A stretch of 64,000 nt of DNA from Oceanibaculum pacificum (lineage in GTDB: Bacteria > Pseudomonadota > Alphaproteobacteria > Oceanibaculales > Oceanibaculaceae): positions 1 through 64,000 of the forward strand of contig NZ_LPXN01000127.1 in NCBI RefSeq assembly GCF_001618175.1, written 5' to 3'. The position numbers and the translations under genes were made by a program. The notes beneath the pieces were generated by a model. That model was not told the origin of the DNA and searched no databases. It worked only from the letters and a program-made list of their open reading frames with translations. Numbering within the stretch: position 1 is the stretch's first letter; the number at the start of each line of letters is the position of its first letter. Shown here piece by piece: positions 1 to 64,000 of this stretch.

Positions 1-7
1 ATGACCT

Positions 8-47
8 CGTCCTGAGGAGCCTGCGTCAGCAGGCGTCTCGAAGGACA
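8..47. repeat. REP-like intergenic palindrome
   Basis: The core is GCCTGC (19-24), loop GTCA, GCAGGC (29-34). Outer arms GTCCT (9-13) and AGGAC (42-46) bracket it. The pattern CCTGAGGAG...CGTCTCGAAGGA resembles a dispersed extragenic palindrome I recall from many alphaproteobacterial intergenic regions. Only one copy is visible here, so repetition in the genome is inferred. Confidence 0.5.
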
Positions 48-143
48 ATGCGGCCCCTCTCGAACAGCCGCCCTTGCCGAACCCGCTATCGCTCGTGATA
101 TCTCTAGCGAAACAATCCGCAGGATACGGGGAAGAATCGAAGC

Positions 144-1340
144 ATGGCACAGGTGACGGAGCAGCAGATCCTAGACGCGCTGAGGCGCGTGCAGGACCCG
201 GACCGGGGCGGCGACATCGTCTCGCTCGGCATGGTGACCGGGGTTTCCGTCCAGGATGGGCGCGTCAGCTTCGCCATCGAGGTCGATCCAGCGCGCGGCC
301 CGAAGCTTGAGGGGCTGCGCCAGGAAGCGCAGAAGGCGGTCGAGGGCATTGCCGGCGTCCAGGCCGTCAGCGCCGCGCTGACGGCGCACAGCGCCAAGGC
401 CGGTCCTGGCCCGGCTGCGCCCAAGCCCGCGCCGCGCCCGCTGGGCGGCGCGCCCACGGCCGGCAGCCGTACCGGCGGACACAGCCATGCCGGCCATTCC
501 CATGCGGCGCCGGGCGCCGCGCCCACGGCGAACATACCGCTGGTGCCGGGCGTGCGGGCCATCGTCGCCGTCGCCTCCGGCAAGGGCGGGGTGGGCAAGT
601 CCACCACCTCGGTCAATCTGGCGCTGGCGCTCGCCGCCATTGGCCGCAAGGTCGGGCTGCTGGATGCCGATATCTACGGCCCGTCGCTGCCGCGCATGAT
701 GGGCATTTCCGGCAAGCCCGGCTCGCCCGACGGCAAGACGCTGACGCCGATGGAGAATTACGGCGTCAAATGCATGTCCATGGGCTTCATGGTGGCCGAG
801 GACACGCCGATGATCTGGCGCGGCCCGATGGTGATGAGCGCCCTGGAGCAGATGCTGCGCGACGTGAATTGGGGCGATCTTGACGTGCTGGTGGTCGATA
901 TGCCGCCGGGCACCGGCGACGCCCAGCTGACCATGGCGCAGCGGGTGCCGCTGGCCGGTGCGGTGATCGTCTCGACGCCCCAGGACATCGCCCTGCTGGA
1001 CGCCCGCAAGGGGCTGAACATGTTCCGCAAGGTCGATGTGCCGGTGCTCGGCATCATCGAGAATATGAGTTATTTCGTCTGCCCGCATTGCCAGGGCCGC
1101 AGCGATATCTTCTCGCATGGCGGCGCGCGCAAGGAGGCGGAGCGGCTGGGGACGGACTTCCTGGGCGAGATTCCGCTGGATATCCAGATCCGCGAGACCT
1201 CCGACAGCGGCAAGCCGCTGGTCGTCTCGGCCCCGAACAGCCCGCACGCGCTGGCCTACAAGGCGATAGCCGAGGCCGTCTGGGCGAAGGTCGGCGGGGC
1301 CGGCGCGCGCAAGGCCGCGCCGAAGATCACCGTCGAATAG
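144..1340 (+). CDS. mrp: Mrp/NBP35-family Fe-S cluster carrier ATPase
   Basis: A cytosolic P-loop ATPase of the Mrp/ApbC/NBP35 family, which binds and delivers [4Fe-4S] clusters to apoproteins. Residues 1-80 form the MIP18-like (DUF59) domain. Residues 85-130 are an Ala/Pro linker containing GGHSHAGHSHA at about 111-121. The deviant Walker A GKGGVGKST starts near residue 146, and the cluster-binding CPHC pair is at about C313/C316. The 398-residue length is normal for the family. GGGGAAG upstream supports this ATG. It is the first gene of a six-gene same-strand cluster and lies 16 bp from the next gene. The His-rich linker is unusual and could bind metal, which is inference. Confidence 0.93.
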   Translation: MAQVTEQQILDALRRVQDPDRGGDIVSLGMVTGVSVQDGRVSFAIEVDPARGPKLEGLRQEAQKAVEGIAGVQAVSAALTAHSAKAGPGPAAPKPAPRPLGGAPTAGSRTGGHSHAGHSHAAPGAAPTANIPLVPGVRAIVAVASGKGGVGKSTTSVNLALALAAIGRKVGLLDADIYGPSLPRMMGISGKPGSPDGKTLTPMENYGVKCMSMGFMVAEDTPMIWRGPMVMSALEQMLRDVNWGDLDVLVVDMPPGTGDAQLTMAQRVPLAGAVIVSTPQDIALLDARKGLNMFRKVDVPVLGIIENMSYFVCPHCQGRSDIFSHGGARKEAERLGTDFLGEIPLDIQIRETSDSGKPLVVSAPNSPHALAYKAIAEAVWAKVGGAGARKAAPKITVE

Positions 1341-1356
1341 GATATCTGGCGCAGCG

Positions 1357-2127
1357 ATGGACGATCACACCAAGCTGATCCTGGAGGTTTCCGCCAAACC
1401 GCTGTTTCCACCGGTCTATGCCTCGGCGCGCCTGCCGGCGGCGGCGGATGCGCTTGAGGCGGCGGTGACGGCGGCTAAGGCCGGGGCCGATCCCGCGACT
1501 TTCTTCTGGGTCGACCGGGAAGATCGCCTTGAGGCCGCCATCGTGCTGCAGCCGGAGCAGGCGCTGGAGCAGGCGCTGCCGATCCTGCATGTCGGGATGA
1601 TCGGCATTGGCGACGCGCTGGGCGCGCTGGTGCCGCCGCAGATGGCGGTCACTTTCGGCTGGCCCGACCGGCTGGAGGCGAATGGCGGCTTGGTCGGCGG
1701 GCTGCGCCTGGCCGCGCCCGCGGGCTGCGCCCCGGACGCCGTGCCGGACTGGCTGGTGCTGGGGCTGACGATTTTGGTGCAGCGCCGGCTTATCGGCGGC
1801 GAGGAGCCGGGCATGGACCCGACCCGCACCGCGCTGCATGAGGAAGGCTGTGGCGAGCTGACCGTGCCGGATATCCTTGAAGCCTTCAGCCGGCATTTCC
1901 TGCTTTGGGTGAACCGCTTCGAGGAGGAGGGGCCGCGCCCCTGCCTGGAACATTGGCTGGAGCGCGGCACCGATTATAGCCGCAGCACGGCCGTGACACT
2001 GCGCGATAGCGTCCATGCCGGCACCTTCATCGGCCTGGACGACCAAGGCGGCATGCTGCTGAAAACCGAAACGGTGCAGGCCCTGCCGCTTGCCACCGTG
2101 CTGGCCGGGCCGAGTTGGTCGCTGTGA
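1357..2127 (+). CDS. Biotin/lipoate protein ligase-like protein (BPL_LplA_LipB_2/DUF4444 type)
   Basis: A 256-residue protein of the biotin/lipoate A/B ligase superfamily, in the small alphaproteobacterial branch with a C-terminal DUF4444 domain. The segment GWPDRLEANGGLVGGLRL (about 106-123) sits where true ligases have KWPND...RKLAGIL. By eye, the catalytic lysine position carries leucine. The C-terminal about 60 residues (HAGTFIGLDDQGGMLL) look like the SH3-like cap of biotin ligases. No acceptor protein (BCCP or GcvH) is encoded nearby. It may therefore bind a cofactor or protein rather than ligate. The family call is fairly firm; the function is unknown. Confidence 0.72.
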   Translation: MDDHTKLILEVSAKPLFPPVYASARLPAAADALEAAVTAAKAGADPATFFWVDREDRLEAAIVLQPEQALEQALPILHVGMIGIGDALGALVPPQMAVTFGWPDRLEANGGLVGGLRLAAPAGCAPDAVPDWLVLGLTILVQRRLIGGEEPGMDPTRTALHEEGCGELTVPDILEAFSRHFLLWVNRFEEEGPRPCLEHWLERGTDYSRSTAVTLRDSVHAGTFIGLDDQGGMLLKTETVQALPLATVLAGPSWSL

Positions 2128-2180
2128 TGATCAAGTCCATCGAATGGCGTTGCTTGGCGCGGATAGGGGGAGCCTGACGC

Positions 2181-2669
2181 ATGCGTTTTCCCCGCACCAT
2201 ACGGCTCGACCAGACCGATTTGCAGGTGTTCGACCGGGCGGCGGAGCCGGGCGAATGGGCGGTCAGCGGTAGTTTCGCCTTCGCCGATGCCGGACCGGGC
2301 GATCTGATCGGCAAGCGTCGGGTCGCCTTCCGCAGCGCCTTCCTGGGAATCGGCAGTTTCGGCTGGTCGACCTTTGTGAGCGTGGCCGATATCGCACCGG
2401 CGGAATTCGAGGGCGTGGTCAATGCGCTGGCAGCGCATTTCGTTGAGCGCTACGGTGCGCCGGATATCGCGGCGGCGCTGCCGGTGGCGCGGGCGGAGGC
2501 TGAATTCGCCGCTGGGCTGGCGGAAGAGCACCGGGTGAACATGCTGCTGGGCGTCGAGCGCGATATGGAGGCGGATGGTATTCATGAACGCTTCCGCGCC
2601 TTCGAACCCCCGCGCGAGGAACAGCATGCGCGTATCTGGGATATCGTGCCGGACGATAAGAATCGATAA
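2181..2669 (+). CDS. DUF6505 family protein
   Basis: A 162-residue soluble protein that I recognise as DUF6505, with no known function. It has no signal peptide, membrane segment or obvious catalytic motif. The first 85 residues alternate short beta-like stretches (FPRTIRLDQTD, GEWAVSGSFAF, STFVSVADI). The rest is helical and acidic. GGGGAG ahead of the ATG is a good ribosome site. It lies 53 bp after the ligase-like gene and 16 bp before the DUF6352 gene, so co-transcription is likely. A shared role with Mrp and the ligase-like protein is inferred from position only. Confidence 0.65.
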   Translation: MRFPRTIRLDQTDLQVFDRAAEPGEWAVSGSFAFADAGPGDLIGKRRVAFRSAFLGIGSFGWSTFVSVADIAPAEFEGVVNALAAHFVERYGAPDIAAALPVARAEAEFAAGLAEEHRVNMLLGVERDMEADGIHERFRAFEPPREEQHARIWDIVPDDKNR

Positions 2670-2685
2670 GAAGAAAGAATTGTAA

Positions 2686-3711
2686 ATGACTGATTTTTGG
2701 GCGTCCTCCGGCTATCATTTGCTCGAACGGACGGTCGACAACCAGCTCGGTGTGACCGATGATTACCTGCGCGCCTATTTCCTGCGGCCGGAAATCGCGC
2801 CGGTGGAGGAATCCTGCGATTCCGAGCGCGCGCTGCATGCCGCGCTGATGCAGACGCCGCGCATGGCGGTGACGCCGGCCCATCTGCTGCGCTTCGAGGA
2901 TGCCGACGCGCGGGAGAATTACGAGATCGTTTTGGGGTTTCGCGATCACCTGCTGGCCCACGGCACCATCGAGGCGGCCTATGCCGCGTTGTTCAAGCAG
3001 AGCAAGGAAACGCCGACCCTGCTGCTGGCCCCCGTGTTCCTGGACCAGATGGTGCATGTGATCTTGCGCAGCCTGCTGGAAGGGGCGGAAGACACCTTCC
3101 GCCTGCGGGCCGGCGAGTTGCTGTTCCGCAGCCAGAAGGTGACGATCCAGGAGGGCAACATCATGGTCGCCGACGAGGAGGTGGTGGATATGTACGCCTC
3201 CACCGGTGGCTTCGGCGATCTCGGCCGGCTGATCGTCGAGGCGCAGACCCAGTTGCGCCAGATCGACCTCGATGTGATGGATGAAGGCTCGGCCCCGGCC
3301 TATTGGGAGCGATCCGACCGGTTCGACATGGTGCTGGATCTCAGCTTCGCGCGGCCGGGACTGGATGCTTTCAGCCGGGTGCTGGAGCTGTGGATTCGGC
3401 ATTTCCTGGGCGTCGACGTGGCCATCTCGCCGGTGCAGTCGATCCGTGACGAGCGCTGGGCCTGGCATGTCGGGCTGGACAGCGTGTCGACCGCCATCCT
3501 GAACGATCTCTATGAGGGGCAGGAGGTCAGCGAGGACCGGCTGCGCTCCGTGCTGTCGCTGTTCCGGCTGGAATTCCGCGACGCCAATGTCATGCTGCCG
3601 CAAGTGGCCGGCAAACCGGTCTATCTCGGCCTCGCCATGGATGAGGCCAATCTGCTGCGGGTGAAGCCGCAGAATCTGCTTGTCAACCTGCCGATGGCCG
3701 AGACGGTTTAA
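2686..3711 (+). CDS. DUF6352 family protein
   Basis: A 341-residue soluble protein matching what I recall of DUF6352, of unknown function. It opens with MTDFWASSGYHLLER. No signal peptide, transmembrane helix, nucleotide-binding loop or conserved cysteine cluster is visible. Tracts of acidic and aromatic residues suggest a mainly helical protein-interaction module. It is the largest protein of the cluster after Mrp and the one with least resemblance to known enzymes. It ends in TAA, 27 bp before the DUF6494 gene. The coding assignment is certain from length and codon use; the family name is from memory. Confidence 0.65.
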   Translation: MTDFWASSGYHLLERTVDNQLGVTDDYLRAYFLRPEIAPVEESCDSERALHAALMQTPRMAVTPAHLLRFEDADARENYEIVLGFRDHLLAHGTIEAAYAALFKQSKETPTLLLAPVFLDQMVHVILRSLLEGAEDTFRLRAGELLFRSQKVTIQEGNIMVADEEVVDMYASTGGFGDLGRLIVEAQTQLRQIDLDVMDEGSAPAYWERSDRFDMVLDLSFARPGLDAFSRVLELWIRHFLGVDVAISPVQSIRDERWAWHVGLDSVSTAILNDLYEGQEVSEDRLRSVLSLFRLEFRDANVMLPQVAGKPVYLGLAMDEANLLRVKPQNLLVNLPMAETV

Positions 3712-3738
3712 AGATAAAAAAAACAAGAGGATACGTCG

Positions 3739-3942
3739 ATGAATGAAGATGTGTTGAATATGAGCGTCCGCAAGTTCCTGAAGAAGGTCGGCGTGACCGC
3801 GCAGCGCGAGATCGAACAGGCGATCCGCGATGCGGATGCCGCCGGGAAGCTGCCGGCCAGGCCGTTGCAGGCGACCGTGCTGCTGACCCTTAACGGCGTC
3901 GATCTGAAGGTGACGATCGACGGCGATATCGAGACCGTCTAG
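3739..3942 (+). CDS. DUF6494 family small protein
   Basis: A 67-residue protein preceded by AGAGGA. The N-terminal half is a basic amphipathic helix (SVRKFLKKVG then IEQAIRDADAAG). The C-terminal half is a likely beta hairpin (ATVLLTLNGVDLKVTIDG). I recognise it as DUF6494, function unknown. Its size and charge suit a small partner or regulatory subunit of the neighbouring DUF proteins, which is inference. The following gene starts 4 bp after its stop. Confidence 0.62.
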   Translation: MNEDVLNMSVRKFLKKVGVTAQREIEQAIRDADAAGKLPARPLQATVLLTLNGVDLKVTIDGDIETV

Positions 3943-3946
3943 CCCC

Positions 3947-4303
3947 ATGGCGGCGCATCGCAGCTTTCTCGACCGGCCGGCGGCGCGCGCGCTGGCCGGC
4001 TGCGTCTTCATCGGCGCCTTCGGGCTGCTGGGCTTTCTATATCGCGATATGATCTTCGGCCCCTCTGCCGCCGCCGTCGCCGCGGCGAACGCGGACGATC
4101 CCTTCGCCCGCTGCTTCGCCGAACGGGCCGGCCAGATCGATCAGATGGTGAAGGACGGGATGGTCAAGCCGGAACAGGCGGAGCAGTTCAAGGGCCGCGC
4201 CGAGGCGATGTGCCGCGCGCAGACCAAAGACGGCGCCGGCGGTCCCCCAGGCGGGGCGCCCGGCATGCGTCCGCCGCCAGGGTTCGGCCCGCCGCCCAAA
4301 TAG
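3947..4303 (+). CDS. Small single-pass membrane protein with Pro/Gly-rich tail
   Basis: A 118-residue protein. A basic N-terminus is followed by one hydrophobic helix at about residues 12-33 (ALAGCVFIGAFGLLGFLY). Next comes a helical segment with two cysteines (FARCFAERAG, AMCRAQ) that could form a periplasmic disulfide. The tail is GGPPGGAPGMRPPPGFGPPPK-like. I do not recognise the family. It starts 4 bp after the DUF6494 stop without a clear ribosome site, so it probably relies on coupling. It converges with phaC, 3 bp away. Confidence 0.55.
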   Translation: MAAHRSFLDRPAARALAGCVFIGAFGLLGFLYRDMIFGPSAAAVAAANADDPFARCFAERAGQIDQMVKDGMVKPEQAEQFKGRAEAMCRAQTKDGAGGPPGGAPGMRPPPGFGPPPK

Positions 4304-4306
4304 GCG

Positions 4307-6112
4307 TTACGCCTTTAGCGTGACCTTCACATAGCTTCCGGGCGCGTCCTCGATGATTTTCAGCTTGCCGTCGCCGGGCGCGCGGGCCGCGACCTCGCCG
4401 CCGCCCTGACGGGCGATCCAAGCGCCCCAATGCGGCCACCAGGAGCCTTTGTGCTGCTCCGCGCCTTCCAGCCATTTATCGGCGGTCTTGGCCTTCTTGG
4501 CGCTGGTCCAGTAGCCGTATTTCTCGGCCGCCGGCGGGTTGATCACCCCGGCGATATGGCCGGAGCCGGACAGCACGAACGTCACCGGCCCGCTATAGAG
4601 CTGCGTCGCTGCGTAGGTCGATTTCCAGGGGGCGATATGGTCCTCCTTGGTCGACAGGATGAAGGCCGGGGTCTTGATCGTGGTGAGGTCGATCGGCACG
4701 CCCTTCAGCGTGATGCCGCCAGGCTCGACCAGCTTGTTCTCCTGATAGCATTTGCGCAGGTAATAGCTGTGCATGCGGGCCGGCATGCGGGTCGAATCGG
4801 CGTTCCAGTACAGCAGGTCGAACGGGAAGGGGTCCTTGCCCAGCAGGTAGTTGTTCACAACGAAGGACCAGATCAGATCGTTCGCCCGCAGCATATTGAA
4901 GGTGGTCGCCATGGCGGAGCCTTCCAGATAGCCCTTCTCGTTCATCTGCGCTTCCAGCGCCTGTAGCTGCTCCTCGTCGATGAAGACCGACAATTCCCCC
5001 GCCTCGGCGAAATCCACCATGGTGGTGAAGTAGGTGATGGAATGGACCCGCTTGTCCTTCTTGGCCGTCATATAGGCCAGCGTGGCCGCCATCAGCGTGC
5101 CGCCGATGCAATAGCCGATGACGTTGATCTCCTTCTCGCCGGTGGCCTTCTGGATCGCGTCCAGCGCCGCCAGCGGTCCGCCGACCATGTAATCCTCGAA
5201 GGTCTTCTGCTCCAGCGTCTCGTCCGGGTTCACCCAGGAGACGACGAACACGGTCAGCCCCTGCGCCACGGCCCATTTGATGAAGGAATTCTTTTCGCGC
5301 AGATCGAGGATGTAGAATTTGTTGATCCAGGGCGGCACGATCAGCAGCGGCCGGCGATACACTTCCTCGGTCGTCGGGCTGTACTGGATCAGCTGCATCA
5401 GCTCGTTCTGAAACACTACCTTGCCGGGCGTGGTGGCGATGTTTTCGCCGATCTTGAAGGCCTCCATGTCGGTCATTCGGATCGACAGCTTGCCCTTGCC
5501 GCGCTCCAGATCCTCCAGCAGATTCTCCAGGCCCTTGACCAGATTCTCGCCGCCGCTCTCCAGCGTGGCGCGCAGCACCTCCGGATTGGTCATGACGAAG
5601 TTGGAGGGCGCCATCGCATCGACGAACTGGCGGGTATAGAAATCAACCTTCTGCGCGGTCTGCCGGTCCAGCCCCTCGACGTCATTGACGGTGGACTGCA
5701 TCCAGCGGGCGGTCAGCAGGTAGGATTGCTTGATGAAGTCGAAGACATAACTTTCCTGCCAGGCTTCGTCCTTGAAGCGGCGGTCGCCCCGGTCGGGCTC
5801 GATCGCCGGCCCGTTCTGCTCGCCGCCCAGGAAACGCTGGGTGGCGTTCTGCCAAAGGTTCAGATAGTCGGTCCACAGCGCCATCTGCGCCTGCATCAGG
5901 CGCGTCGGATCGCTCATCATCCGGGCGGTCATTTCCAGGAAGGCATGGCCGATATTCAACGGGTCGGCCGGTTGCGGCTTACCATCCTGGTGCGATTGAC
6001 GCGCCAGGAATTCGCCGACGATCTTCTGGCTTTTCTCCGCGATCGCCGCCATGGTCTTCGACATTTCGACGGGGTCGGGAAGTTTTGCGTTCGGCGCTTG
6101 CTGATCGGTCAT
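4307..6112 (-). CDS. phaC: Class I poly(3-hydroxyalkanoate) synthase PhaC
   Basis: Polymerises (R)-3-hydroxyacyl-CoA into PHA storage granules. The 601-residue length fits class I synthases. The lipase-like box GYCIGG carries the nucleophile near C335. The catalytic Asp (STKEDHIAPW, about 490) and His (GSGHIAG, about 519) are present. I chose the ATG at 6112 (MTDQQAPNAKL) because the 58 codons upstream look noncoding and would run into the divergent lipoprotein leader. No phaA, phaB, phasin or depolymerase gene is next to it, so the rest of the pathway lies elsewhere. Transcription diverges from the lipoprotein gene across 127 bp. Confidence 0.95.
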   Translation of the reverse strand: MTDQQAPNAKLPDPVEMSKTMAAIAEKSQKIVGEFLARQSHQDGKPQPADPLNIGHAFLEMTARMMSDPTRLMQAQMALWTDYLNLWQNATQRFLGGEQNGPAIEPDRGDRRFKDEAWQESYVFDFIKQSYLLTARWMQSTVNDVEGLDRQTAQKVDFYTRQFVDAMAPSNFVMTNPEVLRATLESGGENLVKGLENLLEDLERGKGKLSIRMTDMEAFKIGENIATTPGKVVFQNELMQLIQYSPTTEEVYRRPLLIVPPWINKFYILDLREKNSFIKWAVAQGLTVFVVSWVNPDETLEQKTFEDYMVGGPLAALDAIQKATGEKEINVIGYCIGGTLMAATLAYMTAKKDKRVHSITYFTTMVDFAEAGELSVFIDEEQLQALEAQMNEKGYLEGSAMATTFNMLRANDLIWSFVVNNYLLGKDPFPFDLLYWNADSTRMPARMHSYYLRKCYQENKLVEPGGITLKGVPIDLTTIKTPAFILSTKEDHIAPWKSTYAATQLYSGPVTFVLSGSGHIAGVINPPAAEKYGYWTSAKKAKTADKWLEGAEQHKGSWWPHWGAWIARQGGGEVAARAPGDGKLKIIEDAPGSYVKVTLKA

Positions 6113-6239
6113 TTTTGGGCCCCGATTCTTCGTTACCGTTCTAAAAGCGGCTGATGCACCGGCGGGTTCGCGCAACTTGCCAGATGCATCAGGAGAATTT
6201 ATCCCCTTACATAATGGCATGAAACCGGGAGGAAAGGCG

Positions 6240-7613
6240 ATGCGGCAGGAAAACATCCGGAAAGGCGGCGGCCCGAGAGGCCGCAAGGCGCGCCTTGCGG
6301 CTGGCCTCGCCTCGACCGGAATGGCGGCTGTATTGCTGGCCGGCTGCTCTTCGCTGCCGGATGCGGCGAACCCGGTCAGCTGGTTCGACGACAGGCCGCA
6401 GGTCGAGCGCCGGCCATCGGACGATGCACCCTATCCGAACCTGGCGAGCGTGCCCGAGCGGCCGACCGATATTACCACCGCCGAACAGCGCCGGCAGTTG
6501 CGCCAGGGCCTGCTGGCCGATCGGGAACGCGCCCGCTACACCGACGAGCAACCGGCCAATGCCGTGCAGCCGGGCGTCGCCGAGCCTTCCGCGCCGCGCC
6601 CGAGCCGCGCGGCCGCTCCCGCTGGCGCGACACCCCCGGCGGTGCCGCCGCTGGCCGCGCCGCCGACACCCAGCCCCGCGCCGATGGCGGCCCCGGCGGA
6701 AACACCTTCCGTTGCAGCCCCCGTCGGCATGTCGGCGAATTCGCCGCCCGCCGATCCCCCCCTGGCCCGCGACGTGCCGCAGCCGCCCGCGCCGTCCGCT
6801 CCGGCCGTTCGCCCGCAGGAGCCCTTCACCAGCGAGCGGTCCAGCGGCCAGGTGGCCACCACCAGTCGCGAATCGGCCGTGCCGGGCCGGTCGAGCGCCG
6901 AGCAGAACGAGCCGCCCGCAGCCCTCCCGGCGCCAGAACCCAGGCCGGCCGCGCCCCGCGCCGAAATCCAGGCTCCCGCGCCGCCACCGCCTCCGGCACA
7001 GCCTTCTGCGCCTGCCTCCGCAATGCCTGCAATGCCGGCGCCAGCCGCCGTGGCTGCCCCGCGCGCGCCGGAGCCGGTCGCGGAGAGCCGCCCCGCGCCA
7101 TCGCCATCCCCGGCGCCGATTTCGCTGCAAAGCCAGGCCCAGACGGTGGAGCAGATTTATCGCGAGCAATTTGCCCGGTCCGCGCCGCCGCCCGCCGCCA
7201 GCCCGATGCCGGCGCAAGCGCCTTCGGCGTCGCTCCCGGGCAGCACCGGGGCCGTGTCGAGCCAGGCCGGGGCCATCTTCTTCGCGCATAATTCGGCCAG
7301 CCTGTCGGCGGAGGATCGGCGAATCCTGCGGGCAATTGCGCTGCGCTACCGGGAGACCGGCGGCACGCTGCGCATTGTCGGCCATGCCAGCAGCGACCGC
7401 AGCGCCGATGTCCGGCCGGTGGAGCACGCGCTGGCCAATCTGGAAGTCTCCGCCAAGCGGGCCGAGGCGGTGGCGCAGGAGCTGCAGAATGCCGGCGTGC
7501 CGTCGACCGCCATGCTGGTGCGCGGCGTCGGCGACAATCAGCCGGTTTATCGCCAGGCCAACATCGATCCGGAGGCCGCCCAGCGCCGGGTCGAGATTTT
7601 CTTCGATTACTGA
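6240..7613 (+). CDS. OmpA-family outer-membrane lipoprotein with Pro/Ala-rich stalk
   Basis: A 457-residue lipoprotein. A basic N-terminus leads to a hydrophobic stretch ending in the lipobox LAGC at about residue 34, so the mature protein is lipid-anchored. About residues 100-330 are a low-complexity Pro/Ala-rich stalk. The last about 115 residues form an OmpA-like peptidoglycan-binding domain (FFAHNSASLS, VGHASSDRS, NLEVSAKRAEAV, RRVEIFF). It would tether the outer membrane to peptidoglycan. GGGAGGAAAGG immediately ahead fixes the ATG at 6240 rather than the in-frame ATG at 6177. A terminator follows. Confidence 0.85.
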   Translation: MRQENIRKGGGPRGRKARLAAGLASTGMAAVLLAGCSSLPDAANPVSWFDDRPQVERRPSDDAPYPNLASVPERPTDITTAEQRRQLRQGLLADRERARYTDEQPANAVQPGVAEPSAPRPSRAAAPAGATPPAVPPLAAPPTPSPAPMAAPAETPSVAAPVGMSANSPPADPPLARDVPQPPAPSAPAVRPQEPFTSERSSGQVATTSRESAVPGRSSAEQNEPPAALPAPEPRPAAPRAEIQAPAPPPPPAQPSAPASAMPAMPAPAAVAAPRAPEPVAESRPAPSPSPAPISLQSQAQTVEQIYREQFARSAPPPAASPMPAQAPSASLPGSTGAVSSQAGAIFFAHNSASLSAEDRRILRAIALRYRETGGTLRIVGHASSDRSADVRPVEHALANLEVSAKRAEAVAQELQNAGVPSTAMLVRGVGDNQPVYRQANIDPEAAQRRVEIFFDY

Positions 7614-7668
7614 ACGGACGGGACAGGCAACGCTACCTGCGCTGTCGACTTCTGCGTCGGCGGCGGCT

Positions 7669-7706
7669 AAAAAGGCGCGGCTGCCGGCCTGCCCGCCGGC
7701 CTTTTT
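7669..7706 (+). terminator. Rho-independent terminator after the OmpA-type lipoprotein gene
   Basis: AAAAAGGC (7669-7676) pairs with GCCTTTTT (7699-7706), enclosing an inner GCCGGC/GCCGGC stem (7683-7700). The T run follows the stem on the plus strand. It lies 56 bp past the lipoprotein stop and 26 bp before hom. Confidence 0.65.
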
Positions 7707-7731
7707 CCTCGATTGGTCCTGACACGGCTTC

Positions 7732-9066
7732 ATGAGCAATAGCAACACCTTATACTCATCCGCATACTCATCCGCCGCGGCCCCGTTGCGTATCGGCATT
7801 GCCGGCCTTGGTACGGTGGGGGGCGGCGTCGCCAAGCTGCTGGAGCAGCAAGGCGACCTGCTGGCGGCGCGCTGCGGCCGTCGCATCCAGGTGACCGCCA
7901 TTTCCGCCCGCAGCCGGGGCAAGGATCGCGGTGTCGATCTTTCCGCTGTGCGCTGGCACGAGGATGCGCGCGCCCTGGCCGCCGACCCGGAGGTCGATGT
8001 GGTGCTGGAGCTGATCGGCGGGTCGGACGGCGTGGCGAAGGAGCTGATCGAGCAGGCGATAAAGGCCGGCAAGCCGGTGGTTACCGCCAACAAGGCGCTG
8101 CTGGCGCTGCATGGAACGGCTTTGGCGAAGGCGGCGGAGCAGGCGGGGGTGATCCTGGCCTACGAAGCGGCGGTTGCCGGGGGCATCCCGGTTATCAAGG
8201 CGCTGCGCGAAGGTCTGGCGGCCAACGATGTGCGCCGCGTCTATGGCATTTTGAACGGCACCTGCAATTATATCCTGTCGACGATGCGCGAGAGCGGTCG
8301 CGAATTCGCCGATGTGCTCGCCGACGCGCAGAAGATGGGCTATGCCGAGGCCGATCCCAGCTTCGATGTGGACGGCATCGACGCCGCGCACAAGCTGGCG
8401 ATCCTCACCAGCGTCGCCTTCGGTCGCGAGCTGGACTTTCAGGGCATTCACGTCGAGGGCATCCGCCATATCTCGGCGCTCGACCTGCAATTCGCCGAGC
8501 AGTTGGGCTATCGCATCAAGCTGCTCGGCATCGCCGGGCGGACCGATCACGGGATTGAGCAGCGCGTGCATCCCTGCATGATTCCGCTGGATGCCCCCAT
8601 TGCCCATGTCGAGGGCGTGTTCAACGCGGTCTTCGCCGAGGGCGATTCCGTCGGCAATGTGCTGCTGACCGGGCGCGGCGCGGGCGCGGGACCGACCGCC
8701 TCGGCCGTTGTGGCGGATTTGATGGACATCGCGCGCGGCCATCATGCGCCTGTGCTGGGCATTCCCGCCGAGCGCCTGGCGCCGGGTGAAACCGCGCCGA
8801 TGGGCCGGCATCGCGGCGCCTATTACATCCGCCTGATGGTGCATGACCAGCCGGGCGTCATCGCCGATGTCGCCGCCGCCTTCCGCGACAATGAGGTGTC
8901 GATGGAATCGGTGCTGCAACAGGCGCGCGATGCGTCGGAACCGGTGCCGGTGGTGATCACCACGCACGAGACCGAAGAAGCGGGTATGATGCGGGCGATT
9001 GCGCGCATCGCCGCGCTGCCGGCCGTGCAGGAATCGCCGCGGCTTATCCGCATCGAAGCGCTTTGA
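7732..9066 (+). CDS. hom: Homoserine dehydrogenase
   Basis: Reduces aspartate semialdehyde to homoserine with NAD(P)H, the branch step to threonine and methionine. It has the Rossmann motif GIAGLGTVGGGV at about residues 22-33. The catalytic-domain signatures NGTCNYILS and ADPSFDVDGIDAAHKL are present. A C-terminal ACT domain (RLMVHDQPGVIADVAAAF, from about 365) would bind threonine. At 444 residues it is a stand-alone enzyme, not an aspartokinase fusion. The N-terminus carries a short duplicated stretch (YSSAYSSA). It is followed by glpX 61 bp downstream. Confidence 0.95.
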   Translation: MSNSNTLYSSAYSSAAAPLRIGIAGLGTVGGGVAKLLEQQGDLLAARCGRRIQVTAISARSRGKDRGVDLSAVRWHEDARALAADPEVDVVLELIGGSDGVAKELIEQAIKAGKPVVTANKALLALHGTALAKAAEQAGVILAYEAAVAGGIPVIKALREGLAANDVRRVYGILNGTCNYILSTMRESGREFADVLADAQKMGYAEADPSFDVDGIDAAHKLAILTSVAFGRELDFQGIHVEGIRHISALDLQFAEQLGYRIKLLGIAGRTDHGIEQRVHPCMIPLDAPIAHVEGVFNAVFAEGDSVGNVLLTGRGAGAGPTASAVVADLMDIARGHHAPVLGIPAERLAPGETAPMGRHRGAYYIRLMVHDQPGVIADVAAAFRDNEVSMESVLQQARDASEPVPVVITTHETEEAGMMRAIARIAALPAVQESPRLIRIEAL

Positions 9067-9127
9067 ATCGTTATTGGCTTTAAGAAACAAGTCCAGGAGC
9101 TTGAAAAATATGAATGAGGGTGGACCC

Positions 9128-10093
9128 ATGGACCGCAACCTCGCGCTTGAGGTGGTGCGTGTGACCGAAGCGGCGGCCCTGGCGGCGTCCCGGCTGATGG
9201 GGCGCGGCGACGAGAAGGCGGCGGACCAGGCGGCGGTCGACGCCATGCGCCGGGCGCTGAACAGCCTGAATATCGACGGCACCGTCGTCATCGGCGAGGG
9301 CGAGCGCGACGAGGCGCCGATGCTCTATATCGGCGAGAAGGTCGGCCAGGGCGGCCCGAAGATCGACATCGCGCTCGATCCGCTCGAAGGCACCACGATC
9401 ACCGCCAAGGGCGGCCCCAACGCGCTGGCCGTGATCGCCATGGCGGAGGCCGGCGGCTTCCTGCACGCTCCGGACGTCTATATGGACAAGATCGCCGTCG
9501 GCGGCGGGCTGCCGGAAGGCGTGGTCGACCTGGATAACAGCGTCGAGCAGAATTTGAAGAATCTCGCCAAGGCGAAAAATGTCGATGTCTCCGACCTGGT
9601 CGCCTGCGTGCTGGACCGGCCGCGGCATCAGGACATCATCACCAAGGTTCGCGAGGCCGGCGCGCGCATCGTGCTGATCGGCGATGGCGACGTGTCGGGC
9701 GTGATCGCCACCTCGCAGCGCGACAGCGGCATCGATATCTATATCGGCCAGGGCGGCGCGCCGGAAGGCGTGCTGGCGGCGGCGGCGCTGCGCTGCATCG
9801 GCGGCCAGATGCAGGGCCGGCTTATCTTCCGCAACGAGGATGAGAAGGGCCGCGCCACCCGCATCGGAATCACCGACCTGAATCGCAAATATTCGATGCT
9901 GGACCTCGCAAGCGGCGATGTGATGTTCGCCGCCACCGGCGTCACCGACGGCTCGATGCTGCGCGGCGTGCGCCGCACGCGCGACGCCGGTTCGACCCAT
10001 TCGATGGTCATGCGCTCGAAGACCGGCACGGTGCGTTTCATCGAGGCGAAGCACGATTTTACCCGCAAGAGCGGCTTCGACACCGCCGATTGA
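9128..10093 (+). CDS. glpX: Class II fructose-1,6-bisphosphatase GlpX
   Basis: Hydrolyses fructose-1,6-bisphosphate in gluconeogenesis. The metal and substrate motifs VIGEGERDEAPML and DPLEGTTIT are present, and the 321-residue length is standard. Two starts are possible. The ATG at 9128 (MDRNLALEVV, the usual family N-terminus, with GAGGGTGG ahead) is preferred. The ATG at 9110 (six extra residues, AGGAG 10 nt upstream) is the alternative. recJ begins 4 bp after its stop, so the two are co-transcribed. Confidence 0.94.
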   Translation: MDRNLALEVVRVTEAAALAASRLMGRGDEKAADQAAVDAMRRALNSLNIDGTVVIGEGERDEAPMLYIGEKVGQGGPKIDIALDPLEGTTITAKGGPNALAVIAMAEAGGFLHAPDVYMDKIAVGGGLPEGVVDLDNSVEQNLKNLAKAKNVDVSDLVACVLDRPRHQDIITKVREAGARIVLIGDGDVSGVIATSQRDSGIDIYIGQGGAPEGVLAAAALRCIGGQMQGRLIFRNEDEKGRATRIGITDLNRKYSMLDLASGDVMFAATGVTDGSMLRGVRRTRDAGSTHSMVMRSKTGTVRFIEAKHDFTRKSGFDTAD

Positions 10094-10097
10094 CGCC

Positions 10098-11894
10098 ATG
10101 TCCGGTGACCCCGCCGCTTTTCTCAATGTCGACCGGTCGCTCACCGGTCGACGCTGGATCAGCAGAGGCCAGGGCGTAGCGGACGGAGAGACGGATCGGG
10201 CCGGTCTGGCGCTGGCCCAGCGCCTCGGCCTGCCGGACGTGCTGTGCCGCGTGCTGGCCTCGCGCGGCGTCGATCTGGACGCGGCGGACGGGTTTCTGAA
10301 TCCGACGCTGCGCGCCGCCTTGCCCGATCCCAGCCATCTGAAAGACATGGATGCCGCCGCCGCCCGCATCGCCCGCGCCGTGCGCGACGGGGAGACCATC
10401 GCCATTTTCGGCGATTACGATGTCGACGGCGCCACCTCCACGGCGCTGCTGCACCGTTTCCTCGGCGCCGTCGGCGGCAAGCCGCGCGTCTATATTCCCG
10501 ACCGCATGGTGGAGGGCTATGGCCCGAACGCCCCGGCACTGCTGGCGCTGAAGCGTGAAGGGGCGTCGCTCTGCATTACCGTCGATTGCGGCATCACGGC
10601 CTTTGCCCCGCTGGAAGCGGCGATGGCGGCAGGGTTGGAGATGCTGGTGATCGACCATCACGTGGCCGAGCCGACGCTGCCGCGCGCCGTCGCCGTGGTG
10701 AATCCGAACCGGCTGGATGAAAGCAGCCCGCATGGCACGCTGGCCGCCGTCGGCGTCGCCTTCCTGCTTGTCGTCGCGGTGAACCGGACGCTGCGCCAGG
10801 CCGGCTGGTATGCGGCCCGGCCGGAACCCGATCTGCTGCAATGGCTCGACATGGTCGCCCTGGGCACCGTCTGCGATGTGGTGCCGCTGACCGGGCTTAA
10901 CCGCTGCCTGGTCGCCCAGGGGCTGAAGGTCATGGCGCAGCGCCGCAATGCCGGCATGGCGGCGCTGGCCGATATAGCGCGTCTCGACGAGGCGCCGACG
11001 GCCTATCATCTGGGCTTCCTGATGGGGCCGCGGGTGAATGCCGGCGGCCGCGTCGGTCGCGCCGATCTCGGCACGCGGCTGCTCTCCACCGACGATCCGG
11101 CCGAGGCCGCGGCGCTGGCGCAGGAGCTGGATCGCTACAATACCGAGCGCAAGCAGATCGAGCTGGCCGTCCAGGACCAGGCGCTGGCCCAGGTCGAGCA
11201 TCATGCCGACGGGCCATTGCTGGTCGCGGTGGGGCAGGGGTGGCACCCCGGCGTCATCGGCATCGTCGCCGGGCGGTTGAAGGAACGGTTTCACCGCCCC
11301 GCCCTGGTCATCGCGCTGGACGAGGCGGGCATCGGCAAGGGATCCGGGCGCTCCATCGCCGGTTTCGCCCTGGGGCCAGCGGTGATCGCCGCGCATCAGG
11401 CGGGGTTATTGATCAATGGCGGCGGCCATGCGATGGCGGCCGGCTTTACGGTCGAGCGCGAGAAGCTGCCCGCGTTTCGCGACTTTATCGCGGAGCGCGC
11501 GGCGCAGTGGCTTGCCGATGGCGGTCAGGCGGTGCCGGTCCTGTCGATCGACGGCGCGCTCCGGCCCGGCGGGGCGACGCTGGATCTGCTGGAGCTGCTG
11601 GGCCGCGTCGGGCCGTTCGGCGTCGGCAATCCGGAGCCGCGCTTCGTCTTTCCGGCTGCCCGCATTGTCGCCGCCGATGTGGTCGGCGAAAGCCATGTAC
11701 GCTGCCAGATCGCCGATTCCGACGGCCGCCGCCTCAAGGCCATCGCCTTTCGCGCGCTGGAGACGCCGCTCGGCCAGGGCCTGTTGCAGGCCCGCTCCGC
11801 CCCGCTCCATATCGCCGGCCATCTGCGCATCGACCGCTGGCAGGGGGCGGAGAAGGTGCAGTTGCTGATCGACGATGCCGCCATTGCATTTTAA
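10098..11894 (+). CDS. recJ: Single-stranded-DNA-specific exonuclease RecJ
   Basis: A 5'-3' ssDNA exonuclease of recombination and mismatch repair. The DHH phosphoesterase core shows GDYDVDGATSTALL (motif I, about 108-121), TVDCGIT and VIDHHVAEP (the DHH motif, about 190). The DHHA1 region contains NGGGHAMAAGFTV. The OB-fold tail ends in AEKVQLLIDD. The 598-residue length is typical. The gene is coupled closely to glpX and followed 75 bp later by tRNA-Glu. Confidence 0.95.
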   Translation: MSGDPAAFLNVDRSLTGRRWISRGQGVADGETDRAGLALAQRLGLPDVLCRVLASRGVDLDAADGFLNPTLRAALPDPSHLKDMDAAAARIARAVRDGETIAIFGDYDVDGATSTALLHRFLGAVGGKPRVYIPDRMVEGYGPNAPALLALKREGASLCITVDCGITAFAPLEAAMAAGLEMLVIDHHVAEPTLPRAVAVVNPNRLDESSPHGTLAAVGVAFLLVVAVNRTLRQAGWYAARPEPDLLQWLDMVALGTVCDVVPLTGLNRCLVAQGLKVMAQRRNAGMAALADIARLDEAPTAYHLGFLMGPRVNAGGRVGRADLGTRLLSTDDPAEAAALAQELDRYNTERKQIELAVQDQALAQVEHHADGPLLVAVGQGWHPGVIGIVAGRLKERFHRPALVIALDEAGIGKGSGRSIAGFALGPAVIAAHQAGLLINGGGHAMAAGFTVEREKLPAFRDFIAERAAQWLADGGQAVPVLSIDGALRPGGATLDLLELLGRVGPFGVGNPEPRFVFPAARIVAADVVGESHVRCQIADSDGRRLKAIAFRALETPLGQGLLQARSAPLHIAGHLRIDRWQGAEKVQLLIDDAAIAF

Positions 11895-11969
11895 AGACGA
11901 TTTGCCGCCTCTTCTGCCTTGATTTTCCAGCGCGAGCCAGTATGTTCCACCGCGCACGACGCCTCCGAC

Positions 11970-12045
11970 GTCCCCATCGTCTAGAGGCCTAGGACACCGC
12001 CCTTTCACGGCGGCGACAGGGGTTCGAATCCCCTTGGGGACGCCA
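11970..12045 (+). tRNA. tRNA-Glu (anticodon TTC)
   Basis: A complete cloverleaf with encoded CCA. The acceptor stem is GTCCCCA paired with TGGGGAC. The anticodon stem CCGCC/GGCGG encloses loop CTTTCAC with anticodon TTC at 12004-12006. The T arm contains GGTTCGAATCC. It is 75 bp after recJ and 10 bp from the convergent unknown gene. Confidence 0.96.
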
Positions 12046-12055
12046 TTTCCCGATT

Positions 12056-13138
12056 TCAGTTGATCGGTAGCCCCGCCAGGGTCAGGGTTTTTCCGTTCGC
12101 CTTGGCGGTCCAGCCCGTGCCGGCATGGTCCGGGTGGGCGGCCCTGAGCACGGCTTGGCTCCGGTTGATTTCGATGCCGTCGGAAAAAACCACGTTAATC
12201 TTAATGTGATCCCAGCCCTCGACGAGTTCGATCGTCCTGGAGTCGCCGTGGCCGAGCGTCCAGGTTGGCTTCAGCCGGTCGCCGCCGCTGCCGGGGAAGC
12301 GCTGGCTGGAATAGACGCTGCCATCCGGGTAATGGATGGAGATGGCTTTCTCGCCATCCGCGTCGGTCAGCGGCCAGTTCTTCACGCCCTTGCAGAACAT
12401 TTCCAGTTGGAAGGAGAACGGCGTGTCGCCCGCGACGGCGACCTTGAAGGAGAGCTCTTGCGAGGCATCGCGGAGGAAGGACCAGAAATCGCTCGTCGGT
12501 ATCTCGAAGACGAAATCGGTCGGGCCTGACGCGACGTCCAGCTGGTCGGGAACCTCGATCACCGCTTGCCAGGCATTGTAGGAAAGGACTTTCAGGGTCC
12601 GGCCGCCATACTTGGCCTTGGCGCGGCCATTCAGGCGCACCTTGGGCATGTAATAGGTGATCGTCACGGTGCGCCCCTGGCCGGACTGGCGCAGGCGATA
12701 GGGGAGGACGGAATAGACTTCCGCCGAGGGCTGGAAATAGCTGGGAAAATCCGCCTCCGCGACGATTTGCGCAAAGCCGTGCAGCGCGGACTGAATGCCG
12801 GCAAAGCAGAACCAGCCCCGCTCTTGTACCAGCTTGCTCGTGGCGCCGAACAGACTCGCCGCCCGCTTGACGACAGAGACCGGTTTGTCCGGCGCCGAGC
12901 CTTCTGGCTTCGTTTGGCCGAATTCGATGCACTGGTCGATCTCCCGCAGGATGGATCGCGCCATGTTCTGCAAGCCGTTTACGGAGTTGGTTACGGCAGT
13001 TACCGTGCTATGGAGCGGCCAGTAATCCTTCTGATGCGTAATCAGGTAGTCCCTGATCCAGGTATTCTGGAACGCGCGCGCAAGCCGTTCGATATGTGGC
13101 TTCATGCGCTTGAGTATTTCGATATTGGTCGTATCCAC
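12056..13138 (-). CDS. Hypothetical protein of unknown family
   Basis: A 360-residue protein I do not recognise. The first about 70 residues are helical (LKRMKPHIERLARAFQ, NGLQNMARSILREID). The rest alternates beta-type segments (GRTVTITYYMPKVRLNG, TDFVFEIPTSD, IKINVVFSDGIEI). No signal peptide, membrane helix or catalytic signature is apparent. The beta-rich C-terminal half could be one or two carbohydrate- or ligand-binding sandwich domains, which is a guess. It stands alone, convergent with tRNA-Glu, and its upstream region (13139-13231) is locally AT-rich. The coding call is secure from length and periodicity. Confidence 0.7.
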   Translation of the reverse strand: MDTTNIEILKRMKPHIERLARAFQNTWIRDYLITHQKDYWPLHSTVTAVTNSVNGLQNMARSILREIDQCIEFGQTKPEGSAPDKPVSVVKRAASLFGATSKLVQERGWFCFAGIQSALHGFAQIVAEADFPSYFQPSAEVYSVLPYRLRQSGQGRTVTITYYMPKVRLNGRAKAKYGGRTLKVLSYNAWQAVIEVPDQLDVASGPTDFVFEIPTSDFWSFLRDASQELSFKVAVAGDTPFSFQLEMFCKGVKNWPLTDADGEKAISIHYPDGSVYSSQRFPGSGGDRLKPTWTLGHGDSRTIELVEGWDHIKINVVFSDGIEINRSQAVLRAAHPDHAGTGWTAKANGKTLTLAGLPIN

Positions 13139-13231
13139 GCTCGCCTCCGCTATGATGGCGCGTAGCGTTTCACTGAATTCTTTAAGAACTGGTTAAGTCG
13201 TTTTCGGATGCCGTATTGCGGCCAATCGGCG

Positions 13232-14614
13232 TTAGCCTGCCGCCGGCTTCAGATCGCCCAGCACCGTCGGCAGCAGCTCGGAAACAGTGGGATGGATCGG
13301 CACGGCCCATTGCAGGGCGGGGTAGGGGGCATCGGCATTCATCATGTCGAGGATGCCGTGGATGGCCTCGTCGCCGCTGGTGCCCAGGATGGCGGCCCCC
13401 AGGATTTTTTGTGTCTCCGCATCGACGACGATCTTCATGAAGCCCTTGGTCTCGCTTTTCTCCACCGCCCGGCCGACGCGCGTCATCGGGCGGGTGCCGA
13501 CCAGCAGCTTGCGGCCGGTCTTGCGGGCCTGCGCCTCGCTCATGCCGACGCGGCCCAGCGGCGGATCGATATAGAGCGCATAGCCGGGAATGCGAGCGCT
13601 GACGCGCCGGTCGCCGCCCTCCAGAAGATTGGCAGCGATGATCTCGAAATCATTATAGGCGGTGTGGGTGAAAGCGCCCTTGCCGTTGCAATCGCCCATC
13701 GCCCAGACGCCCGTCACATTGGTGGCCAGATAATCGTCGACCTGGATATAGCCGCGCTCGTCGACGGCGATACCGGCCGCTTCCAGCCCCAGATCGTCGG
13801 TATTGGGCGTCCGGCCGACCGCCAGCAGCAGGTCCGAGGCGATAATCTCCGGTGCGCCGGCGGCACAATCGACGCCGACGGCTACGCCCTTGGGGTGCCT
13901 GGCCAGGTGGATGCAGTCGGCCCCGGTGCGGATGGCGATGCCCTCATCCTCGAGGATGCCGCGCACCGCCTCGGAGATATCCTCATCCTCGCGGGCGATC
14001 AGGCGCGGGCCGCGCTCCACCACCGTCACCTGGGCGCCGAAGCGGCGATACATCTGGGCGAATTCCAGCCCGATGTAACTGCCGCCGATGACCACCAGAT
14101 GCTCGGGCAGGCGATCGAGTTCCAGGATCGTGCTGTTGGTCAGATAATTGACGCTATCGATGCCCGGCAGTTCCGGCACCAGCGCCCGGCCGCCGACATT
14201 CAGGAAGATGCGCGGCGCGGTAATCGTCCGCTCGCCAATGCGCAGCGTGCGTGAGTCGGTGAACCGGGCATGGCCTTCGATCACGGTGAGCTTGTCCATG
14301 CCGCGCAGCCATGCCTCGACATTTCCGCGCGCCGTGCCGGACACCGTGGCCGCGCGCTGGCGAATCCGCTGCATGTCGACACGCACCGGGCCGTCCAGCA
14401 TAACGCCGAAATCCTCCCCCCGCCGGGCCAGATGAGCGGCATAGGCGCTGGCGACCAGCGCCTTGGTCGGCATGCAGCCGGTATTCACGCAGGTGCCGCC
14501 GAACAGATGCCGCTCGACCAGCGCCACCTTCATGCCGGACCCGGTCAATCGTCCGGCGAGGGAAGGACCGGCCTGGCCGGCGCCGACGATGATCGCATCG
14601 AATGTTTCGGTCAT
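13232..14614 (-). CDS. FAD-dependent pyridine nucleotide-disulfide oxidoreductase (mercuric reductase-like)
   Basis: A 460-residue flavoprotein of the lipoamide dehydrogenase/glutathione reductase family. The FAD Rossmann motif IIVGAGQAGPSLA is at about residues 8-20, and the redox-active pair is in GGTCVNTGCMPTK (about C42/C47). The NAD(P) motif VVIGGSYIGLEFAQ is near 172. The C-terminal dimerisation domain ends with the family pattern HPTVSELLPT. It lacks the N-terminal HMA domain and C-terminal Cys pair of true MerA, so mercury is not implied. Substrate unknown. It overlaps the DUF4126 gene by 4 bp. Confidence 0.88.
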   Translation of the reverse strand: MTETFDAIIVGAGQAGPSLAGRLTGSGMKVALVERHLFGGTCVNTGCMPTKALVASAYAAHLARRGEDFGVMLDGPVRVDMQRIRQRAATVSGTARGNVEAWLRGMDKLTVIEGHARFTDSRTLRIGERTITAPRIFLNVGGRALVPELPGIDSVNYLTNSTILELDRLPEHLVVIGGSYIGLEFAQMYRRFGAQVTVVERGPRLIAREDEDISEAVRGILEDEGIAIRTGADCIHLARHPKGVAVGVDCAAGAPEIIASDLLLAVGRTPNTDDLGLEAAGIAVDERGYIQVDDYLATNVTGVWAMGDCNGKGAFTHTAYNDFEIIAANLLEGGDRRVSARIPGYALYIDPPLGRVGMSEAQARKTGRKLLVGTRPMTRVGRAVEKSETKGFMKIVVDAETQKILGAAILGTSGDEAIHGILDMMNADAPYPALQWAVPIHPTVSELLPTVLGDLKPAAG

Positions 14615-15069
14615 AGCAGGCTCACAATCGCGATGGCGCCCAGGATGGCGATCGCGTCCTCAATCAGCGCCGCCGGGCGGTCGCGACCGAAGGCGGCGGC
14701 GAGACGGCCGCGCGCCCAGGCGCCGCCATAGGTGCCGGCGACGGCTCCCAGCGCGCCCAGTGCAAGACCGGGCCACATCATGCCGGCTGTGGCGGCGATG
14801 GTTCCGCCGCATAGCCCGCCGGTGAGGATGCGGGCGATGAATTGCGGCGGAACCTTGCGGCTCGGCGTGGAGGGAAGCTGGTCGGTCACCAGCTCGGCCA
14901 GCGCCAAGGCGGTGAAAATCCAGGGGGTGTAGACATGACCCATGAAGGAGAGCCAGCTCTCGCCCAGGTTCCAATTCTGAAGGGTGACGGCCCAGGCGAC
15001 CACAGCAGGCGCCATCATGGCGCGGAGGCCGGCGATCACGCCGATCAGGAAGGCGAGGAGGAGAAGCAT
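14611..15069 (-). CDS. DUF4126 family integral membrane protein
   Basis: A 152-residue, mostly hydrophobic protein with about four membrane segments. It opens with the family-typical LIGVIAGLRAMMAPAVVAWAV and contains a Gly/Ala-rich stretch near the end (ALGAVAGTYGGAWARGRLAAAFGRD). The family is DUF4126, function unknown. Its stop overlaps the start of the flavin reductase gene by 4 bp (ATGA), so the two are translationally coupled and this gene is upstream. Confidence 0.75.
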   Translation of the reverse strand: MLLLLAFLIGVIAGLRAMMAPAVVAWAVTLQNWNLGESWLSFMGHVYTPWIFTALALAELVTDQLPSTPSRKVPPQFIARILTGGLCGGTIAATAGMMWPGLALGALGAVAGTYGGAWARGRLAAAFGRDRPAALIEDAIAILGAIAIVSLL

Positions 15070-15157
15070 CGGACGGCCCTTTCCGGCAGACCAGCACAGG
15101 CGAGTCTCGACCGCCGCTGATCCGCCGCCGGTTCGACGCCCCAGCCGCTATTAGGCA

Positions 15158-15189
15158 CGAAATGGGGGCGGCCGTCCGCCCCCATTTCG
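15158..15189 (-). terminator. Strong hairpin after the BCCT gene
   Basis: CGAAATGGGGGCGG (15158-15171) and CCGCCCCCATTTCG (15176-15189) form a perfect 14-bp stem with a CCGT loop. It begins 17 bp past the BCCT stop. The only T run on the minus strand lies inside the stem, so termination efficiency is uncertain. Confidence 0.55.
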
Positions 15190-15205
15190 CAAGCGCAATC
15201 AGTCG

Positions 15206-16822
15206 CTAGCCGCGCGGCTCGCTGCGCAGCCCCTTGATCAGGGCGTAGCAGCCGAGCAGCAATACCAGCGTGAAAGGCAGGCCGGTCGACACCGCCGCAG
15301 CCTGCAACGCCGCCAGCCCGCCGCCTAGCAGCAGGGCTATGGCCACCAGCCCCTCAAACAGCGCCCAGAACACGCGCTGCGGTTTCGGCGCGTCGACCTT
15401 GCCGCCGGCGGTGATGGTGTCGATCACCAGCGAGCCTGAATCCGAGGAGGTGACGAAGAACACGATCACCAGCAGGATGCCGAGCAGCGAGGTGATCATG
15501 CTCAGCGGCAGCGCCTCCAGCATGACGAACAGCTTCAGCTCCAGATCGGCGTCGGCGACGGCCTGGTAGCCGTCATTCACGATCTGGCCGATGGCCGTGC
15601 CGCCGAAGGCCGTCATCCACAGCACCGAGACGAGCGAGGGGATCAGCAGCACGCAGATCAGGAACTCCCGCACCGTGCGGCCGCGGCTCACCCGGGCGAT
15701 GAACATGCCGACGAACGGCGACCAGGAGATCCACCAGGCCCAGTAAAAGGCGGTCCAGCCCTGACGGAAATTATCGTCCTCGCGGCCGAACGGGTTCGAC
15801 AAGGCCGGCAGATATTCGGCGTAAGCGCCGAGATTCTTGAAGAATCCGGTGAGGATGGCGAGCGTCGGGCCGGCAATGATGATGAACAGCATAAGCAGCG
15901 CCGCCAGCACCATATTGACCTCCGACAGCCGCTTCACGCCGGCATCCAGACCCGCCAGCACGGAGACCAGGGCAATGCCGGTGATGCCGGCGATCAGCAA
16001 TACCTTGGAGGTGTCGGTGACCGGTACGCCGAACAGATATTCCAGCCCGGCATTCGCCTGCTCGGCGCCAATGCCAAGCGAGGTGGCAAGGCCGAACAGC
16101 GTGGCGAAGACGGCCAGAATATCGATCACATGGCCGGTCCAGCCCCACACCCGCTCGCCGAACACCGGATAGAAGATCGAACGCACGCTGAGCGGCAGGC
16201 CCTTATTATAGCTGAACAGCGCCAGCGCCAGGGCCAGCACGGCATAGATCGCCCATGGATGCAGCGCCCAATGGAAGATGGTCGCCGCCATGCCCATGCG
16301 CTGCGCCTCGGCCTCGTTTCCGGCCGCCCCCATCAGCGGCGCCCAGCTATCGGCCGATCCGGCATCCGCGCCGATGGCGGCGGAATAGTGCGAGATCGGC
16401 TCGGACACGCCGAAGAACATCAAGCCGATGCCCATGCCAGCGGCGAAAAGCATCGCGAACCAGGCGCTGTAGGAATAATCCGGCTTGGCGTCGATACCGC
16501 CGAGGCGCACCCGGCCCAAGGGCGACACCATGATGCCGATGCAGACCAGCACAAAAACATTGCCGGCCAGCAGGAAGAGCCAATCGAAATTCGAGGTCAG
16601 CGTCGGCCGCAGCCAGCTGAAGAAATCCTCCGCCTGGGTCGGCAACAGCAGCGTCACGACGACAAAGGCGACGATGGTTAGGGCGGAGACAACGAAAACC
16701 GGATTATGAATATCAAAGCCGAGCGCACCCAGCTTGGGCTGTATATTGTCCTGGCCGATTTCGTAATCGGTATCGATGGGGGATACGGCGCCGTCAGGCG
16801 GCACCTCCGCTTGCTGGCTCAT
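15206..16822 (-). CDS. BCCT-family betaine/choline/carnitine transporter
   Basis: A 538-residue secondary transporter with about 12 membrane helices. The BCCT signature YWAWWISWSPFVGMFIARVSR is near residues 355-375, and GMGIGLMFFGVSEPISHY is near 125-142. The family imports quaternary ammonium or related zwitterions (betaine, choline, ectoine, DMSP) with Na+ or H+ for osmoprotection or nutrition. No choline oxidation gene or betI lies adjacent, so the substrate is open. It is monocistronic, with a large AT-rich upstream region containing a 14-bp palindrome and a hairpin after the stop. Confidence 0.93.
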   Translation of the reverse strand: MSQQAEVPPDGAVSPIDTDYEIGQDNIQPKLGALGFDIHNPVFVVSALTIVAFVVVTLLLPTQAEDFFSWLRPTLTSNFDWLFLLAGNVFVLVCIGIMVSPLGRVRLGGIDAKPDYSYSAWFAMLFAAGMGIGLMFFGVSEPISHYSAAIGADAGSADSWAPLMGAAGNEAEAQRMGMAATIFHWALHPWAIYAVLALALALFSYNKGLPLSVRSIFYPVFGERVWGWTGHVIDILAVFATLFGLATSLGIGAEQANAGLEYLFGVPVTDTSKVLLIAGITGIALVSVLAGLDAGVKRLSEVNMVLAALLMLFIIIAGPTLAILTGFFKNLGAYAEYLPALSNPFGREDDNFRQGWTAFYWAWWISWSPFVGMFIARVSRGRTVREFLICVLLIPSLVSVLWMTAFGGTAIGQIVNDGYQAVADADLELKLFVMLEALPLSMITSLLGILLVIVFFVTSSDSGSLVIDTITAGGKVDAPKPQRVFWALFEGLVAIALLLGGGLAALQAAAVSTGLPFTLVLLLGCYALIKGLRSEPRG

Positions 16823-17042
16823 ATTGTTCCTTTAGCTCGGGTTTCTTAATTAGCCGCGACACAGTTCACGTGGCGCGGTATGGCGATTGCGCCCCATGTC
16901 ATTATTCTGTTCGGATCAATTTGGAATACAGAGATATTTGATTGGGGTGGCGCTTGAAGTCATTCCATATCGGATTCAAGCGTATTCGTCAAATTTAGGG
17001 AAAATAAGTTTTTATTGAATAAATTCTATTTGGCTATTTGGT

Positions 17043-17056
17043 GTGAATATATTCAC
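17043..17056. promoter_or_regulatory. 14-bp perfect palindrome, possible operator
   Basis: GTGAATATATTCAC is a perfect dyad inside the AT-rich gap. It lies 221 bp from the BCCT start and 214 bp from the microprotein ORF. Its form is typical of a dimeric repressor operator (TetR, GntR or MarR families). The binding protein is unknown. Confidence 0.45.
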
Positions 17057-17150
17057 CGTGTGTGTATGAAATATATGTTGTGTAATTATTTATATAGAAT
17101 TATTTCTTTCAGAAGAAAAATGATATTATACTGAGAAGACTGAATTCAAC

Positions 17151-17219
17151 GGGAGCGAATCCCCGTGGTTGGCGCGATATCCCCGGTTGCGGGGCGGGAA
17201 GGGAACAACAGGCGCTCCC
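17151..17219 (+). ncRNA. Candidate structured leader RNA of the 24-aa ORF
   Basis: GGGAGCG (17151-17157) can pair with CGCTCCC (17213-17219). They enclose a strong hairpin, CCCCG (17181-17185), loop GTTG, CGGGG (17190-17194). The element is GC-rich, follows an AT-rich promoter-like stretch and ends 51 bp before the microprotein start. I do not recognise a known riboswitch class. It may simply be a stable 5' UTR. Confidence 0.35.
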
Positions 17220-17270
17220 CGGTGGTTATTTACCCATAGTTCCGTCGCCAATCACAAAGGATACCCTCTC

Positions 17271-17345
17271 ATGCATTCCATCATCTATCTGGTCGGCCTC
17301 GTCGTCGTGGTGATCGCTATTCTCTCGTTCCTCGGTTTCGCCTGA
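17271..17345 (+). CDS. 24-residue single-pass membrane microprotein
   Basis: The ORF starts MHSIIYLVGLVVVVIAIL and ends SFLGFA, stop TGA. AAAGGA stands 8 nt ahead of the ATG. Almost the whole length is one hydrophobic helix. I recall similar tiny ORFs of the form M-x-x-IIYxVGLVVxVxAxLSFxG in other alphaproteobacteria, usually annotated as hypothetical. Function unknown; sizes like this are often regulatory or structural partners of membrane complexes. The ribosome site, hydrophobic pattern and apparent conservation support a real gene despite its length. Confidence 0.65.
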   Translation: MHSIIYLVGLVVVVIAILSFLGFA

Positions 17346-17355
17346 GGGCAGTCCC

Positions 17356-17823
17356 CTAGCCGAGCGGCGGCAGGCCGCTCGGCTGGACCGACAGGTTCAT
17401 CATTGCGCCCTCGGCGCGAAAGCCGTTTGCCAGGAGGGAATTCATCAATCCACCCCTGCTTGATGGAACCCAGGCGCGGATCGTCTCGCATCCCGAACGC
17501 TGTGCGATGCGTGTCAGGGCGGCTGTCATCGCTTCGACGACAATAGCCGGGTCCATCATATCCATTGCGGCAAAATTCTCCGCCAGAAGCGCCTGGCTCG
17601 GCCAGCCATGGGGCACGCGCCAATACAGGCAAAGCCCAGTCAGATAGCCGTTTTCGGATCTGGCAATGAGGATTCCGCCGTCATTCTCAGCTGTGAGAGG
17701 GATGAGTTTATTGGCCAGGTCGCGCCATTGATGGCGACTCAGAAAGGGCAATTCCGCCGCGATCAGGGGGAAAGCCTGGTCGATATCCTGGGGCTGCAAC
17801 AGTCCGACCGAGACGCTACGCAC
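17356..17823 (-). CDS. GNAT-like acetyltransferase, divergent
   Basis: A 155-residue protein with a GNAT-like outline. There is an N-terminal beta strand and helix (SVGLLQPQDIDQAFPLIAAELPFLSRHQW), central strands GGILIARSENGYLTGLCLYWR, a helix, and a late IRAWVP...LLANGFRAEGAMMNL resembling the terminal GNAT strands. The acetyl-CoA pyrophosphate loop (Q/RxxGxG/A) is not clear, so activity is uncertain. It converges with the 24-aa ORF. An 11-bp hairpin (17358-17384) lies over its last codons. It diverges from the FNR-type gene. Confidence 0.5.
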   Translation of the reverse strand: MRSVSVGLLQPQDIDQAFPLIAAELPFLSRHQWRDLANKLIPLTAENDGGILIARSENGYLTGLCLYWRVPHGWPSQALLAENFAAMDMMDPAIVVEAMTAALTRIAQRSGCETIRAWVPSSRGGLMNSLLANGFRAEGAMMNLSVQPSGLPPLG

Positions 17824-17882
17824 TGCCGACCTCGATATAAGCTCGAATGCTCGACCTTATTCTGGAAAATCAGCCAAAGACA

Positions 17883-17896
17883 TTGCGCTGGATCAA
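17883..17896 (+). promoter_or_regulatory. FNR/FixK-type box upstream of the FNR-type gene
   Basis: TTGCGCTGGATCAA matches the FNR/FixK dyad (TTGAT-N4-ATCAA) with two substitutions in the left half. A TATATT -10-like hexamer at 17917-17922 would put the start site near 17929 and the box centre close to -40. That is the class II activator position. It suggests autoregulation of the downstream regulator. Confidence 0.6.
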
Positions 17897-17964
17897 TTTG
17901 CCACACAGCGCGCGGTTATATTTAGCGCTATTATAAAGGCGTCTTCTCTCAATGGGAGACGGCC

Positions 17965-18717
17965 ATGTCCCAGACAGCCGTTCATCAGTGCACACACGCC
18001 GCCTTGCCGCTTGCGCTCGCCGGTGTGTCCGATCCTTGCAGCCATTGCGAATCGCGGTCGATCAGCCTGTGCAGCTCGCTTGACGAGCAGGGGCTGGCGG
18101 CGCTGTCGCGGATTACCGCTGCGGTGCCCTATGCCGCCAAGACGGATTTTGTCAGCGAGGGCGAGCCGGCAACCTATCTGTTCAACGTCACCAGCGGCAC
18201 GGTGAAGCTGTACCGCCTGCTCGCGGACGGGCGGCGGCAGATTGTCGGGTTTCTTTCGGCCGGCGATTTCATCGGCATCGCGGTGAATGACCGTTATCTC
18301 TATTCCGCCGAGACGGTGACGCCCGTCACCGTCTGCCGCTTCGCCAAGAGCAAGTTCAAGACTGTGCTGGAGGATTATCCGGCGCTGGAAAAGCGCCTGT
18401 TCCTGATGGCGAAGAACGAGCTGGCGGCGGCGCAGGATCAGATTCTGCTGCTGGGCCGCAAGACCGCGCGCGAGCGAATCGCCTCCTTCCTGGTGATGAT
18501 GGACAAGCGGGGGGCTCAACCGAAGGGCGCTGCGCTGCATGCCGTGCACCTGCCGATGAGCCGCAGCGACATCGCCGATTATCTGGGACTCACCATCGAG
18601 ACGGTCAGCCGCACCTTCACCCAGTTCCGCAATGACGGGCTGATCCGGCTGGAAGGCATCAGCGGCGTCACGCTGCTCGATCCGGACGGGCTGGCGGAGC
18701 TGGCCGAGGGGCTCTGA
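17965..18717 (+). CDS. fnr: FNR-type [4Fe-4S] oxygen-sensing transcription regulator
   Basis: A 250-residue Crp/Fnr regulator. Cysteines C25, C28 and C36 (Cx2Cx7C) and a central cysteine near residue 124 match the FnrL/Anr/FnrN cluster ligands rather than the cysteine-free FixK type. A cyclic-nucleotide-like beta barrel is followed by the long dimer helix and the helix-turn-helix MSRSDIADYLGLTIETVSRTF (about 190-211). When its cluster is intact under low oxygen it should dimerise and bind TTGAT-N4-ATCAA. It converges with ccoP across 3 bp. The perfect box at 23082 is its obvious local target. Confidence 0.93.
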   Translation: MSQTAVHQCTHAALPLALAGVSDPCSHCESRSISLCSSLDEQGLAALSRITAAVPYAAKTDFVSEGEPATYLFNVTSGTVKLYRLLADGRRQIVGFLSAGDFIGIAVNDRYLYSAETVTPVTVCRFAKSKFKTVLEDYPALEKRLFLMAKNELAAAQDQILLLGRKTARERIASFLVMMDKRGAQPKGAALHAVHLPMSRSDIADYLGLTIETVSRTFTQFRNDGLIRLEGISGVTLLDPDGLAELAEGL

Positions 18718-18720
18718 GCG

Positions 18721-19596
18721 TCACTCGCCGCCGCCCAGCGCATGGACATAGACGGTCAGCTGCTTGATCGTCGCGTCGTCCAGCCGGCCGGACCAGGCCG
18801 GCATCACGCCGAAGCGCGCGTTGGTTATCGATTCCACGATCTTTTCCTTGCTGCCGCCATAGAGCCAGATGCGGTCGTTCAATCGGGGCGCGCCCATTTC
18901 CCGCATGCCTTCGCCAGTCGCGCCATGGCAAGCGGCGCACTGGGCCTCGTATATCGGCTGGCCGTGTGCCGCGGCGAGCGGGTCGGTGGCCCGGCTGGAT
19001 AGCGACAGCACGAACTCGGCCACGTCGGCGATCTCGCCGCGCTTCAGTATGCCGTCGGCGCCGAATTTCGGCATTTCGGAGTAGCGCGAGTCAGGATCGG
19101 CGTTGCGGATGCCGTGCAGGATGGTGCGCTCGATTTCCGCCAGGCCGCCGCCCCACAGCCATTCATCGTCGACCAGTGCCGGAAAGCCGGGATTTCCGGC
19201 GCCGCCCGCGCCATGGCAGGCGGCGCAATTATCGCCGAATGCCACCCGGCCGCCGGCCAGCGCGAAGGACAGCAGGTCGGGATTGGCGCGGATTTCCTCC
19301 AGCGAGGCCTGGGCGATGGCCCCGCGCAGGCCGGCCTGGTCGGCCCGATGCGCCGTCAGGCGGCCGGCGATGTCCGCGCGTTGCGAATAGCCCAGCACGC
19401 CCTTGGTGTAGCCGCCACCCATCAGGCTTGGCCAGGCCGGATAGAGCACCCAATAGCCGATCGCCCAGACGATGGTGGCGTAGAACAGATACATCAGCCA
19501 TTTCGGGGCGGGGTTATCCAGCTCCCGGATGCCGTCCCATTCATGGCCGGTGGTTTCGGTTACGCTTACAGGGTCTTTCTCGATATGGCTCGACAT
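18721..19596 (-). CDS. ccoP: cbb3 oxidase subunit CcoP (di-haem cytochrome c)
   Basis: A 291-residue membrane-anchored c-type cytochrome that passes electrons to CcoN. An N-terminal membrane helix is at about 32-55 (WLMYLFYATIVWAIGYWVLY). The two haem motifs are CAACHGAGGAG and CAACHGATGEG, with distal methionines likely in SEMPKFG and GVMPAW. Last gene of the ccoNOQP operon, 3 bp after ccoQ. Confidence 0.95.
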   Translation of the reverse strand: MSSHIEKDPVSVTETTGHEWDGIRELDNPAPKWLMYLFYATIVWAIGYWVLYPAWPSLMGGGYTKGVLGYSQRADIAGRLTAHRADQAGLRGAIAQASLEEIRANPDLLSFALAGGRVAFGDNCAACHGAGGAGNPGFPALVDDEWLWGGGLAEIERTILHGIRNADPDSRYSEMPKFGADGILKRGEIADVAEFVLSLSSRATDPLAAAHGQPIYEAQCAACHGATGEGMREMGAPRLNDRIWLYGGSKEKIVESITNARFGVMPAWSGRLDDATIKQLTVYVHALGGGE

Positions 19597-19599
19597 GGC

Positions 19600-19776
19600 T
19601 CAGTCCTTCGACTCTTGCCGGGGCGTTTCGTCGTTCAGCGGGATGCGGCTGGCGTCGCGATAGCGCTTGCCGGCGCCGGGGCGGACCGTCCACAGGATCA
19701 TCCCAAGGAAGATCAGCATGAGCCACAGGCCCCAATAGTGGCGCAGCGCGCCGGCGAGCTCCTGGAAGATGTCCAT
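19600..19776 (-). CDS. ccoQ: cbb3 oxidase subunit CcoQ
   Basis: A 58-residue protein starting MDIFQELAGALRHYWG. It has one membrane helix (LWLMLIFLGMILWTV, about 17-31) and a charged cytoplasmic tail ending PRQESKD. It occupies the normal CcoQ position between ccoO and ccoP and has the expected size. CcoQ stabilises the oxidase complex. It starts 8 bp after the ccoO stop and ends 3 bp before the ccoP start. Confidence 0.88.
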   Translation of the reverse strand: MDIFQELAGALRHYWGLWLMLIFLGMILWTVRPGAGKRYRDASRIPLNDETPRQESKD

Positions 19777-19784
19777 GGCTGCCT

Positions 19785-20540
19785 CTATTGCTTCAGGTCT
19801 TCGAGGCCGTGAGCGCTGAAATCGACCAGCGTGCCCAGCATCTGCATATAGGCGATCAGCGCATCCATCTCGGTCAGCCGCTGCGGGTTGCCGTCGAAAT
19901 TCGCAACCATGGCTTTTGGATAGCGTTTCTGCAGATCGCCGGTGTCGGCATCCGGGTCGGCCTGGGCGCGCAGGTCGGCCTGGGCGTTGGCGATCATCTC
20001 GTCGCTATAGGGCACGCCCACCGCGCGCAGGGCCCGCAGGTGATCGGCGATATCCGACTGGCTGACCGCACGTGCCGCCAGGAAGGCGTATGGCGGCATG
20101 ATCGATTCCGGCACCACGGCGCGTGGGTCGCTCATATGCACGACATGCCATTCGTTGGAATATTTGCCGCCGACGCGCGCCAGATCCGGCCCGGTGCGCT
20201 TGGAGCCCCACTGGAACGGATGGTCGTACAGGCTCTCGGCCGCCAGGCTGTAATGGCCGTAGCGCTCCACCTCGTCGCGGAACGGGCGAATCTGCTGGCT
20301 GTGGCAGGTATAGCACCCTTCCCGCACATAGATGTTGCGGCCGATCTGCTCCAGCGGGGTGTAGGGGCGCACGCCCTGCACCCGCTCGATGGTGGTCTCG
20401 ATGGTGAAGAGCGGGACGATCTCGACGATGCCGCCGATGGAGATGGTCAGCAGCACCAGAACGAGCATCAGCAACCCGTTCTTCTCGATACGCGCATGGC
20501 TGAAAATAGGCTCTCGGATGGCCATGATTGTCTCCGTCAC
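19785..20540 (-). CDS. ccoO: cbb3 oxidase subunit CcoO (mono-haem cytochrome c)
   Basis: A 251-residue subunit. One N-terminal membrane helix ([21 protein letters not shown], about 23-43) is followed by a periplasmic cytochrome domain with the single motif CYTCHSQ near residue 76. The family signatures [14 protein letters not shown] and [10 protein letters not shown] are present. The first ATG overlaps the ccoN stop (ATGA at 20537-20540). An internal ATG five codons later (MAIREPIF) is an alternative start. Confidence 0.95.
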
Positions 20541-22033
20541 TCAGCGGGATTGAGGGCGCCGGTGCGGCCCGAAGGAGAGCGGGGGCGGGCGAGGGGGGCT
20601 TCCGCCCGCTCGTGCCCCTGAACGGTGCGCACGAGGTTGTAGACCATGATCAGCGCGCCCAGCAGGAACAGCACGCCGCCCAGCCCGCGGATGACGTAGA
20701 AGGGATGCATCGCCGCCACGGTCTCGACGAAGCTGTATTGCAGGAAGCCCAGATGGTCGTAGGCCCGCCACATCAGCCCCTGCATGATGCCCGACACCCA
20801 CATGGAGGTGATGTAGAGCACGATGCCCAGCGTCGCGATCCAGTAATGCCAGCCGACCAGCCGCAGCGAATAGAGTTCCTTCCGGCCCCATAGCTTCGGC
20901 ACCAGATCGTAGACCGCGCCGAAGCTGATGAAGGCGACCCACCCCAGCGCGCCGGAATGCACATGGCCGATGGTCCAGTCGGTATAGTGCGACAGCGCGT
21001 TCACCGCCTTGATCGACATGACCGGCCCTTCGAAGGTCGACATGCCGTAGAAGGCGACCGAGGTGACCAGGAAGCGCAGCACTGGGTCGGTCCGCAGCTT
21101 GTCCCACGCGCCCGAGAGGGTCATGATTCCGTTCACCATGCCGCCCCAGGACGGCACCCACAGCATGATCGAGAAGGTCATGCCCAGCGTCTGCGCCCAG
21201 TCCGGCAGCGCCGTATAGTGCAGATGGTGCGGCCCGGCCCAGATATAGAGGAAGATCAGCGCCCAGAAATGGATGATCGACAGCCGGTAGGAATAGACCG
21301 GCCGGTCGGCGCGCTTGGGAACGAAGTAATACATCATCCCCAGGAAGCCGGCGGTGAGGAAGAAGCCGACCGCGTTATGCCCGTACCACCACTGGATCAG
21401 CGCATCCTGCACGCCAGAGGCCGCCGAATAGCTCTTGGCGCCCGCCAGCGACACCGGCATCGCCAAATTATTCACGATATGCAGCACCGCGATGGTGACG
21501 ATGAAGGCGAGATAGAACCAGTTCGCCACATAGATATGCGGTTCCCGCCGGGTCAGCACGGTTCCCAGGAACACCACCAGATAGGCCACCCATACCAGCG
21601 TCAGCCAGAGATCGACATACCATTCCGGCTCGGCATATTCCCGGCCCTGGCTGATGCCAAGCACATAGCCCAGCGCCGCCATGACGATAAAGAACTGGTA
21701 GCCCCAGAACACGAACCGGCTAAGCGCCCAGCCGCCGAACAACGGTGCGCGACAGGTGCGCTGCACCACATAGAAGGAGGTGCCGAGTAGCGCGTTGCCG
21801 CCGAAGGCGAAGATCGCCGCCGAGGTGTGCAGCGGCCGCAGCCGGCCGAAGCTGGTGTATTCCAACCCCAGATTGAGCGCCGGAAAGGCAAGCTGGAAGG
21901 CGATATAGACCCCGGCCGCGAAGGCGACGATGCCCCAGAACATGGCGGCGACGACAAACAGCCGCACCACCGCTTCGTCATAGGTGGCGACAGGGCGGGT
22001 GGCCGGGACGGCGTCAATCGTGGCTATGGTCAC
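20537..22033 (-). CDS. ccoN: cbb3 oxidase catalytic subunit CcoN
   Basis: A 498-residue haem-copper oxidase catalytic subunit with about 12 membrane helices. It reduces O2 with very high affinity under microaerobic conditions. Recognisable ligand regions are [14 protein letters not shown] (low-spin haem), [21 protein letters not shown] (CuB histidine and cross-linked Tyr region), [13 protein letters not shown] (two CuB histidines) and [12 protein letters not shown]. The start overlaps the stop of the 72-residue membrane protein gene by 4 bp. Confidence 0.96.
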
Positions 22034-22248
22034 GACAGACCTCCCTGATCCTCGTCGAAGCCGTATTTCAGCAGCCCGAAGATGAACAGCACGCCAAAGC
22101 CGAACAGCGACAGGCCGAACAGATAGACCGCGCCATCGCGCGCGCCGGCGGCCATGAACAGGCCGATCAGCGCCAGCAACCCGGTCGCGCTGCCCAGCAG
22201 CCAGACACCGTTGGGAATCATGGGTTGCGTCTCCTTATTGTCAGTCAT
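22030..22248 (-). CDS. 72-residue two-helix membrane protein of the cco operon
   Basis: A small protein with two hydrophobic segments, about 13-33 ([21 protein letters not shown]) and 39-62 ([21 protein letters not shown]), and an acidic tail DEDQGGLS. It is coupled on both sides. Its start lies inside the end of the DUF2189 gene (8-bp overlap), and its stop overlaps the ccoN start (ATGA). That position suggests an assembly factor or accessory subunit of the cbb3 oxidase. It is larger than CcoM and unlike CcoQ. I do not recognise a named family. Confidence 0.72.
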
Positions 22249-23026
22249 CTTCGAGAGTCACGAGGTCGCGATAGGCATGCCAGCTGGCGAAGCCGAGCAG
22301 CGGGTAGGTCAGCATCAGTCCCAGGAATCCCAAGGCGATGCCGGCGGCGGTGAACAGGGTGATCAGCGCCCCCCAGCCGATCATCACCAGCAGGTTTTCG
22401 CGCACGACGGCGAGGCTGGTGAGGATGGCGGTGACGGCGTTGACGTCGCGGTCCAGCAGCATCGGGATCGACACCACGCTGATCGCGAAGGCCAGCGAGG
22501 CCAGCGCGCCGCCGACCAGGCAGCCGACGATCAGAAACGGTATGCCGTCGGCCGACAGCAGCGTGCCCGTGACCAGCAGCCCCCAGCTTGGCGGGGTGGC
22601 GCCGAAGAACAGGGCGAAGATCAGGAAGGCGATGCGCACCCAGGCCAGCAGAAGCAGCATCAGGATGACGCCCATGCCGAGAATCTGCGGGTTCTGCCGC
22701 CAGGCGTCGATGCTGCCCGAAAAGCTGTCGATCCGCCCGCGATCGAGCAGCCGGCTGATCTGGTACAGGCCGGTCGCCAGAATCGGCCCGACCAGCATGA
22801 AGCCGGCGGCCAGCGGCAGCAGCAGATAGCCCATCTGCGCCTGATAAAGCCCCAGCGTCAGCCCCAGGCTGAGGAGGGCGACAATGGCCCCGTAGGTAAG
22901 CGCCGCCGTCTGCGCCTGGCGAAAGTCGCGCCAGCCCGCCGCCAGCCAGGCCCAGGGCCGGTCCGGCGATACGCGATGGATGACAATGGGTATATCGTCG
23001 ATCAGCAGGGGTCGTATCTCGCTCAT
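22241..23026 (-). CDS. DUF2189 family membrane protein, first gene of the cco operon
   Basis: A 261-residue protein with about six membrane helices. The N-terminus is MSEIRPLLIDDIPIV; the body is the DUF2189 pattern (RDFRQAQTAALTYGAIVALLS, GFMLVGPILATGLYQISRLLD, WHAYRDLV). Function unknown. The ATG at 23026 is preceded by a strong GAGGAGG on the minus strand, which rules out the longer frame from 23095. The gene is 55 bp downstream of a perfect FNR box and overlaps the next gene, so it is the leading cistron of the oxygen-regulated oxidase operon. Confidence 0.82.
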   Translation of the reverse strand: MSEIRPLLIDDIPIVIHRVSPDRPWAWLAAGWRDFRQAQTAALTYGAIVALLSLGLTLGLYQAQMGYLLLPLAAGFMLVGPILATGLYQISRLLDRGRIDSFSGSIDAWRQNPQILGMGVILMLLLLAWVRIAFLIFALFFGATPPSWGLLVTGTLLSADGIPFLIVGCLVGGALASLAFAISVVSIPMLLDRDVNAVTAILTSLAVVRENLLVMIGWGALITLFTAAGIALGFLGLMLTYPLLGFASWHAYRDLVTLEDD

Positions 23027-23081
23027 GCCGCTCCTCCTCGTCGAAGCTGGCCGATGATGCGGGGGACCGTTGCGCGGCGCC

Positions 23082-23095
23082 TTGATATGGATCAA
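23082..23095. promoter_or_regulatory. Perfect FNR box between the divergent cco operons
   Basis: TTGATATGGATCAA is an exact match to TTGAT-N4-ATCAA. For the minus-strand operon a weak -10 (CATCAT, 23059-23054) would put the start near 23047 and the box at about -41, the class II position. It is also 60 bp ahead of the plus-strand maturation operon, so it may serve both. Confidence 0.88.
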
Positions 23096-23154
23096 TGCCG
23101 GGAAGTTCCGGCCGGGACAGGATCGGGCATCTTTTCCGATAGCGGATTAGCGTC

Positions 23155-23943
23155 ATGCCTCCCGCCGACCCGATCCCCGAGCTGCTGGACTTTGTATTGG
23201 CCGGCCTGTCGCGCTGCGGCGATGCCCTGGCAGGGGCGACCATGGATAATGCCGGGCTGCTGACCGGGCTGTTCCTGGTCGGGCTCGTCGGCAGCGCCAG
23301 CCATTGCGTCGGCATGTGCGGCCCCTTCGTACTGCAGCAGGCCGCCTTGCGCGGCGAGAAAGTGCCGGCTCACGACATGACGGAGCTGCATCGCCTGACC
23401 GGCGTGCTGCTGATCCCGTATCATTTGGGCCGCATCGCCACCTATGCGGCGCTGGGCGCGCTGGCCGGCGGATTGTTCGGCAGCGTCATCAGCTTGAGCG
23501 GTCAGCGCTGGATTGCCGCCGTGCTGTTCGGCATCGCCGCCTTCCTGCTGGCGATGATGGCGGCGGGCCGGATCGGCCTGGTGCGCCGTCGGCTGCTGGC
23601 AGCGGCACCTGTCTGGGCCGGCCCGGTCGCCGAGCGGGCGACGCGGCTGTTCAGCAATCCGGTTGGCTGGCGCGGTTTCGCACTGGGGCTGATGCTGGGC
23701 TTCATTCCCTGCGGCCTGCTCTATGCCGCGCTGATGGCTGCCGGGGCGGCGGGCGATCCGCTGCTGGGCGGCCTGGCGATGGCCGCTTTCGCGCTGGGCA
23801 CCGTGCCGGCGCTGCTGGTCGTCGGCATCGTCGGACGGCTGGCCTGGCGGCGTTGGCAACCGCATCTGGCGCCGGTTCTGCCGCTGCTGTTGCTGGCGAA
23901 TGCCGGGGTGCTGGGCTATCTCGCCTGGAGCAGCCTATCATGA
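23155..23943 (+). CDS. SafE/DsbD-2-like membrane protein of the cbb3 maturation operon
   Basis: A 262-residue protein with six or seven membrane helices, of the group called sulfite exporter TauE/SafE or cytochrome-biogenesis transmembrane domain 2. The motif SHCVGMCGPF (about 49-58) carries two cysteines and could bind copper. FIPCGLLYAALMAAGAAG near 183-200 is a second conserved block. Homologues commonly accompany ccoGHIS, where a copper-handling role is more plausible than sulfite export; that is inference from context. Its stop overlaps ccoG by ATGA. Confidence 0.82.
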   Translation: MPPADPIPELLDFVLAGLSRCGDALAGATMDNAGLLTGLFLVGLVGSASHCVGMCGPFVLQQAALRGEKVPAHDMTELHRLTGVLLIPYHLGRIATYAALGALAGGLFGSVISLSGQRWIAAVLFGIAAFLLAMMAAGRIGLVRRRLLAAAPVWAGPVAERATRLFSNPVGWRGFALGLMLGFIPCGLLYAALMAAGAAGDPLLGGLAMAAFALGTVPALLVVGIVGRLAWRRWQPHLAPVLPLLLLANAGVLGYLAWSSLS

Positions 23944-25388
23944 ACGCGGAACGGCCCCTGCTGGACGAGCCGGCGCCGCGCAAGGCGCTGTTCGCCAATC
24001 GGGCGAAAGTCTATCCGAAGATCGTGGCCGGCCGCTTTCGCCGCCTGAAATGGGCGGCGATGGCGCTGCTGCTGGGGCTCTATTACCTGGCTCCCTGGCT
24101 GCGCTGGGACCGCGGGCCAGGATCGCCGGACCAGGCGATTTTGGCCGATATACCGGGTGCGCGGCTGTATTTCTTCTTCATCGAGATCTGGCCGCAGGAG
24201 GTCTATTACCTGACCGGCGTGCTGATCCTGGGCGCGGTCGGCCTGTTCCTGGCGACCGCCCTGTTCGGCCGCATCTGGTGCGGTTTCGCCTGCCCGCAGA
24301 CGGTGTGGAGCGACCTGTACCTCCAGGTCGAACGCTGGATCGAGGGGGAGCGGGCGGAACGCATCCGCCTCGACCATGCGCCCTGGAGCATCGCTAAGCT
24401 GGCCCGCAAGCTCGCCAAGCATGCCGCCTGGCTGCTGATCGCGGCGGCGACCGGCGGCGCCTGGATCTTCTATTTCAACGATGCGCCGACGCTGATGCGC
24501 GGCCTCGCGCGCTTTCAGGCCTCGCCGACCGTGCTGTTCTTCATCGCCCTGTTCACCGCGACGACCTATTTGCTGGCCGGCTGGGTGCGCGAGCAGATGT
24601 GCATCTATATGTGTCCCTGGCCGCGTTTCCAGGCGGCGATGCTGGACGAGCATTCCACCATCGTCACCTATGAAGCCTGGCGCGGGGAGCCGCGCAGTCC
24701 GAAGCGCAAGACGGAAAGCTGGGACCAGCGCGGCGACTGCATCGATTGCCGGCAATGCGTCCAGGTCTGCCCCACCGGCATCGACATCCGCGACGGCCAG
24801 CAGCTCGCCTGCATCGGCTGCGGCCTGTGCATCGATGCCTGCAACGACATCATGGCCCGCATCGAGCGGCCGGGGGATCTGATCGCCTTCGACACCGAGG
24901 CGAACCAGCCGGCGCGCATGGTTGGCCAGCGGTCCGCTTTGCGTCTCTTCCGGCCGCGCGTGCTGGTTTATGTCGCGCTGCTTGTCGCCGTCGCCGGCAT
25001 CATGCTGTTCAGCCTGATGAACCGCAGCGACACGGAACTAACGGTGCAACGCGACCGCGCGCCCTTGTTCGTGGCGTTGAGCGATGGCGATGTGCGCAAC
25101 AGCTATACCGTGAAAATCCTGAACAAGACCCGCGAGGAGCGGGATTACCGCCTGTCGGTCGACGGCCTGCCGCAGGCCCGGATTACCGTGGTCGGCCATG
25201 AGGGCGAGGCGGGCGATCTGGTCGCCCTGCCGGTGAAGGCGGACGCGGTCGGCAGTTTCCGCATCCATATCCGCGTCCCGCGCGATGTTCTCGCCGGGAG
25301 CAGCACGCCGATAGACCTCGTCGTCACGCCGTTCGAGGCGGCAGAGCGGCATGCCGCATCCACCCTTTTCCTGGGACCGGTTCCATGA
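23940..25388 (+). CDS. ccoG: CcoG/FixG polyferredoxin-like cbb3 maturation protein
   Basis: A 482-residue membrane protein. Membrane helices in the N-terminal two thirds are followed by two 4Fe-4S motifs, CIDCRQCVQVCPTG and CIGCGLCIDACN, another helix and a periplasmic C-terminal Ig-like domain. The family signature RIWCGFACPQTVW is near 110-122. CcoG is a cupric reductase supplying Cu(I) for the oxidase. The start at 23940 is fixed by the ATGA overlap with the SafE-like gene; the longer open frame upstream merely reads that gene in another frame. Confidence 0.95.
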   Translation: MNAERPLLDEPAPRKALFANRAKVYPKIVAGRFRRLKWAAMALLLGLYYLAPWLRWDRGPGSPDQAILADIPGARLYFFFIEIWPQEVYYLTGVLILGAVGLFLATALFGRIWCGFACPQTVWSDLYLQVERWIEGERAERIRLDHAPWSIAKLARKLAKHAAWLLIAAATGGAWIFYFNDAPTLMRGLARFQASPTVLFFIALFTATTYLLAGWVREQMCIYMCPWPRFQAAMLDEHSTIVTYEAWRGEPRSPKRKTESWDQRGDCIDCRQCVQVCPTGIDIRDGQQLACIGCGLCIDACNDIMARIERPGDLIAFDTEANQPARMVGQRSALRLFRPRVLVYVALLVAVAGIMLFSLMNRSDTELTVQRDRAPLFVALSDGDVRNSYTVKILNKTREERDYRLSVDGLPQARITVVGHEGEAGDLVALPVKADAVGSFRIHIRVPRDVLAGSSTPIDLVVTPFEAAERHAASTLFLGPVP

Positions 25389-25876
25389 TCCAGCGCAGCG
25401 CCAACCTGTCGATCCGCCCACGCGGCTATTGGTATCCCTGGATTTTCGTCGGCTTCTTCGGCGTGATCGTGCTGGTGAATGTCGTAATGGTCAGCCTGGC
25501 GGTGACGAGCTGGAGCGGGTTGGAGACCAGCGATCATTTCCGCAAGGGTGTGGCCTACAACGGCGTTTTACGCGCGGCCGAGCGACAGGCGGCCCTGGGC
25601 TGGACAATCGAGGCCAGTCTGAAGCCGGCCGGCGGCCTCAGCGTCGGCGTGACGGACGCAGCCGGCCAGCCGCTTGACGATGCGTCGGTCGAGGCGATGT
25701 TGCGCCGGCCCGGCCGCCGGGATCTCGACGTCACCGTGATGCTGACCGGCATGGGCGGCGGGCTGTACCGGGCGGCGGCGCCTGTCTCCGAGCCCGGCAA
25801 TTGGGACGTCCGGATCGTCATCCGCCACGCCGCCGGCACTATGCTGGAAAATCGCCGGTTATGGGTGGCGCCATGA
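25385..25876 (+). CDS. ccoH: CcoH/FixH cbb3 assembly protein
   Basis: A 163-residue protein with one N-terminal membrane helix (YPWIFVGFFGVIVLVNVVMVSLAV, about 17-40) and a periplasmic beta domain. The family pattern SGLETSDHFRKGVAYN follows the helix. CcoH stabilises assembly of CcoNOP. It overlaps ccoG by 4 bp at the start and ccoI by 4 bp at the end. Confidence 0.92.
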   Translation: MIQRSANLSIRPRGYWYPWIFVGFFGVIVLVNVVMVSLAVTSWSGLETSDHFRKGVAYNGVLRAAERQAALGWTIEASLKPAGGLSVGVTDAAGQPLDDASVEAMLRRPGRRDLDVTVMLTGMGGGLYRAAAPVSEPGNWDVRIVIRHAAGTMLENRRLWVAP

Positions 25877-28203
25877 GAGGCGATGCGCTGGCCGCCTGCC
25901 TGCATTGCCGTGAGCCGGTCATCGCTGGCGATTTCTGCTGCACCGGCTGCGAGACCGCCCATGCCACCATCGAGCGGCTGGGACTCGGCCTCTATTATCG
26001 CCGCCGCAGCCTCGACCCTGGGCTGAACCGGCCGCGTCCGGACGCCGCGGCGATGGATTTCACCGCCCTGGCCGAACCTTGCGGCGATGGGCTCCTGCGC
26101 CTCAATCTGATGATCGAGGGGCTGCATTGCGCGGCCTGCGTCTGGCTGATCGAAGCCATGTTGGCGAAGCAACAGGGCGTGGTCACCGCGCGGCTGAACA
26201 TGACCACCCGGCGGCTGCGACTGGAATGGAAGGCCCAGGCCAACACGGCGAACGATCTCGTTGGCGCGGTCCTGGCGCTGGGCTATCGGGTGGCGCCCTA
26301 CGATCCCTCAATGCTGGTCGACGTCGCCAAGCAGGCGGAGCGGGAATTGCTGCGCTGCCTGGCGGTGGCCGGGTTCGCCGCCGGCAACGTCATGCTGCTG
26401 TCGGTCGCCATCTGGGCCGGCCATGCGCAGGATATGGGGCCGGCGACGCGCGACCTGCTGCATTGGGTATCCGCGCTGATCGCGCTGCCGGCCATCGCCT
26501 ATGCCGGGCGGCCCTTTTTCCGGTCCGCCTGGACGGCGCTGAAGGCGCGGCGAACCAATATGGACGTGCCGATCTCCATCGGCGTCGCGCTGGCCGCCGG
26601 CATGAGCCTGTTCGAGACCCTGACCGGCGGCCCGCACGCCTATTTCGACAGCGCGATTACGCTGCTGTTCTTCCTGCTGGTCGGCCGCTATCTCGACGCC
26701 CGCGCGCGGGGCCGGGTGCGGGGGGCCGCCGAATATCTGCTGGCATTGCAGGCCGGGGCGGTCTCGGTGTTGCAGGAGGATGGCTCGATCCGCCTGCTGC
26801 CCGTCCGCCAGGTGCAGCCAGGCATGCGTGCCCTGGTCGCCGCCGGCGAACGCCTGGGCGTGGACGGCGTCGTGCGGGCCGGCAGTTCCGAGATCGATAC
26901 CGCGCTGATCACTGGCGAGACCCTGCCGCGCCAGGCCGCCCCCGGCGCATCGCTTCATGCCGGCACGCTGAACCTGTCCTCGTCGCTGACGGTGGAGGTG
27001 ACGGCCATCGGCGAGGGCACGCTGCTGGCCGAGATCGTGCGCCTGACCGAGCTGGCGGAGCAGGGCAGGGCGCGCTATGTGGCGCTGGCCGATCGCGTGT
27101 CGCGCCGTTATGCCCCGGTAGTGCATCTGCTGGCGCTGTTCACCTTTCTGGGCTGGATCGGCCTGGGTGGCATCGGCTGGCAGCCGGCGCTGATGAATGC
27201 TGTCGCGGTGCTGATCATCACCTGCCCCTGCGCGCTGGCGCTGGCGGTGCCGGCGGTGCAGGTGCTGGCCAGCGGCCGGCTGATGCGCCAGGGCATCCTG
27301 CTGAAATCAGCGACCGCGCTGGAGCGGCTGACCCGCATTGACCGCGTGGTGTTCGACAAGACCGGCACGCTGACGGTCGGCCGGCCGGCGCTGATCCCCG
27401 GCGACATGCCCGAGGAGGCCTTGCGCCTGGCGGCCGGCATGGCGGCGGCAAGCCGGCATCCGCTGGCTCAGGCGTTGGCGCGCGCCATGCCCGGCGTGCC
27501 GGCGCTGTCCGGTGTCGAGGAAGTGCCGGGCCGCGGGCTGGAAAGGGGCGATATCCGCCTCGGCAGCCGGCGCTGGCTTGGTTTCGGCAGCTCAGATTCG
27601 CAAATTATCGGGCCGGAGCTGTGGCTCGCCCGGCCGGGCCAGGAGCCGGTTCGGTTCCGATTTCGCGATGAAGTGCGGGTCGACGCGACGGAGATCGTCG
27701 CCCGGTTGCAGGCGCGGCGCATCAAGGTCTCGCTACTATCGGGCGACCAGTCGCCGGCGGTCGCCGCCGTGGCCGAGGCGGTCGGCATTGTCGATTGGCG
27801 CGCGGAATGCCTGCCGGATGACAAGGTCGTGGCGATCCGGCAATGGATCGATGCGGGCGAACGCGTCCTCATGGTCGGCGATGGCCTGAACGACGCACCG
27901 GCGCTGGCAGCCGCCACAATCTCCCTGTCGCCCTCCAGCGCCGCCGATATCAGCCAGAACGCCGCCGATATCGTGTTCCAGGGCGAGCGCCTGGCCCCCA
28001 TGCTGACGGCGATGGGGGTGGCGGCGCGCGCGGAAGCCCTGGTGCGCGGCAATTTCGCCATTGCGCTGGGCTATAATGTGCTGGCCGTACCCTTGGCGAT
28101 GGCCGGCCTGGTGACGCCGCTGATCGCCGCCATAGCCATGTCTTCCTCCTCGGTTCTGGTAATCCTGAACGCGCTGCGGCTGAATAGGGGGCAACTGGCA
28201 TGA
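25873..28203 (+). CDS. ccoI: CcoI/FixI copper-exporting P1B-type ATPase
   Basis: A 776-residue copper P-type ATPase that delivers copper for cbb3 biogenesis. The N-terminus has a Cys-rich zinc-ribbon-like segment (CLHCREPVIAGDFCCTGC). A heavy-metal domain with GLHCAACVWLIE is near 82-93. The membrane CPC is at about 451-453, the phosphorylation site DKTGTLT at about D495, and GDGLNDAPAL is in the hinge. The start at 25873 overlaps the ccoH stop (ATGA). Confidence 0.95.
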   Translation: MRGDALAACLHCREPVIAGDFCCTGCETAHATIERLGLGLYYRRRSLDPGLNRPRPDAAAMDFTALAEPCGDGLLRLNLMIEGLHCAACVWLIEAMLAKQQGVVTARLNMTTRRLRLEWKAQANTANDLVGAVLALGYRVAPYDPSMLVDVAKQAERELLRCLAVAGFAAGNVMLLSVAIWAGHAQDMGPATRDLLHWVSALIALPAIAYAGRPFFRSAWTALKARRTNMDVPISIGVALAAGMSLFETLTGGPHAYFDSAITLLFFLLVGRYLDARARGRVRGAAEYLLALQAGAVSVLQEDGSIRLLPVRQVQPGMRALVAAGERLGVDGVVRAGSSEIDTALITGETLPRQAAPGASLHAGTLNLSSSLTVEVTAIGEGTLLAEIVRLTELAEQGRARYVALADRVSRRYAPVVHLLALFTFLGWIGLGGIGWQPALMNAVAVLIITCPCALALAVPAVQVLASGRLMRQGILLKSATALERLTRIDRVVFDKTGTLTVGRPALIPGDMPEEALRLAAGMAAASRHPLAQALARAMPGVPALSGVEEVPGRGLERGDIRLGSRRWLGFGSSDSQIIGPELWLARPGQEPVRFRFRDEVRVDATEIVARLQARRIKVSLLSGDQSPAVAAVAEAVGIVDWRAECLPDDKVVAIRQWIDAGERVLMVGDGLNDAPALAAATISLSPSSAADISQNAADIVFQGERLAPMLTAMGVAARAEALVRGNFAIALGYNVLAVPLAMAGLVTPLIAAIAMSSSSVLVILNALRLNRGQLA

Positions 28204-28352
28204 GCGTGCTGCTCTACCTGATCCCCATCGCGCTCGCTCTTGGCGCTGCCGGCCTCGTGGCCTTTCTGTGGGCGCTGCGCCAGGGCCAGTTCGAGGATAT
28301 GGACGGCGCCGCCATCCGCATCCTGTTCGATGAGGATGAGGCCCAGCGATAG
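28200..28352 (+). CDS. ccoS: CcoS cbb3 maturation protein
   Basis: A 50-residue protein starting MSVLLYLIPIALALGAAGL, with one membrane helix followed by WALRQGQFEDMDGAAIRIL, the characteristic CcoS pattern (GQF(E/D)D). It overlaps the end of ccoI by 4 bp. CcoS is needed for haem and copper insertion into CcoN. Last gene of the maturation operon. Confidence 0.92.
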   Translation: MSVLLYLIPIALALGAAGLVAFLWALRQGQFEDMDGAAIRILFDEDEAQR

Positions 28353-28420
28353 CCAGCCATTTGCACAATATGTGTCGGAACGGCTTGACGCTTTTCGCCC
28401 TATCCCACAAGATATAGACG

Positions 28421-28605
28421 TTACGGTATCCGAGGTGTCAGCATCTTGGTCGGGAATCCGGTGCGCCGCGCCAAGACGGTAAAGCCGGGGCTGCCCCCGC
28501 AACTGTAAGCGGTTAGCTTTGCGTCCTTTCTTGCCACTGGTGCGCCACGTGCTGGGAAGGCTGGACCAAAGCGCGGAGCCGCGAGCCAGGAGACCGGCCG
28601 TAACG
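28421..28605 (+). promoter_or_regulatory. Cobalamin (B12) riboswitch upstream of nrdAB
   Basis: Conserved aptamer segments occur in order: GTGTCAGCATCTTGGTCGGG, GGGAATCCGGTG, the B12 box core GCTGCCCCCGCAACTGTAAG (28490-28509), GCCACTG (28533-28539), GGGAAGG (28554-28560) and GAGCCAGGAGACC (28583-28595). It sits between ccoS and nrdA and reads toward nrdA. Cobalamin binding should lower expression of the B12-independent reductase. Confidence 0.95.
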
Positions 28606-28685
28606 CATGCGTAATCCTCGGGCGGGGTGCACCGATGGGGCATAGTCGACGCGCTTTGCGTGCGTCCGGCGCGTGCTCCCATTTT

Positions 28686-28712
28686 CCCCGTCCAACAGAC
28701 CAACCGACGGGG
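28686..28712 (+). promoter_or_regulatory. Probable RBS-sequestering hairpin of the B12 riboswitch
   Basis: CCCCGTC (28686-28692) pairs with GACGGGG (28706-28712), which contains the only Shine-Dalgarno-like G run, 5 nt before the nrdA ATG at 28718. An upstream GGCGGGG (28621-28627) could pair with the same CCCCGTC using one G-U pair and release the ribosome site. This suggests translational control rather than attenuation. Confidence 0.6.
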
Positions 28713-28717
28713 TAACG

Positions 28718-30676
28718 ATGTCCTCTCTCGCCTTTGATTTCGATCATGACGGCCATCTGGTCCCGCAGACTCCGGCAGGTCCGGCGCAGTCGGCGAGACC
28801 GCGGCCGCAGCCCCCGCGAGAGGAACCCCGCCAGGAAGCTTTTCGGCTGGAGCGCAAGGCCCCGCTGACCGGGCCGTTGGCGATCCGCCCGAAGCCGTCC
28901 GATCTGGTGCTGGACCGCAGCCGTGACGATCTGCTGACCGCCTTCGGCAAGGCGACGCTGATGGACCGCTATCTGCTGGCCGGCGAAAGCTTCCAGGACA
29001 TGTTCGCCCGCGTCTCCTGCGCCTTTGCCGACGATGTGGTGCATGCGCAACGCCTGTATGACGCCATGTCTAAACTCTGGTTCATGCCGGCGACGCCGGT
29101 GCTGTCCAATGGCGGCACGACGCGCGGCCTGCCGATTTCCTGCTTTTTGAATTCCGTGCCGGATTCGCTGACCGGCATCGTGCGCACCTGGAACGAGAAT
29201 GTGGCGCTGGCCTCCAATGGCGGCGGCATCGGCACCTATTGGGGCCAGGTGCGCTCCATCGGCGAATCGGTGAAGGGGGCGGGCGAGACCTCGGGCATCA
29301 TCCCCTTCATCCATGTCATGGACGGGCTGACGCTGGCGATCAGCCAGGGCTCGCTGCGTCGCGGCTCGGCAGCGGTCTATCTCGACATTCATCATCCGGA
29401 GATCGAGGAATTCCTGGAAATCCGCAAGGCATCGGGCGATTTCAACCGCAAGGGCCTGAACCTGCATCACGGCATCAACATCACCGACGAATTCATGCAG
29501 GCGGTGCAGGATGGCGCGCTGTTCGATCTGAAAAGCCCGAAGAATGGCGAGACGCTGCGCAAGGTGAATGCCCGCCAGCTCTGGCAGCGCATCCTGGAGA
29601 CGCGGCTGCAGACCGGCGAGCCCTATCTGCTGTTCATCGATTCGGTGAACCGAGCGCTGCCGCGCCATCAGCAGAAGCTGGGGCTGAAGGTCACCACCTC
29701 CAACCTGTGCAGCGAAATCACGCTGGCCACCGGGGCCGACCATCAGGGCGAGGAACGCACCGCGGTGTGCTGCCTGTCCTCTCTGAATGTCGAGACCTGG
29801 GACGAGTGGAACGAAGCGCCGGGCTTCATCGAGGATGTGTTGCGCTTTCTGGATAATGTGCTGAGCCACTTCATCGACGTGGCGCCAGATGGCATGGAGC
29901 GGGCGAAATACTCTGCCATGCGGGAGCGCTCGGTCGGGCTCGGCGTCATGGGCTTCCATTCCTTCCTGCAGGCCAACGGCATCCCGTTCGAGAGCGCGCT
30001 GGCGAAATCCTGGAACTTCCGCATCTTCCGCAAGATCCGGCGCGAGGCCGATGCCGCCTCGGTGGCGCTGGCGGAGGAGCGCGGGCCGTGCCCGGACGCG
30101 CAGGAGGCCGGCATGAAGGCGCGATTCAGCCATAAGATCGCCATCGCGCCGACCGCCTCGATCAGCATCATCTGCGGCGGCACCAGCGCCGGCATCGAGC
30201 CGGTCCCGGCCAATATATACACCCACAAGACGCTGTCCGGCGCGTTCTCGGTACGCAATCGCCATCTTGAGAAATTACTGGAGGAAAAGGGGCGAAACAC
30301 CCCTGAAATCTGGCAATCCATTGTGGAAAAGGAAGGCTCGGTCCAGCATCTCGATTGTTTGAGCGAGGATGAGAAGGCGACCTATCGCACCGCCTTCGAG
30401 ATCGATCAGCGCTGGATCATCGACCTGGCGGCCGACCGCACGCCCTTCATCTGCCAGAGCCAGTCGCTGAACCTGTTCCTGCCGGCCGATATCGCCAAGT
30501 GGGACCTACACATGCTGCACTGGTCGGCCTGGAAGCGCGGCATGAAGAGCCTGTATTACTGCCGCTCCAAATCGATCAGCCGCGCCGCCTTCGCCGGCAA
30601 GCTGGAGGAGGGCGCGGCGTCCGCCTTCGACAACACCGACCCGACCGATTACGAGGAGTGTCTGGCATGTCAGTGA
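28718..30676 (+). CDS. nrdA: Class Ia ribonucleotide reductase, large (alpha) subunit
   Basis: Reduces ribonucleoside diphosphates to deoxy forms. A 652-residue protein. The active-site regions are LPISCFLNSVPDSL and SNLCSEITL. Radical-relay tyrosines are near the end (MKSLYYCRSK), and the C-terminal redox pair is CLACQ. The N-terminal about 65 residues are Pro-rich, and no ATP-cone signature is seen, so dATP overall-activity inhibition is probably absent. The start at 28718 follows the riboswitch and its SD hairpin. It overlaps nrdB by 10 bp. Confidence 0.95.
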   Translation: MSSLAFDFDHDGHLVPQTPAGPAQSARPRPQPPREEPRQEAFRLERKAPLTGPLAIRPKPSDLVLDRSRDDLLTAFGKATLMDRYLLAGESFQDMFARVSCAFADDVVHAQRLYDAMSKLWFMPATPVLSNGGTTRGLPISCFLNSVPDSLTGIVRTWNENVALASNGGGIGTYWGQVRSIGESVKGAGETSGIIPFIHVMDGLTLAISQGSLRRGSAAVYLDIHHPEIEEFLEIRKASGDFNRKGLNLHHGINITDEFMQAVQDGALFDLKSPKNGETLRKVNARQLWQRILETRLQTGEPYLLFIDSVNRALPRHQQKLGLKVTTSNLCSEITLATGADHQGEERTAVCCLSSLNVETWDEWNEAPGFIEDVLRFLDNVLSHFIDVAPDGMERAKYSAMRERSVGLGVMGFHSFLQANGIPFESALAKSWNFRIFRKIRREADAASVALAEERGPCPDAQEAGMKARFSHKIAIAPTASISIICGGTSAGIEPVPANIYTHKTLSGAFSVRNRHLEKLLEEKGRNTPEIWQSIVEKEGSVQHLDCLSEDEKATYRTAFEIDQRWIIDLAADRTPFICQSQSLNLFLPADIAKWDLHMLHWSAWKRGMKSLYYCRSKSISRAAFAGKLEEGAASAFDNTDPTDYEECLACQ

Positions 30677-31761
30677 ATTTGGGCAATCTCGACCCACGCA
30701 CGCTGATCGGCACCGGCAAGGTCGGGCTGTTGACCGCAACCGGCACCTATGACGTCAACCGCTATGGCTGGGCCTACGATTATTGGAAGCGCCAGCAGCA
30801 GACCCACTGGATGGGCGAGGAAGTGCCGCTGGGCGGCGACATCAAGGATTGGGCGTCAGATCGCGTGACCGACGCGGAGCGGGCCCTGCTGACGCAGATT
30901 TTCCGCTTTTTCACCCAATCGGATGTCGAGGTCGGCGATAATTACCTGAAGCGCTATATCCCGATCTTCCAGCCGCTTGAGCTGCAGATGATGATGGCCG
31001 CCTTCTCCAACATGGAGACGGTTCATATCGACGCCTATGCGCTGCTGCTGAAAACCCTGGGCATGCCGCAATCCGAGTTCGAGGCGTTCCGCGACTATGG
31101 CGAGATGCGCGCCAAGGCGGATTACATGCACACGTTCGGCGTCGGCACCGTGTCCGACGTGGCACGCACACTGGCCATGTTCGGCGCATTCACTGAGGGG
31201 ATGAGCCTGTTCGCCAGCTTCGCCATGCTGCTGAACTTCCCCCGCCATAACAAGATGAACGGCATGGGGCAGATCGTCTCCTGGTCGGTGCGCGACGAGA
31301 GCCTGCATTGCGAGGGCATCATCCGGCTGTACCATGAATGGCACCGGGAAACCGGCGCGGTCACCGCCGCCGTGCGCGACGACATCATCGACGTCGCCAA
31401 GACCATGGTCAGGCTGGAGGAGCGTTTCATCGACCTGGCCTTCGGCCTCGGCCAGATCGAGGGCATGACCGGCGATGCGATCAAGGCCTATGTGCGCTAT
31501 ATCGCGGATTGGCGGCTGACCCAGCTTAAGCTGCCGACGGTGTTCGGCTATTTCGAGCAGACCGACACCGGCTACAAGCAACTGCGCCCGCATCCGCTGC
31601 CCTGGCTGGTGGAAATACTGAACGGCGTCGAGCACGCCAATTTCTTCGAGCAGCGCGCCACCGAATATTCCAAGGGCGCCAGCCGCGGCAGCTGGGACGG
31701 CGAGGAGGGCGTGTGGGCCATGTTCGAAAAGCGCGAGAAGGCGGCGCTGGGCACGCATTGA
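30667..31761 (+). CDS. nrdB: Class Ia ribonucleotide reductase, small (beta) subunit
   Basis: A 364-residue di-iron radical subunit. The ligand and radical motif NMETVHIDAYALL gives E117, H120 and Tyr124, matching E115/H118/Y122 of the E. coli protein. The second pair is in SWSVRDESLHCEG. There is no N-terminal ATP-cone. It starts inside the end of nrdA (10-bp overlap), so both are under the cobalamin riboswitch. Confidence 0.95.
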   Translation: MSVNLGNLDPRTLIGTGKVGLLTATGTYDVNRYGWAYDYWKRQQQTHWMGEEVPLGGDIKDWASDRVTDAERALLTQIFRFFTQSDVEVGDNYLKRYIPIFQPLELQMMMAAFSNMETVHIDAYALLLKTLGMPQSEFEAFRDYGEMRAKADYMHTFGVGTVSDVARTLAMFGAFTEGMSLFASFAMLLNFPRHNKMNGMGQIVSWSVRDESLHCEGIIRLYHEWHRETGAVTAAVRDDIIDVAKTMVRLEERFIDLAFGLGQIEGMTGDAIKAYVRYIADWRLTQLKLPTVFGYFEQTDTGYKQLRPHPLPWLVEILNGVEHANFFEQRATEYSKGASRGSWDGEEGVWAMFEKREKAALGTH

Positions 31762-31783
31762 ACAAATAGTTATGCGCGCGTAA

Positions 31784-31857
31784 GAACTTTTCAGCACCCT
31801 ATACGTTCACCTAGGGAAACAGGCCTGGATTGTGGAATCGGGCCGCCTGAAAAGTTC
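31784..31857 (+). promoter_or_regulatory. 11-bp perfect inverted repeat in the DASS transporter leader
   Basis: GAACTTTTCAG (31784-31794) and CTGAAAAGTTC (31847-31857) are perfect complements 52 bp apart. The right arm ends 10 bp before the ATG and abuts the ribosome site GAGAGGG. Between the arms, CCCTA (31797-31801) can pair with TAGGG (31812-31816), and two GGCC tetramers (31822-31825, 31841-31844) can pair. An RNA would then form a three-way junction. A -10-like TATACG at 31800 offers the alternative of a DNA operator. Confidence 0.5.
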
Positions 31858-31867
31858 GAGAGGGAAT

Positions 31868-33355
31868 ATGTCCGCATCAGACGAGGCGACGCAGCCCGCC
31901 GGTTTCGTCAGGAACTGGCTGGGTTTCTTCGCCGGCCTTGCCGCCTTTGCCCTTATCCTCGCGCTGCCGACGCCGGACGGGATGGCCCCGGCGGCGCAGA
32001 ACGTCGCCGCGCTGACCATTCTGATGGCGATCTGGTGGATCACCGAGGCGCTGCCGATTCCGGCCACCGCGCTGCTGCCGCTGATCCTGCTGCCGCTGCT
32101 CGGCGTGTCCAACACCAAGGAAGCGGCGGCGCCCTATGCCGACCCGATCATCTTCCTGTTCCTGGGCGGTTTCATCATCGGGGCAGCGACTCAGCGCTGG
32201 GATCTGCATAAACGCATCGGCCTGACCGCGATCAGCACCATTGGCACGCGGCCCAGCCGGTTGATCGGCGGGTTCATGCTGGGCACCGCGATTCTCAGCA
32301 TGTGGGTGTCCAACACCGCCACGGCCGTCATGATGCTGCCGGTGGCGCTGTCGGTCACCGCGCTGCTGAACGAGCGCGCCGGCCCACGCGACAGCATCTC
32401 GGCCGAGGAACGGAATTTCGGCACCGGGCTGATGCTGGCGGTCGCCTATGGCGCCAGCATCGGCGGTCTCGCCACGCTGGTCGGCACGCCGCCCAATGCC
32501 CTGCTGGCCGGCTATATGGCGCGCGAGCACGGCGTGGAGATCGGCTTTGCGCAATGGATGGCGGTCGGCGTGCCGGTCACCATCGTCATGCTGCTGGCCG
32601 CCTGGATGATCCTGACCCGGCTCTATCCGATCTCCAACGATATCGGCGACGGCGCGCGCAGCGTGGTCGAGGGCGAGAAGCGGAAGCTGGGCCGCATGAG
32701 CACGGCGGAAAAGCGCGTCGCGGCGGTCTTCGTGCTGACCGCGCTGGCCTGGGTCACCCGGCCACTGTTCAGCGACTATATTCCCGGCATCGACGATACG
32801 GTGATCGCCATCGCCGGCGCCCTGCTGCTGTTCATGCTGCCGTCCGGCATGACGGAGCGGGAGAGCGACAATCGCCGCCTGCTCGATTGGGACGATCTGA
32901 AGCGCCTGCCCTGGGGCGTGCTGATGCTGTTCGGCGGCGGCTTGAGCCTGGCTGGCGCGATCAGCGGCAGCGGCCTGGCGGAATGGCTAGGCACGCTGTT
33001 AGAGAATTTCGGCACGCTGCCGGTGGTGCTGATCGTCATGGTGGCCGCCGTGGCGATGATCTTCCTCACCGAGATAACCAGCAACACGGCCAGCGCCGCC
33101 ACTTTCCTGCCGCTGGGCGGGGCCGTCGCCGTCGGCATGGGGCTAGACCCGATGCTTCTGGCCGTGCCGTTGGCGCTCGCGGCGTCCTGCGCTTTCATGC
33201 TGCCGGTGGCGACGCCGCCCAACGCCATCGTCTATGCCAGCGGCCATGTCAGCATCAAACAGATGGCGATGGCCGGGCTGGGCTTGAACATCATCGGCAG
33301 CATCGTCATCGTGATTGCAACATTCGCCACGGCTGGATGGTTGTTCGGCAGCTGA
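31868..33355 (+). CDS. DASS/SLC13-family sodium:anion symporter
   Basis: A 495-residue transporter with about 12 membrane segments. It carries the two family SNT motifs, SNTATAVMMLP (about 151) and EITSNTASAATFLP (about 402), and the inverted-repeat loop ATLVGTPPNALLAGY. Members import dicarboxylates, tricarboxylates or sulfate with Na+. The start at 31868 (MSASDEATQ, after GAGAGGGAAT) is preferred to the non-ATG start 12 codons upstream. The gene follows nrdB but has its own leader. A TSUP permease gene lies 23 bp downstream, which may hint at a sulfur-containing anion. Confidence 0.9.
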   Translation: MSASDEATQPAGFVRNWLGFFAGLAAFALILALPTPDGMAPAAQNVAALTILMAIWWITEALPIPATALLPLILLPLLGVSNTKEAAAPYADPIIFLFLGGFIIGAATQRWDLHKRIGLTAISTIGTRPSRLIGGFMLGTAILSMWVSNTATAVMMLPVALSVTALLNERAGPRDSISAEERNFGTGLMLAVAYGASIGGLATLVGTPPNALLAGYMAREHGVEIGFAQWMAVGVPVTIVMLLAAWMILTRLYPISNDIGDGARSVVEGEKRKLGRMSTAEKRVAAVFVLTALAWVTRPLFSDYIPGIDDTVIAIAGALLLFMLPSGMTERESDNRRLLDWDDLKRLPWGVLMLFGGGLSLAGAISGSGLAEWLGTLLENFGTLPVVLIVMVAAVAMIFLTEITSNTASAATFLPLGGAVAVGMGLDPMLLAVPLALAASCAFMLPVATPPNAIVYASGHVSIKQMAMAGLGLNIIGSIVIVIATFATAGWLFGS

Positions 33356-33378
33356 GTTAACCGCGCGCGGGAGGCCGT

Positions 33379-34119
33379 ATGGAGCTGGACTTTGCCCTGT
33401 TCGTCTTCATCGGCTTTTTCGCCCAGTTGGTGGATGGCGCCCTGGGCATGGCCTTCGGCGTCATTTCCACCTCCAGCCTGATCGCGCTGGGCACGCCGCC
33501 GGCCATCGCCAGCGCGGCCGTGCATACTGCGGAGATCGCCACCACCGGCATTTCCGGAGCCTCGCATATCTGGCACCGCAATGTGAATTGGGCGCTGTTT
33601 CGGCGGCTGGTCATACCCGGCGTGATCGGCGGCGTGGTCGGCGCCTATGTGCTGACGGAATTGCCGCAGGAGATCGTCAAGCCGCTGGTCACGCTATATC
33701 TGGCGGCGATGGCGGTGATGATTTTCCTGCGCATCGCGGCGAAGCTGCGTCGTCGCTGGGAAATTCCCATACCCATCCTCGGCAGCGCCGGTGCGTTCCT
33801 CGACGCGATCGGCGGCGGCGGGTGGGGGCCTATCGTGACGTCCACCTTGCTGGCCAAGGGAGACGAACCGCGCTGGACCATCGGCTCCGTCAACACCGCG
33901 GAGTTTGTCATCACCATCGCCATCTCGCTGACCTTTCTCAGCCAACTCGATCTGTCGCAGCATCTGACGGTAATCGGCGGTCTGGTGCTGGGCGGCGCGC
34001 TGGCCGCGCCACTGGCCGGCTATCTGGTCAAGAAGCTGCCGCAGCGCCTGCTGCTCATGCTGGTTGGCGCGGTAATCGCCACGCTGACATTGGTGAATCT
34101 GGTCAGCCTATTCCGCTGA
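33379..34119 (+). CDS. TSUP (TauE/SafE) family permease
   Basis: A 246-residue permease with about eight membrane helices. The family duplications AQLVDGALGMAFGVIST (about 14-30) and AFLDAIGGGGWGPIVTSTLL (about 138-157) are both present. Members export sulfite or sulfoacetate or import sulfur anions. It is 23 bp downstream of the DASS gene and probably co-transcribed. It overlaps the convergent EthD-like gene by 12 bp. Confidence 0.88.
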   Translation: MELDFALFVFIGFFAQLVDGALGMAFGVISTSSLIALGTPPAIASAAVHTAEIATTGISGASHIWHRNVNWALFRRLVIPGVIGGVVGAYVLTELPQEIVKPLVTLYLAAMAVMIFLRIAAKLRRRWEIPIPILGSAGAFLDAIGGGGWGPIVTSTLLAKGDEPRWTIGSVNTAEFVITIAISLTFLSQLDLSQHLTVIGGLVLGGALAAPLAGYLVKKLPQRLLLMLVGAVIATLTLVNLVSLFR

Positions 34120-34800
34120 CGGCGCGATCTCATATTCCCGGGTGATGATGATCGGCAGGTGGCCGTCCGGCAGGAAGTGCGGTTCGTCGGCCCGGGTGAG
34201 GCGATATTCCTCGGTCCGGGTGCCGGCCTTCATGTCGGCGGTGGAGGCGAACCAGGTGATCGCGAGCCCGTCATAGGGCGGCGGGGAAGGGCGGTCATAT
34301 TCCGTCAACGCCAGATGATTCTGCTCGTAGCGATGCAATACGGGAATGCGCGCTGCGATCGGACCATGCACCTCGCGCCAGTAGCGGCGGAATTCGGCGC
34401 GATCCATGCCAGGGCGCTGATTGACGAACTCGATATTCTTCACCGCGCCCGGCGGCGCCGGATTGTCCTTGATGACATGCAGCTCGATCGGCATTTCGAT
34501 ACAGCGCCCGGTATCGACGAAGCCATGCAGGTCGGCGACCATCTCATCCCAGGCCGGCGAGGATTTGGCGGCGTCGAGGTCGGCTTTGTTCGCGAACCAG
34601 AATTCCGAGATGCCGTCGAATAGTAACTCGCCCTTGCGATAGCCCTGGACCAGCGCGTGCGACTGTACATAGCGCCGCAAACCCGGCAGCCGCGCGGCGA
34701 TGGGACCATGACCCTGCCGCCACCGCTTCTGAAAGGCCTCGACCTGGCCTTCCTCAAGGCCGGGATGCTTGCGCTTGATGAGGTGAATTATCTTGAGCAT
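34108..34800 (-). CDS. Tandem EthD-domain protein
   Basis: A 230-residue protein made of two alpha-beta ferredoxin-like repeats. Repeat 1 has IIHLIKRKHPGLEEGQVEAF...HGPIAARLPGLRRYVQSH. Repeat 2 has EFVNQRPGMDRAEFRRYWREVHGPIAARIPVLHRYEQNH. The shared HGPIAAR-x-P-x-L-x-RY is the EthD/dabB-like signature. Such proteins are small oxygenase-like or accessory factors; no substrate can be inferred. It lies 45 bp downstream of the flavoprotein gene on the same strand. Confidence 0.8.
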   Translation of the reverse strand: MLKIIHLIKRKHPGLEEGQVEAFQKRWRQGHGPIAARLPGLRRYVQSHALVQGYRKGELLFDGISEFWFANKADLDAAKSSPAWDEMVADLHGFVDTGRCIEMPIELHVIKDNPAPPGAVKNIEFVNQRPGMDRAEFRRYWREVHGPIAARIPVLHRYEQNHLALTEYDRPSPPPYDGLAITWFASTADMKAGTRTEEYRLTRADEPHFLPDGHLPIIITREYEIAPSAE

Positions 34801-34845
34801 CAGTTTCCTCCGGTTTGCCGCATCTTACCGGAAGTGAACGATGAT

Positions 34846-36051
34846 TCATTGTTCTCTTTGTGACGCCAGCCACTTTACCGCCTCCAGCCCGGCGGCCCGG
34901 CCCAGCGCGAAACACGCGGTCAGCAGATAACCGCCGGTCGGCGCGTCCCAATCCAGCATTTCGCCGGCGCAGAAAGTGCCCGGCAGGGCGCGCAGCATCA
35001 GCCCATCCAACGCCGGACGGGCAATGCCCCCGGCGGTGCTGATCGCCTCGGCCAGCGGGCGGGGCCGCAGGATCGGCACCGGCAGAGCCTTGATGCCGTC
35101 CGCCAGCCGCGCTGCGTCCGCCTTGTCGGCGGGCGGCAGGAACTCATGCACCAGCCCGGCCTTCACCCCGTCGATGCCGGCAGCCTTGCGCAGATGATTG
35201 CTGAAGGACTGGCTGCCGCGCGGCCGGCCCAGCGCCTGGCGCAGGGTCTCCAGCGGCGTATCGGGCGCCAGGTCCAGTCGCAGCACCGGGTCTCGCAGCA
35301 GCGCGGCCGATTGCGCATAGACCCCGCTGCCCTCGATACCGTAATCGGCGATGACGAATTCACCGCGCACGCGCTGCCCGTCGACGCTCAACGCGACCGG
35401 CTTTACCGGCTGGCCGGCGAATCGCTGCCGGAAATGCGGGCTCCAGGCAACTTCGAAGCCGCAATTGGAAGGGCGCAAGGGCGTGCAATCGACGCCCCGG
35501 CTTTGCAGCGGTCCGATCCAGGCCGCGTCGGAGCCGAGCTGCGGCCAACTGCCGCCGCCCAGCGCCAGCACCGTGGCCTTGGGGCGAATGCTGACCGGGC
35601 CGGCCGGCGTCTCGAAGCGCAGCGCCCCGGCATCGTCCCAGCCGTCCCAGCGATGCCGCATATGGAAAACCGCGCCCTGCGCCCGCAACCGCCTGATCCA
35701 GGCGCGCAATAACGGCGCGGCCTTCATTTCGGTTGGAAACACTCGCCCGGAACTGCCGACGAAGGTTTCCACGCCCAGCCCCGCCGCCCAGTCGCGCAGC
35801 GCCTGCGGCGGAAACTCATCCAGGAACGGGCGCAGCCAATCGACAGCATCGTAGCGCCCGAGGAAGGTGACATGGGGTTCAGAATGGGTCAGATTCAGGC
35901 CGCTCTTGCCGGCCATGAGGAATTTGCGCCCGGCCGAAGGCATGCGTTCGTAGATCTGCACCGGCAGGCCGGCCGACAGCAGCGTTTCAGCCGCCATCAG
36001 CCCGGCCGGTCCGCCGCCGACAATCGCGATCATGGAAGTGTCATCCGTCAT
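34846..36051 (-). CDS. HI0933-like FAD-dependent oxidoreductase (TIGR03862 type)
   Basis: A 401-residue flavoprotein. The FAD motif IAIVGGGPAGLMAAETLLSAG is at about 8-28. The HI0933 signature AGRKFLMAGKSGLNLTHSE is near 41-59. LALGGGSWPQLGSD and the C-terminal FCAGEMLDWDAPTGGYLL fit the TIGR03862 group. The reaction is unknown; the fold is shared with BaiN-type reductases. No partner reductase is evident nearby. Confidence 0.87.
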   Translation of the reverse strand: MTDDTSMIAIVGGGPAGLMAAETLLSAGLPVQIYERMPSAGRKFLMAGKSGLNLTHSEPHVTFLGRYDAVDWLRPFLDEFPPQALRDWAAGLGVETFVGSSGRVFPTEMKAAPLLRAWIRRLRAQGAVFHMRHRWDGWDDAGALRFETPAGPVSIRPKATVLALGGGSWPQLGSDAAWIGPLQSRGVDCTPLRPSNCGFEVAWSPHFRQRFAGQPVKPVALSVDGQRVRGEFVIADYGIEGSGVYAQSAALLRDPVLRLDLAPDTPLETLRQALGRPRGSQSFSNHLRKAAGIDGVKAGLVHEFLPPADKADAARLADGIKALPVPILRPRPLAEAISTAGGIARPALDGLMLRALPGTFCAGEMLDWDAPTGGYLLTACFALGRAAGLEAVKWLASQREQ

Positions 36052-36101
36052 CCGCGCCTCATAGCGGTCGCCGGCCGACAGGGCAAGAGGCGCGCCAGAG
36101 G

Positions 36102-36635
36102 TTATGGCCGGGGGGCGCGGTATATCGGGCGATGGAAGGGATGCTCGTGGCCGGCAGGGCAGACATCCTGAAAGCCCATCAGCCCCAGGATGGTAGTCAC
36201 CGTTCCCTGCTCGGTGCGGAACGGCAGAAGCAACCGCTCATAGGGGATGAATTCCTTATCCTTCACCGGCATCTGGCGCACCGAATAGTCGGGCAGGGCC
36301 TTTCGCGCGACCCAGGTATAAGCGGCGATTTGCTCGTCCAGGACGACGCCGTCATAAAGTTCCTCGAACCACAGGCCGGTCGCATCCCGACCATAGCGCG
36401 CGACATTGCCGGTGCCGACCAGCCGGAACCGGAAGCGCGGCCCATCCCCGCCCCAGACGACGTCATACAGGATGATCCATGGCAACATGGCCGCGCCGAT
36501 GGCGATAGGGTCGATGTCGGCGCGCAGCGGGATACGACCGTCCCGGCAGCGCCGCCGCCAATAATCATAGATGCCCAGATGCAGAGGATGGCGCAATTTG
36601 CCGCCAAAATCCTCAAACCAGTCGTCGGAGGTCAT
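36102..36635 (-). CDS. PAS-domain protein (PAS_5/DUF1488-like alphaproteobacterial type)
   Basis: A 177-residue protein. It begins with HPLHLGIYDYWRRRCRDGRIPLRADIDP, the lead-in typical of stand-alone PAS_5 proteins. A PAS core follows (FRFRLVGTGNVARYGRDATGLWFEEL...FIPYERLLLPF). There is no output domain, so it may sense a ligand and act through a partner, or be only a structural scaffold. It is transcribed away from the small lipoprotein gene and has only a weak ribosome site. Confidence 0.75.
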   Translation of the reverse strand: MTSDDWFEDFGGKLRHPLHLGIYDYWRRRCRDGRIPLRADIDPIAIGAAMLPWIILYDVVWGGDGPRFRFRLVGTGNVARYGRDATGLWFEELYDGVVLDEQIAAYTWVARKALPDYSVRQMPVKDKEFIPYERLLLPFRTEQGTVTTILGLMGFQDVCPAGHEHPFHRPIYRAPRP

Positions 36636-36762
36636 TCTTGGTCCGTCAATGCATCGTTAAGGCTGGGTCAGCCTATGCCGAGGGAACTTAAGGATTGGTA
36701 AAATGGCGCGATTCCCCAAGAATAGAGCCAGCTATCGGTCGCTTTGCCGCAAGGAACCCCGC

Positions 36763-36927
36763 ATGCGCACCACCCTCACCATTCTTCTTCTGGCGTTTTC
36801 GCTCAGCGGCTGCGGCGTGGCCGCCGCGCCTTGCCGGGGCGTGTCGCTGGTGCTGAAGATGATTCCCTGGGTGGGGCATGCCGCGGCCGTCCCGACCGAT
36901 GCCTGCGCCGAAGCCATCGATCCGTGA
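36763..36927 (+). CDS. Small lipoprotein (DUF6726-like)
   Basis: A 54-residue protein. A signal peptide with lipobox LSGC (cysteine about residue 16) is followed by a short hydrophobic segment with two more cysteines (APCRGVSLVLKMIPWVGH, TDACAEAIDP). This matches DUF6726 as I recall it. AAGGAA precedes the ATG at 36763; the longer frame from 36703 would bury the signal peptide. The VOC gene starts 11 bp later. Confidence 0.68.
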   Translation: MRTTLTILLLAFSLSGCGVAAAPCRGVSLVLKMIPWVGHAAAVPTDACAEAIDP

Positions 36928-36938
36928 GGAGTAAAGAC

Positions 36939-37316
36939 ATGCATCACAGCCGTCTTGACGGTTTCATCATCGACAGCCTGGGCGACGATCTGGACGCCGC
37001 CGCCGGCTTCTGGAGCGCTGCGCTCGGCCTGCCGATGAAGCGCGATAGCGGGACCGAGAATCAGGGATACATCAAGCTCGATGCCGGCGACGATCTGAAC
37101 ATCGAAGTGCAAAATGTCAATCATCCCAGCCGCGTGCATCTCGACATCGCCACGGACGACATCCCGGCCGAGGTTGCGCGGCTGGAGAAGCTGGGCGCGA
37201 AACGCATCGCCGATATCAAGGGCTGGGTGGTGATGGCGGCGCCGACCGGTCATCGTTTTTGCGTCGTGCAGGCCAGGGGCAGCGATTTCGAGAAAAAATC
37301 GACCCGTTGGGAATAG
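36939..37316 (+). CDS. VOC (glyoxalase/dioxygenase fold) family protein
   Basis: A 125-residue protein with one pair of beta-alpha-beta-beta-beta modules. Segment 1 is DGFIIDSLGDDLDAAAGFWSAALGLPM; segment 2 is HLDIATDDIPAEVARLEKLGAKRI, ending with FCVVQ. Such proteins bind a divalent metal for glyoxalase, dioxygenase or resistance functions. The substrate cannot be told from sequence. AGGAGTAAAG supports the start. Confidence 0.82.
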   Translation: MHHSRLDGFIIDSLGDDLDAAAGFWSAALGLPMKRDSGTENQGYIKLDAGDDLNIEVQNVNHPSRVHLDIATDDIPAEVARLEKLGAKRIADIKGWVVMAAPTGHRFCVVQARGSDFEKKSTRWE

Positions 37317-37370
37317 CGGGCTTGCGCCGCGGCCGCTGGCGCGATGACGCCCGGCGGGCTACAAGCATCC

Positions 37371-38267
37371 ATGTCCATTCTTCCCACCGACCGCAGCGCC
37401 GAAGCGAATCTGAAGACCGGCATCGCCATCGTGCTGATGGGGGTGATGATGTTCGCCTGCGTCGACACGCTGAACAAGATTCTCGGCCAGACGCTGACCA
37501 TCGTGCAGATCCTGTGGGTCCGCTTCCTGATCTTCGTGCCGATCGCGCTGGCGCTGGCCTACAGGCGACAGGGCGGGGTGGTGTGGCGCAGCCAGAAGCC
37601 GCTGCTGCAGGGTGTGCGCGCCGCGCTGCTGGTGATCGAGATGGGGTTTTTCGTCGCCGCCCTGCAATATCTGCCGCTGGCTGATGTGCAGGCCATTGCC
37701 GCCAGCGCGCCGTTGATGGTGGTCGCGCTGTCGGTGCCGTTCCTGGGCGAGAAGGTAGGCTGGCGGCGCTGGAGCGCCGTGGGGGTCGGATTTGTCGGCG
37801 TGCTGATCATCGTGCGGCCGGGCTTCGAGACGATGGGCATGGGCACCATCCTCACGCTGATCGGCACCGCCATGTGGGCGGTCTATCAGATCATGCTGCG
37901 CATCGTCGGACGCTACGATCCGGCGCCCACCACGGCGCTGTGGACGGCGGTGATCGGCCTGGTCATGACCAGCGCGGTCGTGCCGTTCCACTGGAACCCG
38001 CCCAGCGCGTTGGGCTGGGTGCTGCTGCTGGCCATCGGCATTCTGGGGGCGGCGGGCCACACAGTGTTCATGAAGGCCTTCACCCTGGCCCCGGCCTCGG
38101 CCTTGCAGCCCTACACCTACACACAGCTCGTGGCGGTCACGATCCTGGGCTTCCTGGTATTCGGCGACCTGCCGGACAGCATGACGGTAGCCGGCGCCAG
38201 CCTGATCGTCGCCGCCGGCCTCTATTCGATCTATCGCGCCCGGGTGCGGGCCGGCCTTTCCGGCTAG
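37371..38267 (+). CDS. DMT-family (EamA) transporter
   Basis: A 298-residue protein with ten predicted helices in two EamA repeats. Repeat 1 begins GIAIVLMGVMMFACVDTLNK; repeat 2 begins GTILTLIGTAMWAVYQIMLR. These transporters usually export small metabolites or amino acids. An alternative ATG lies nine codons upstream at 37344; neither has a strong ribosome site. It converges with the TPP-enzyme operon, 36 bp away. Confidence 0.86.
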   Translation: MSILPTDRSAEANLKTGIAIVLMGVMMFACVDTLNKILGQTLTIVQILWVRFLIFVPIALALAYRRQGGVVWRSQKPLLQGVRAALLVIEMGFFVAALQYLPLADVQAIAASAPLMVVALSVPFLGEKVGWRRWSAVGVGFVGVLIIVRPGFETMGMGTILTLIGTAMWAVYQIMLRIVGRYDPAPTTALWTAVIGLVMTSAVVPFHWNPPSALGWVLLLAIGILGAAGHTVFMKAFTLAPASALQPYTYTQLVAVTILGFLVFGDLPDSMTVAGASLIVAAGLYSIYRARVRAGLSG

Positions 38268-38303
38268 CCGGTGAGACTGGTCCCCACCCGGGGCGATTCG
38301 CGA

Positions 38304-38885
38304 TTACAGCCCCAACGCCTTGCGGAAGCGCAGTTTCAGTTCAACGCCATCGCGGGTCGGCAGGGCGCGCGGCGTCTCCTCGGCGGCGATGGAGACCCGG
38401 GCGACCAGCGTTCCCTTGCCGGTGCGCACCCGATCCTTCAATTTAGCAACGCCTTCCATCGTATTGATTTCCTGCGTATCGCCGATGCCGCAGGCCTTCG
38501 CAACGCCGACCAGATCGACGCCGCCCCCAGTATGGCTCTGCTGCATGCCGGTCTCGCCATAATGGCCATTATCGAAGATCACCACAGACAGATTATCCGG
38601 CTTCTGGAGGGCGATGGTGGCCAGCGCGCCCATGCCCATCAGCATCTCGCCATCGCCGGTGATGACCAGCACCTTCTTATCCGGCTGGGCCAGCGCGATG
38701 CCGAGCCCCATCACGGCCGCACCGCCCATGGCGCCCCAGAGGTAGAAATTCAGGTCATGGTCGCCGGCGGCGAAGCAGTCATAGGTGGTGGACCCCAGGC
38801 CTGTGACGACCAGCAGAGTGTCGTCGCGGCCCTCCAGCAGGGCCTTGGCGACGGCGCGACGGTCGAGGAGGTTAGCGCGGCTCAT
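38304..38885 (-). CDS. Thiamine-diphosphate decarboxylase subunit beta (ComE/sulfopyruvate decarboxylase-like)
   Basis: A 193-residue pyrophosphate-binding half of a split TPP enzyme. The TPP/Mg motif runs from GDGEMLMGMG to the terminal N of SVVIFDNGHYGETGMQ. This resembles the beta subunits of sulfopyruvate and phosphonopyruvate decarboxylases. It overlaps the alpha gene by ATGA (38882-38885), which favours MSRANLLDR as the start rather than the ATG at 38897. Substrate specificity is unproven; any 2-oxo acid is possible. Confidence 0.78.
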   Translation of the reverse strand: MSRANLLDRRAVAKALLEGRDDTLLVVTGLGSTTYDCFAAGDHDLNFYLWGAMGGAAVMGLGIALAQPDKKVLVITGDGEMLMGMGALATIALQKPDNLSVVIFDNGHYGETGMQQSHTGGGVDLVGVAKACGIGDTQEINTMEGVAKLKDRVRTGKGTLVARVSIAAEETPRALPTRDGVELKLRFRKALGL

Positions 38886-39421
38886 TTCTTCACCCATTGC
38901 TTGCGGCCGATCAGACGCTGCGAGAGCAGCACGGCAACCACGCTGTCGCCGTTATAGGCGAGGTCGGCGGCGGCTTCGACGGTGTCCGCCACCTCCTCGG
39001 GCTGGTCCACCCGATAGACCAGCGCGCCCATCATCTCCAGCGCCTGCGGCGTGGCGTGGCCCATCGGGATCTGCCAGGGATTGAACTCCGCCCACTCGCC
39101 GCGCATCGTGATCAAGGTCAGCAGCGGGAAGCGGCAGCTTTTCATCAGCGACAGCATGTTCACGCAATTGCCCACCCCGCTGCTCTGCATCAGCAGGGCC
39201 GGGCGTTGGCCGCCCAGCCACGCGCCGGCGGCCAGGGCGATGCCTTCCTCCTCAGTGGTCAGCGAGACGGTGTGCATACTGCCCTCGTCCTGGCATGCCT
39301 TGATCAATCGGCTATGCCCGGCATCCGGCACATAGCCGACCTGGCGGACCTCGGCGCGTTTCAGAACGTCGAATATCTGTTCCGGCCAGGGCGAGACCGG
39401 ATTGCTGTCGGATGCTGTCAT
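38882..39421 (-). CDS. Thiamine-diphosphate decarboxylase subunit alpha (ComD/sulfopyruvate decarboxylase-like)
   Basis: A 179-residue pyrimidine-binding half. The catalytic glutamate region is TTEEEGIALAAGAWLGG (about 54-70), followed by LLMQSSGVGNCVNMLSL as in ComD-type decarboxylases. Together with the beta subunit it should form an alpha2beta2 TPP enzyme decarboxylating a 3-substituted pyruvate (sulfo- or phosphonopyruvate by family precedent). No phosphonate gene is adjacent. The TauE/SafE and DASS transporters 4-7 kb away would fit organosulfonates only loosely. Confidence 0.76.
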   Translation of the reverse strand: MTASDSNPVSPWPEQIFDVLKRAEVRQVGYVPDAGHSRLIKACQDEGSMHTVSLTTEEEGIALAAGAWLGGQRPALLMQSSGVGNCVNMLSLMKSCRFPLLTLITMRGEWAEFNPWQIPMGHATPQALEMMGALVYRVDQPEEVADTVEAAADLAYNGDSVVAVLLSQRLIGRKQWVKK

Positions 39422-39536
39422 GGGCTGGATATCTCTGACGTGATTGCAAGGATCGCCCGGAGCTTAACAGCCGAGGCCGGGCGCGCAACCGGCCTGGACG
39501 CAGGGCCGCATGACGCCAGCGGGAAGCAAACGAAAA

Positions 39537-39562
39537 CGGGCGCTCCGTTGAGGGAGCGCCCG
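39537..39562 (-). terminator. Rho-independent terminator of the ferritin-like gene
   Basis: CGGGCGCTCC (39537-39546) and GGAGCGCCCG (39553-39562) form a perfect 10-bp stem with loop GTTGAG. On the minus strand it is followed by TTTTCGTTT. It lies 35 bp past the ferritin-like stop. Confidence 0.78.
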
Positions 39563-39597
39563 CATGCATGCCGGTGAGGTTACGCGGCATTGCCCGA

Positions 39598-39885
39598 TCA
39601 GTGGTCGTCGATCTCGCCCTTCTTGTACAGGAACTCGTCCATGTACTTGGCGAAATGCTCGTTTTTCCGGCGCAGCCATTCTAGGCCCATGCAGGCATGT
39701 TCGATCTCTTCGCGCATGTTGTGCAGCAGGATTTCCTTCAGCTCCTCGTCCTCGCAATCGTCGGCGCGCTGCTGGTACCAATCGACTGCTTCCAGCTCCT
39801 CGATGACCGAGACGATGGCGTGATGCATCGTCAGCGTCCGCTTGCTGAGACGTTCCCGGGGGGCGTGCAGGGTATCGCTTGCCAT
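39598..39885 (-). CDS. EncFtn-type ferritin-like protein without encapsulin
   Basis: A 95-residue protein closely resembling the encapsulated ferritin of Rhodospirillum rubrum. That protein forms an annular decamer with iron ferroxidase centres at subunit interfaces. Corresponding residues are visible: E29, E30, E32, W36 and Y37 in EELEAVDWYQQR, then E60 and H63 in NMREEIEHACMGLEWLRR. The C-terminus stops at KKGEIDDH and lacks the encapsulin-docking peptide. No encapsulin gene is adjacent. AGAGGAAG fixes the ATG at 39885. A terminator follows, so it is monocistronic. Confidence 0.87.
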   Translation of the reverse strand: MASDTLHAPRERLSKRTLTMHHAIVSVIEELEAVDWYQQRADDCEDEELKEILLHNMREEIEHACMGLEWLRRKNEHFAKYMDEFLYKKGEIDDH

Positions 39886-39928
39886 AGATACTTCCTCTTT
39901 GTTGGCTGGCTGGGTAACTCTTTGCGCC

Positions 39929-41383
39929 TTACCGCTTGCGCCCATAGCGCGCGCGGCGAAGACCAAGCTTGCGTGCCAGATGCAGCTTTGCAAGCCGAAA
40001 TGGGCGGGTCGGGGCCTCCGGATCAAGCAGTTGCAGATCGACCATCAGGCTTTCCGCGTTGCTCGGCAAGTCGGGCTCCAGCGGTTCGAGGCGCTTGCCT
40101 TCCGCCGTGCGCAGGCTCTCGACAGCGCGGATCAGCGATCCTTCGCGCCGCATGGCCTCGGCGACGGCCTCGGGCGGGCAGTCCAGATGCTCGGCCAGCA
40201 GCGTGTCCCGGATGCGCGCGATGCCGGCCGCGAGCTCATCCTCGCCGGTCTCGCTCTCGACGATCAGGTCGCATTCCGTATCGAACCCCATGGAGCGGTT
40301 ATTGAGGTTACTGGAGCCGATCTTCAGGACCCGGTCATCGACGATCACCACCTTGGAATGCACATAAATCTGCCGGCCGCTCGCTGTCACCGGCTTGTAG
40401 ATCGCCAGCCGGCCATGGGCGTCGCCGTCGCGCAGTTGCTTCACCGCATAGAGGCGCGCCACGCCCATGGCGGCCGCCTCCAGGAAAGATTCGGTGGATT
40501 CCGGATTCAGGATCACGATTTCCGGCCCTTCCGGCTCCGCCAGCCGTTCCAGCAAAGCCGCCAGGATGCGCCGGCCGGCGAGATACTGGTTCTCGATGTA
40601 GAGGCAGTGCTTCGCCCCAGCGATGGCGGCCAGGTGAAAAGCCTCGATCTCCCGGCACGCCTGCATCTTGCCCCAGGAGGGGTTGGTGCGGGCGATGCCC
40701 ACCGGCACATTCTCGAAAGTCGGCTTGTAACTATGCGGCCAGGGGTCGCCCGCGCCGTGATAGGCGGCGATGTCGTAATCCGTGGCGATCAGCCAGCGTT
40801 CGCGGAACAGGTCGCCCAGCGCCCGGGCAATTGGGCCCTGCACCATCATGGCCACCTCGTGACGCGGCGTGGCGATGCCGCCCCGGCGCAGCTTGCGACG
40901 CGGATCGTCGTCCAGATGCTCGGGCGTATCCCAGCGATCCTCGACCAGATCGATACTGCCGCAGAACGCCACCTGATCGTCGATGATGATCAGCTTCTGG
41001 TGATGCGTCGCGCCGGACGGATGGCCGATATCGCGGTGGTAATGGATATTGCGCGGCGAACTCCAGCCGACGCGGAACATATGCTTCAGCTCGCGGCCCA
41101 AATTGAGCAGAACGGAATTACCCCATCGCAGCACACGGATGCTCAGCGCCGGATTGCGCTTCGCCAGATGGCGCAGGAACGTGCCCAGCCGGCGCGGCCC
41201 CTCGCGCGTGCTGCTGTCGCGGAACAGGTGCGAGCGATGGTCGAAATCCCAGCCGACGATATGGATGGAGTGCTCGGCGCGCAGCATCGCCTCGCGCACG
41301 GCGGAAAAATACTCCGCGCCATCGATCAGCACACGGGCCTGGCGCGCCCGTTCGCTTCGCCAGCAAAGTCGGTGGGTTATCAT
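39929..41383 (-). CDS. Phospholipase D / cardiolipin synthase-like protein
   Basis: A 484-residue protein with two HKD motifs, HHQKLIIIDDQVAFCGSID (about 126-144) and HSKVVIVDDRVLKIGSSNLNNRS (about 343). These are the paired catalytic sites of PLD phosphatidyltransferases. It lacks the N-terminal membrane helices of housekeeping cardiolipin synthase, and the tail is basic (HLARKLGLRRARYGRKR). It may act on membrane phospholipids from the cytosol. It ends 43 bp upstream of the ferritin-like start on the same strand. Confidence 0.88.
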   Translation of the reverse strand: MITHRLCWRSERARQARVLIDGAEYFSAVREAMLRAEHSIHIVGWDFDHRSHLFRDSSTREGPRRLGTFLRHLAKRNPALSIRVLRWGNSVLLNLGRELKHMFRVGWSSPRNIHYHRDIGHPSGATHHQKLIIIDDQVAFCGSIDLVEDRWDTPEHLDDDPRRKLRRGGIATPRHEVAMMVQGPIARALGDLFRERWLIATDYDIAAYHGAGDPWPHSYKPTFENVPVGIARTNPSWGKMQACREIEAFHLAAIAGAKHCLYIENQYLAGRRILAALLERLAEPEGPEIVILNPESTESFLEAAAMGVARLYAVKQLRDGDAHGRLAIYKPVTASGRQIYVHSKVVIVDDRVLKIGSSNLNNRSMGFDTECDLIVESETGEDELAAGIARIRDTLLAEHLDCPPEAVAEAMRREGSLIRAVESLRTAEGKRLEPLEPDLPSNAESLMVDLQLLDPEAPTRPFRLAKLHLARKLGLRRARYGRKR

Positions 41384-41546
41384 GTGAGCTTCACGTCAGG
41401 GGCTGTATCAGCCATTACATAACCGATCATCACGCCGGTGAGTTCCCGTAGATATGGTTCGAGGGTGGAAATTGGCCCCGGGCTTCATATTTCCTTAAGG
41501 GTATCGCTGCTACCTTGACCCTAAGAAACATGAAGAGGATGACAAC

Positions 41547-41747
41547 ATGGCGATCGGCAATGTAGGTGGCGCGCAGAATCTGGCAATTGTCGGTCTGCAA
41601 TCCGAACGGCAGCAGACCCAGACTCTGGCCCAAGTCGTCGGCAATGCTACGGAGGGCGCCGCCCAGGTGGCCCGCTCCAATCAGGAGACGCCGCCGCCCG
41701 CGCCGCAGGAATCTGGCCGCGGTTCTTTGCTTGATATCTCCGTCTAA
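41547..41747 (+). CDS. Small hypothetical protein
   Basis: A 66-residue protein with AGAGGA upstream. The sequence MAIGNVGGAQNLAIVGLQ is followed by a helical Gln/Ala-rich segment and a Pro-rich tail (PPPAPQE) ending GSLLDISV. There is no signal peptide or membrane helix. The N-terminal style resembles small motility-associated proteins, and the C-terminal LLDI also ends the FlgC-like protein at 43653. I would not assign a function. Confidence 0.5.
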   Translation: MAIGNVGGAQNLAIVGLQSERQQTQTLAQVVGNATEGAAQVARSNQETPPPAPQESGRGSLLDISV

Positions 41748-41784
41748 TAGCGGCGCGCCTCACGGAAAGTTTACGTCGAGCGCT

Positions 41785-41821
41785 TTGACAGCCGTCCGGC
41801 GAGTTCTTAGAATCTAAGAAC
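41785..41821 (+). promoter_or_regulatory. Sigma-70 promoter with overlapping palindromic operator
   Basis: TTGACA (41785-41790) and TAGAAT (41808-41813) are separated by exactly 17 bp, a near-consensus promoter. The -10 lies inside a dyad, GTTCTTAG (41803-41810), AAT, CTAAGAAC (41814-41821), a perfect 8-bp inverted repeat. That position would let a dimeric repressor block transcription of the SprA-related gene. Confidence 0.65.
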
Positions 41822-41843
41822 CAGTGAGATTGTACGGACGGGC

Positions 41844-42548
41844 GTGGCGCGCATGATTGCAGCGATTGCCGGCTCATATTCCAGCGGGGGCGGTGTTCAG
41901 CGACTTGCCTCGCCGGAGGGGCCGTGGCTATCGCCCGCCGCAACCGGCCTCCCGAACCTCCCCGATACCGGAATCCGAACCAGTTCGCCCGCCACCGCCG
42001 AAGAAGGGCTGAGTGGCGTGCGCGCTGGGTTGCTTGCCGGCGGGACTTTGGCCGCCGCCAGCGAAGCCGAGGCGGAGGAAAGCGCCCTCGGCCTGACCGA
42101 GGAAGAACAGCAAATCGTCGATGAGCTGAAGAAACGCGACCGCGAGGTGCGCGCGCACGAACAGGCGCATGCCGCGGTGGGCGGGGCTTATGCCGGTTCC
42201 CCGGTGTATGAGTATGAGTCTGGACCGGACGGCAATCGCTATGCCGTCGGCGGATCGGTCTCGATCGATGTCTCGCCAGTCCCGGGCGATCCGGAAGCGA
42301 CTATCCAGAAAATGGAGATCGTGAAGCGCGCGGCCCTGGCGCCCGGCGAACCCTCGCCACAGGACCGCGCCGTTGCCGCCGCCGCCGACCAGGCCCGCCT
42401 GCAAGCCCAGGCCGAAAAACAACAGCAGGACAGGGAAGAGGCTCAAGGTCTCGGCGGAGAGAGCGATCCCGCCAAGGCGGCCGGCGCCTACGGCCAGGCG
42501 GCAAGCACCGGCGATATCGCCCCCATCCTGATCCAGATCGCGGCGTGA
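41844..42548 (+). CDS. SprA-related putative metalloprotease family protein
   Basis: A 234-residue protein of the family annotated as putative metalloprotease CJM1_0395/SprA-related. The hallmark is EVRAHEQAHAAVGGAYAG (about 100-117), whose HEQAH resembles a zinc-protease HExxH. GNRYAVGGSVSIDVSPVPGDPEAT and RAALAPGEPSPQDRAVAA follow. Both ends are low-complexity. No proteolytic activity is established for the family that I know of. The start is either GTG 41844 or ATG 41853, both just after a strong promoter. Confidence 0.82.
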   Translation: MARMIAAIAGSYSSGGGVQRLASPEGPWLSPAATGLPNLPDTGIRTSSPATAEEGLSGVRAGLLAGGTLAAASEAEAEESALGLTEEEQQIVDELKKRDREVRAHEQAHAAVGGAYAGSPVYEYESGPDGNRYAVGGSVSIDVSPVPGDPEATIQKMEIVKRAALAPGEPSPQDRAVAAAADQARLQAQAEKQQQDREEAQGLGGESDPAKAAGAYGQAASTGDIAPILIQIAA

Positions 42549-42659
42549 CGACATGGCAGCCGCGCGCAGCGGGCGACTTGTCCTGCGCGCGTAACATTTC
42601 TATTGCTGGCCGATAGGCTTCGTTGGTTTCCGTCCGGCCTTTTCCGCCAGGAGAATTCC

Positions 42660-43571
42660 TTGTCCAATACGCGGGTTACCTCTGCCCCGTCCGGTGCCGC
42701 ACCGCTGCCGGCCAGCGGGCTGGTGCTGCTGGTACTGCTGACCCTGTTCTGGGGCGTCAACTGGCCGGCGATGAAGCTGGCGCTGACCGGCATCGCGCCG
42801 TTCACCTTCCGCACCATCTGCCTGTTCATCGGCGGTCTGTCGCTGCTGGCTTTCGCGCTGGCGAAGCGGGAGTCCGTGCGCATAACAGCGGCCGATCTGA
42901 AACCGCTGCTGCTGGCCAGCCTGCTAAATGTCACCGGCTGGCATATTTTCTCCGCCTACGGTCTGTTGCTGGTGCCGGCGGGGCGGGGGGCGATTATTGC
43001 CTTCACCATGCCGATCTGGGCGTCGATCCTGGCCAGCCTGGTGCTAAAGGAGGCCTTTACCGGGCGCAAGCTGATCGGCCTCATATTGGGCGTCAGTGGC
43101 CTGGCGGTGCTGATCGGGCCGGAGCTGGCGGGGCTGGGCGCTGCCCCCATCGGCTCGCTTTTGATGCTGGGGGCGGCGGTTACCTGGGCGATGGGCACCA
43201 TCGTCACCAAGCGCCAGCCCTGGCGGCTGGGCACGGCGGCGTTGACCGGCTGGCAGCTTACGCTGGGCGGCATCCCGGTTCTGATCGGAGCGCTGCTGAT
43301 CGACCCCGCGCCGGATTTCACCGGCCTCAGCGGCACGGTGCTGTGGGCGGCGATCTATGCCGCCCTGATTCCGATGATCTTCTGCCATTGGGCCTGGTTC
43401 CGCATTGTCGAGCTGTTTCCCGCCAGCATCGCCGCCATCGGCACGCTGGCGATCCCGGTGGTTGGCGTGCTTTCCAGCGCCCTGGTGCTCGGCGAGCCTA
43501 TCGGCCTTGCCGAAATCGCCGCCCTTGTGCTGGTGCTGGCCGGCCTGTCGGTGGTGATGCTGCGTCGGTAG
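42660..43571 (+). CDS. DMT-family (EamA) transporter with TTG start
   Basis: A 303-residue, ten-helix transporter with two EamA repeats (LVLLTLFWGVNWPAMKLAL; LLMLGAAVTWAMGTIVTKRQPW). The best start is the TTG at 42660 because AGGAG (42648-42652) is correctly spaced before it. The open frame continues to 42603 without an ATG. Probable metabolite exporter; substrate unknown. It is not in an obvious operon. Confidence 0.85.
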   Translation: MSNTRVTSAPSGAAPLPASGLVLLVLLTLFWGVNWPAMKLALTGIAPFTFRTICLFIGGLSLLAFALAKRESVRITAADLKPLLLASLLNVTGWHIFSAYGLLLVPAGRGAIIAFTMPIWASILASLVLKEAFTGRKLIGLILGVSGLAVLIGPELAGLGAAPIGSLLMLGAAVTWAMGTIVTKRQPWRLGTAALTGWQLTLGGIPVLIGALLIDPAPDFTGLSGTVLWAAIYAALIPMIFCHWAWFRIVELFPASIAAIGTLAIPVVGVLSSALVLGEPIGLAEIAALVLVLAGLSVVMLRR

Positions 43572-43589
43572 GCCTCACGCCACGGTGAA

Positions 43590-43627
43590 TTGAGCTTTTC
43601 AGGCGAGGGGTATATAAGGAAAGCTCA
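43590..43627 (+). promoter_or_regulatory. Promoter bracketed by an inverted repeat, FlgC-like gene
   Basis: TTGAGC (43590-43595), 17-bp spacer, TATAAG (43613-43618) form a good sigma-70-like promoter. The perfect 8-bp arms TGAGCTTT (43591-43598) and AAAGCTCA (43620-43627) flank the -10 and overlap the -35. The gene start is at 43653. Confidence 0.55.
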
Positions 43628-43652
43628 TGAACTGTGAAACCGGGAGCCGATC

Positions 43653-44159
43653 ATGGCGATAGACGGAATCTCGAACGGGATTTCCGGGGCCATTGCCGCC
43701 AGCAATCGCTTCGCCGTCAGTGCCAACAACACGGCCAATATTGTGAGCCGTGGCATCGATCCGCGCGAGCAGCAGGCGGTGCGCGACGACCCCGCTGGCC
43801 AGCGCGAGGTTCAGGGCTTCCAGCCACAGCAGGCCATCGACCAGAATGTCGCCAGCGGCGGCGTGCGCAGCACCACCCGGCCGATCGAGCCGGCCTCGAT
43901 CCCGGTGCTTCAGGAAGATACCGCGCGCATCCAGCAGGATCGCGCGGCGCAGATCGAGAACGGCACGCTCCAGGGCAACCCTGGAGAGGCGGGCCTGGCG
44001 TCCAACCCCGTCGGTCAGGATGTGAGCTTCCTGCCGAATGTCGACCCGGCCAACGAGGCGGTGCAGCAGATCGTCAGCCAGCGCCAGTACGAGGCCAATC
44101 TGCGCACGGTGCAGGCCGGTTTCCAGCTCACCCGCTCACTGCTCGATATCGACAGCTAG
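43653..44159 (+). CDS. FlgC-like flagellar rod C-terminal-domain protein
   Basis: A 168-residue protein with the ends of an axial flagellar protein. The N-terminus SGAIAASNRFAVSANNTANIVS matches the rod/hook N-terminal helix, where most members have SANNxAN. The C-terminus IVSQRQYEANLRTVQAGFQLTRSLLDI matches the rod C-terminal helix (YEANL). The middle (about 45-130) is low-complexity, Gln/Pro-rich and unlike FlgC. No other flagellar gene is adjacent, so it is an orphan axial-type protein. CGGGAG upstream and a good promoter support expression. Confidence 0.8.
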   Translation: MAIDGISNGISGAIAASNRFAVSANNTANIVSRGIDPREQQAVRDDPAGQREVQGFQPQQAIDQNVASGGVRSTTRPIEPASIPVLQEDTARIQQDRAAQIENGTLQGNPGEAGLASNPVGQDVSFLPNVDPANEAVQQIVSQRQYEANLRTVQAGFQLTRSLLDIDS

Positions 44160-45754
44160 CCGAACTGTCGTAGCGCGTCCGGCGTGTCGATATCGATCAG
44201 CACGCCATCCTCCGCCATCTCCACCTCGACCACCAGATCGGCATGCTCGCCGATCAGATGGCGCGCGCCGACATCGCCGGCCAGCCGCGCCATCTCCGCC
44301 AGGAAGCGCTTGCCCCACAGCACCGGGTTGCCGCGCTTGCCATTATGAGTCGGCACGCAGATTTCCCGGCCCTCGACCGGATCGAAGGCGGCGATCAGCC
44401 GATCGATCATCGCCGCATCGATGCGCGGCATGTCGCCCAGGCACACCAGCACGCCGTCGATATCCTCCGGCAAGGCCGCGATGCCAGCCTTCAGCGAGGT
44501 GCTGAGGCCCTCCGCGTAATCCGGATTGTGGATATAGGTCAGTTCCGCCGGCAGGGCGGCCTTCACGCGCTCCGCCTCATGGCCGGTGACGATCGTGATC
44601 GGCCCGGCCTTGGATTGGCGGACGATCTCCACCACGCGGGCGACCATCGGACTGCCGTCGATCTCCGCCAGCAGCTTGTTCACCGGCCCCATGCGGCGCG
44701 ACTGGCCGGCGGCCAGCACAAGGGCGGCGATGCGCGGGGCCTTCCTGGTGGTGGCCTTGCGGTCCGATTGCCGGGGCAGGGGGCGGCTGGCGATCTCCTT
44801 CAGCAGCCCGCCCACGCCCATGCGCATGATGTCGGCGCGACTTACCGGCACGCCGGCGACCAGGCGTTGCAGCACCCAGTCGAAGCCGTTCAGCTTGGGC
44901 GAGCGCGCGCAGCCCGGCATGCCGATCACCGGAGTTTCGTTGACATGGCCCAGCAACAGCAGATTGCCAGGATCGACCGGCATGCCGAAATGATCGACTG
45001 TCCCGCCGGCCTCGACGATAGCGGCGGGCAGCACGTCGCGTCGGTCGACCACGGCGGACGCGCCGAACAGCAGCACCATGTCACAGCCGTCGGCGATCTG
45101 TGCGCGGATCGCCTGGGCGACAGAAGCCGTCTCATGCGCGCAGCGTTGCTCTTCGCCCAGGCCGGCGCCCAGGCGGTCCAGCCGGGCCGCCGTCGTGGCG
45201 GCCGTGGAATCCAGCACGCCGGGCTTGGTGGCGGGCAGAACGGTTTGCACCAGCCCGGCGCGAATCGCGCGGAAAGCGGCGATGCGCACGGCCGAGGCCA
45301 GCTTCTCGCAGGCCGCAAGCGCTGGCTCCGGGGCGGCGAAGGGGATGATCTTCACCGTGCCGACCATCTGCCCGGCTTCCACCACCTCATAGAGCGGCAA
45401 CAGCGCAACGGTCAGCGCTTCGTCAACCAGATTGACGGCATCCAGCGCCGCCGGATCGTAGACCAGCAGGCCATTCGCGCGGGCGATCAAATTGCAGCGG
45501 CCGGTAAAGGGCGCGGCGACATCGATATTCTCCCCGCCGAAGGCGGCGGCCAGGCGGGCGGCGGCCTTGTCCTCCGGCACGTCGTCCGGCTCCAGCCGGG
45601 CCGCGATCACGCTGGCGATGCCGGCGGCGCGCAGGGCGGCGATATCCTCGGCCGTCAGCACCCGGCCCTTCTTCAGCGCCTTGCCGGCGAGTCGGCGGCT
45701 ATGCGCCAGGATTGCGCCCTCGGCCTGGTCAAGCGGCGTGTCGCCGAAGATCAT
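44156..45754 (-). CDS. MoeA-like/MocA fusion: molybdopterin-binding plus cytidylyltransferase
   Basis: A 532-residue two-domain protein. The N-terminal about 340 residues form a MoeA/MogA-like molybdopterin-binding module (GRVLTAEDIAALRAAGI, MVLLFGASAVVDRRDVLPAAI, VIGMPGCARSPKLNGFDW). The C-terminal about 190 residues are a MobA-like NTP transferase (ALVLAAGQSRRMGPVNKLL, CLGDMPRIDAAMIDRL). It should attach CMP to the molybdenum cofactor for the cox-type enzyme. The start at 45754 overlaps the xdhC stop (ATGA); the 67 codons upstream read xdhC in another frame. Last gene of the cox operon. Confidence 0.87.
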   Translation of the reverse strand: MIFGDTPLDQAEGAILAHSRRLAGKALKKGRVLTAEDIAALRAAGIASVIAARLEPDDVPEDKAAARLAAAFGGENIDVAAPFTGRCNLIARANGLLVYDPAALDAVNLVDEALTVALLPLYEVVEAGQMVGTVKIIPFAAPEPALAACEKLASAVRIAAFRAIRAGLVQTVLPATKPGVLDSTAATTAARLDRLGAGLGEEQRCAHETASVAQAIRAQIADGCDMVLLFGASAVVDRRDVLPAAIVEAGGTVDHFGMPVDPGNLLLLGHVNETPVIGMPGCARSPKLNGFDWVLQRLVAGVPVSRADIMRMGVGGLLKEIASRPLPRQSDRKATTRKAPRIAALVLAAGQSRRMGPVNKLLAEIDGSPMVARVVEIVRQSKAGPITIVTGHEAERVKAALPAELTYIHNPDYAEGLSTSLKAGIAALPEDIDGVLVCLGDMPRIDAAMIDRLIAAFDPVEGREICVPTHNGKRGNPVLWGKRFLAEMARLAGDVGARHLIGEHADLVVEVEMAEDGVLIDIDTPDALRQFG

Positions 45755-46458
45755 GCGGCTTTCGCCTCGCTCTCCGGCGCACGGCGCAGCACTTCCGTAA
45801 TCTGCGCCAGGGCGGAAATCGCGATCTCCGCCGGGGTCACCGCGCCGATATTCAGGCCGAGCGGCCCGTGGATGCGCGTGAAATCCGCCTCGCCGAAACC
45901 GGCCTCTCCCAGCCTTTCCAGGCGCTTGGCATGCGTCTTTCGACTGCCGAGGCAACCGATATAGAAGGCGTCGGATTTCAGCGCCACGATCAGCGCCGGA
46001 TCGTCCAGCTTCGGGTCGTGGGTCAGGGTGACCACGGCCGTGCGGCGGTTCGGCTTCAGCGCTTCCAGCGCCTCGTCCGGCCAGCGATCATCCAGACTGA
46101 CGCCAGGGAAACGTTCGTCGGTGGCGAAGGCCTGGCGCGGATCGACGATCACCACCTGATAGCCGGCAATCGCCGCCATCGGAGCCAGCGCCTGGGCGAT
46201 ATGCACCGCGCCGACCAGGACCAGCCGCAGCGGCGGATTATGCACATGGACGAAATAGCCGCCCTCGACCATGCCGCTGCGATCGTCGGCCAGATGCCGG
46301 CGGATGGTCGCCTGCTCGGCATCGTTCAGCACCAGCTCGCCCAGCATGTCGCCGGGTGTCACGATGCATTGCACGCCGTCGGCGATGCGGGTCACCAGCG
46401 CCACCGGGCGCTTTTCCGCCCGCTCGTCCAGCAGGCGCTTCAGGATGGCGGGCTGCAT
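45751..46458 (-). CDS. XdhC/CoxI-type protein, Rossmann domain part
   Basis: A 235-residue protein carrying the XdhC C-terminal Rossmann domain (RLVLVGAVHIAQALAPMAAIAGYQVVIVDPR, YIGCLGSRKTHAKRLERL, IGAVTPAEIAISALAQI). XdhC proteins bind sulfurated molybdenum cofactor and insert it into xanthine dehydrogenase-family enzymes. The N-terminal XdhC domain is encoded separately by the preceding gene (2-bp gap), so the usual protein is split in two. It is coupled to the MoeA/MocA fusion gene. Confidence 0.87.
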   Translation of the reverse strand: MQPAILKRLLDERAEKRPVALVTRIADGVQCIVTPGDMLGELVLNDAEQATIRRHLADDRSGMVEGGYFVHVHNPPLRLVLVGAVHIAQALAPMAAIAGYQVVIVDPRQAFATDERFPGVSLDDRWPDEALEALKPNRRTAVVTLTHDPKLDDPALIVALKSDAFYIGCLGSRKTHAKRLERLGEAGFGEADFTRIHGPLGLNIGAVTPAEIAISALAQITEVLRRAPESEAKAA

Positions 46459-46459
46459 A

Positions 46460-46783
46460 TCAATCCACCCGCTCGACGAAGACCTGCACCTTGCCGCCGC
46501 AGGCCAGGCCCACTTCCCAGGCCTGCTCGTTGGTGACGCCGAAATCCAGCAGGCGCGGCTTGCCGTCCTGCATCACCTGCAGGGCCTCATGCACGACAGC
46601 GCCCTCGATGCAGCCGCCGGAGACAGAGCCGACCATGCGTCTGTCCTCATCGACCGCGAGCTGGCTGCCGACCGGGCGCGGGGAGGAGCCCCAGGTGCTG
46701 ACGACGGTCGCCACCGCGACCTGCTTGCCGCCCGTGCGCCAGCGCGCCGCCTGTTCCAAAATGTCTTCAGCCGGGTTGATCAT
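46460..46783 (-). CDS. XdhC/CoxI-type protein, N-terminal domain only
   Basis: A 107-residue protein equal to the XdhC_CoxI N-terminal domain. VVSTWGSSPRPVGSQLAVDEDRRMVGSVSGGCIEGAVVHEA contains the diagnostic GS(S)PRPxGxxM-like and SGGCxE motifs, here with L in place of the usual M. It is followed at once by the Rossmann half. The natural reading is a two-subunit XdhC. It overlaps the coxE stop by 4 bp. Confidence 0.87.
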   Translation of the reverse strand: MINPAEDILEQAARWRTGGKQVAVATVVSTWGSSPRPVGSQLAVDEDRRMVGSVSGGCIEGAVVHEALQVMQDGKPRLLDFGVTNEQAWEVGLACGGKVQVFVERVD

Positions 46784-48039
46784 GCCACTTCCTCCATCTT
46801 GCGCAGCCAGGGCGCCATGGCCTCGCCCCGACGGGCCGGCGGACGGCTGAGCGCCGCCGCGAGCTGGCCGAGGCTGTCCAGATTATGCACCGGGCGGAAT
46901 TCGTCCACATGCGGCAGAATCGCCCGCACACCTAAAGATTTGGGCGCGAAGCCATCGAAGCGCAACAAGGGGTTCAGCCAGATCAAGCGGCGGCAGGATT
47001 TGCGCAGCCGCTCGATCTCGCCCGACAGGCCCTCGCCGGCGTCGCGGTCCAGTCCGTCGGTGATCAGCAGCACCACCGCCCCCTGGCCCAGAACCCGGCG
47101 CGACCAGAGCCGGTTGAAATCCTCCAGGCAGGCCCCGATCCGCGTGCCGCCCGACCAGTCGCCGACGGCGGTGCCAACCCGCTCCAGCGCCTCGTCCACG
47201 TCGCGGCGGCGCAGATGGCGGGTGACGTTGGTCAGCCGGGTGCCGAACAAGAAGGTGTGCACGCGGTCGCGATCATTGGTCAGCGCATGCATGAAATGCA
47301 GCAGCATGCGGGAATAGCGGCTCATCGAGCCGGAGATATCGCACAGGATCACCAGCGGCGGCGGGCGCATCCGGCGCTTCTTCAGCGCCAGCGGGATGAT
47401 GTCGCCGCCGCTGCGCAGCGCCCCGCGCAGGCTGGCGCGCAGATCCACGCGGTTACCGCCGCCGGACGGGGCGAAGCGGCGCGTCGGCAACTGGGCGATG
47501 GGCAGGACGAGGCGTTGCAGCATGCGCTCGGCATCGCGCATTTCCGCCCCGCTCATCTTCTCGAAATCCATCGACTGCAGCAATTCCTTGTCCGAGGTGG
47601 TGAAGGCGGCGTCGATCTCCACCTTCTCCTCGTCCGCCTGGTCGCCCAGGACCGCCTCCTGGCCTTGCAGCAGCGCCTCGGCGAGGCGGCGGTTCATCTC
47701 TTCGCCCTCGGGCTGCGGCTCGCTGCGCATCTGCGGCAGCACCATCTGCATCATGCGTTCCAGGATGCGCGGGTTACGCCAGAACACATGGAAGGCCTGG
47801 TTGAAAATCTCCCGCTGGTCCTGCCGGTTCACGAAAACGGCGTGCAGCGCCCAATAGAAATCGTCGCGGCGGCCGATGCCCACGGCCTCCACGGCGGCAA
47901 TCGCGTCCAACACCTTGCCGGGGCCCACGGGCAGCCCGGCCATGCGCAGCGCACGGGCGAAATGCATGATGTTGGCGACCAGCTTGCCGCCGTCGCGGGG
48001 CGAGTCGGCAGGGGCTTCCGTTGGCACGCTGCCGTCCAT
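46780..48039 (-). CDS. coxE: CoxE-type VWA-domain protein
   Basis: A 419-residue protein with a VWA domain (PPLVILCDISGSMSRYSRMLLHFMHAL, the DxSxS MIDAS motif near 230) and a helical N-terminus. In cox operons CoxE works with the MoxR-type ATPase CoxD in maturing the Mo-Cu or Mo active site. It lies 4 bp downstream of coxD and overlaps the xdhC N-domain gene by 4 bp. Confidence 0.92.
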   Translation of the reverse strand: MDGSVPTEAPADSPRDGGKLVANIMHFARALRMAGLPVGPGKVLDAIAAVEAVGIGRRDDFYWALHAVFVNRQDQREIFNQAFHVFWRNPRILERMMQMVLPQMRSEPQPEGEEMNRRLAEALLQGQEAVLGDQADEEKVEIDAAFTTSDKELLQSMDFEKMSGAEMRDAERMLQRLVLPIAQLPTRRFAPSGGGNRVDLRASLRGALRSGGDIIPLALKKRRMRPPPLVILCDISGSMSRYSRMLLHFMHALTNDRDRVHTFLFGTRLTNVTRHLRRRDVDEALERVGTAVGDWSGGTRIGACLEDFNRLWSRRVLGQGAVVLLITDGLDRDAGEGLSGEIERLRKSCRRLIWLNPLLRFDGFAPKSLGVRAILPHVDEFRPVHNLDSLGQLAAALSRPPARRGEAMAPWLRKMEEVA

Positions 48040-48043
48040 CGCG

Positions 48044-48967
48044 TCAGACCGCGCCGTGCGCGGCCATTTCGCTCTTGATCTGGGTCAGGATGCGGTTCGC
48101 CTCGCTACCCTGGATCTTGGCGATATCGTCCTGGTACTTCAGCAATACGCCCAACGTGTTGTTCACCATCTCCGGATCGAGGCTGAGCTGGTCGAGCTGC
48201 ACCAGCGCATGCGTCCAGTCGATGGTCTCGGCCACGCCCGGCTGCTTGAACAAATCCAGCTTGCGCAATTCCTGCACGAAGCCGACGACCTGGCTGCTGA
48301 GGGCTTCCGGCGCGGTCGGCGCCTTTACGCGCAGGATTTCCAGCTCGCGCTGGGCGTTCGGGTAATCCACCCAGTAATAGAAGCAGCGGCGCTTCAGCGC
48401 GTCGTGAATCTCGCGCGTGCGGTTCGAGGTGACGATAACGATGGGCGGCGTCTCAGCCTTGATCGTGCCCAGCTCCGGAATCGTCACCTGGAAGTCGGAC
48501 AGCACCTCCAGCAGATAGGCCTCGAACGGCTCGTCGGTGCGGTCCAGCTCGTCGATCAGCAGCACCGGCGCGCCGCCGGCATGCGGCTGCAAGGCTTGTA
48601 GCAGGGGGCGGCGGATCAGGAATTTGTCATCGAAGATATCGGCGGCCAGGCTGTCGCGGTCGCTGCCGCCGGCGGCCTCGGCGATGCGGATTTCCACCAT
48701 CTGGCGCGGATAATTCCACTCATAGACGGCGGAGCTGACATCCAGCCCTTCATAGCATTGCAGGCGGATCAGGTCGCGCCCCAGCGTGGCCGCCAGCACC
48801 TTGGCGATTTCGGTCTTGCCGACGCCGGCCTCGCCCTCCAGAAACAGCGGCCGGCCCAGCTTCAGGGCCAGGAACAGCGCCGTGGACAGGCTGCGGTCGG
48901 CGACGTAATCGCCCTGACCGAGCAGCGCCACGGTCTCGTCGATGGAGGCGGGGAGGTTCTGTGTCAT
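48044..48967 (-). CDS. coxD: CoxD-type MoxR AAA+ ATPase
   Basis: A 307-residue MoxR-family AAA+ ATPase. Walker A is GEAGVGKTEIAK (about 41-52), Walker B is VLLIDELDRTDE, sensor 1 is IVIVTSNRTREIHDAL, and the family signature YEGLDVSSAVYEWNYPRQM is present. In the CO dehydrogenase model CoxD is the chaperone that installs sulfur and metal in the large subunit. It begins 81 bp after coxM. Confidence 0.93.
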   Translation of the reverse strand: MTQNLPASIDETVALLGQGDYVADRSLSTALFLALKLGRPLFLEGEAGVGKTEIAKVLAATLGRDLIRLQCYEGLDVSSAVYEWNYPRQMVEIRIAEAAGGSDRDSLAADIFDDKFLIRRPLLQALQPHAGGAPVLLIDELDRTDEPFEAYLLEVLSDFQVTIPELGTIKAETPPIVIVTSNRTREIHDALKRRCFYYWVDYPNAQRELEILRVKAPTAPEALSSQVVGFVQELRKLDLFKQPGVAETIDWTHALVQLDQLSLDPEMVNNTLGVLLKYQDDIAKIQGSEANRILTQIKSEMAAHGAV

Positions 48968-49048
48968 GTCGACCTATCTAGCACGATCGGGCAAAGAAAA
49001 AGGAGCACTCTCCGGGTGGAGAGCGCTCCCATGCAACAAACGCAGAGA

Positions 49049-49846
49049 TCAGCCGGCGGCCTGAAGCGCGCGTTTGGCCATGACGCCAATCAGGTGGGCG
49101 CGATAGTCGGCGGCACCGTGGATGTCGCTGTTCAGCCCTTCCGCTGGGATGGCGATGCCATCGAGGGCGGCAGCTGAGAAGTTCTTCGACAGCGCGTCCT
49201 CGAAGGCCGCGACGCGGAACACGCCATCCTCGCCGGCCCCGGTCACCGCGACGCGCGCGCCGCCGGCCGTCTTGGCGACGAACACGCCGACCAGGGCGTA
49301 GCGGCTGGCCGGCTGGGCGAACTTGGCATAGGCCGCCTTCTCCGGGATCGGGAAGGAGACCTTCAGGACGATCTCATCCTCCTCCAGCGCCGTGGTGAAC
49401 ATGCCGGCGAAGAAATCGTCGGCCGCGAGCTGGCGCTTGTTGGTGGTGACCGTCGCCCCCAGCGCCATCAGCGCCGCCGGATAATCCGCCGCCGGATCGT
49501 TGTTGGAGATCGAGCCGCCCAGCGTGCCGCGATTGCGCACCTGGGGATCGCCGATGCCGTGCGCCAGCTTGGTCAGCGCCGGGATCTTCGCGGCCACCTC
49601 GGCCGATGCGGCGACCGTGGCGTGGGTGGTCATCGCGCCGATGACCACTGCATTGCCTTCCACCGTGATGCCCTTCAACTCGGCAACGCCGGACAGATCG
49701 ACCAGCTTGCTCGGCTGCGCCAGGCGCTGCTTCAGCGTCGGGATCAGGGTCATGCCGCCCGCCATCAGCTTCACCTCGTCGCCGGAGGACAGCGCCTTCA
49801 GCGCGTCGTCCAGGGAAGCGGGGCGGTTATACTCGAAATTGTACAT
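49049..49846 (-). CDS. coxM: CoxM-type FAD-binding medium subunit
   Basis: A 265-residue FAD subunit of a molybdenum hydroxylase. The flavin-binding motifs are KLMAGGMTLIPTLKQRL (about 29-45) and GTLGGSISNNDPAADYPAAL (about 105-124). The N-terminal MYNFEYNRPASLDDAL is typical. The start at 49846 is fixed by a ribosome site (GAGGAAGC); upstream in-frame codons overlap coxL. It transfers electrons from the Fe-S subunit to quinone or another acceptor. Confidence 0.92.
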   Translation of the reverse strand: MYNFEYNRPASLDDALKALSSGDEVKLMAGGMTLIPTLKQRLAQPSKLVDLSGVAELKGITVEGNAVVIGAMTTHATVAASAEVAAKIPALTKLAHGIGDPQVRNRGTLGGSISNNDPAADYPAALMALGATVTTNKRQLAADDFFAGMFTTALEEDEIVLKVSFPIPEKAAYAKFAQPASRYALVGVFVAKTAGGARVAVTGAGEDGVFRVAAFEDALSKNFSAAALDGIAIPAEGLNSDIHGAADYRAHLIGVMAKRALQAAG

Positions 49847-49874
49847 CGGATGCTTCCTCGTCAGAGAGCGGGCT

Positions 49875-52256
49875 TTACTCGGCCGCCAGCGGGGGGCGGG
49901 CGGAACGGATCGCCTGCCACACCTTGGGCGGGGTGGCCGGCATGGAAATATCGGTGATGCCCAGCGGGCTGAGCGCATCGATCACCGCGTTGATAACCGC
50001 CGGCGGCGAGCCGATGGCGCCGACCTCGCCGCAGCCCTTCACCCCCAGCGGATTATCCGGGGCGGGCACATTATGCGTATCCAGCGTGAAGCTGACCAGA
50101 TTATCGGCGCGCGGCATGGTGTAATCCATGAAGCTGCCGGTGATGAGTTGGCCTTCCTCGTCATAGACGCAGGCTTCCAGCAGCGCCTGGCCGATGCCCT
50201 GGGCGACGCCGCCATGCACCTGGCCCTCGACGATCATCGGGTTGATGACGCGGCCGAAATCGTCCACGGCGGTGAAGTTGATCACCTGCGTCACGCCGGT
50301 ATCGGGGTCGATCTCGACCTCGCAGAGATGCGCGCCGCCGGGATAGGAGAAATTCAGCGGGTCGAAGAAGGCGGTCTCCTCCAGCCCCGGCTCCAGCTCG
50401 GTGATCGGGTAGTTGTGCGGCACATAGGCGGCCAGCGAGATTTCGCCAAACGCCTTCTTGCGGTCGGTGCCGGCCACGCTGAACTCGCCATTCTCGAAGA
50501 CGATGTCGGCCTCGGCCGCTTCCAGCAGATGCGCCGCGATCTTCTTCGCCTTGGCGATCACCTTGTCCATCGCCCGGTCGATGGCCACGCCGCCGACGGC
50601 CAGCGAACGCGAACCATAGGTGCCCATGCCGAACGGCACCTTGGCGGTGTCGCCATGCACCACATCGACGTTCTCGATGGGAATGCCGAGCTTGTCGGAG
50701 ACGAGCTGGGCGAAGGTCGTCTCGTGCCCCTGGCCGTGGCTGTGCGTGCCGGTGAACACGGTCACGCTGCCAGTGGGATGCACGCGCACCTGACCGCACT
50801 CATAGAGGCCGGCGCGCGCGCCCAGCGAGCCGACAACGGCGGAGGGGGCGATGCCGCAGGCCTCGACATAGGTGGAGAAGCCAATGCCGCGATATTTACC
50901 GCGCGCGGCCGCCTCCTTGCGCCGCGCCTCGAAGCCGGAATAGTCGGCCAGCTTCAGGGCCTTTTCCATGCAGCCGCCGGGATCGCCGGAATCGTAGACC
51001 AGCGCGACCGGCGTTTGGTAGGGAAACTGCTCGCGCTTGATGAAGTTGCGTCGACGCAGCTCGGCCTGGTCCAGGCCCATCTCGCGCGCCGCCTGGCTGA
51101 CGATGCGCTCAATCAGGTAGGTCGCCTCCGGCCGGCCCGCGCCGCGATAGGCGTCGACCGGCACGGTGTGGGTAAACACCGCCTTCACATTGGCGAACAC
51201 CTTCGGCGTGGTGTACACGCCAGCCAGCAGCGTGGCGTAGAGATAAGTCGGCACGCAGGGCGCGAAGGTGGAAAGATACGCGCCCATATTGGCGATCGTC
51301 TCGACCTTGAAGGCCAGGAACTTGCCGTCCTTGTCCATCGCCAGATGAGCGGTCGTCACATGGTCGCGGCCATGCGCGTCGGTTATGAAGCTTTCCGAAC
51401 GCTCGGCGGTCCATTTGATCGGCCGGTTCACCTTGGCCGATGCCCAGGTGACAATGGCCTCCTCGGCATAATGATAGATTTTCGAGCCGAAACCGCCGCC
51501 GACATCCGGCGCGACCACGCGCAGCCGATGCTCCGGGATGTGCAGCACGAACGCGCCCATCAGCAGCCGGATGACATGCGGGTTCTGGCTGGTGGTGTAG
51601 AGCGTATAGTCGCCGGTCGAGCGGTCATATTCGCCGACGGCGGCGCGCGGCTCCATCGCGTTCGGGATCAGCCGGTTGTTGGTCAGCTCAATCCGTGTGA
51701 CATGGTGCGCGCCCTTGATGGCGGCATCCACCTCGGCCTCGTCGCCAATGACCCAGTCATAACAGAGATTGCCGGGCGCTTCGTCCCACACCTGCGGGGC
51801 GGCGCTGGCCAGCGCCTTGCCGGGATGGGCGATGGCGGGCAGGGGGGCGTAGTCGACCTCGATCAGCTCCGCCGCATCCTTTGCCTGCCCTAGGGTTTCG
51901 GCGATCACCACGGCGATTTGGTCGCCGACATGGCGCACCCGGTCGATGACAAGCGGCGGATGCGCCGGCTCCTTCATCGGGCTGCCGTCGCGCGAATGAA
52001 TCTGCCAGCCGCAGGGCAGACCGCCCAGCGCGTCGGCCGCCATGTCCTTGCCGGTGAAGATGGCGATCACGCCGGGCGCCGCTTGGGCGCTGGAAATGTC
52101 GAGACGCTCGATCTTCGCGTGGGCGTGCGGCGAGCGCAGAATATAGGCGTGGGTCTGGCCGGGGCGGTTGATATCGTCGGTGTAATTGCCCCGACCGGTC
52201 AGGAAACGAAGGTCCTCCTTGCGGCGGACCGAGGCACCGATGCCAGTTGCAGACAT
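49875..52256 (-). CDS. coxL: CoxL-type molybdenum hydroxylase large subunit, form II
   Basis: A 793-residue molybdopterin-binding catalytic subunit. The active-site loop reads AYRGAGR (about 369-375), the form II signature, not the AYXCSFR of proven CO dehydrogenase (form I). The terminal [21 protein letters not shown] holds the catalytic glutamate. The substrate is therefore uncertain: slow CO oxidation, or a purine, aldehyde or other heterocycle. GGAGG 7 nt ahead of the ATG at 52256 (MSATGIGAS) defines the start. It follows coxS by 112 bp. Confidence 0.93.
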
Positions 52257-52368
52257 GTTCATTCCTCCCATTTGGCTGCCCGCCCCGGAATAGGGTGCGG
52301 GTTGCTCAGGAACTTGTCCGCCGGCGTTTATTGCCGGTTCTTGCTTTCCCCAAAAGATTGGGATGCGA

Positions 52369-52842
<474 letters not shown>

Positions 52843-53023
52843 ACTTACCTCCCTGGAATTCCGGTCGTCATCGCCGGAGCACTATCGATCTGGACCGTGG
52901 GGACGGCGCTTCAAGCCGCGCGCGGCCTCTAGGTGGGTGTGGGAACCAGCCCTGTCGCCCTTTAGTTTCCCGCGCGCCTGACGGCAGGTCAAGCGCGCGT
53001 CAACGCGATGGACGGCTGGTGTG

Positions 53024-53731
53024 CTAGATGAAGAAAAGCGCTATCGCCGCTCCGCAGGCCACCAGGGCGACCAGGATCATCGGCGGGATGCCCTTGTCGT
53101 AGGAGGGCGGTGCTTCGCTCGACCCGCGCCGATGCACCGGCGCTTCGTGTGCGGGTGCTGCGGGGGCAGGCGCTGCATGTGCGTGATCCTCGGCCGGATG
53201 CGGCTTCGGAGCCGGCGACGGCGGCGGCGCGGGTTCCTGAATGGCTGCGGCGGGCGCAGTGGCAGGTGCGGCGGCAGGCGTCGACTCGCTGCTGGCCACC
53301 ACCTCGGAGAATTTCGCGAAGAACTCGCCGGACAGCTTCTTGGCCGTCGAATCGATCAGCCGCGAACCAATCTGCGCCAGCTTGCCGCCGACATTGGCGT
53401 TCACCGTATAGGTCAGCAGCGTGGCCGACGGTCCGTCCTCGGCCAGATGCACATTAGCCCCGCCCTTGGCGAAACCGGCAGCGCCCCCCTTGCCCTCGCC
53501 GGAGATGGTGTAGCTTTCCGGCGGGTTAAGGTCGGACAGCGTGACCTCGCCGGTGAAGCTGGCGCTCACCGGGCCGACCTTGGCCTTCACCGTGGCGGTG
53601 AATTTGTCGTCGCCCTGCTTTTCCAGCGTCTGACAGCCGGGGATGCACTGTTTCAGCACCTCGGGATCGTTGAGCGCTTCCCAGACCCTCTGTCGCGGTG
53701 CGGGAATATGTTGTTCGCCTTTGAGCTCCAT
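53024..53731 (-). CDS. coxG: CoxG-type membrane-anchored SRPBCC protein
   Basis: A 235-residue protein. The N-terminal about 150 residues are a START/SRPBCC fold of the CoxG family (GEQHIPAPRQRVWEALNDPEVLKQCIPGC, FTGEVTLSDLNPPESYTISGEG). A Pro/Ala/His-rich linker leads to a C-terminal membrane helix (MILVALVACGAAIALFFI). CoxG is reported to anchor CO dehydrogenase to the membrane, and homologues with tail anchors extract quinone. GGAGGGGAAG precedes the ATG at 53731. First gene of the cox operon, 181 bp before coxS. Confidence 0.9.
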   Translation of the reverse strand: MELKGEQHIPAPRQRVWEALNDPEVLKQCIPGCQTLEKQGDDKFTATVKAKVGPVSASFTGEVTLSDLNPPESYTISGEGKGGAAGFAKGGANVHLAEDGPSATLLTYTVNANVGGKLAQIGSRLIDSTAKKLSGEFFAKFSEVVASSESTPAAAPATAPAAAIQEPAPPPSPAPKPHPAEDHAHAAPAPAAPAHEAPVHRRGSSEAPPSYDKGIPPMILVALVACGAAIALFFI

Positions 53732-54005
53732 GTCTTCCCCTCCCATGCCGTCGTGGCCGCCGATGCCGACGGTGTTATCGCCAGATTAGACCCGATAACC
53801 GCCCAGCGGCAAGCGACCAGCCACGGGCAGCCCCGCATGCTAGGCATGAAATATATGTAAAAATAATACGTTAGAATGTGGTGATGAGGCGATTCCACAG
53901 TCTGCTTGCAGTATTTTTTAATGGGTTGCGACACTGCCATCGCTTTACCGCGCGCCAGAGCCGGGCTATACCCCGGCGTTCTTGGCTTTGGGGAGGAAGG
54001 CTCGG

Positions 54006-55463
54006 ATGCTTCGCGTAAGTGTGTGCTTGTGTCGGTTTTTGCTGGTCGCGCTGGCAGTGTCGGTACCCGGCGTGGCCATGGCGGCGGCGGAGGGGGCGCC
54101 GCATCTGGACGGGTCGGCGCTCAATCTGCTCTGGATCATCCCGTTTGTCGGCGCCCTGCTTTCCATCGCGATTTTCCCGCTGGCCGCGCCGGATTTCTGG
54201 CACCATCATTTCGGCAAGGTTTCAGCCTTCTGGGCGCTGGCCTTTCTGGTCCCCTTCTTCCTGCAATTCGGCTTCGACCTGACGCTCTATGAACTGCTGC
54301 ATGTCAGCCTGCTGGAATATATTCCCTTCATCATCCTGCTGCTGTCGCTGTTCACCGTCGCTGGCGGCATCCGCCTGAAAGGCAGCCTGGTCGGCACGCC
54401 CATCGTGAATACCGGCATGCTGGCGCTGGGCACGGTCCTGGCCAGCTTTACCGGCACCACCGGGGCGGCGATGCTGCTGATCCGTCCGCTGCTGCGCGCC
54501 AATGAAGGGCGGGACCATCAGGTGCATGTGGTGGTGTTCTTCATCTTCCTGGTGGCGAATGTCGGCGGCTCGCTGTCGCCGCTGGGCGACCCGCCGCTGT
54601 TCCTGGGCTTTCTGAAGGGCGTGCCGTTCTTCTGGCCGACCACGCATATGTTCCTGCCAATGGTCATGGTGGCGGCGATCCTGCTGGCGGTATTTCTCGC
54701 GCTGGATCATTTCCTGTGGCGCCGCGAGAAGGCGACCGGCGACGAGCCGGCCTTCTCGATGGGCGAGGACGAATTCAAGGAAGCCGAGAAGCTCGGCCTC
54801 GAAGGCAAGGTGAACTTCCTGCTGCTGGGCGGAATCGTCGCCGCGGTGCTGATGAGCGGCGTCTGGAAGCCGGGCATTACGATCGATGTGTTCCATGTGC
54901 CGGTCGAGTTGCAGAACATCGCCCGCGACGTGCTGCTGATCGGCATTGCCCTGCTGTCGGTCAAGCTGACCGATCAGGATTGCCGCGACGCCAACGGCTT
55001 TAGCTGGTTCCCGATTATCGAGGTGGCGAAGCTGTTCGCCGCCATCTTCATCACCATCGTGCCGGCCATCGCCATTCTGAAGGCCGGCAGCAGCGGCGCA
55101 CTGGGCTTCGTGGTCGATGCCGTCAGCCAGAATGGCGAGCCGAACAACGTGATGTATTTCTGGCTCACCGGCATCCTCTCCAGCTTCCTGGACAATGCGC
55201 CGACCTATCTGGTGTTCTTCAACACGGCTGGCGGCGATCCGGCGATCCTGACCGGCCCGATGGCCTCGACGCTGCTGGCGATCTCTGCCGGCGCGGTGTT
55301 CATGGGCGCCAACACCTATATCGGCAACGCGCCGAACTTCATGGTGAAGGCGATTGCCGAGGAACGCGGCGTGAAGATGCCCAGCTTCTTCGGCTATATG
55401 GCCTGGTCGGTCGGCATCCTGGTGCCGTGCTTCATTCTGGTCACGCTGGTGTTCTTCGCTTAA
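54006..55463 (+). CDS. Sodium:proton antiporter, NhaD/CitMHS-like
   Basis: A 485-residue membrane protein. A signal-like N-terminus (LCRFLLVALAVSVPGVAMAA) is followed by about 11 helices. Conserved blocks are FTGTTGAAMLLIRPLLRANE, NVGGSLSPLGDPPLFLGFLKG and GILSSFLDNAPTYLVFFN, as in NhaD-type antiporters. It should exchange Na+ for H+ across the inner membrane. GGAGGAAGG fixes the ATG at 54006. A strong terminator follows. Confidence 0.88.
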   Translation: MLRVSVCLCRFLLVALAVSVPGVAMAAAEGAPHLDGSALNLLWIIPFVGALLSIAIFPLAAPDFWHHHFGKVSAFWALAFLVPFFLQFGFDLTLYELLHVSLLEYIPFIILLLSLFTVAGGIRLKGSLVGTPIVNTGMLALGTVLASFTGTTGAAMLLIRPLLRANEGRDHQVHVVVFFIFLVANVGGSLSPLGDPPLFLGFLKGVPFFWPTTHMFLPMVMVAAILLAVFLALDHFLWRREKATGDEPAFSMGEDEFKEAEKLGLEGKVNFLLLGGIVAAVLMSGVWKPGITIDVFHVPVELQNIARDVLLIGIALLSVKLTDQDCRDANGFSWFPIIEVAKLFAAIFITIVPAIAILKAGSSGALGFVVDAVSQNGEPNNVMYFWLTGILSSFLDNAPTYLVFFNTAGGDPAILTGPMASTLLAISAGAVFMGANTYIGNAPNFMVKAIAEERGVKMPSFFGYMAWSVGILVPCFILVTLVFFA

Positions 55464-55485
55464 GGCCAACCGGCAGGCGAAAAAG

Positions 55486-55511
55486 AACCCCCGGCCGCAG
55501 GGCCGGGGGTT
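55486..55511. terminator. Bidirectional Rho-independent terminator
   Basis: AACCCCCGGCC (55486-55496), loop GCAG, GGCCGGGGGTT (55501-55511), followed by TTCC on the plus strand and by TTCTTTTTCGC on the minus strand. It separates the convergent antiporter and thiY-like genes. Confidence 0.9.
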
Positions 55512-55541
55512 TTCCGTTTCAGCGTGCCCGCCGTCGGGCGA

Positions 55542-56489
55542 TCAGTAGGGCAGTTCCACCGCATAGCTGGAAACCGGCTTGATCTCCTTGATCAGCTTGG
55601 CGTCGAGCAGGAAGCGGGCGAAGCGGTCATAGCGCGCATTGTCCATCGCCGCCGGGCGGTGGGCGAAGCGCGAGAGCGTGTCGAACCAGGCGCGGCGGTT
55701 CAACTCGTCATTCAGTTCCGGCTGGTTCTTGGCGAAGGCGTCCCAGGTTTCCTGCGGGTGGTTGATCAGATATTGCGTGCCCTTCTCGACGGCCGACAGG
55801 AAGCGGCGCAGGCGCGGATCGCCGACGCTGTCTTTGTGCGCCACATAGATCAGCTGGTCGTAGGGCGGCACGCCATGTTCCTCGATGAAGAAGGGGCGGC
55901 CCTTCTTGCCGATCAGATCCATCTGCGTCAGCTCGAAATTGCGATACGCGCCGACCACGGCATCGACCTGGCCCGAGGCCAGCGAGGGCGACAGCGAGAA
56001 ATTCACGTTCACCAGCTTGATGTCCGCCAAGGTCAGGCCGGCGCTTTTCAGCACTGCCGCCAGCACCGCTTCCTCGGTGCCGCTGACCGAAAATCCCACC
56101 GTCTTGCCCTTCAGATCGGCGACGGTCTTGATCGGCCCGTCGGCCAGCGTCAGCACGGTGGAGAGCGGGGTGGCGACCAGCGTGCCGAAGCGCACCAGGG
56201 GCAATCCCTGGTCGGCCTGCAAGTGCAGTTGCGGCTGATAGGAAATGGCGATCTCCGCCTTCCTGGCGGCGACCAGCTTCGGCGGATCGTTGGGATCGGC
56301 CGGGGCAATCAGCTCGACGGTGAGGTTTTCGTCGGCGAAATAGCCACGGTCGAGGGCGACATAGAGCGGCGCGTGGTCGGGGTTCACGAACCAGTCCAGC
56401 AGGACGGTCAGCTTGTCCGCCGCATGCACCTGCAGCGGCAGGATCGCCAATGCGGCAATCAGCAGGAAACGCAATAACTTATCGGTCAT
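55542..56489 (-). CDS. thiY: ThiY-like ABC substrate-binding protein (thiamine precursor)
   Basis: A 315-residue periplasmic binding protein with a signal peptide (FLLIAALAILPLQVHAAD). The NMT1/ThiY fold shows KLTVLLDWFVNPDHAPLYVALDRGYF at the mature N-terminus, the hallmark of HMP/FAMP-binding proteins. It lies 19 bp downstream of the permease under a TPP riboswitch, which supports uptake of a thiamine pyrimidine precursor. A terminator ends the unit, and no ATPase gene is included. Confidence 0.88.
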   Translation of the reverse strand: MTDKLLRFLLIAALAILPLQVHAADKLTVLLDWFVNPDHAPLYVALDRGYFADENLTVELIAPADPNDPPKLVAARKAEIAISYQPQLHLQADQGLPLVRFGTLVATPLSTVLTLADGPIKTVADLKGKTVGFSVSGTEEAVLAAVLKSAGLTLADIKLVNVNFSLSPSLASGQVDAVVGAYRNFELTQMDLIGKKGRPFFIEEHGVPPYDQLIYVAHKDSVGDPRLRRFLSAVEKGTQYLINHPQETWDAFAKNQPELNDELNRRAWFDTLSRFAHRPAAMDNARYDRFARFLLDAKLIKEIKPVSSYAVELPY

Positions 56490-56508
56490 GTTTCATCTTC
56501 CGGTGAAA

Positions 56509-57288
56509 TCAGGCGGGGTCTGTCTCCGGCTGCCAATGCAGGGCGCGCCGGGTGATTATGTCGATGAGGAAATAGAGGCTGACCGCCATCGCCGCGAGCA
56601 CGATCAGGGCGGCGAACAGCAGGTCTATCTGCAGGCGGGCATTGGCGTGCAGCATCAGATAGCCGAGGCCGGCGCTGGAGCCGACCCATTCGCCCACCAC
56701 CGCGCCGATCGGGGCGACGGCGGCGGCGATCCGCAAGCCAGCCGCAAAGCCGGGCAGGGCCGCCGGCATGCGCACGCGCCAGAGCAGCCGCCAGCCGGTG
56801 CAGCCCAGGGTGCGGGCGCTGTCGATCCAGGATTTGTCGGTGCGGCGCAGCCCGTCATGGAAGGCGGCGGTAACGGGGAAGAAGATGATCAGCGCCGCCA
56901 TCGCCACCTTGGAGGCCAGGCCATAGCCGAGCCACAGCACCAGGATCGGCGCCAGCGCGAAGACCGGGATCGCCTGGCTGACCACCAGCACCGGCATCAG
57001 CCAGCGCCTCACCTCGCCCGAGAGCGCCATGAGCAACGCCGTGGAGGTGCCGAGCAGAACGCCCAGAACAAGGCCCAGCACGATCTCCAGCAGGGTCACG
57101 CCGGCATGCTTCAGGATGATCTCGTGCCGCAGGATCAGCGCATCCAGCACGGCGGCCGGCGGCGGCAGCAGGAAAGGCTCGATCGCGGTCGCCCAGACCA
57201 GCGCCTGCCAGCACAGCACAAGGCCGACCAGGGTGATGGCGGGCCGCGCCAAAGGGGCTGAAATGCTTCTGGAAACGTTTGCCGGCAT
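56509..57288 (-). CDS. thiX: ThiX-like ABC transporter permease
   Basis: A 259-residue permease with about six helices. The EAA loop is GCTGWRLLWRVRMPAALPGFAAGLRIAAAVAPIGAVVGEW (about 160-200), of the SsuC/ThiX type. The ATG at 57288 lies directly after the TPP riboswitch, whose 3' end contains the Shine-Dalgarno sequence. The pair with ThiY lacks the usual adjacent ThiZ ATPase. Confidence 0.88.
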   Translation of the reverse strand: MPANVSRSISAPLARPAITLVGLVLCWQALVWATAIEPFLLPPPAAVLDALILRHEIILKHAGVTLLEIVLGLVLGVLLGTSTALLMALSGEVRRWLMPVLVVSQAIPVFALAPILVLWLGYGLASKVAMAALIIFFPVTAAFHDGLRRTDKSWIDSARTLGCTGWRLLWRVRMPAALPGFAAGLRIAAAVAPIGAVVGEWVGSSAGLGYLMLHANARLQIDLLFAALIVLAAMAVSLYFLIDIITRRALHWQPETDPA

Positions 57289-57290
57289 CG

Positions 57291-57373
57291 CCTCTCCCTA
57301 CGCCCGTACTAGCGGGATCAGGTTCTGGGGTCGTTGCGTCGCGCAACCTCTCAGCCGTCAGGCTCCCCCGAGG
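57291..57373 (-). promoter_or_regulatory. TPP (thiamine pyrophosphate) riboswitch
   Basis: Read on the minus strand: CCTCGGGGGAGCC, then GGCTGAGAGG, ACCC, GAACCTGATC and GCGTAGGGAGAGG, the full thi-box. The closing helix pairs CCTC (57373-57370) with GAGG (57294-57291). The latter is part of the Shine-Dalgarno GGGAGAGG just before the thiX ATG. Thiamine pyrophosphate should therefore block translation directly. Confidence 0.95.
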
Positions 57374-57481
57374 AAGGCGCGACTATGGGCGCAAGAGGAT
57401 CGGCGCGCAAGGGGCTGTCTCGAAGCATAAGGCGGCCTTCTCAGGATTGACCGACGGGCTGCCGCGACGTACCTGAAGCGC

Positions 57482-58588
57482 ATGACGAATTTCCCCATCC
57501 TGCTGGGCAGCGAGGTCTACCGGAACTCGGTCTATGGCCGGAAGCACCCGCTATCGATTCCGCGCGTCGCCTCGACGCTGGATCTGATTCGCTCGCTCGG
57601 CTGGTGGGATGAAAGGCGTTATCGACCGGTCGAGCCGGCGACGAAGGCGCAACTCATCCGCTATCACGCGCCGGATTACGTGGATGCGGTAATGCGCGCC
57701 GAGGCGACCCGCAGCGTGCCGCCAGAGGATCAGGAGCGCTACAATATCGGCCGCAACGGCAATCCGGTGTTTCCGGAGATATTCCGCCGCCCGGCCACCT
57801 CCTGCGCCGCCTCGATCCTGGCCGCCAATCTGCTGCGCGAGGGCGGGGTGGTGCATAACCCGGCCGGCGGCACGCATCATGGCCAACGCGACCGGGCCAG
57901 CGGCTTCTGCTACTTCAACGACCCGGTGCTGGGAATCCTGGCAATGCTGGACCAGGGGCTGGGGCGCGTCCTCTATGTCGATCTCGACGCGCATCACGGC
58001 GACGGGGTGCAGGACGCCTTCCACGACGAGGACCGGGTGCTGACGGTCTCGATCCATGAGGAAGGCCGCTGGCCGCGCACCGGCGCGCTGGCCGACCGCG
58101 CCGGCGGCGTGGCGCGCAACCTGCCGGTCCCGGAAGGCTTCAACGACGACGAGCTGGCCTATCTGGTGGAGGAGGCCGTGTTGCCGCTGGCGCAGCGCTT
58201 CCAGCCCCAGGCGGTGGTGCTGCAATGCGGCTGCGACGGGCTGGAGGAGGATCCGCAAAGTCGGCTGTCGCTCTCCAACCGGGCGATCTGGCGCGCTGTC
58301 GACCTGCTCTGCCGCACCGCGCCGCGTGCGCTGGTGCTGGGCGGCGGCGGCTATAACCCCTGGGCGGTGGCGCGCTGCTGGGCCGGCATCTGGGGCGGGT
58401 TGAACGGGCATGAACGCGAGATCGACCTGCCGCCGGACGCGCAATCCGTGCTAAGGGAAATCGAGTGGAACCACAGCCGGGGGCGCAACCCGCCCGCGCA
58501 TTGGTTCACCACCCTGGCCGACGCGCCGCGCCCCGGTCCGATCCGGGACGCGATCCGCCAGGCCGCCGCCACCGTGCTGACCGATTGA
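57482..58588 (+). CDS. Histone deacetylase-family amidohydrolase (acetoin utilisation/APAH-like)
   Basis: A 368-residue zinc hydrolase of the arginase/deacetylase fold. The metal site is in VDLDAHHGDGVQDAF (D169/H171 region), and NPAGGTHHGQRDRASGFCYFND holds the catalytic His pair and metal loop. LQCGCDGLEEDPQSRL and LGGGGYNPWAVARCW complete the signature. It could deacetylate acetyl-lysine proteins or acetylpolyamines; the bacterial substrate is not predictable. It diverges from the thiamine transporter operon and lies 19 bp upstream of a DUF192 gene. Confidence 0.9.
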   Translation: MTNFPILLGSEVYRNSVYGRKHPLSIPRVASTLDLIRSLGWWDERRYRPVEPATKAQLIRYHAPDYVDAVMRAEATRSVPPEDQERYNIGRNGNPVFPEIFRRPATSCAASILAANLLREGGVVHNPAGGTHHGQRDRASGFCYFNDPVLGILAMLDQGLGRVLYVDLDAHHGDGVQDAFHDEDRVLTVSIHEEGRWPRTGALADRAGGVARNLPVPEGFNDDELAYLVEEAVLPLAQRFQPQAVVLQCGCDGLEEDPQSRLSLSNRAIWRAVDLLCRTAPRALVLGGGGYNPWAVARCWAGIWGGLNGHEREIDLPPDAQSVLREIEWNHSRGRNPPAHWFTTLADAPRPGPIRDAIRQAAATVLTD

Positions 58589-58607
58589 CGCCGACCGGAG
58601 AAAGATA

Positions 58608-59060
58608 ATGGCGAGGATACTGCTTCCCCTGTTGCTGCTGCTGACGGCCTGGAGCGGCGCCCACGCGCAGAGTACAGGCTTCGAGCGCAGCGCGCTGATC
58701 ATCGAGACGGCGGACGGCAAGCAGCACCGCTTCTCCGTCGAGCTGGCGGTGACGCCGCAGCAGCAGGCCCAGGGGCTGATGTATCGCGAGCGGCTAGAGA
58801 CCGAGGCGGGAATGCTGTTTCTCTACGAGCCGCCGCAGGAGATCGCGATGTGGATGAAGAACACGGTCATCCCGCTGGACATGATCTTCGTCGACGAATC
58901 CGGCGCGGTGACCGGCGTGGCGGAGCGGACCATCCCGTTCTCCACCCAGACCATCGAATCGCCGGGCCTGGCCCGCGCGGTGCTGGAATTGAACGCCGGC
59001 ACCGCCGAGCGGCTGAATATCGCCCCGGGCGCGCGGCTGATCCATCAGGCGTTTCGGTGA
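58608..59060 (+). CDS. DUF192 family exported protein
   Basis: A 150-residue protein with a signal peptide (LLPLLLLLTAWSGAHAQS). The DUF192 domain is present: VELAVTPQQQAQGLMYRERLETEAGMLFLY, IAMWMKNTVIPLDMIFVDESG and VLELNAGTAERLNIAPG. Function unknown; this is the canonical single-domain form. GGAGAAAG supports the start. Probably co-transcribed with the deacetylase-like gene. Confidence 0.92.
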   Translation: MARILLPLLLLLTAWSGAHAQSTGFERSALIIETADGKQHRFSVELAVTPQQQAQGLMYRERLETEAGMLFLYEPPQEIAMWMKNTVIPLDMIFVDESGAVTGVAERTIPFSTQTIESPGLARAVLELNAGTAERLNIAPGARLIHQAFR

Positions 59061-59216
59061 TGGCCGGGATCGCTAATGGATAAGGTCGCTAATAAGTGCG
59101 GCGCATTCGCGCAGGCCGGCCGCCTTGCAGGGATTTGCCGCATGCCTATCTATGCGGCGTACGCTTAATCTCCCTAACTCGGGCCGTCCTCTCACCAGAG
59201 GCGGCCTGTTTTTTTG
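59061..59216 (+). ncRNA. Possible small RNA or structured 3' UTR
   Basis: A first hairpin is GCCGCAT (59137-59143), 8-nt loop, ATGCGGC (59152-59158). A terminator hairpin follows: GGCCG and CCTCT (59182-59192), loop CACC, AGAGG and CGGCC (59197-59206), then TG and seven T residues. It could be an independent sRNA or the structured 3' UTR of the DUF192 transcript. No promoter was identified. Confidence 0.4.
59182..59216 (+). terminator. Rho-independent terminator after the DUF192 gene
   Basis: A 10-bp interrupted stem (GGCCG-T-CCTCT with AGAGG-CGGCC) and CACC loop, followed by TGTTTTTTTG. It ends the deacetylase-DUF192 unit just before the membrane protein gene. Confidence 0.88.
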
Positions 59217-59237
59217 CCGATAAGGATGGGGGAGGGG

Positions 59238-60014
59238 ATGACCGCAACCTTGCCGATATTCGAAACCGCGATCGCCGCCTACAAGCTGATTTTCCGCCGG
59301 TCCCGCCGCTTTCTGGCGCTGTCCTGGCTGGTGCTGCTGTTCGTCGCCGCCGCCTCGGTTTCCAGCCTGGCGCTGTTCGGTCCCAGTTGGGGATCGGCCA
59401 TGGCCGGCTTATCGGTGCTGCTGGCACAAGCGGTGTTCAACGTGGCCTGGCACCGGACCGTGATGCTCGACGAGCAGCCGCGTTCCGCCCTGGGGCTGGA
59501 CAGACGCAGCCTGCTCTACATGCTGGCCACCTTCCTGCTGGTCGCCATCACCGGCATCATGGGCCTGACCATCGGCCTGGGCGGGGTGACGCTGGCCGGC
59601 ATGGTTGGCGGCGAGGCGCTGGGCGGCGGCCCGTTCATCGGCATCGTCGCCGGCCTGCTGCTGATCGTCATCCTGTCGCTGATCGCCCGGTTCAGCCTGA
59701 TCCTGCCGGAGATCGCGCTGGATCGCGGGCTGAAGCTGTTCCGTTCCTGGGAGATCACGCGCGGCAATGGCTGGCGGCTGATGGTCATCGGCATTATCGC
59801 CAACCTGCCGTTGGCGGTGCTCTCGCAGGGCCTAGCCGATCTGGTCGGCGGCCTGGCGCTGGCCGGCCCGGCGGCATTGCTGCTGGGCGCCATCGACGCG
59901 ACGCTGCAATTCCTCATGCTGGCGGTCAGCGCCACCGTGCTCAGCCTCGCCTATATGCGCCTGGCGCCGATCCGCCGGCCGGCGGGCGGCAGCGCCATTC
60001 CGTCAACGGCATAG
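59238..60014 (+). CDS. Multi-pass membrane protein, unknown family
   Basis: A 258-residue protein with about six membrane helices. Conserved-looking loops are IAAYKLIFRRSRRFLALSW at the N-terminus and IARFSLILPEIALDRGLKLFRSWEITRGNGWRLMVIGI near 145-185. That layout is seen in DUF975 and GPDPase-membrane-domain-like proteins, although I cannot assign the family. GGGGGAGGGG ahead of the ATG at 59238 marks the start. It stands alone between a terminator and tRNA-Pro. Confidence 0.68.
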   Translation: MTATLPIFETAIAAYKLIFRRSRRFLALSWLVLLFVAAASVSSLALFGPSWGSAMAGLSVLLAQAVFNVAWHRTVMLDEQPRSALGLDRRSLLYMLATFLLVAITGIMGLTIGLGGVTLAGMVGGEALGGGPFIGIVAGLLLIVILSLIARFSLILPEIALDRGLKLFRSWEITRGNGWRLMVIGIIANLPLAVLSQGLADLVGGLALAGPAALLLGAIDATLQFLMLAVSATVLSLAYMRLAPIRRPAGGSAIPSTA

Positions 60015-60065
60015 AGACAAATGGCGCTTGCGCTCACCCGCCGCAAACCCTAGTTTCCGGGCATT

Positions 60066-60142
60066 CGGGGTGTAGCGCAGCCTGGTAGCGCGCCTGCTTT
60101 GGGAGCAGGATGTCGGCGGTTCGAATCCGTCCACCCCGACCA
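60066..60142 (+). tRNA. tRNA-Pro (anticodon TGG)
   Basis: A complete cloverleaf with CCA. The acceptor stem CGGGGTG pairs with CACCCCG. The anticodon stem CCTGC/GCAGG encloses loop TTTGGGA, with anticodon TGG at 60100-60102. The T arm contains GTTCGAATC. The NDUFS4-type gene starts 37 bp later. Confidence 0.96.
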
Positions 60143-60179
60143 AGGATTTCGGGGACCACCGAGCGAGGGGGAGACAGAC

Positions 60180-60488
60180 ATGCTGGCCCGCATCTATCAG
60201 CCGAGCAAGAACGCCATGCAGTCCGGCCGGGCATCGGCCCGCAAATGGGTGCTGGACTATGCCCCGGTCACCCCGCGCCGGCCGGAGCCGCTGATGGGCT
60301 GGGTTGCCTCCGGCGATACGATGAACCAGGTGCGGCTGCGTTTCGACAGCAAGGAAGACGCCATTGCCTACGCCAAGAAGCAGGGCCTTCAGTTTGTTGT
60401 GGAAGAGCCGAAGCCCCGGGCGGCGATCAAGCCGAAAGCCTATGCCGACAATTTCGCCTTCACCAAGCTCAGAGCCTGGACCCACTGA
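60180..60488 (+). CDS. NDUFS4-type (ETC complex I) accessory subunit
   Basis: A 102-residue protein of the ETC complex I conserved-region family, homologous to mitochondrial NDUFS4. It opens LARIYQPSKNAMQSGRASARKWVLDY. Then come PLMGWVASGDTMNQVRLRF and DAIAYAKKQGLQFVVEEPK, and it ends FAFTKLRAWTH. It is a supernumerary subunit of respiratory complex I kept in alphaproteobacteria, usually away from the nuo operon, as here. The start at 60180 is chosen because the longer frame overlaps tRNA-Pro. Confidence 0.93.
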   Translation: MLARIYQPSKNAMQSGRASARKWVLDYAPVTPRRPEPLMGWVASGDTMNQVRLRFDSKEDAIAYAKKQGLQFVVEEPKPRAAIKPKAYADNFAFTKLRAWTH

Positions 60489-60509
60489 TCAACCGCCTTC
60501 CCCCAAAAG

Positions 60510-60586
60510 GCGCCCGTAGCTCAGCCGGATAGAGCACTCGCCTTCTAAGCGAGCGGTCGCAGGTTCGAATCCTGCCGGGCGCGCCA
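60510..60586 (+). tRNA. tRNA-Arg (anticodon TCT)
   Basis: A complete cloverleaf with CCA. The acceptor stem GCGCCCG pairs with CGGGCGC. The anticodon stem CTCGC/GCGAG encloses loop CTTCTAA, with anticodon TCT at 60544-60546. The T arm contains GGTTCGAATCC. It lies 21 bp after the NDUFS4-type gene. Confidence 0.96.
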
Positions 60587-60634
60587 TTTCCGCCTTTCAG
60601 GAGGCGATCGGATTCAACGCAATCGTTTTAACTT

Positions 60635-60686
60635 TCAGGTAAGTTTGTGCGCCTATAAAGTCTTTTTAAATTGCAAACTTACCTGA
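60635..60686 (+). promoter_or_regulatory. 13-bp perfect inverted repeat ahead of the diguanylate cyclase
   Basis: TCAGGTAAGTTTG (60635-60647) and CAAACTTACCTGA (60674-60686) are exact complements separated by 26 bp. The right arm ends 7 bp before the ATG. A TATAAA (60654-60659) lies between them. TTAA-N7-GTAA at 60628-60642 is one base from the CtrA half-site pair. It may be a pair of operators around the promoter, or an RNA hairpin hiding the start. Confidence 0.5.
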
Positions 60687-60693
60687 CAGACGC

Positions 60694-62448
60694 ATGGCGC
60701 TTTCCCGGTTTCGAAACAGCTTGATGACCAGCTTGCGCCTGCGGGTGCTGCTGCTCACGCTGGGCGTGTTCATGGCGGTCAGCGTGCCGGCCTACATCGC
60801 CTTCGGTTGGATGGTGGACCGCACCACCATCAAGCTCGGCACCCTATTCGCCGAGAAGCAGGTTCTGTATGACCGGTATCGCGGGCTGGAGACCTTGTTC
60901 CGCGAGGCCTCGCTGGCGGAAACCCTGGCCCGCGCGCCTTCCGTCCTGGAGTGGGCGCAGGATGAATCCGATCCTGAGAAGCGCGAACGCGGCCTGGCCG
61001 AGCTGGAGCATTACCGGCTGGCCTTCAAGGATCGCAGCTATTTCTTCGTCGTGCACGAGTCGGGGAATTACTATTTCAACGACCGCGACAATGCCTATGC
61101 CGGCAAGCAGCTGCGCTACACGCTGAGCCCGGAAAATCCGCGCGATGGCTGGTACTACAAGACCATCACCGAGCTTCGCAGCTGCCAGCTGAACGTCGAT
61201 AATGACGATAATATCCGCGTCACCAAGGTCTGGGTGAATTGCAAGGTGCAGGCGGATGGCCGCACGCTGGGCGTGATCGGCACCGGCATCGATCTCAGCG
61301 ATTTCATCCGCGAGGTGGTTGACATCCCTCAGGTCGGCGTCGACAGCCTGTTCGTCGACCAGAGCGGCGCCATCCAGGCGCACCGCGACCCTCGGATGGT
61401 GGATTTCCATAGCCTGACCAAGGACACCAAGGCCAAGAGCACGGTCTTCGCGCTGCTCGACCGGCCAGCCGACCGCGACAGGCTGGCCGCCATGATGCGC
61501 GACGTCTCCGATGGCGGGCAGGAGGTGAAATCCAGCTTCGTCACCATCAAGGGCAAGCGCTTCCTGGCCGGCGTCGGTTATCTCGACCAGCTGGGCTGGT
61601 ACAATGTCAGTCTGATGGATGTGGACCGCATCATCGAGCGCGATCTGTTCACCCCCATAGCACTGCTGCTGGCGGCGATGCTGGGCGCGGGTGCTGCGCT
61701 GATGACGCTGCTGTTCAAGCGCATCGTGCTGGACCGGCTGGCGCGGCTGGAGCACTGGGTGCGCCGCATGCAGGGCGGCGATTACAGCACCGGCCATAGC
61801 GACCTCGGCAAGGACGAGATCGGCCGGCTGTCGCGTGCCATCGACTATATGGCCAAATCGGTTGGCGACCACACCCAGCTTCTCGAACGGCTGGTGCGCG
61901 AGCGCACGGAAAAGCTGGAGCGGCTGGCGCATCTGGACGCGCTGACCGACCTTTATAACCGCCGCGGCTTCGTCGATGCGGTGTCGCGGGAACGTAACCG
62001 GGCGGCGCGCGAGGGCGGCACGCCGGGGCTGCTGCTGATCGATCTCGACATGCTGAAGCGCATCAATGACAGTTTCGGCCATCATGTCGGCGATGCGGTG
62101 CTGATCGAGGTCGCCGCGCGCCTGCGCCGCAGCGCCCGCAACTACGATGTCTGCGCCCGCTGGGGCGGTGACGAATTCGTGCTGCTGATCAGCGACTGCG
62201 ACGAGAAGCGGCTGCCCAAGATCGCCGACAAGATGCTGGCATCCATCGCCAACGAACCGGTTTACTATGTGCCGGGACGGGCCCTGCCGGTCACGGTCAG
62301 CATCGGCGCCTGCCTGGTGGCCCCCGACGAGACGATCGAGGACATCATGAAGAAGGCCGACGCCGCGCTTTATGCCGCCAAGCGCGAGGGCCGCAACCAT
62401 CGTGTGGTGTTCGAGCCGCCAGCCGACCGGGCCAGCATCGCCGATTAA
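60694..62448 (+). CDS. Membrane diguanylate cyclase with periplasmic sensor and HAMP
   Basis: A 584-residue c-di-GMP synthase. TM1 is at about 15-38. A periplasmic Cache-like domain spans about 40-315 (RSYFFVVHESGNYYFNDRDN; GIDLSDFIREVVDIPQVG). TM2 is about 317-342, then HAMP, a short coiled coil and a GGDEF domain. The active site is intact (RWGGDEF, 491-495). The inhibitory I-site RNYD (R482-D485) is present five residues ahead, so product inhibition is expected. The last 4 bp overlap the convergent GNAT gene. Confidence 0.94.
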   Translation: MALSRFRNSLMTSLRLRVLLLTLGVFMAVSVPAYIAFGWMVDRTTIKLGTLFAEKQVLYDRYRGLETLFREASLAETLARAPSVLEWAQDESDPEKRERGLAELEHYRLAFKDRSYFFVVHESGNYYFNDRDNAYAGKQLRYTLSPENPRDGWYYKTITELRSCQLNVDNDDNIRVTKVWVNCKVQADGRTLGVIGTGIDLSDFIREVVDIPQVGVDSLFVDQSGAIQAHRDPRMVDFHSLTKDTKAKSTVFALLDRPADRDRLAAMMRDVSDGGQEVKSSFVTIKGKRFLAGVGYLDQLGWYNVSLMDVDRIIERDLFTPIALLLAAMLGAGAALMTLLFKRIVLDRLARLEHWVRRMQGGDYSTGHSDLGKDEIGRLSRAIDYMAKSVGDHTQLLERLVRERTEKLERLAHLDALTDLYNRRGFVDAVSRERNRAAREGGTPGLLLIDLDMLKRINDSFGHHVGDAVLIEVAARLRRSARNYDVCARWGGDEFVLLISDCDEKRLPKIADKMLASIANEPVYYVPGRALPVTVSIGACLVAPDETIEDIMKKADAALYAAKREGRNHRVVFEPPADRASIAD

Positions 62449-62921
62449 CCCTCGGCCAATCGGCGCATCGTCTCGCCGGTGACCGACAGCGCCACCTCGC
62501 CGGTTTCCTGGATGCCCAGGCTGCCATAGAAGGCGCGAGCCGGATTCCAGTCCAGCACGTTCAGATCGACGCGCACGCAGCCGCGCTCGACCGCCAGCCG
62601 GCAGGCGGTCGCCATCAGCCGCCGGCCCAGACCCAGGCCGCGCGTCCCTTCCTCGACATAGAGACTATCGACGAACAGGCAGGGTTTCGCCTTGAAGGTG
62701 GAGTAGGTGGGGAAGAAGGTCAGCAGCCCGGCCGGCTGGCCGTCCACCACCGCCAGCCAGGCCTCGAAGCGGGGGGAGGGACCGAAGGCGTCGCGCTCCA
62801 CATCGGCCAGCGTGGCCTTGAAATTCGCCTCATGCTTCAGGAACCGGGCGAGTGACCGCTCCAGCGCCAGCACGGTGGCGGCATCCTCGATCAGGGCCGG
62901 GCGAATGACGATATCGGGCAC
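62445..62921 (-). CDS. GNAT-family N-acetyltransferase
   Basis: A 158-residue GNAT protein. The acetyl-CoA loop is in SLYVEEGTRGLGLGRRLMATA (about 95-113), and the terminal strand is VDLNVLDWNPARAFYGSLGI. The N-terminus IRPALIEDAATVLALE is the usual first strand and helix. The acceptor substrate is unknown. It converges with the diguanylate cyclase gene, sharing 4 bp. Confidence 0.9.
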   Translation of the reverse strand: MPDIVIRPALIEDAATVLALERSLARFLKHEANFKATLADVERDAFGPSPRFEAWLAVVDGQPAGLLTFFPTYSTFKAKPCLFVDSLYVEEGTRGLGLGRRLMATACRLAVERGCVRVDLNVLDWNPARAFYGSLGIQETGEVALSVTGETMRRLAEG

Positions 62922-63054
62922 GGTGGCACTCTCCGTTGCGGACCCCGTTGCGGAAGCCCGGCACCCTGTCCGGGCGGCCCTGCCGTGTCAACATGGCGCA
63001 GTGCAAACCTGCCCGGCTTCCGCCCATCGCGCGGGCGTGCTATGTGGCTGCGCC

Positions 63055-64000
63055 ATGCTCCAGATTCAGAATCTCACCTATCGCATCGCCGGCCGCGTCC
63101 TGTTCGACGAGGCCAGCGTTTCCGTGCCCACCGGCCATAAGGTCGGCATGGTCGGCCGCAACGGCACCGGCAAGTCGACGCTGCTGAAGCTGATCACCGC
63201 CGATCTGCAGGTCGATGGCGGTTCCATCGGCTTCGCCGGCAAGCCGCGTATCGGCAAGGTGGCGCAGGAAGCCCCCGGCGGCGACACCACGCCGCTGCAG
63301 GCGGTGATGGCGGCCGATACCGAGCGCACCGCCCTGCTGGCCGAGGCGGAGACCGCAACTGACCCGATCCGCATTTCGGAAATCCAGATGCGCCTGGCCG
63401 ATATCGGCGCGCACAGCGCCGAGGCGCGGGCCGGCTCGATCCTGGCCGGCCTGGGGTTCGACACCGAGATGCAGAACCGCCCGCTGGACGATTTCTCCGG
63501 CGGCTGGCGGATGCGCGTGGCGCTGGCCGCGACGCTGTTCTCGCAGCCCGACCTGCTGTTGCTGGACGAACCGACCAACCATCTGGATCTGGAGGCGACG
63601 CTATGGCTGGAGGGGTATCTGAAGCATTACCCTCACACCATCCTGCTGGTCAGCCATGATCGCGACCTGCTGAACCGCGCGGTGGACGGCATTCTGCATC
63701 TGGAAAACGGCAAGCTGACCTATTACCGCGGCACTTACGATAATTTCGTGCGCCAGCGGGCGGAGAAGCTGGCGCAGCTGGAAGCCCAGCGCAAGAAGGT
63801 CGACGCCCAGCGCAAGCATATGCAGGCCTTCGTCGACCGCTTCCGCTACAAGGCCAGCAAGGCGCGGCAGGCGCAGAGCCGCATCAAGGCCATCGAGAAG
63901 CTGGGCACGGTGGCGGCCTTCAACGCCGATCCGTCCGTGGTGTTCCGCTTCCCGCAGCCGGAAGAGATGGCCCCGCCGCTGATCTCGCTGGACCGCGCCG
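63055..64000 (+). CDS. ABC-F family ATPase (Uup/YheS-like), 3' truncated by the window
   Basis: The open frame runs from the ATG at 63055 to the window end: 315 codons without a stop. The first ATP-binding domain has Walker A GRNGTGKSTLL (about 35), signature FSGGWRMRVALA, Walker B LLLLDEPTNHLDL and SHDRDLLN. It is followed by the basic interdomain linker (AQLEAQRKKVDAQRKHMQAFVDRFRYKASKARQ) diagnostic of ABC-F proteins. The second ATPase domain lies outside. ABC-F proteins act on ribosomes and lack membrane domains; the exact subfamily is uncertain. Confidence 0.92.
   Translation, partial: MLQIQNLTYRIAGRVLFDEASVSVPTGHKVGMVGRNGTGKSTLLKLITADLQVDGGSIGFAGKPRIGKVAQEAPGGDTTPLQAVMAADTERTALLAEAETATDPIRISEIQMRLADIGAHSAEARAGSILAGLGFDTEMQNRPLDDFSGGWRMRVALAATLFSQPDLLLLDEPTNHLDLEATLWLEGYLKHYPHTILLVSHDRDLLNRAVDGILHLENGKLTYYRGTYDNFVRQRAEKLAQLEAQRKKVDAQRKHMQAFVDRFRYKASKARQAQSRIKAIEKLGTVAAFNADPSVVFRFPQPEEMAPPLISLDRA

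Follow-up and report, generated by a model that had tools for sequence, protein, structure and literature searches.

A probable translational cobalamin riboswitch on the nrdAB operon of Oceanibaculum pacificum, with a predicted L13-based switch and an abutting NrdR-box promoter

Introduction

How may bacteria with both B12-dependent and B12-independent ribonucleotide reductases choose which to make? The question is raised by a 64,000-nucleotide stretch of DNA from Oceanibaculum pacificum (contig NZ_LPXN01000127.1, positions 1 to 64,000 of the forward strand; hereafter the window), in which a cobalamin aptamer precedes the genes for a B12-independent reductase. An initial annotation of the window had proposed that this aptamer controls the operon through a hairpin over the ribosome site. 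Here we follow up that proposal by covariance-model and protein family searches, comparison of nrdA relatives and energy modelling of the leader RNA.

Results

A complete cobalamin aptamer precedes the nrdAB operon

The elements of the nrdA leader and the two genes downstream of it are as follows.

28407 to 28616, forward strand: cobalamin riboswitch aptamer (RF00174), 112 bits, E 3e-27, full length
28495 to 28500, forward strand: CCCCGC of loop L5, perfect complement of 28622-28627 in its kissing partner L13
28618 to 28635, forward strand: putative P13 stem-loop (UCGG-loop-CCGA) bearing L13, from a reading of the sequence
28620 to 28627, forward strand: L13, GGGCGGGG; predicted from sequence and modelled pairing to pair with L5 (bound state) or, as anti-sequestrator, with 28686-28693 (free state)
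28686 to 28693, forward strand: candidate anti-Shine-Dalgarno arm CCCCGUCC; either 28686-28692 masks the Shine-Dalgarno (SD) sequence or the arm pairs with L13
28706 to 28712, forward strand: SD arm GACGGGG of the masking hairpin, forming a 7-bp stem with 28686-28692
28718 to 30676, forward strand: nrdA, alpha subunit (652 aa) of a class I ribonucleotide reductase (NF006577, 1011 bits; PF02867, PF00317)
30667 to 31761, forward strand: nrdB, beta subunit (364 aa) of a class I ribonucleotide reductase, its start lying within the end of nrdA (NF007186, 502 bits; PF00268)

The aptamer match spans the whole covariance model (positions 1-189), for which the gathering score is 31.5 bits. A full aptamer upstream of nrdA had been proposed correctly, but its start had been set at 28421, 14 bases later than the true start at about 28407. 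The GGGG of the SD arm is the SD core and ends 5 nt upstream of the nrdA ATG. The three segments CCCCGTC (28686-28692), GACGGGG (28706-28712) and GGCGGGG (28621-28627) each occur once in 28401-28760 and stand where the initial annotation had set them. The genes 5' of the riboswitch, named by eye, read as a cbb3-oxidase cluster, and the window also holds a TPP riboswitch (RF00059, 59.6 bits) on the reverse strand at 57278-57379.

NrdA and NrdB match their families NF006577 and NF007186 over the cut-off and lie below the cut-off for the NrdE/NrdF families TIGR04170/04171. A domain search matched no ATP-cone, the N-terminal domain of E. coli NrdA, in either protein. The pair is assigned from its sequence to class I, without a subclass; the earlier label of class Ia thus stands as to the class I families and not as to the ATP-cone.

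The same genome encodes two B12-dependent reductases

The assembly that we searched comprises 3.9 Mb in 181 contigs and is 92% complete. A search with the reductase barrel family returned three enzymes, NrdA and two others, which bears out an earlier prediction that nrdJ would be found outside the window. The first class II reductase, on contig C171 (L009), is 1239 aa long; its match, at 2250 bits, is to NF005736, a B12-dependent family. The second, on contig C3 (L008:5736-9170), has 1144 aa, matches TIGR02504 with 569 bits and is split by a LAGLIDADG intein. Because two B12-dependent reductases are encoded in the same genome, B12 is predicted to shut off NrdAB. The genome also has one further cobalamin riboswitch, 5' of a TonB receptor resembling btuB, and a gene for cobalamin adenosyltransferase, and no CbiC/CobH was found in it. 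This combination fits a B12 scavenger, with the incompleteness of the assembly as a caveat.

The riboswitch is conserved upstream of many nrdA relatives

Eighty nrdA relatives were fetched from species genomes, and an aptamer lies upstream of nrdA in 47 of them, mostly from Alphaproteobacteria plus Wenzhouxiangella. Bradyrhizobium, Pseudolabrys, Magnetospirillum, Stella, Desertibaculum and many uncultured Alphaproteobacteria are represented. Eight of the riboswitch-bearing loci (L050, L053, L057, L061, L063, L064, L067 and L068) come from Wenzhouxiangella or another gammaproteobacterial contig and carry an alphaproteobacterial-type nrdA, which suggests transfer of nrdA together with its switch. 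The aptamer is absent from all 20 of the most distant relatives (Caulobacteraceae, Hyphomonadaceae, Robiginitomaculum and others). Two Bradyrhizobium have decayed cobalamin riboswitches upstream of nrdA, at 40.6 bits (L052) and 34.2 bits (L060); neither yielded an L5 motif.

It had also been stated that cobalamin switches on class I reductases are used where a class II enzyme is present. All 47 riboswitch-bearing genomes have evidence of class II, over the cut-off in 45 and as sub-cut-off fragments only in L020 and L069. The converse fails, since NrdJ is present in 18 of 29 riboswitch-less genomes and is therefore insufficient for having the riboswitch. The association of riboswitch and NrdJ (45/47 versus 18/29, Fisher p 2.6e-4) is descriptive and ignores descent. 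On the NrdA tree the riboswitch trait shows about 5 changes and its association with NrdJ only about 4 supported independent contrasts. The association agrees with the rule yet is not independent evidence for it, because it follows descent and offers too few contrasts. Close relatives that have NrdJ and no riboswitch at nrdA are L013, L017, L018, L022, L023, L024, L026, L036, L039, L044 and L047; these are probably losses.

A conserved hairpin is predicted to mask the ribosome site

A 7-bp hairpin over the SD, together with no intrinsic terminator found in 28300-28800, gives the leader two features of a translational OFF riboswitch. Since no terminator was found, control is probably translational. 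The CCCCGTC/GACGGGG hairpin had been proposed in the initial annotation, and the comparison of leaders supports it. In 38 non-redundant riboswitch-bearing leaders we counted stems of at least 6 bp that the SD can form with the bases 17-45 nt upstream of it. Such stems occur in 23 of the 38. Permuting the upstream parts between loci gives 14.9 (as many as 23 in 2 of 2000 permutations), and shuffling them gives 12.0 (as many in 0 of 200). No such excess over permutation was found in riboswitch-less leaders (7/24 versus 4.7). The arms of the hairpin vary while their complementarity stays: CCCCGUC/GACGGGG here is CUCUCC/GGAGAG in L012, GACCCCC/GGGGGUC in L016, CUUCCCCU/AGGGGAAG in L033 and CCUCCG/CGGAGG in L061.

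The hairpin signal is modest against dinucleotide shuffles (z -0.61, SE 0.23). The SD pairing of the window itself in a 50-base fold is 0.73, as it is in shuffles, so support for the hairpin is comparative and does not come from the single sequence. Two measures were dropped. The SD pairing probability in a fixed 50-base fold was too coarse, as shuffles of GC-rich leaders pair equally; a permutation of duplex energies without composition control was misleading, as an upstream control region scored equally, and it gave way to tests of stem length that were controlled by shuffles and by region.

B12 might instead act mainly on transcript level, by Rho-dependent termination or by RNA decay after loss of translation, and not on translation initiation alone. 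Transcript-level action is common among riboswitches generally. The title of Borovok 2006 (as cited in PMC5962746) also presents the Streptomyces nrdABS system as control of transcription. The leader has no intrinsic terminator in the region searched, however, and its relatives conserve the SD-masking hairpins, and we regard this explanation as improbable.

L13 is complementary to both L5 and the anti-SD arm

L5 (CCCCGC) and L13 (GCGGGG) can form 6 bp as perfect complements. This kissing-loop pairing is canonical in 37 of the 46 loci in which both loops are readable. Compensatory changes from C-G to U-A are seen in L050 and L057, and L033 has one such change together with a G-U wobble; the remaining loci have a wobble (three) or one mismatch (three). 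In 21 of 38 leaders the arm region also holds a complement to L13 of at least 7 bp; shuffles give 11.6, and none of 200 gave as many as 21. No such excess was found mid-leader or in riboswitch-less leaders. Part of the complementarity follows from composition, because the arm is C-rich and the SD G-rich.

In the energy model the platform of the window has two states of similar energy: an SD-free form with the GGGCGGGG:CCCCGUCC pairing at -48.3 kcal/mol and an SD-masked form at -46.6 kcal/mol. When L13 is kept unpaired, the modelled SD pairing is 1.00. Across 37 leaders, modelled SD pairing is 0.57 with L13 free to pair and 0.76 with L13 blocked, rising in 19 leaders and falling in 3 (p 2e-5); blocking other 7-mers gives 0.62, a smaller effect (p 1.5e-4). 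The proposed correspondence, in which the bound form has a masked SD and the free form an open one, thus agrees with the model for the window and for 19 of the 37 leaders. Modelled and comparative evidence together support GGCGGGG (28621-28627) as the anti-sequestrator that the initial annotation had suspected, now refined to a conserved L13 kissing loop with which both L5 and the SD-masking arm can pair.

The riboswitch might also regulate nrdAB without L13 as the anti-sequestrator. L5-L13 docking would then do no more than stabilise the SD hairpin and P13, while another pairing, with the 3' arm of P13, the middle hairpin or the coding region, would open the free form. Several observations favour such a design. 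A longer fold of the platform keeps the SD hairpin and has L13 paired to the start of the coding region, and windows around the 3' arm of P13 are themselves SD-complementary in 12 of 38 leaders, against 6.2 expected. The alternative stem of P. megaterium metE is likewise formed by the 3' side of P13 (PMC10653944). Blocking L13 gives no clear change of SD masking in 15 of the 37 leaders and a fall in 3; because about half of the leaders are unresponsive in this simple model, the exact coupling of L13 to the SD probably varies, and may differ between lineages. Among the regions tested, however, only the arm region is enriched in complements of L13, and blocking L13 has a larger effect than blocking other 7-mers. 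We consider a switch in which L13 is not the anti-sequestrator less likely, though the most serious of the alternatives weighed here, and retain L13 as the predicted anti-sequestrator.

The riboswitch begins at a putative promoter with an NrdR-box-like palindrome

Two further elements, which the initial annotation missed, lie at the start of the aptamer.

28385 to 28390, forward strand: putative -35 element TTGACG; TTGAC lies 19-23 nt before the start of the NrdR box in most riboswitch-bearing nrdA loci
28405 to 28420, forward strand: NrdR-box-like palindrome CCACAAGATATAGACG, overlapping the presumed -10 element CAAGAT (28408-28413) and transcription start

The palindrome is found at a fixed position in 48 loci and in nearly every relative that bears the riboswitch; in the riboswitch-bearing loci its first base precedes the aptamer match by 1-5 nt. 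Its core, CwAnATnTwG, is that of the NrdR box, whose conserved C and G lie nine bases apart (compare PMC9110341); across 40 non-redundant loci these two bases reach 93%. The NrdR-box score has a median of 14.8, against 8.0 at 16 non-nrd cobalamin riboswitches of the same genomes (p 1.3e-9), and the O. pacificum genome encodes NrdR (TIGR00244, 169 bits). A strict sigma-70 scan found no promoter at 9 of 12 loci. A second box at the canonical distance of 31 bp (three helix turns) was not found in the window, which has a weak one at 42 bp. A similar site, CCGCTAGATATAGGGT, lies 151 bases before the longer nrdJ (L009, position 4917), and no box of similar strength was found upstream of the intein-bearing nrdJ.

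Because the NrdR box lies on the putative promoter, at the start of the riboswitch, nrdAB is probably also under nucleotide-level control. We infer that NrdR binds this site, and predict dual control in which transcription of nrdAB would answer to the nucleotide level through NrdR and translation to B12. Might NrdR be the only regulator, and the aptamer a decayed remnant? Decayed copies do exist, in the two Bradyrhizobium described above. The aptamer of the window, though, is complete over its full length and has canonical L5 and L13 loops, and a close relative (L011) keeps its aptamer at 126.6 bits, which makes this explanation very improbable.

Discussion

Taken together, the nrdAB operon of O. 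pacificum, which encodes the B12-independent reductase, very likely carries a translational OFF cobalamin riboswitch with a predicted L13-based switch and probable NrdR control. We infer from the aptamer and its pairings that the RNA binds B12 and switches in the cell. With cobalamin bound, L5 would dock on L13 so that L13 is no longer free; the arm CCCCGUC would then fold onto GACGGGG and mask the nrdA ribosome site. Without cobalamin, L13 would pair with the arm, the ribosome site would be free and NrdAB would be made. The cell would rely on NrdJ in the presence of B12 and on NrdAB in its absence, and the NrdR repressor would act at its box on the promoter.

Whether this design extends to the whole lineage of alphaproteobacterial and Wenzhouxiangella nrdAB genes is an evenly balanced judgement. 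Throughout that lineage L13 may be the entire switch, contested by L5 and the anti-SD arm, with the riboswitch set atop an NrdR-box promoter, so that a leader of about 330 bases would join nucleotide sensing in transcription to B12 sensing in translation. The group concerned includes a large set of Alphaproteobacteria, Bradyrhizobium and Magnetospirillum among them. We found no description of it in the literature searched; older surveys may list such sites.

A cobalamin switch on a B12-independent isozyme is a kind of control already known. Such riboswitches precede metE and, in Chlorobium, nrdD (Sun et al. 2013, PMC3766115; PMC8620254), and share the logic that the B12-independent enzyme is off when B12 is present; the target here differs, being nrdAB in Alphaproteobacteria and Wenzhouxiangella. 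What our analysis adds is this group, a translational design with L13 as the shared partner, and the abutting NrdR-box promoter.

The closest parallel in target is Streptomyces nrdABS, where a cobalamin riboswitch likewise lies 5' of a class Ia nrdAB operon, according to the citation of Borovok et al. 2006 in PMC5962746. In S. coelicolor the class I and class II operons are both reported to have NrdR boxes (PMC9110341). The system described here belongs to a different phylum and its NrdA is without a detected ATP-cone. The Streptomyces switch is described, at least in the cited title, as transcriptional control, whereas here no terminator was found and an SD-masking hairpin is conserved.

The closest parallels in mechanism are the known translational cobalamin riboswitches, in which the kissing loop promotes a hairpin at the ribosome-binding site (PMC10653944; PMC10907184). 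A 2023 paper called the coupling between kissing loop and ribosome site unknown (PMC10653944), and the nrdA leader offers a compact and testable model of this step. In the E. coli btuB and env8 hydroxocobalamin riboswitches, as proposed here, L5-L13 pairing promotes the hairpin and stops translation (PMC10653944). Their likeness to the nrdA leader ends at two points: the target here is a B12-independent isozyme and not a transporter, and the SD has a hairpin of its own, about 80 nt downstream of L13, with L13 itself the predicted anti-sequestrator.
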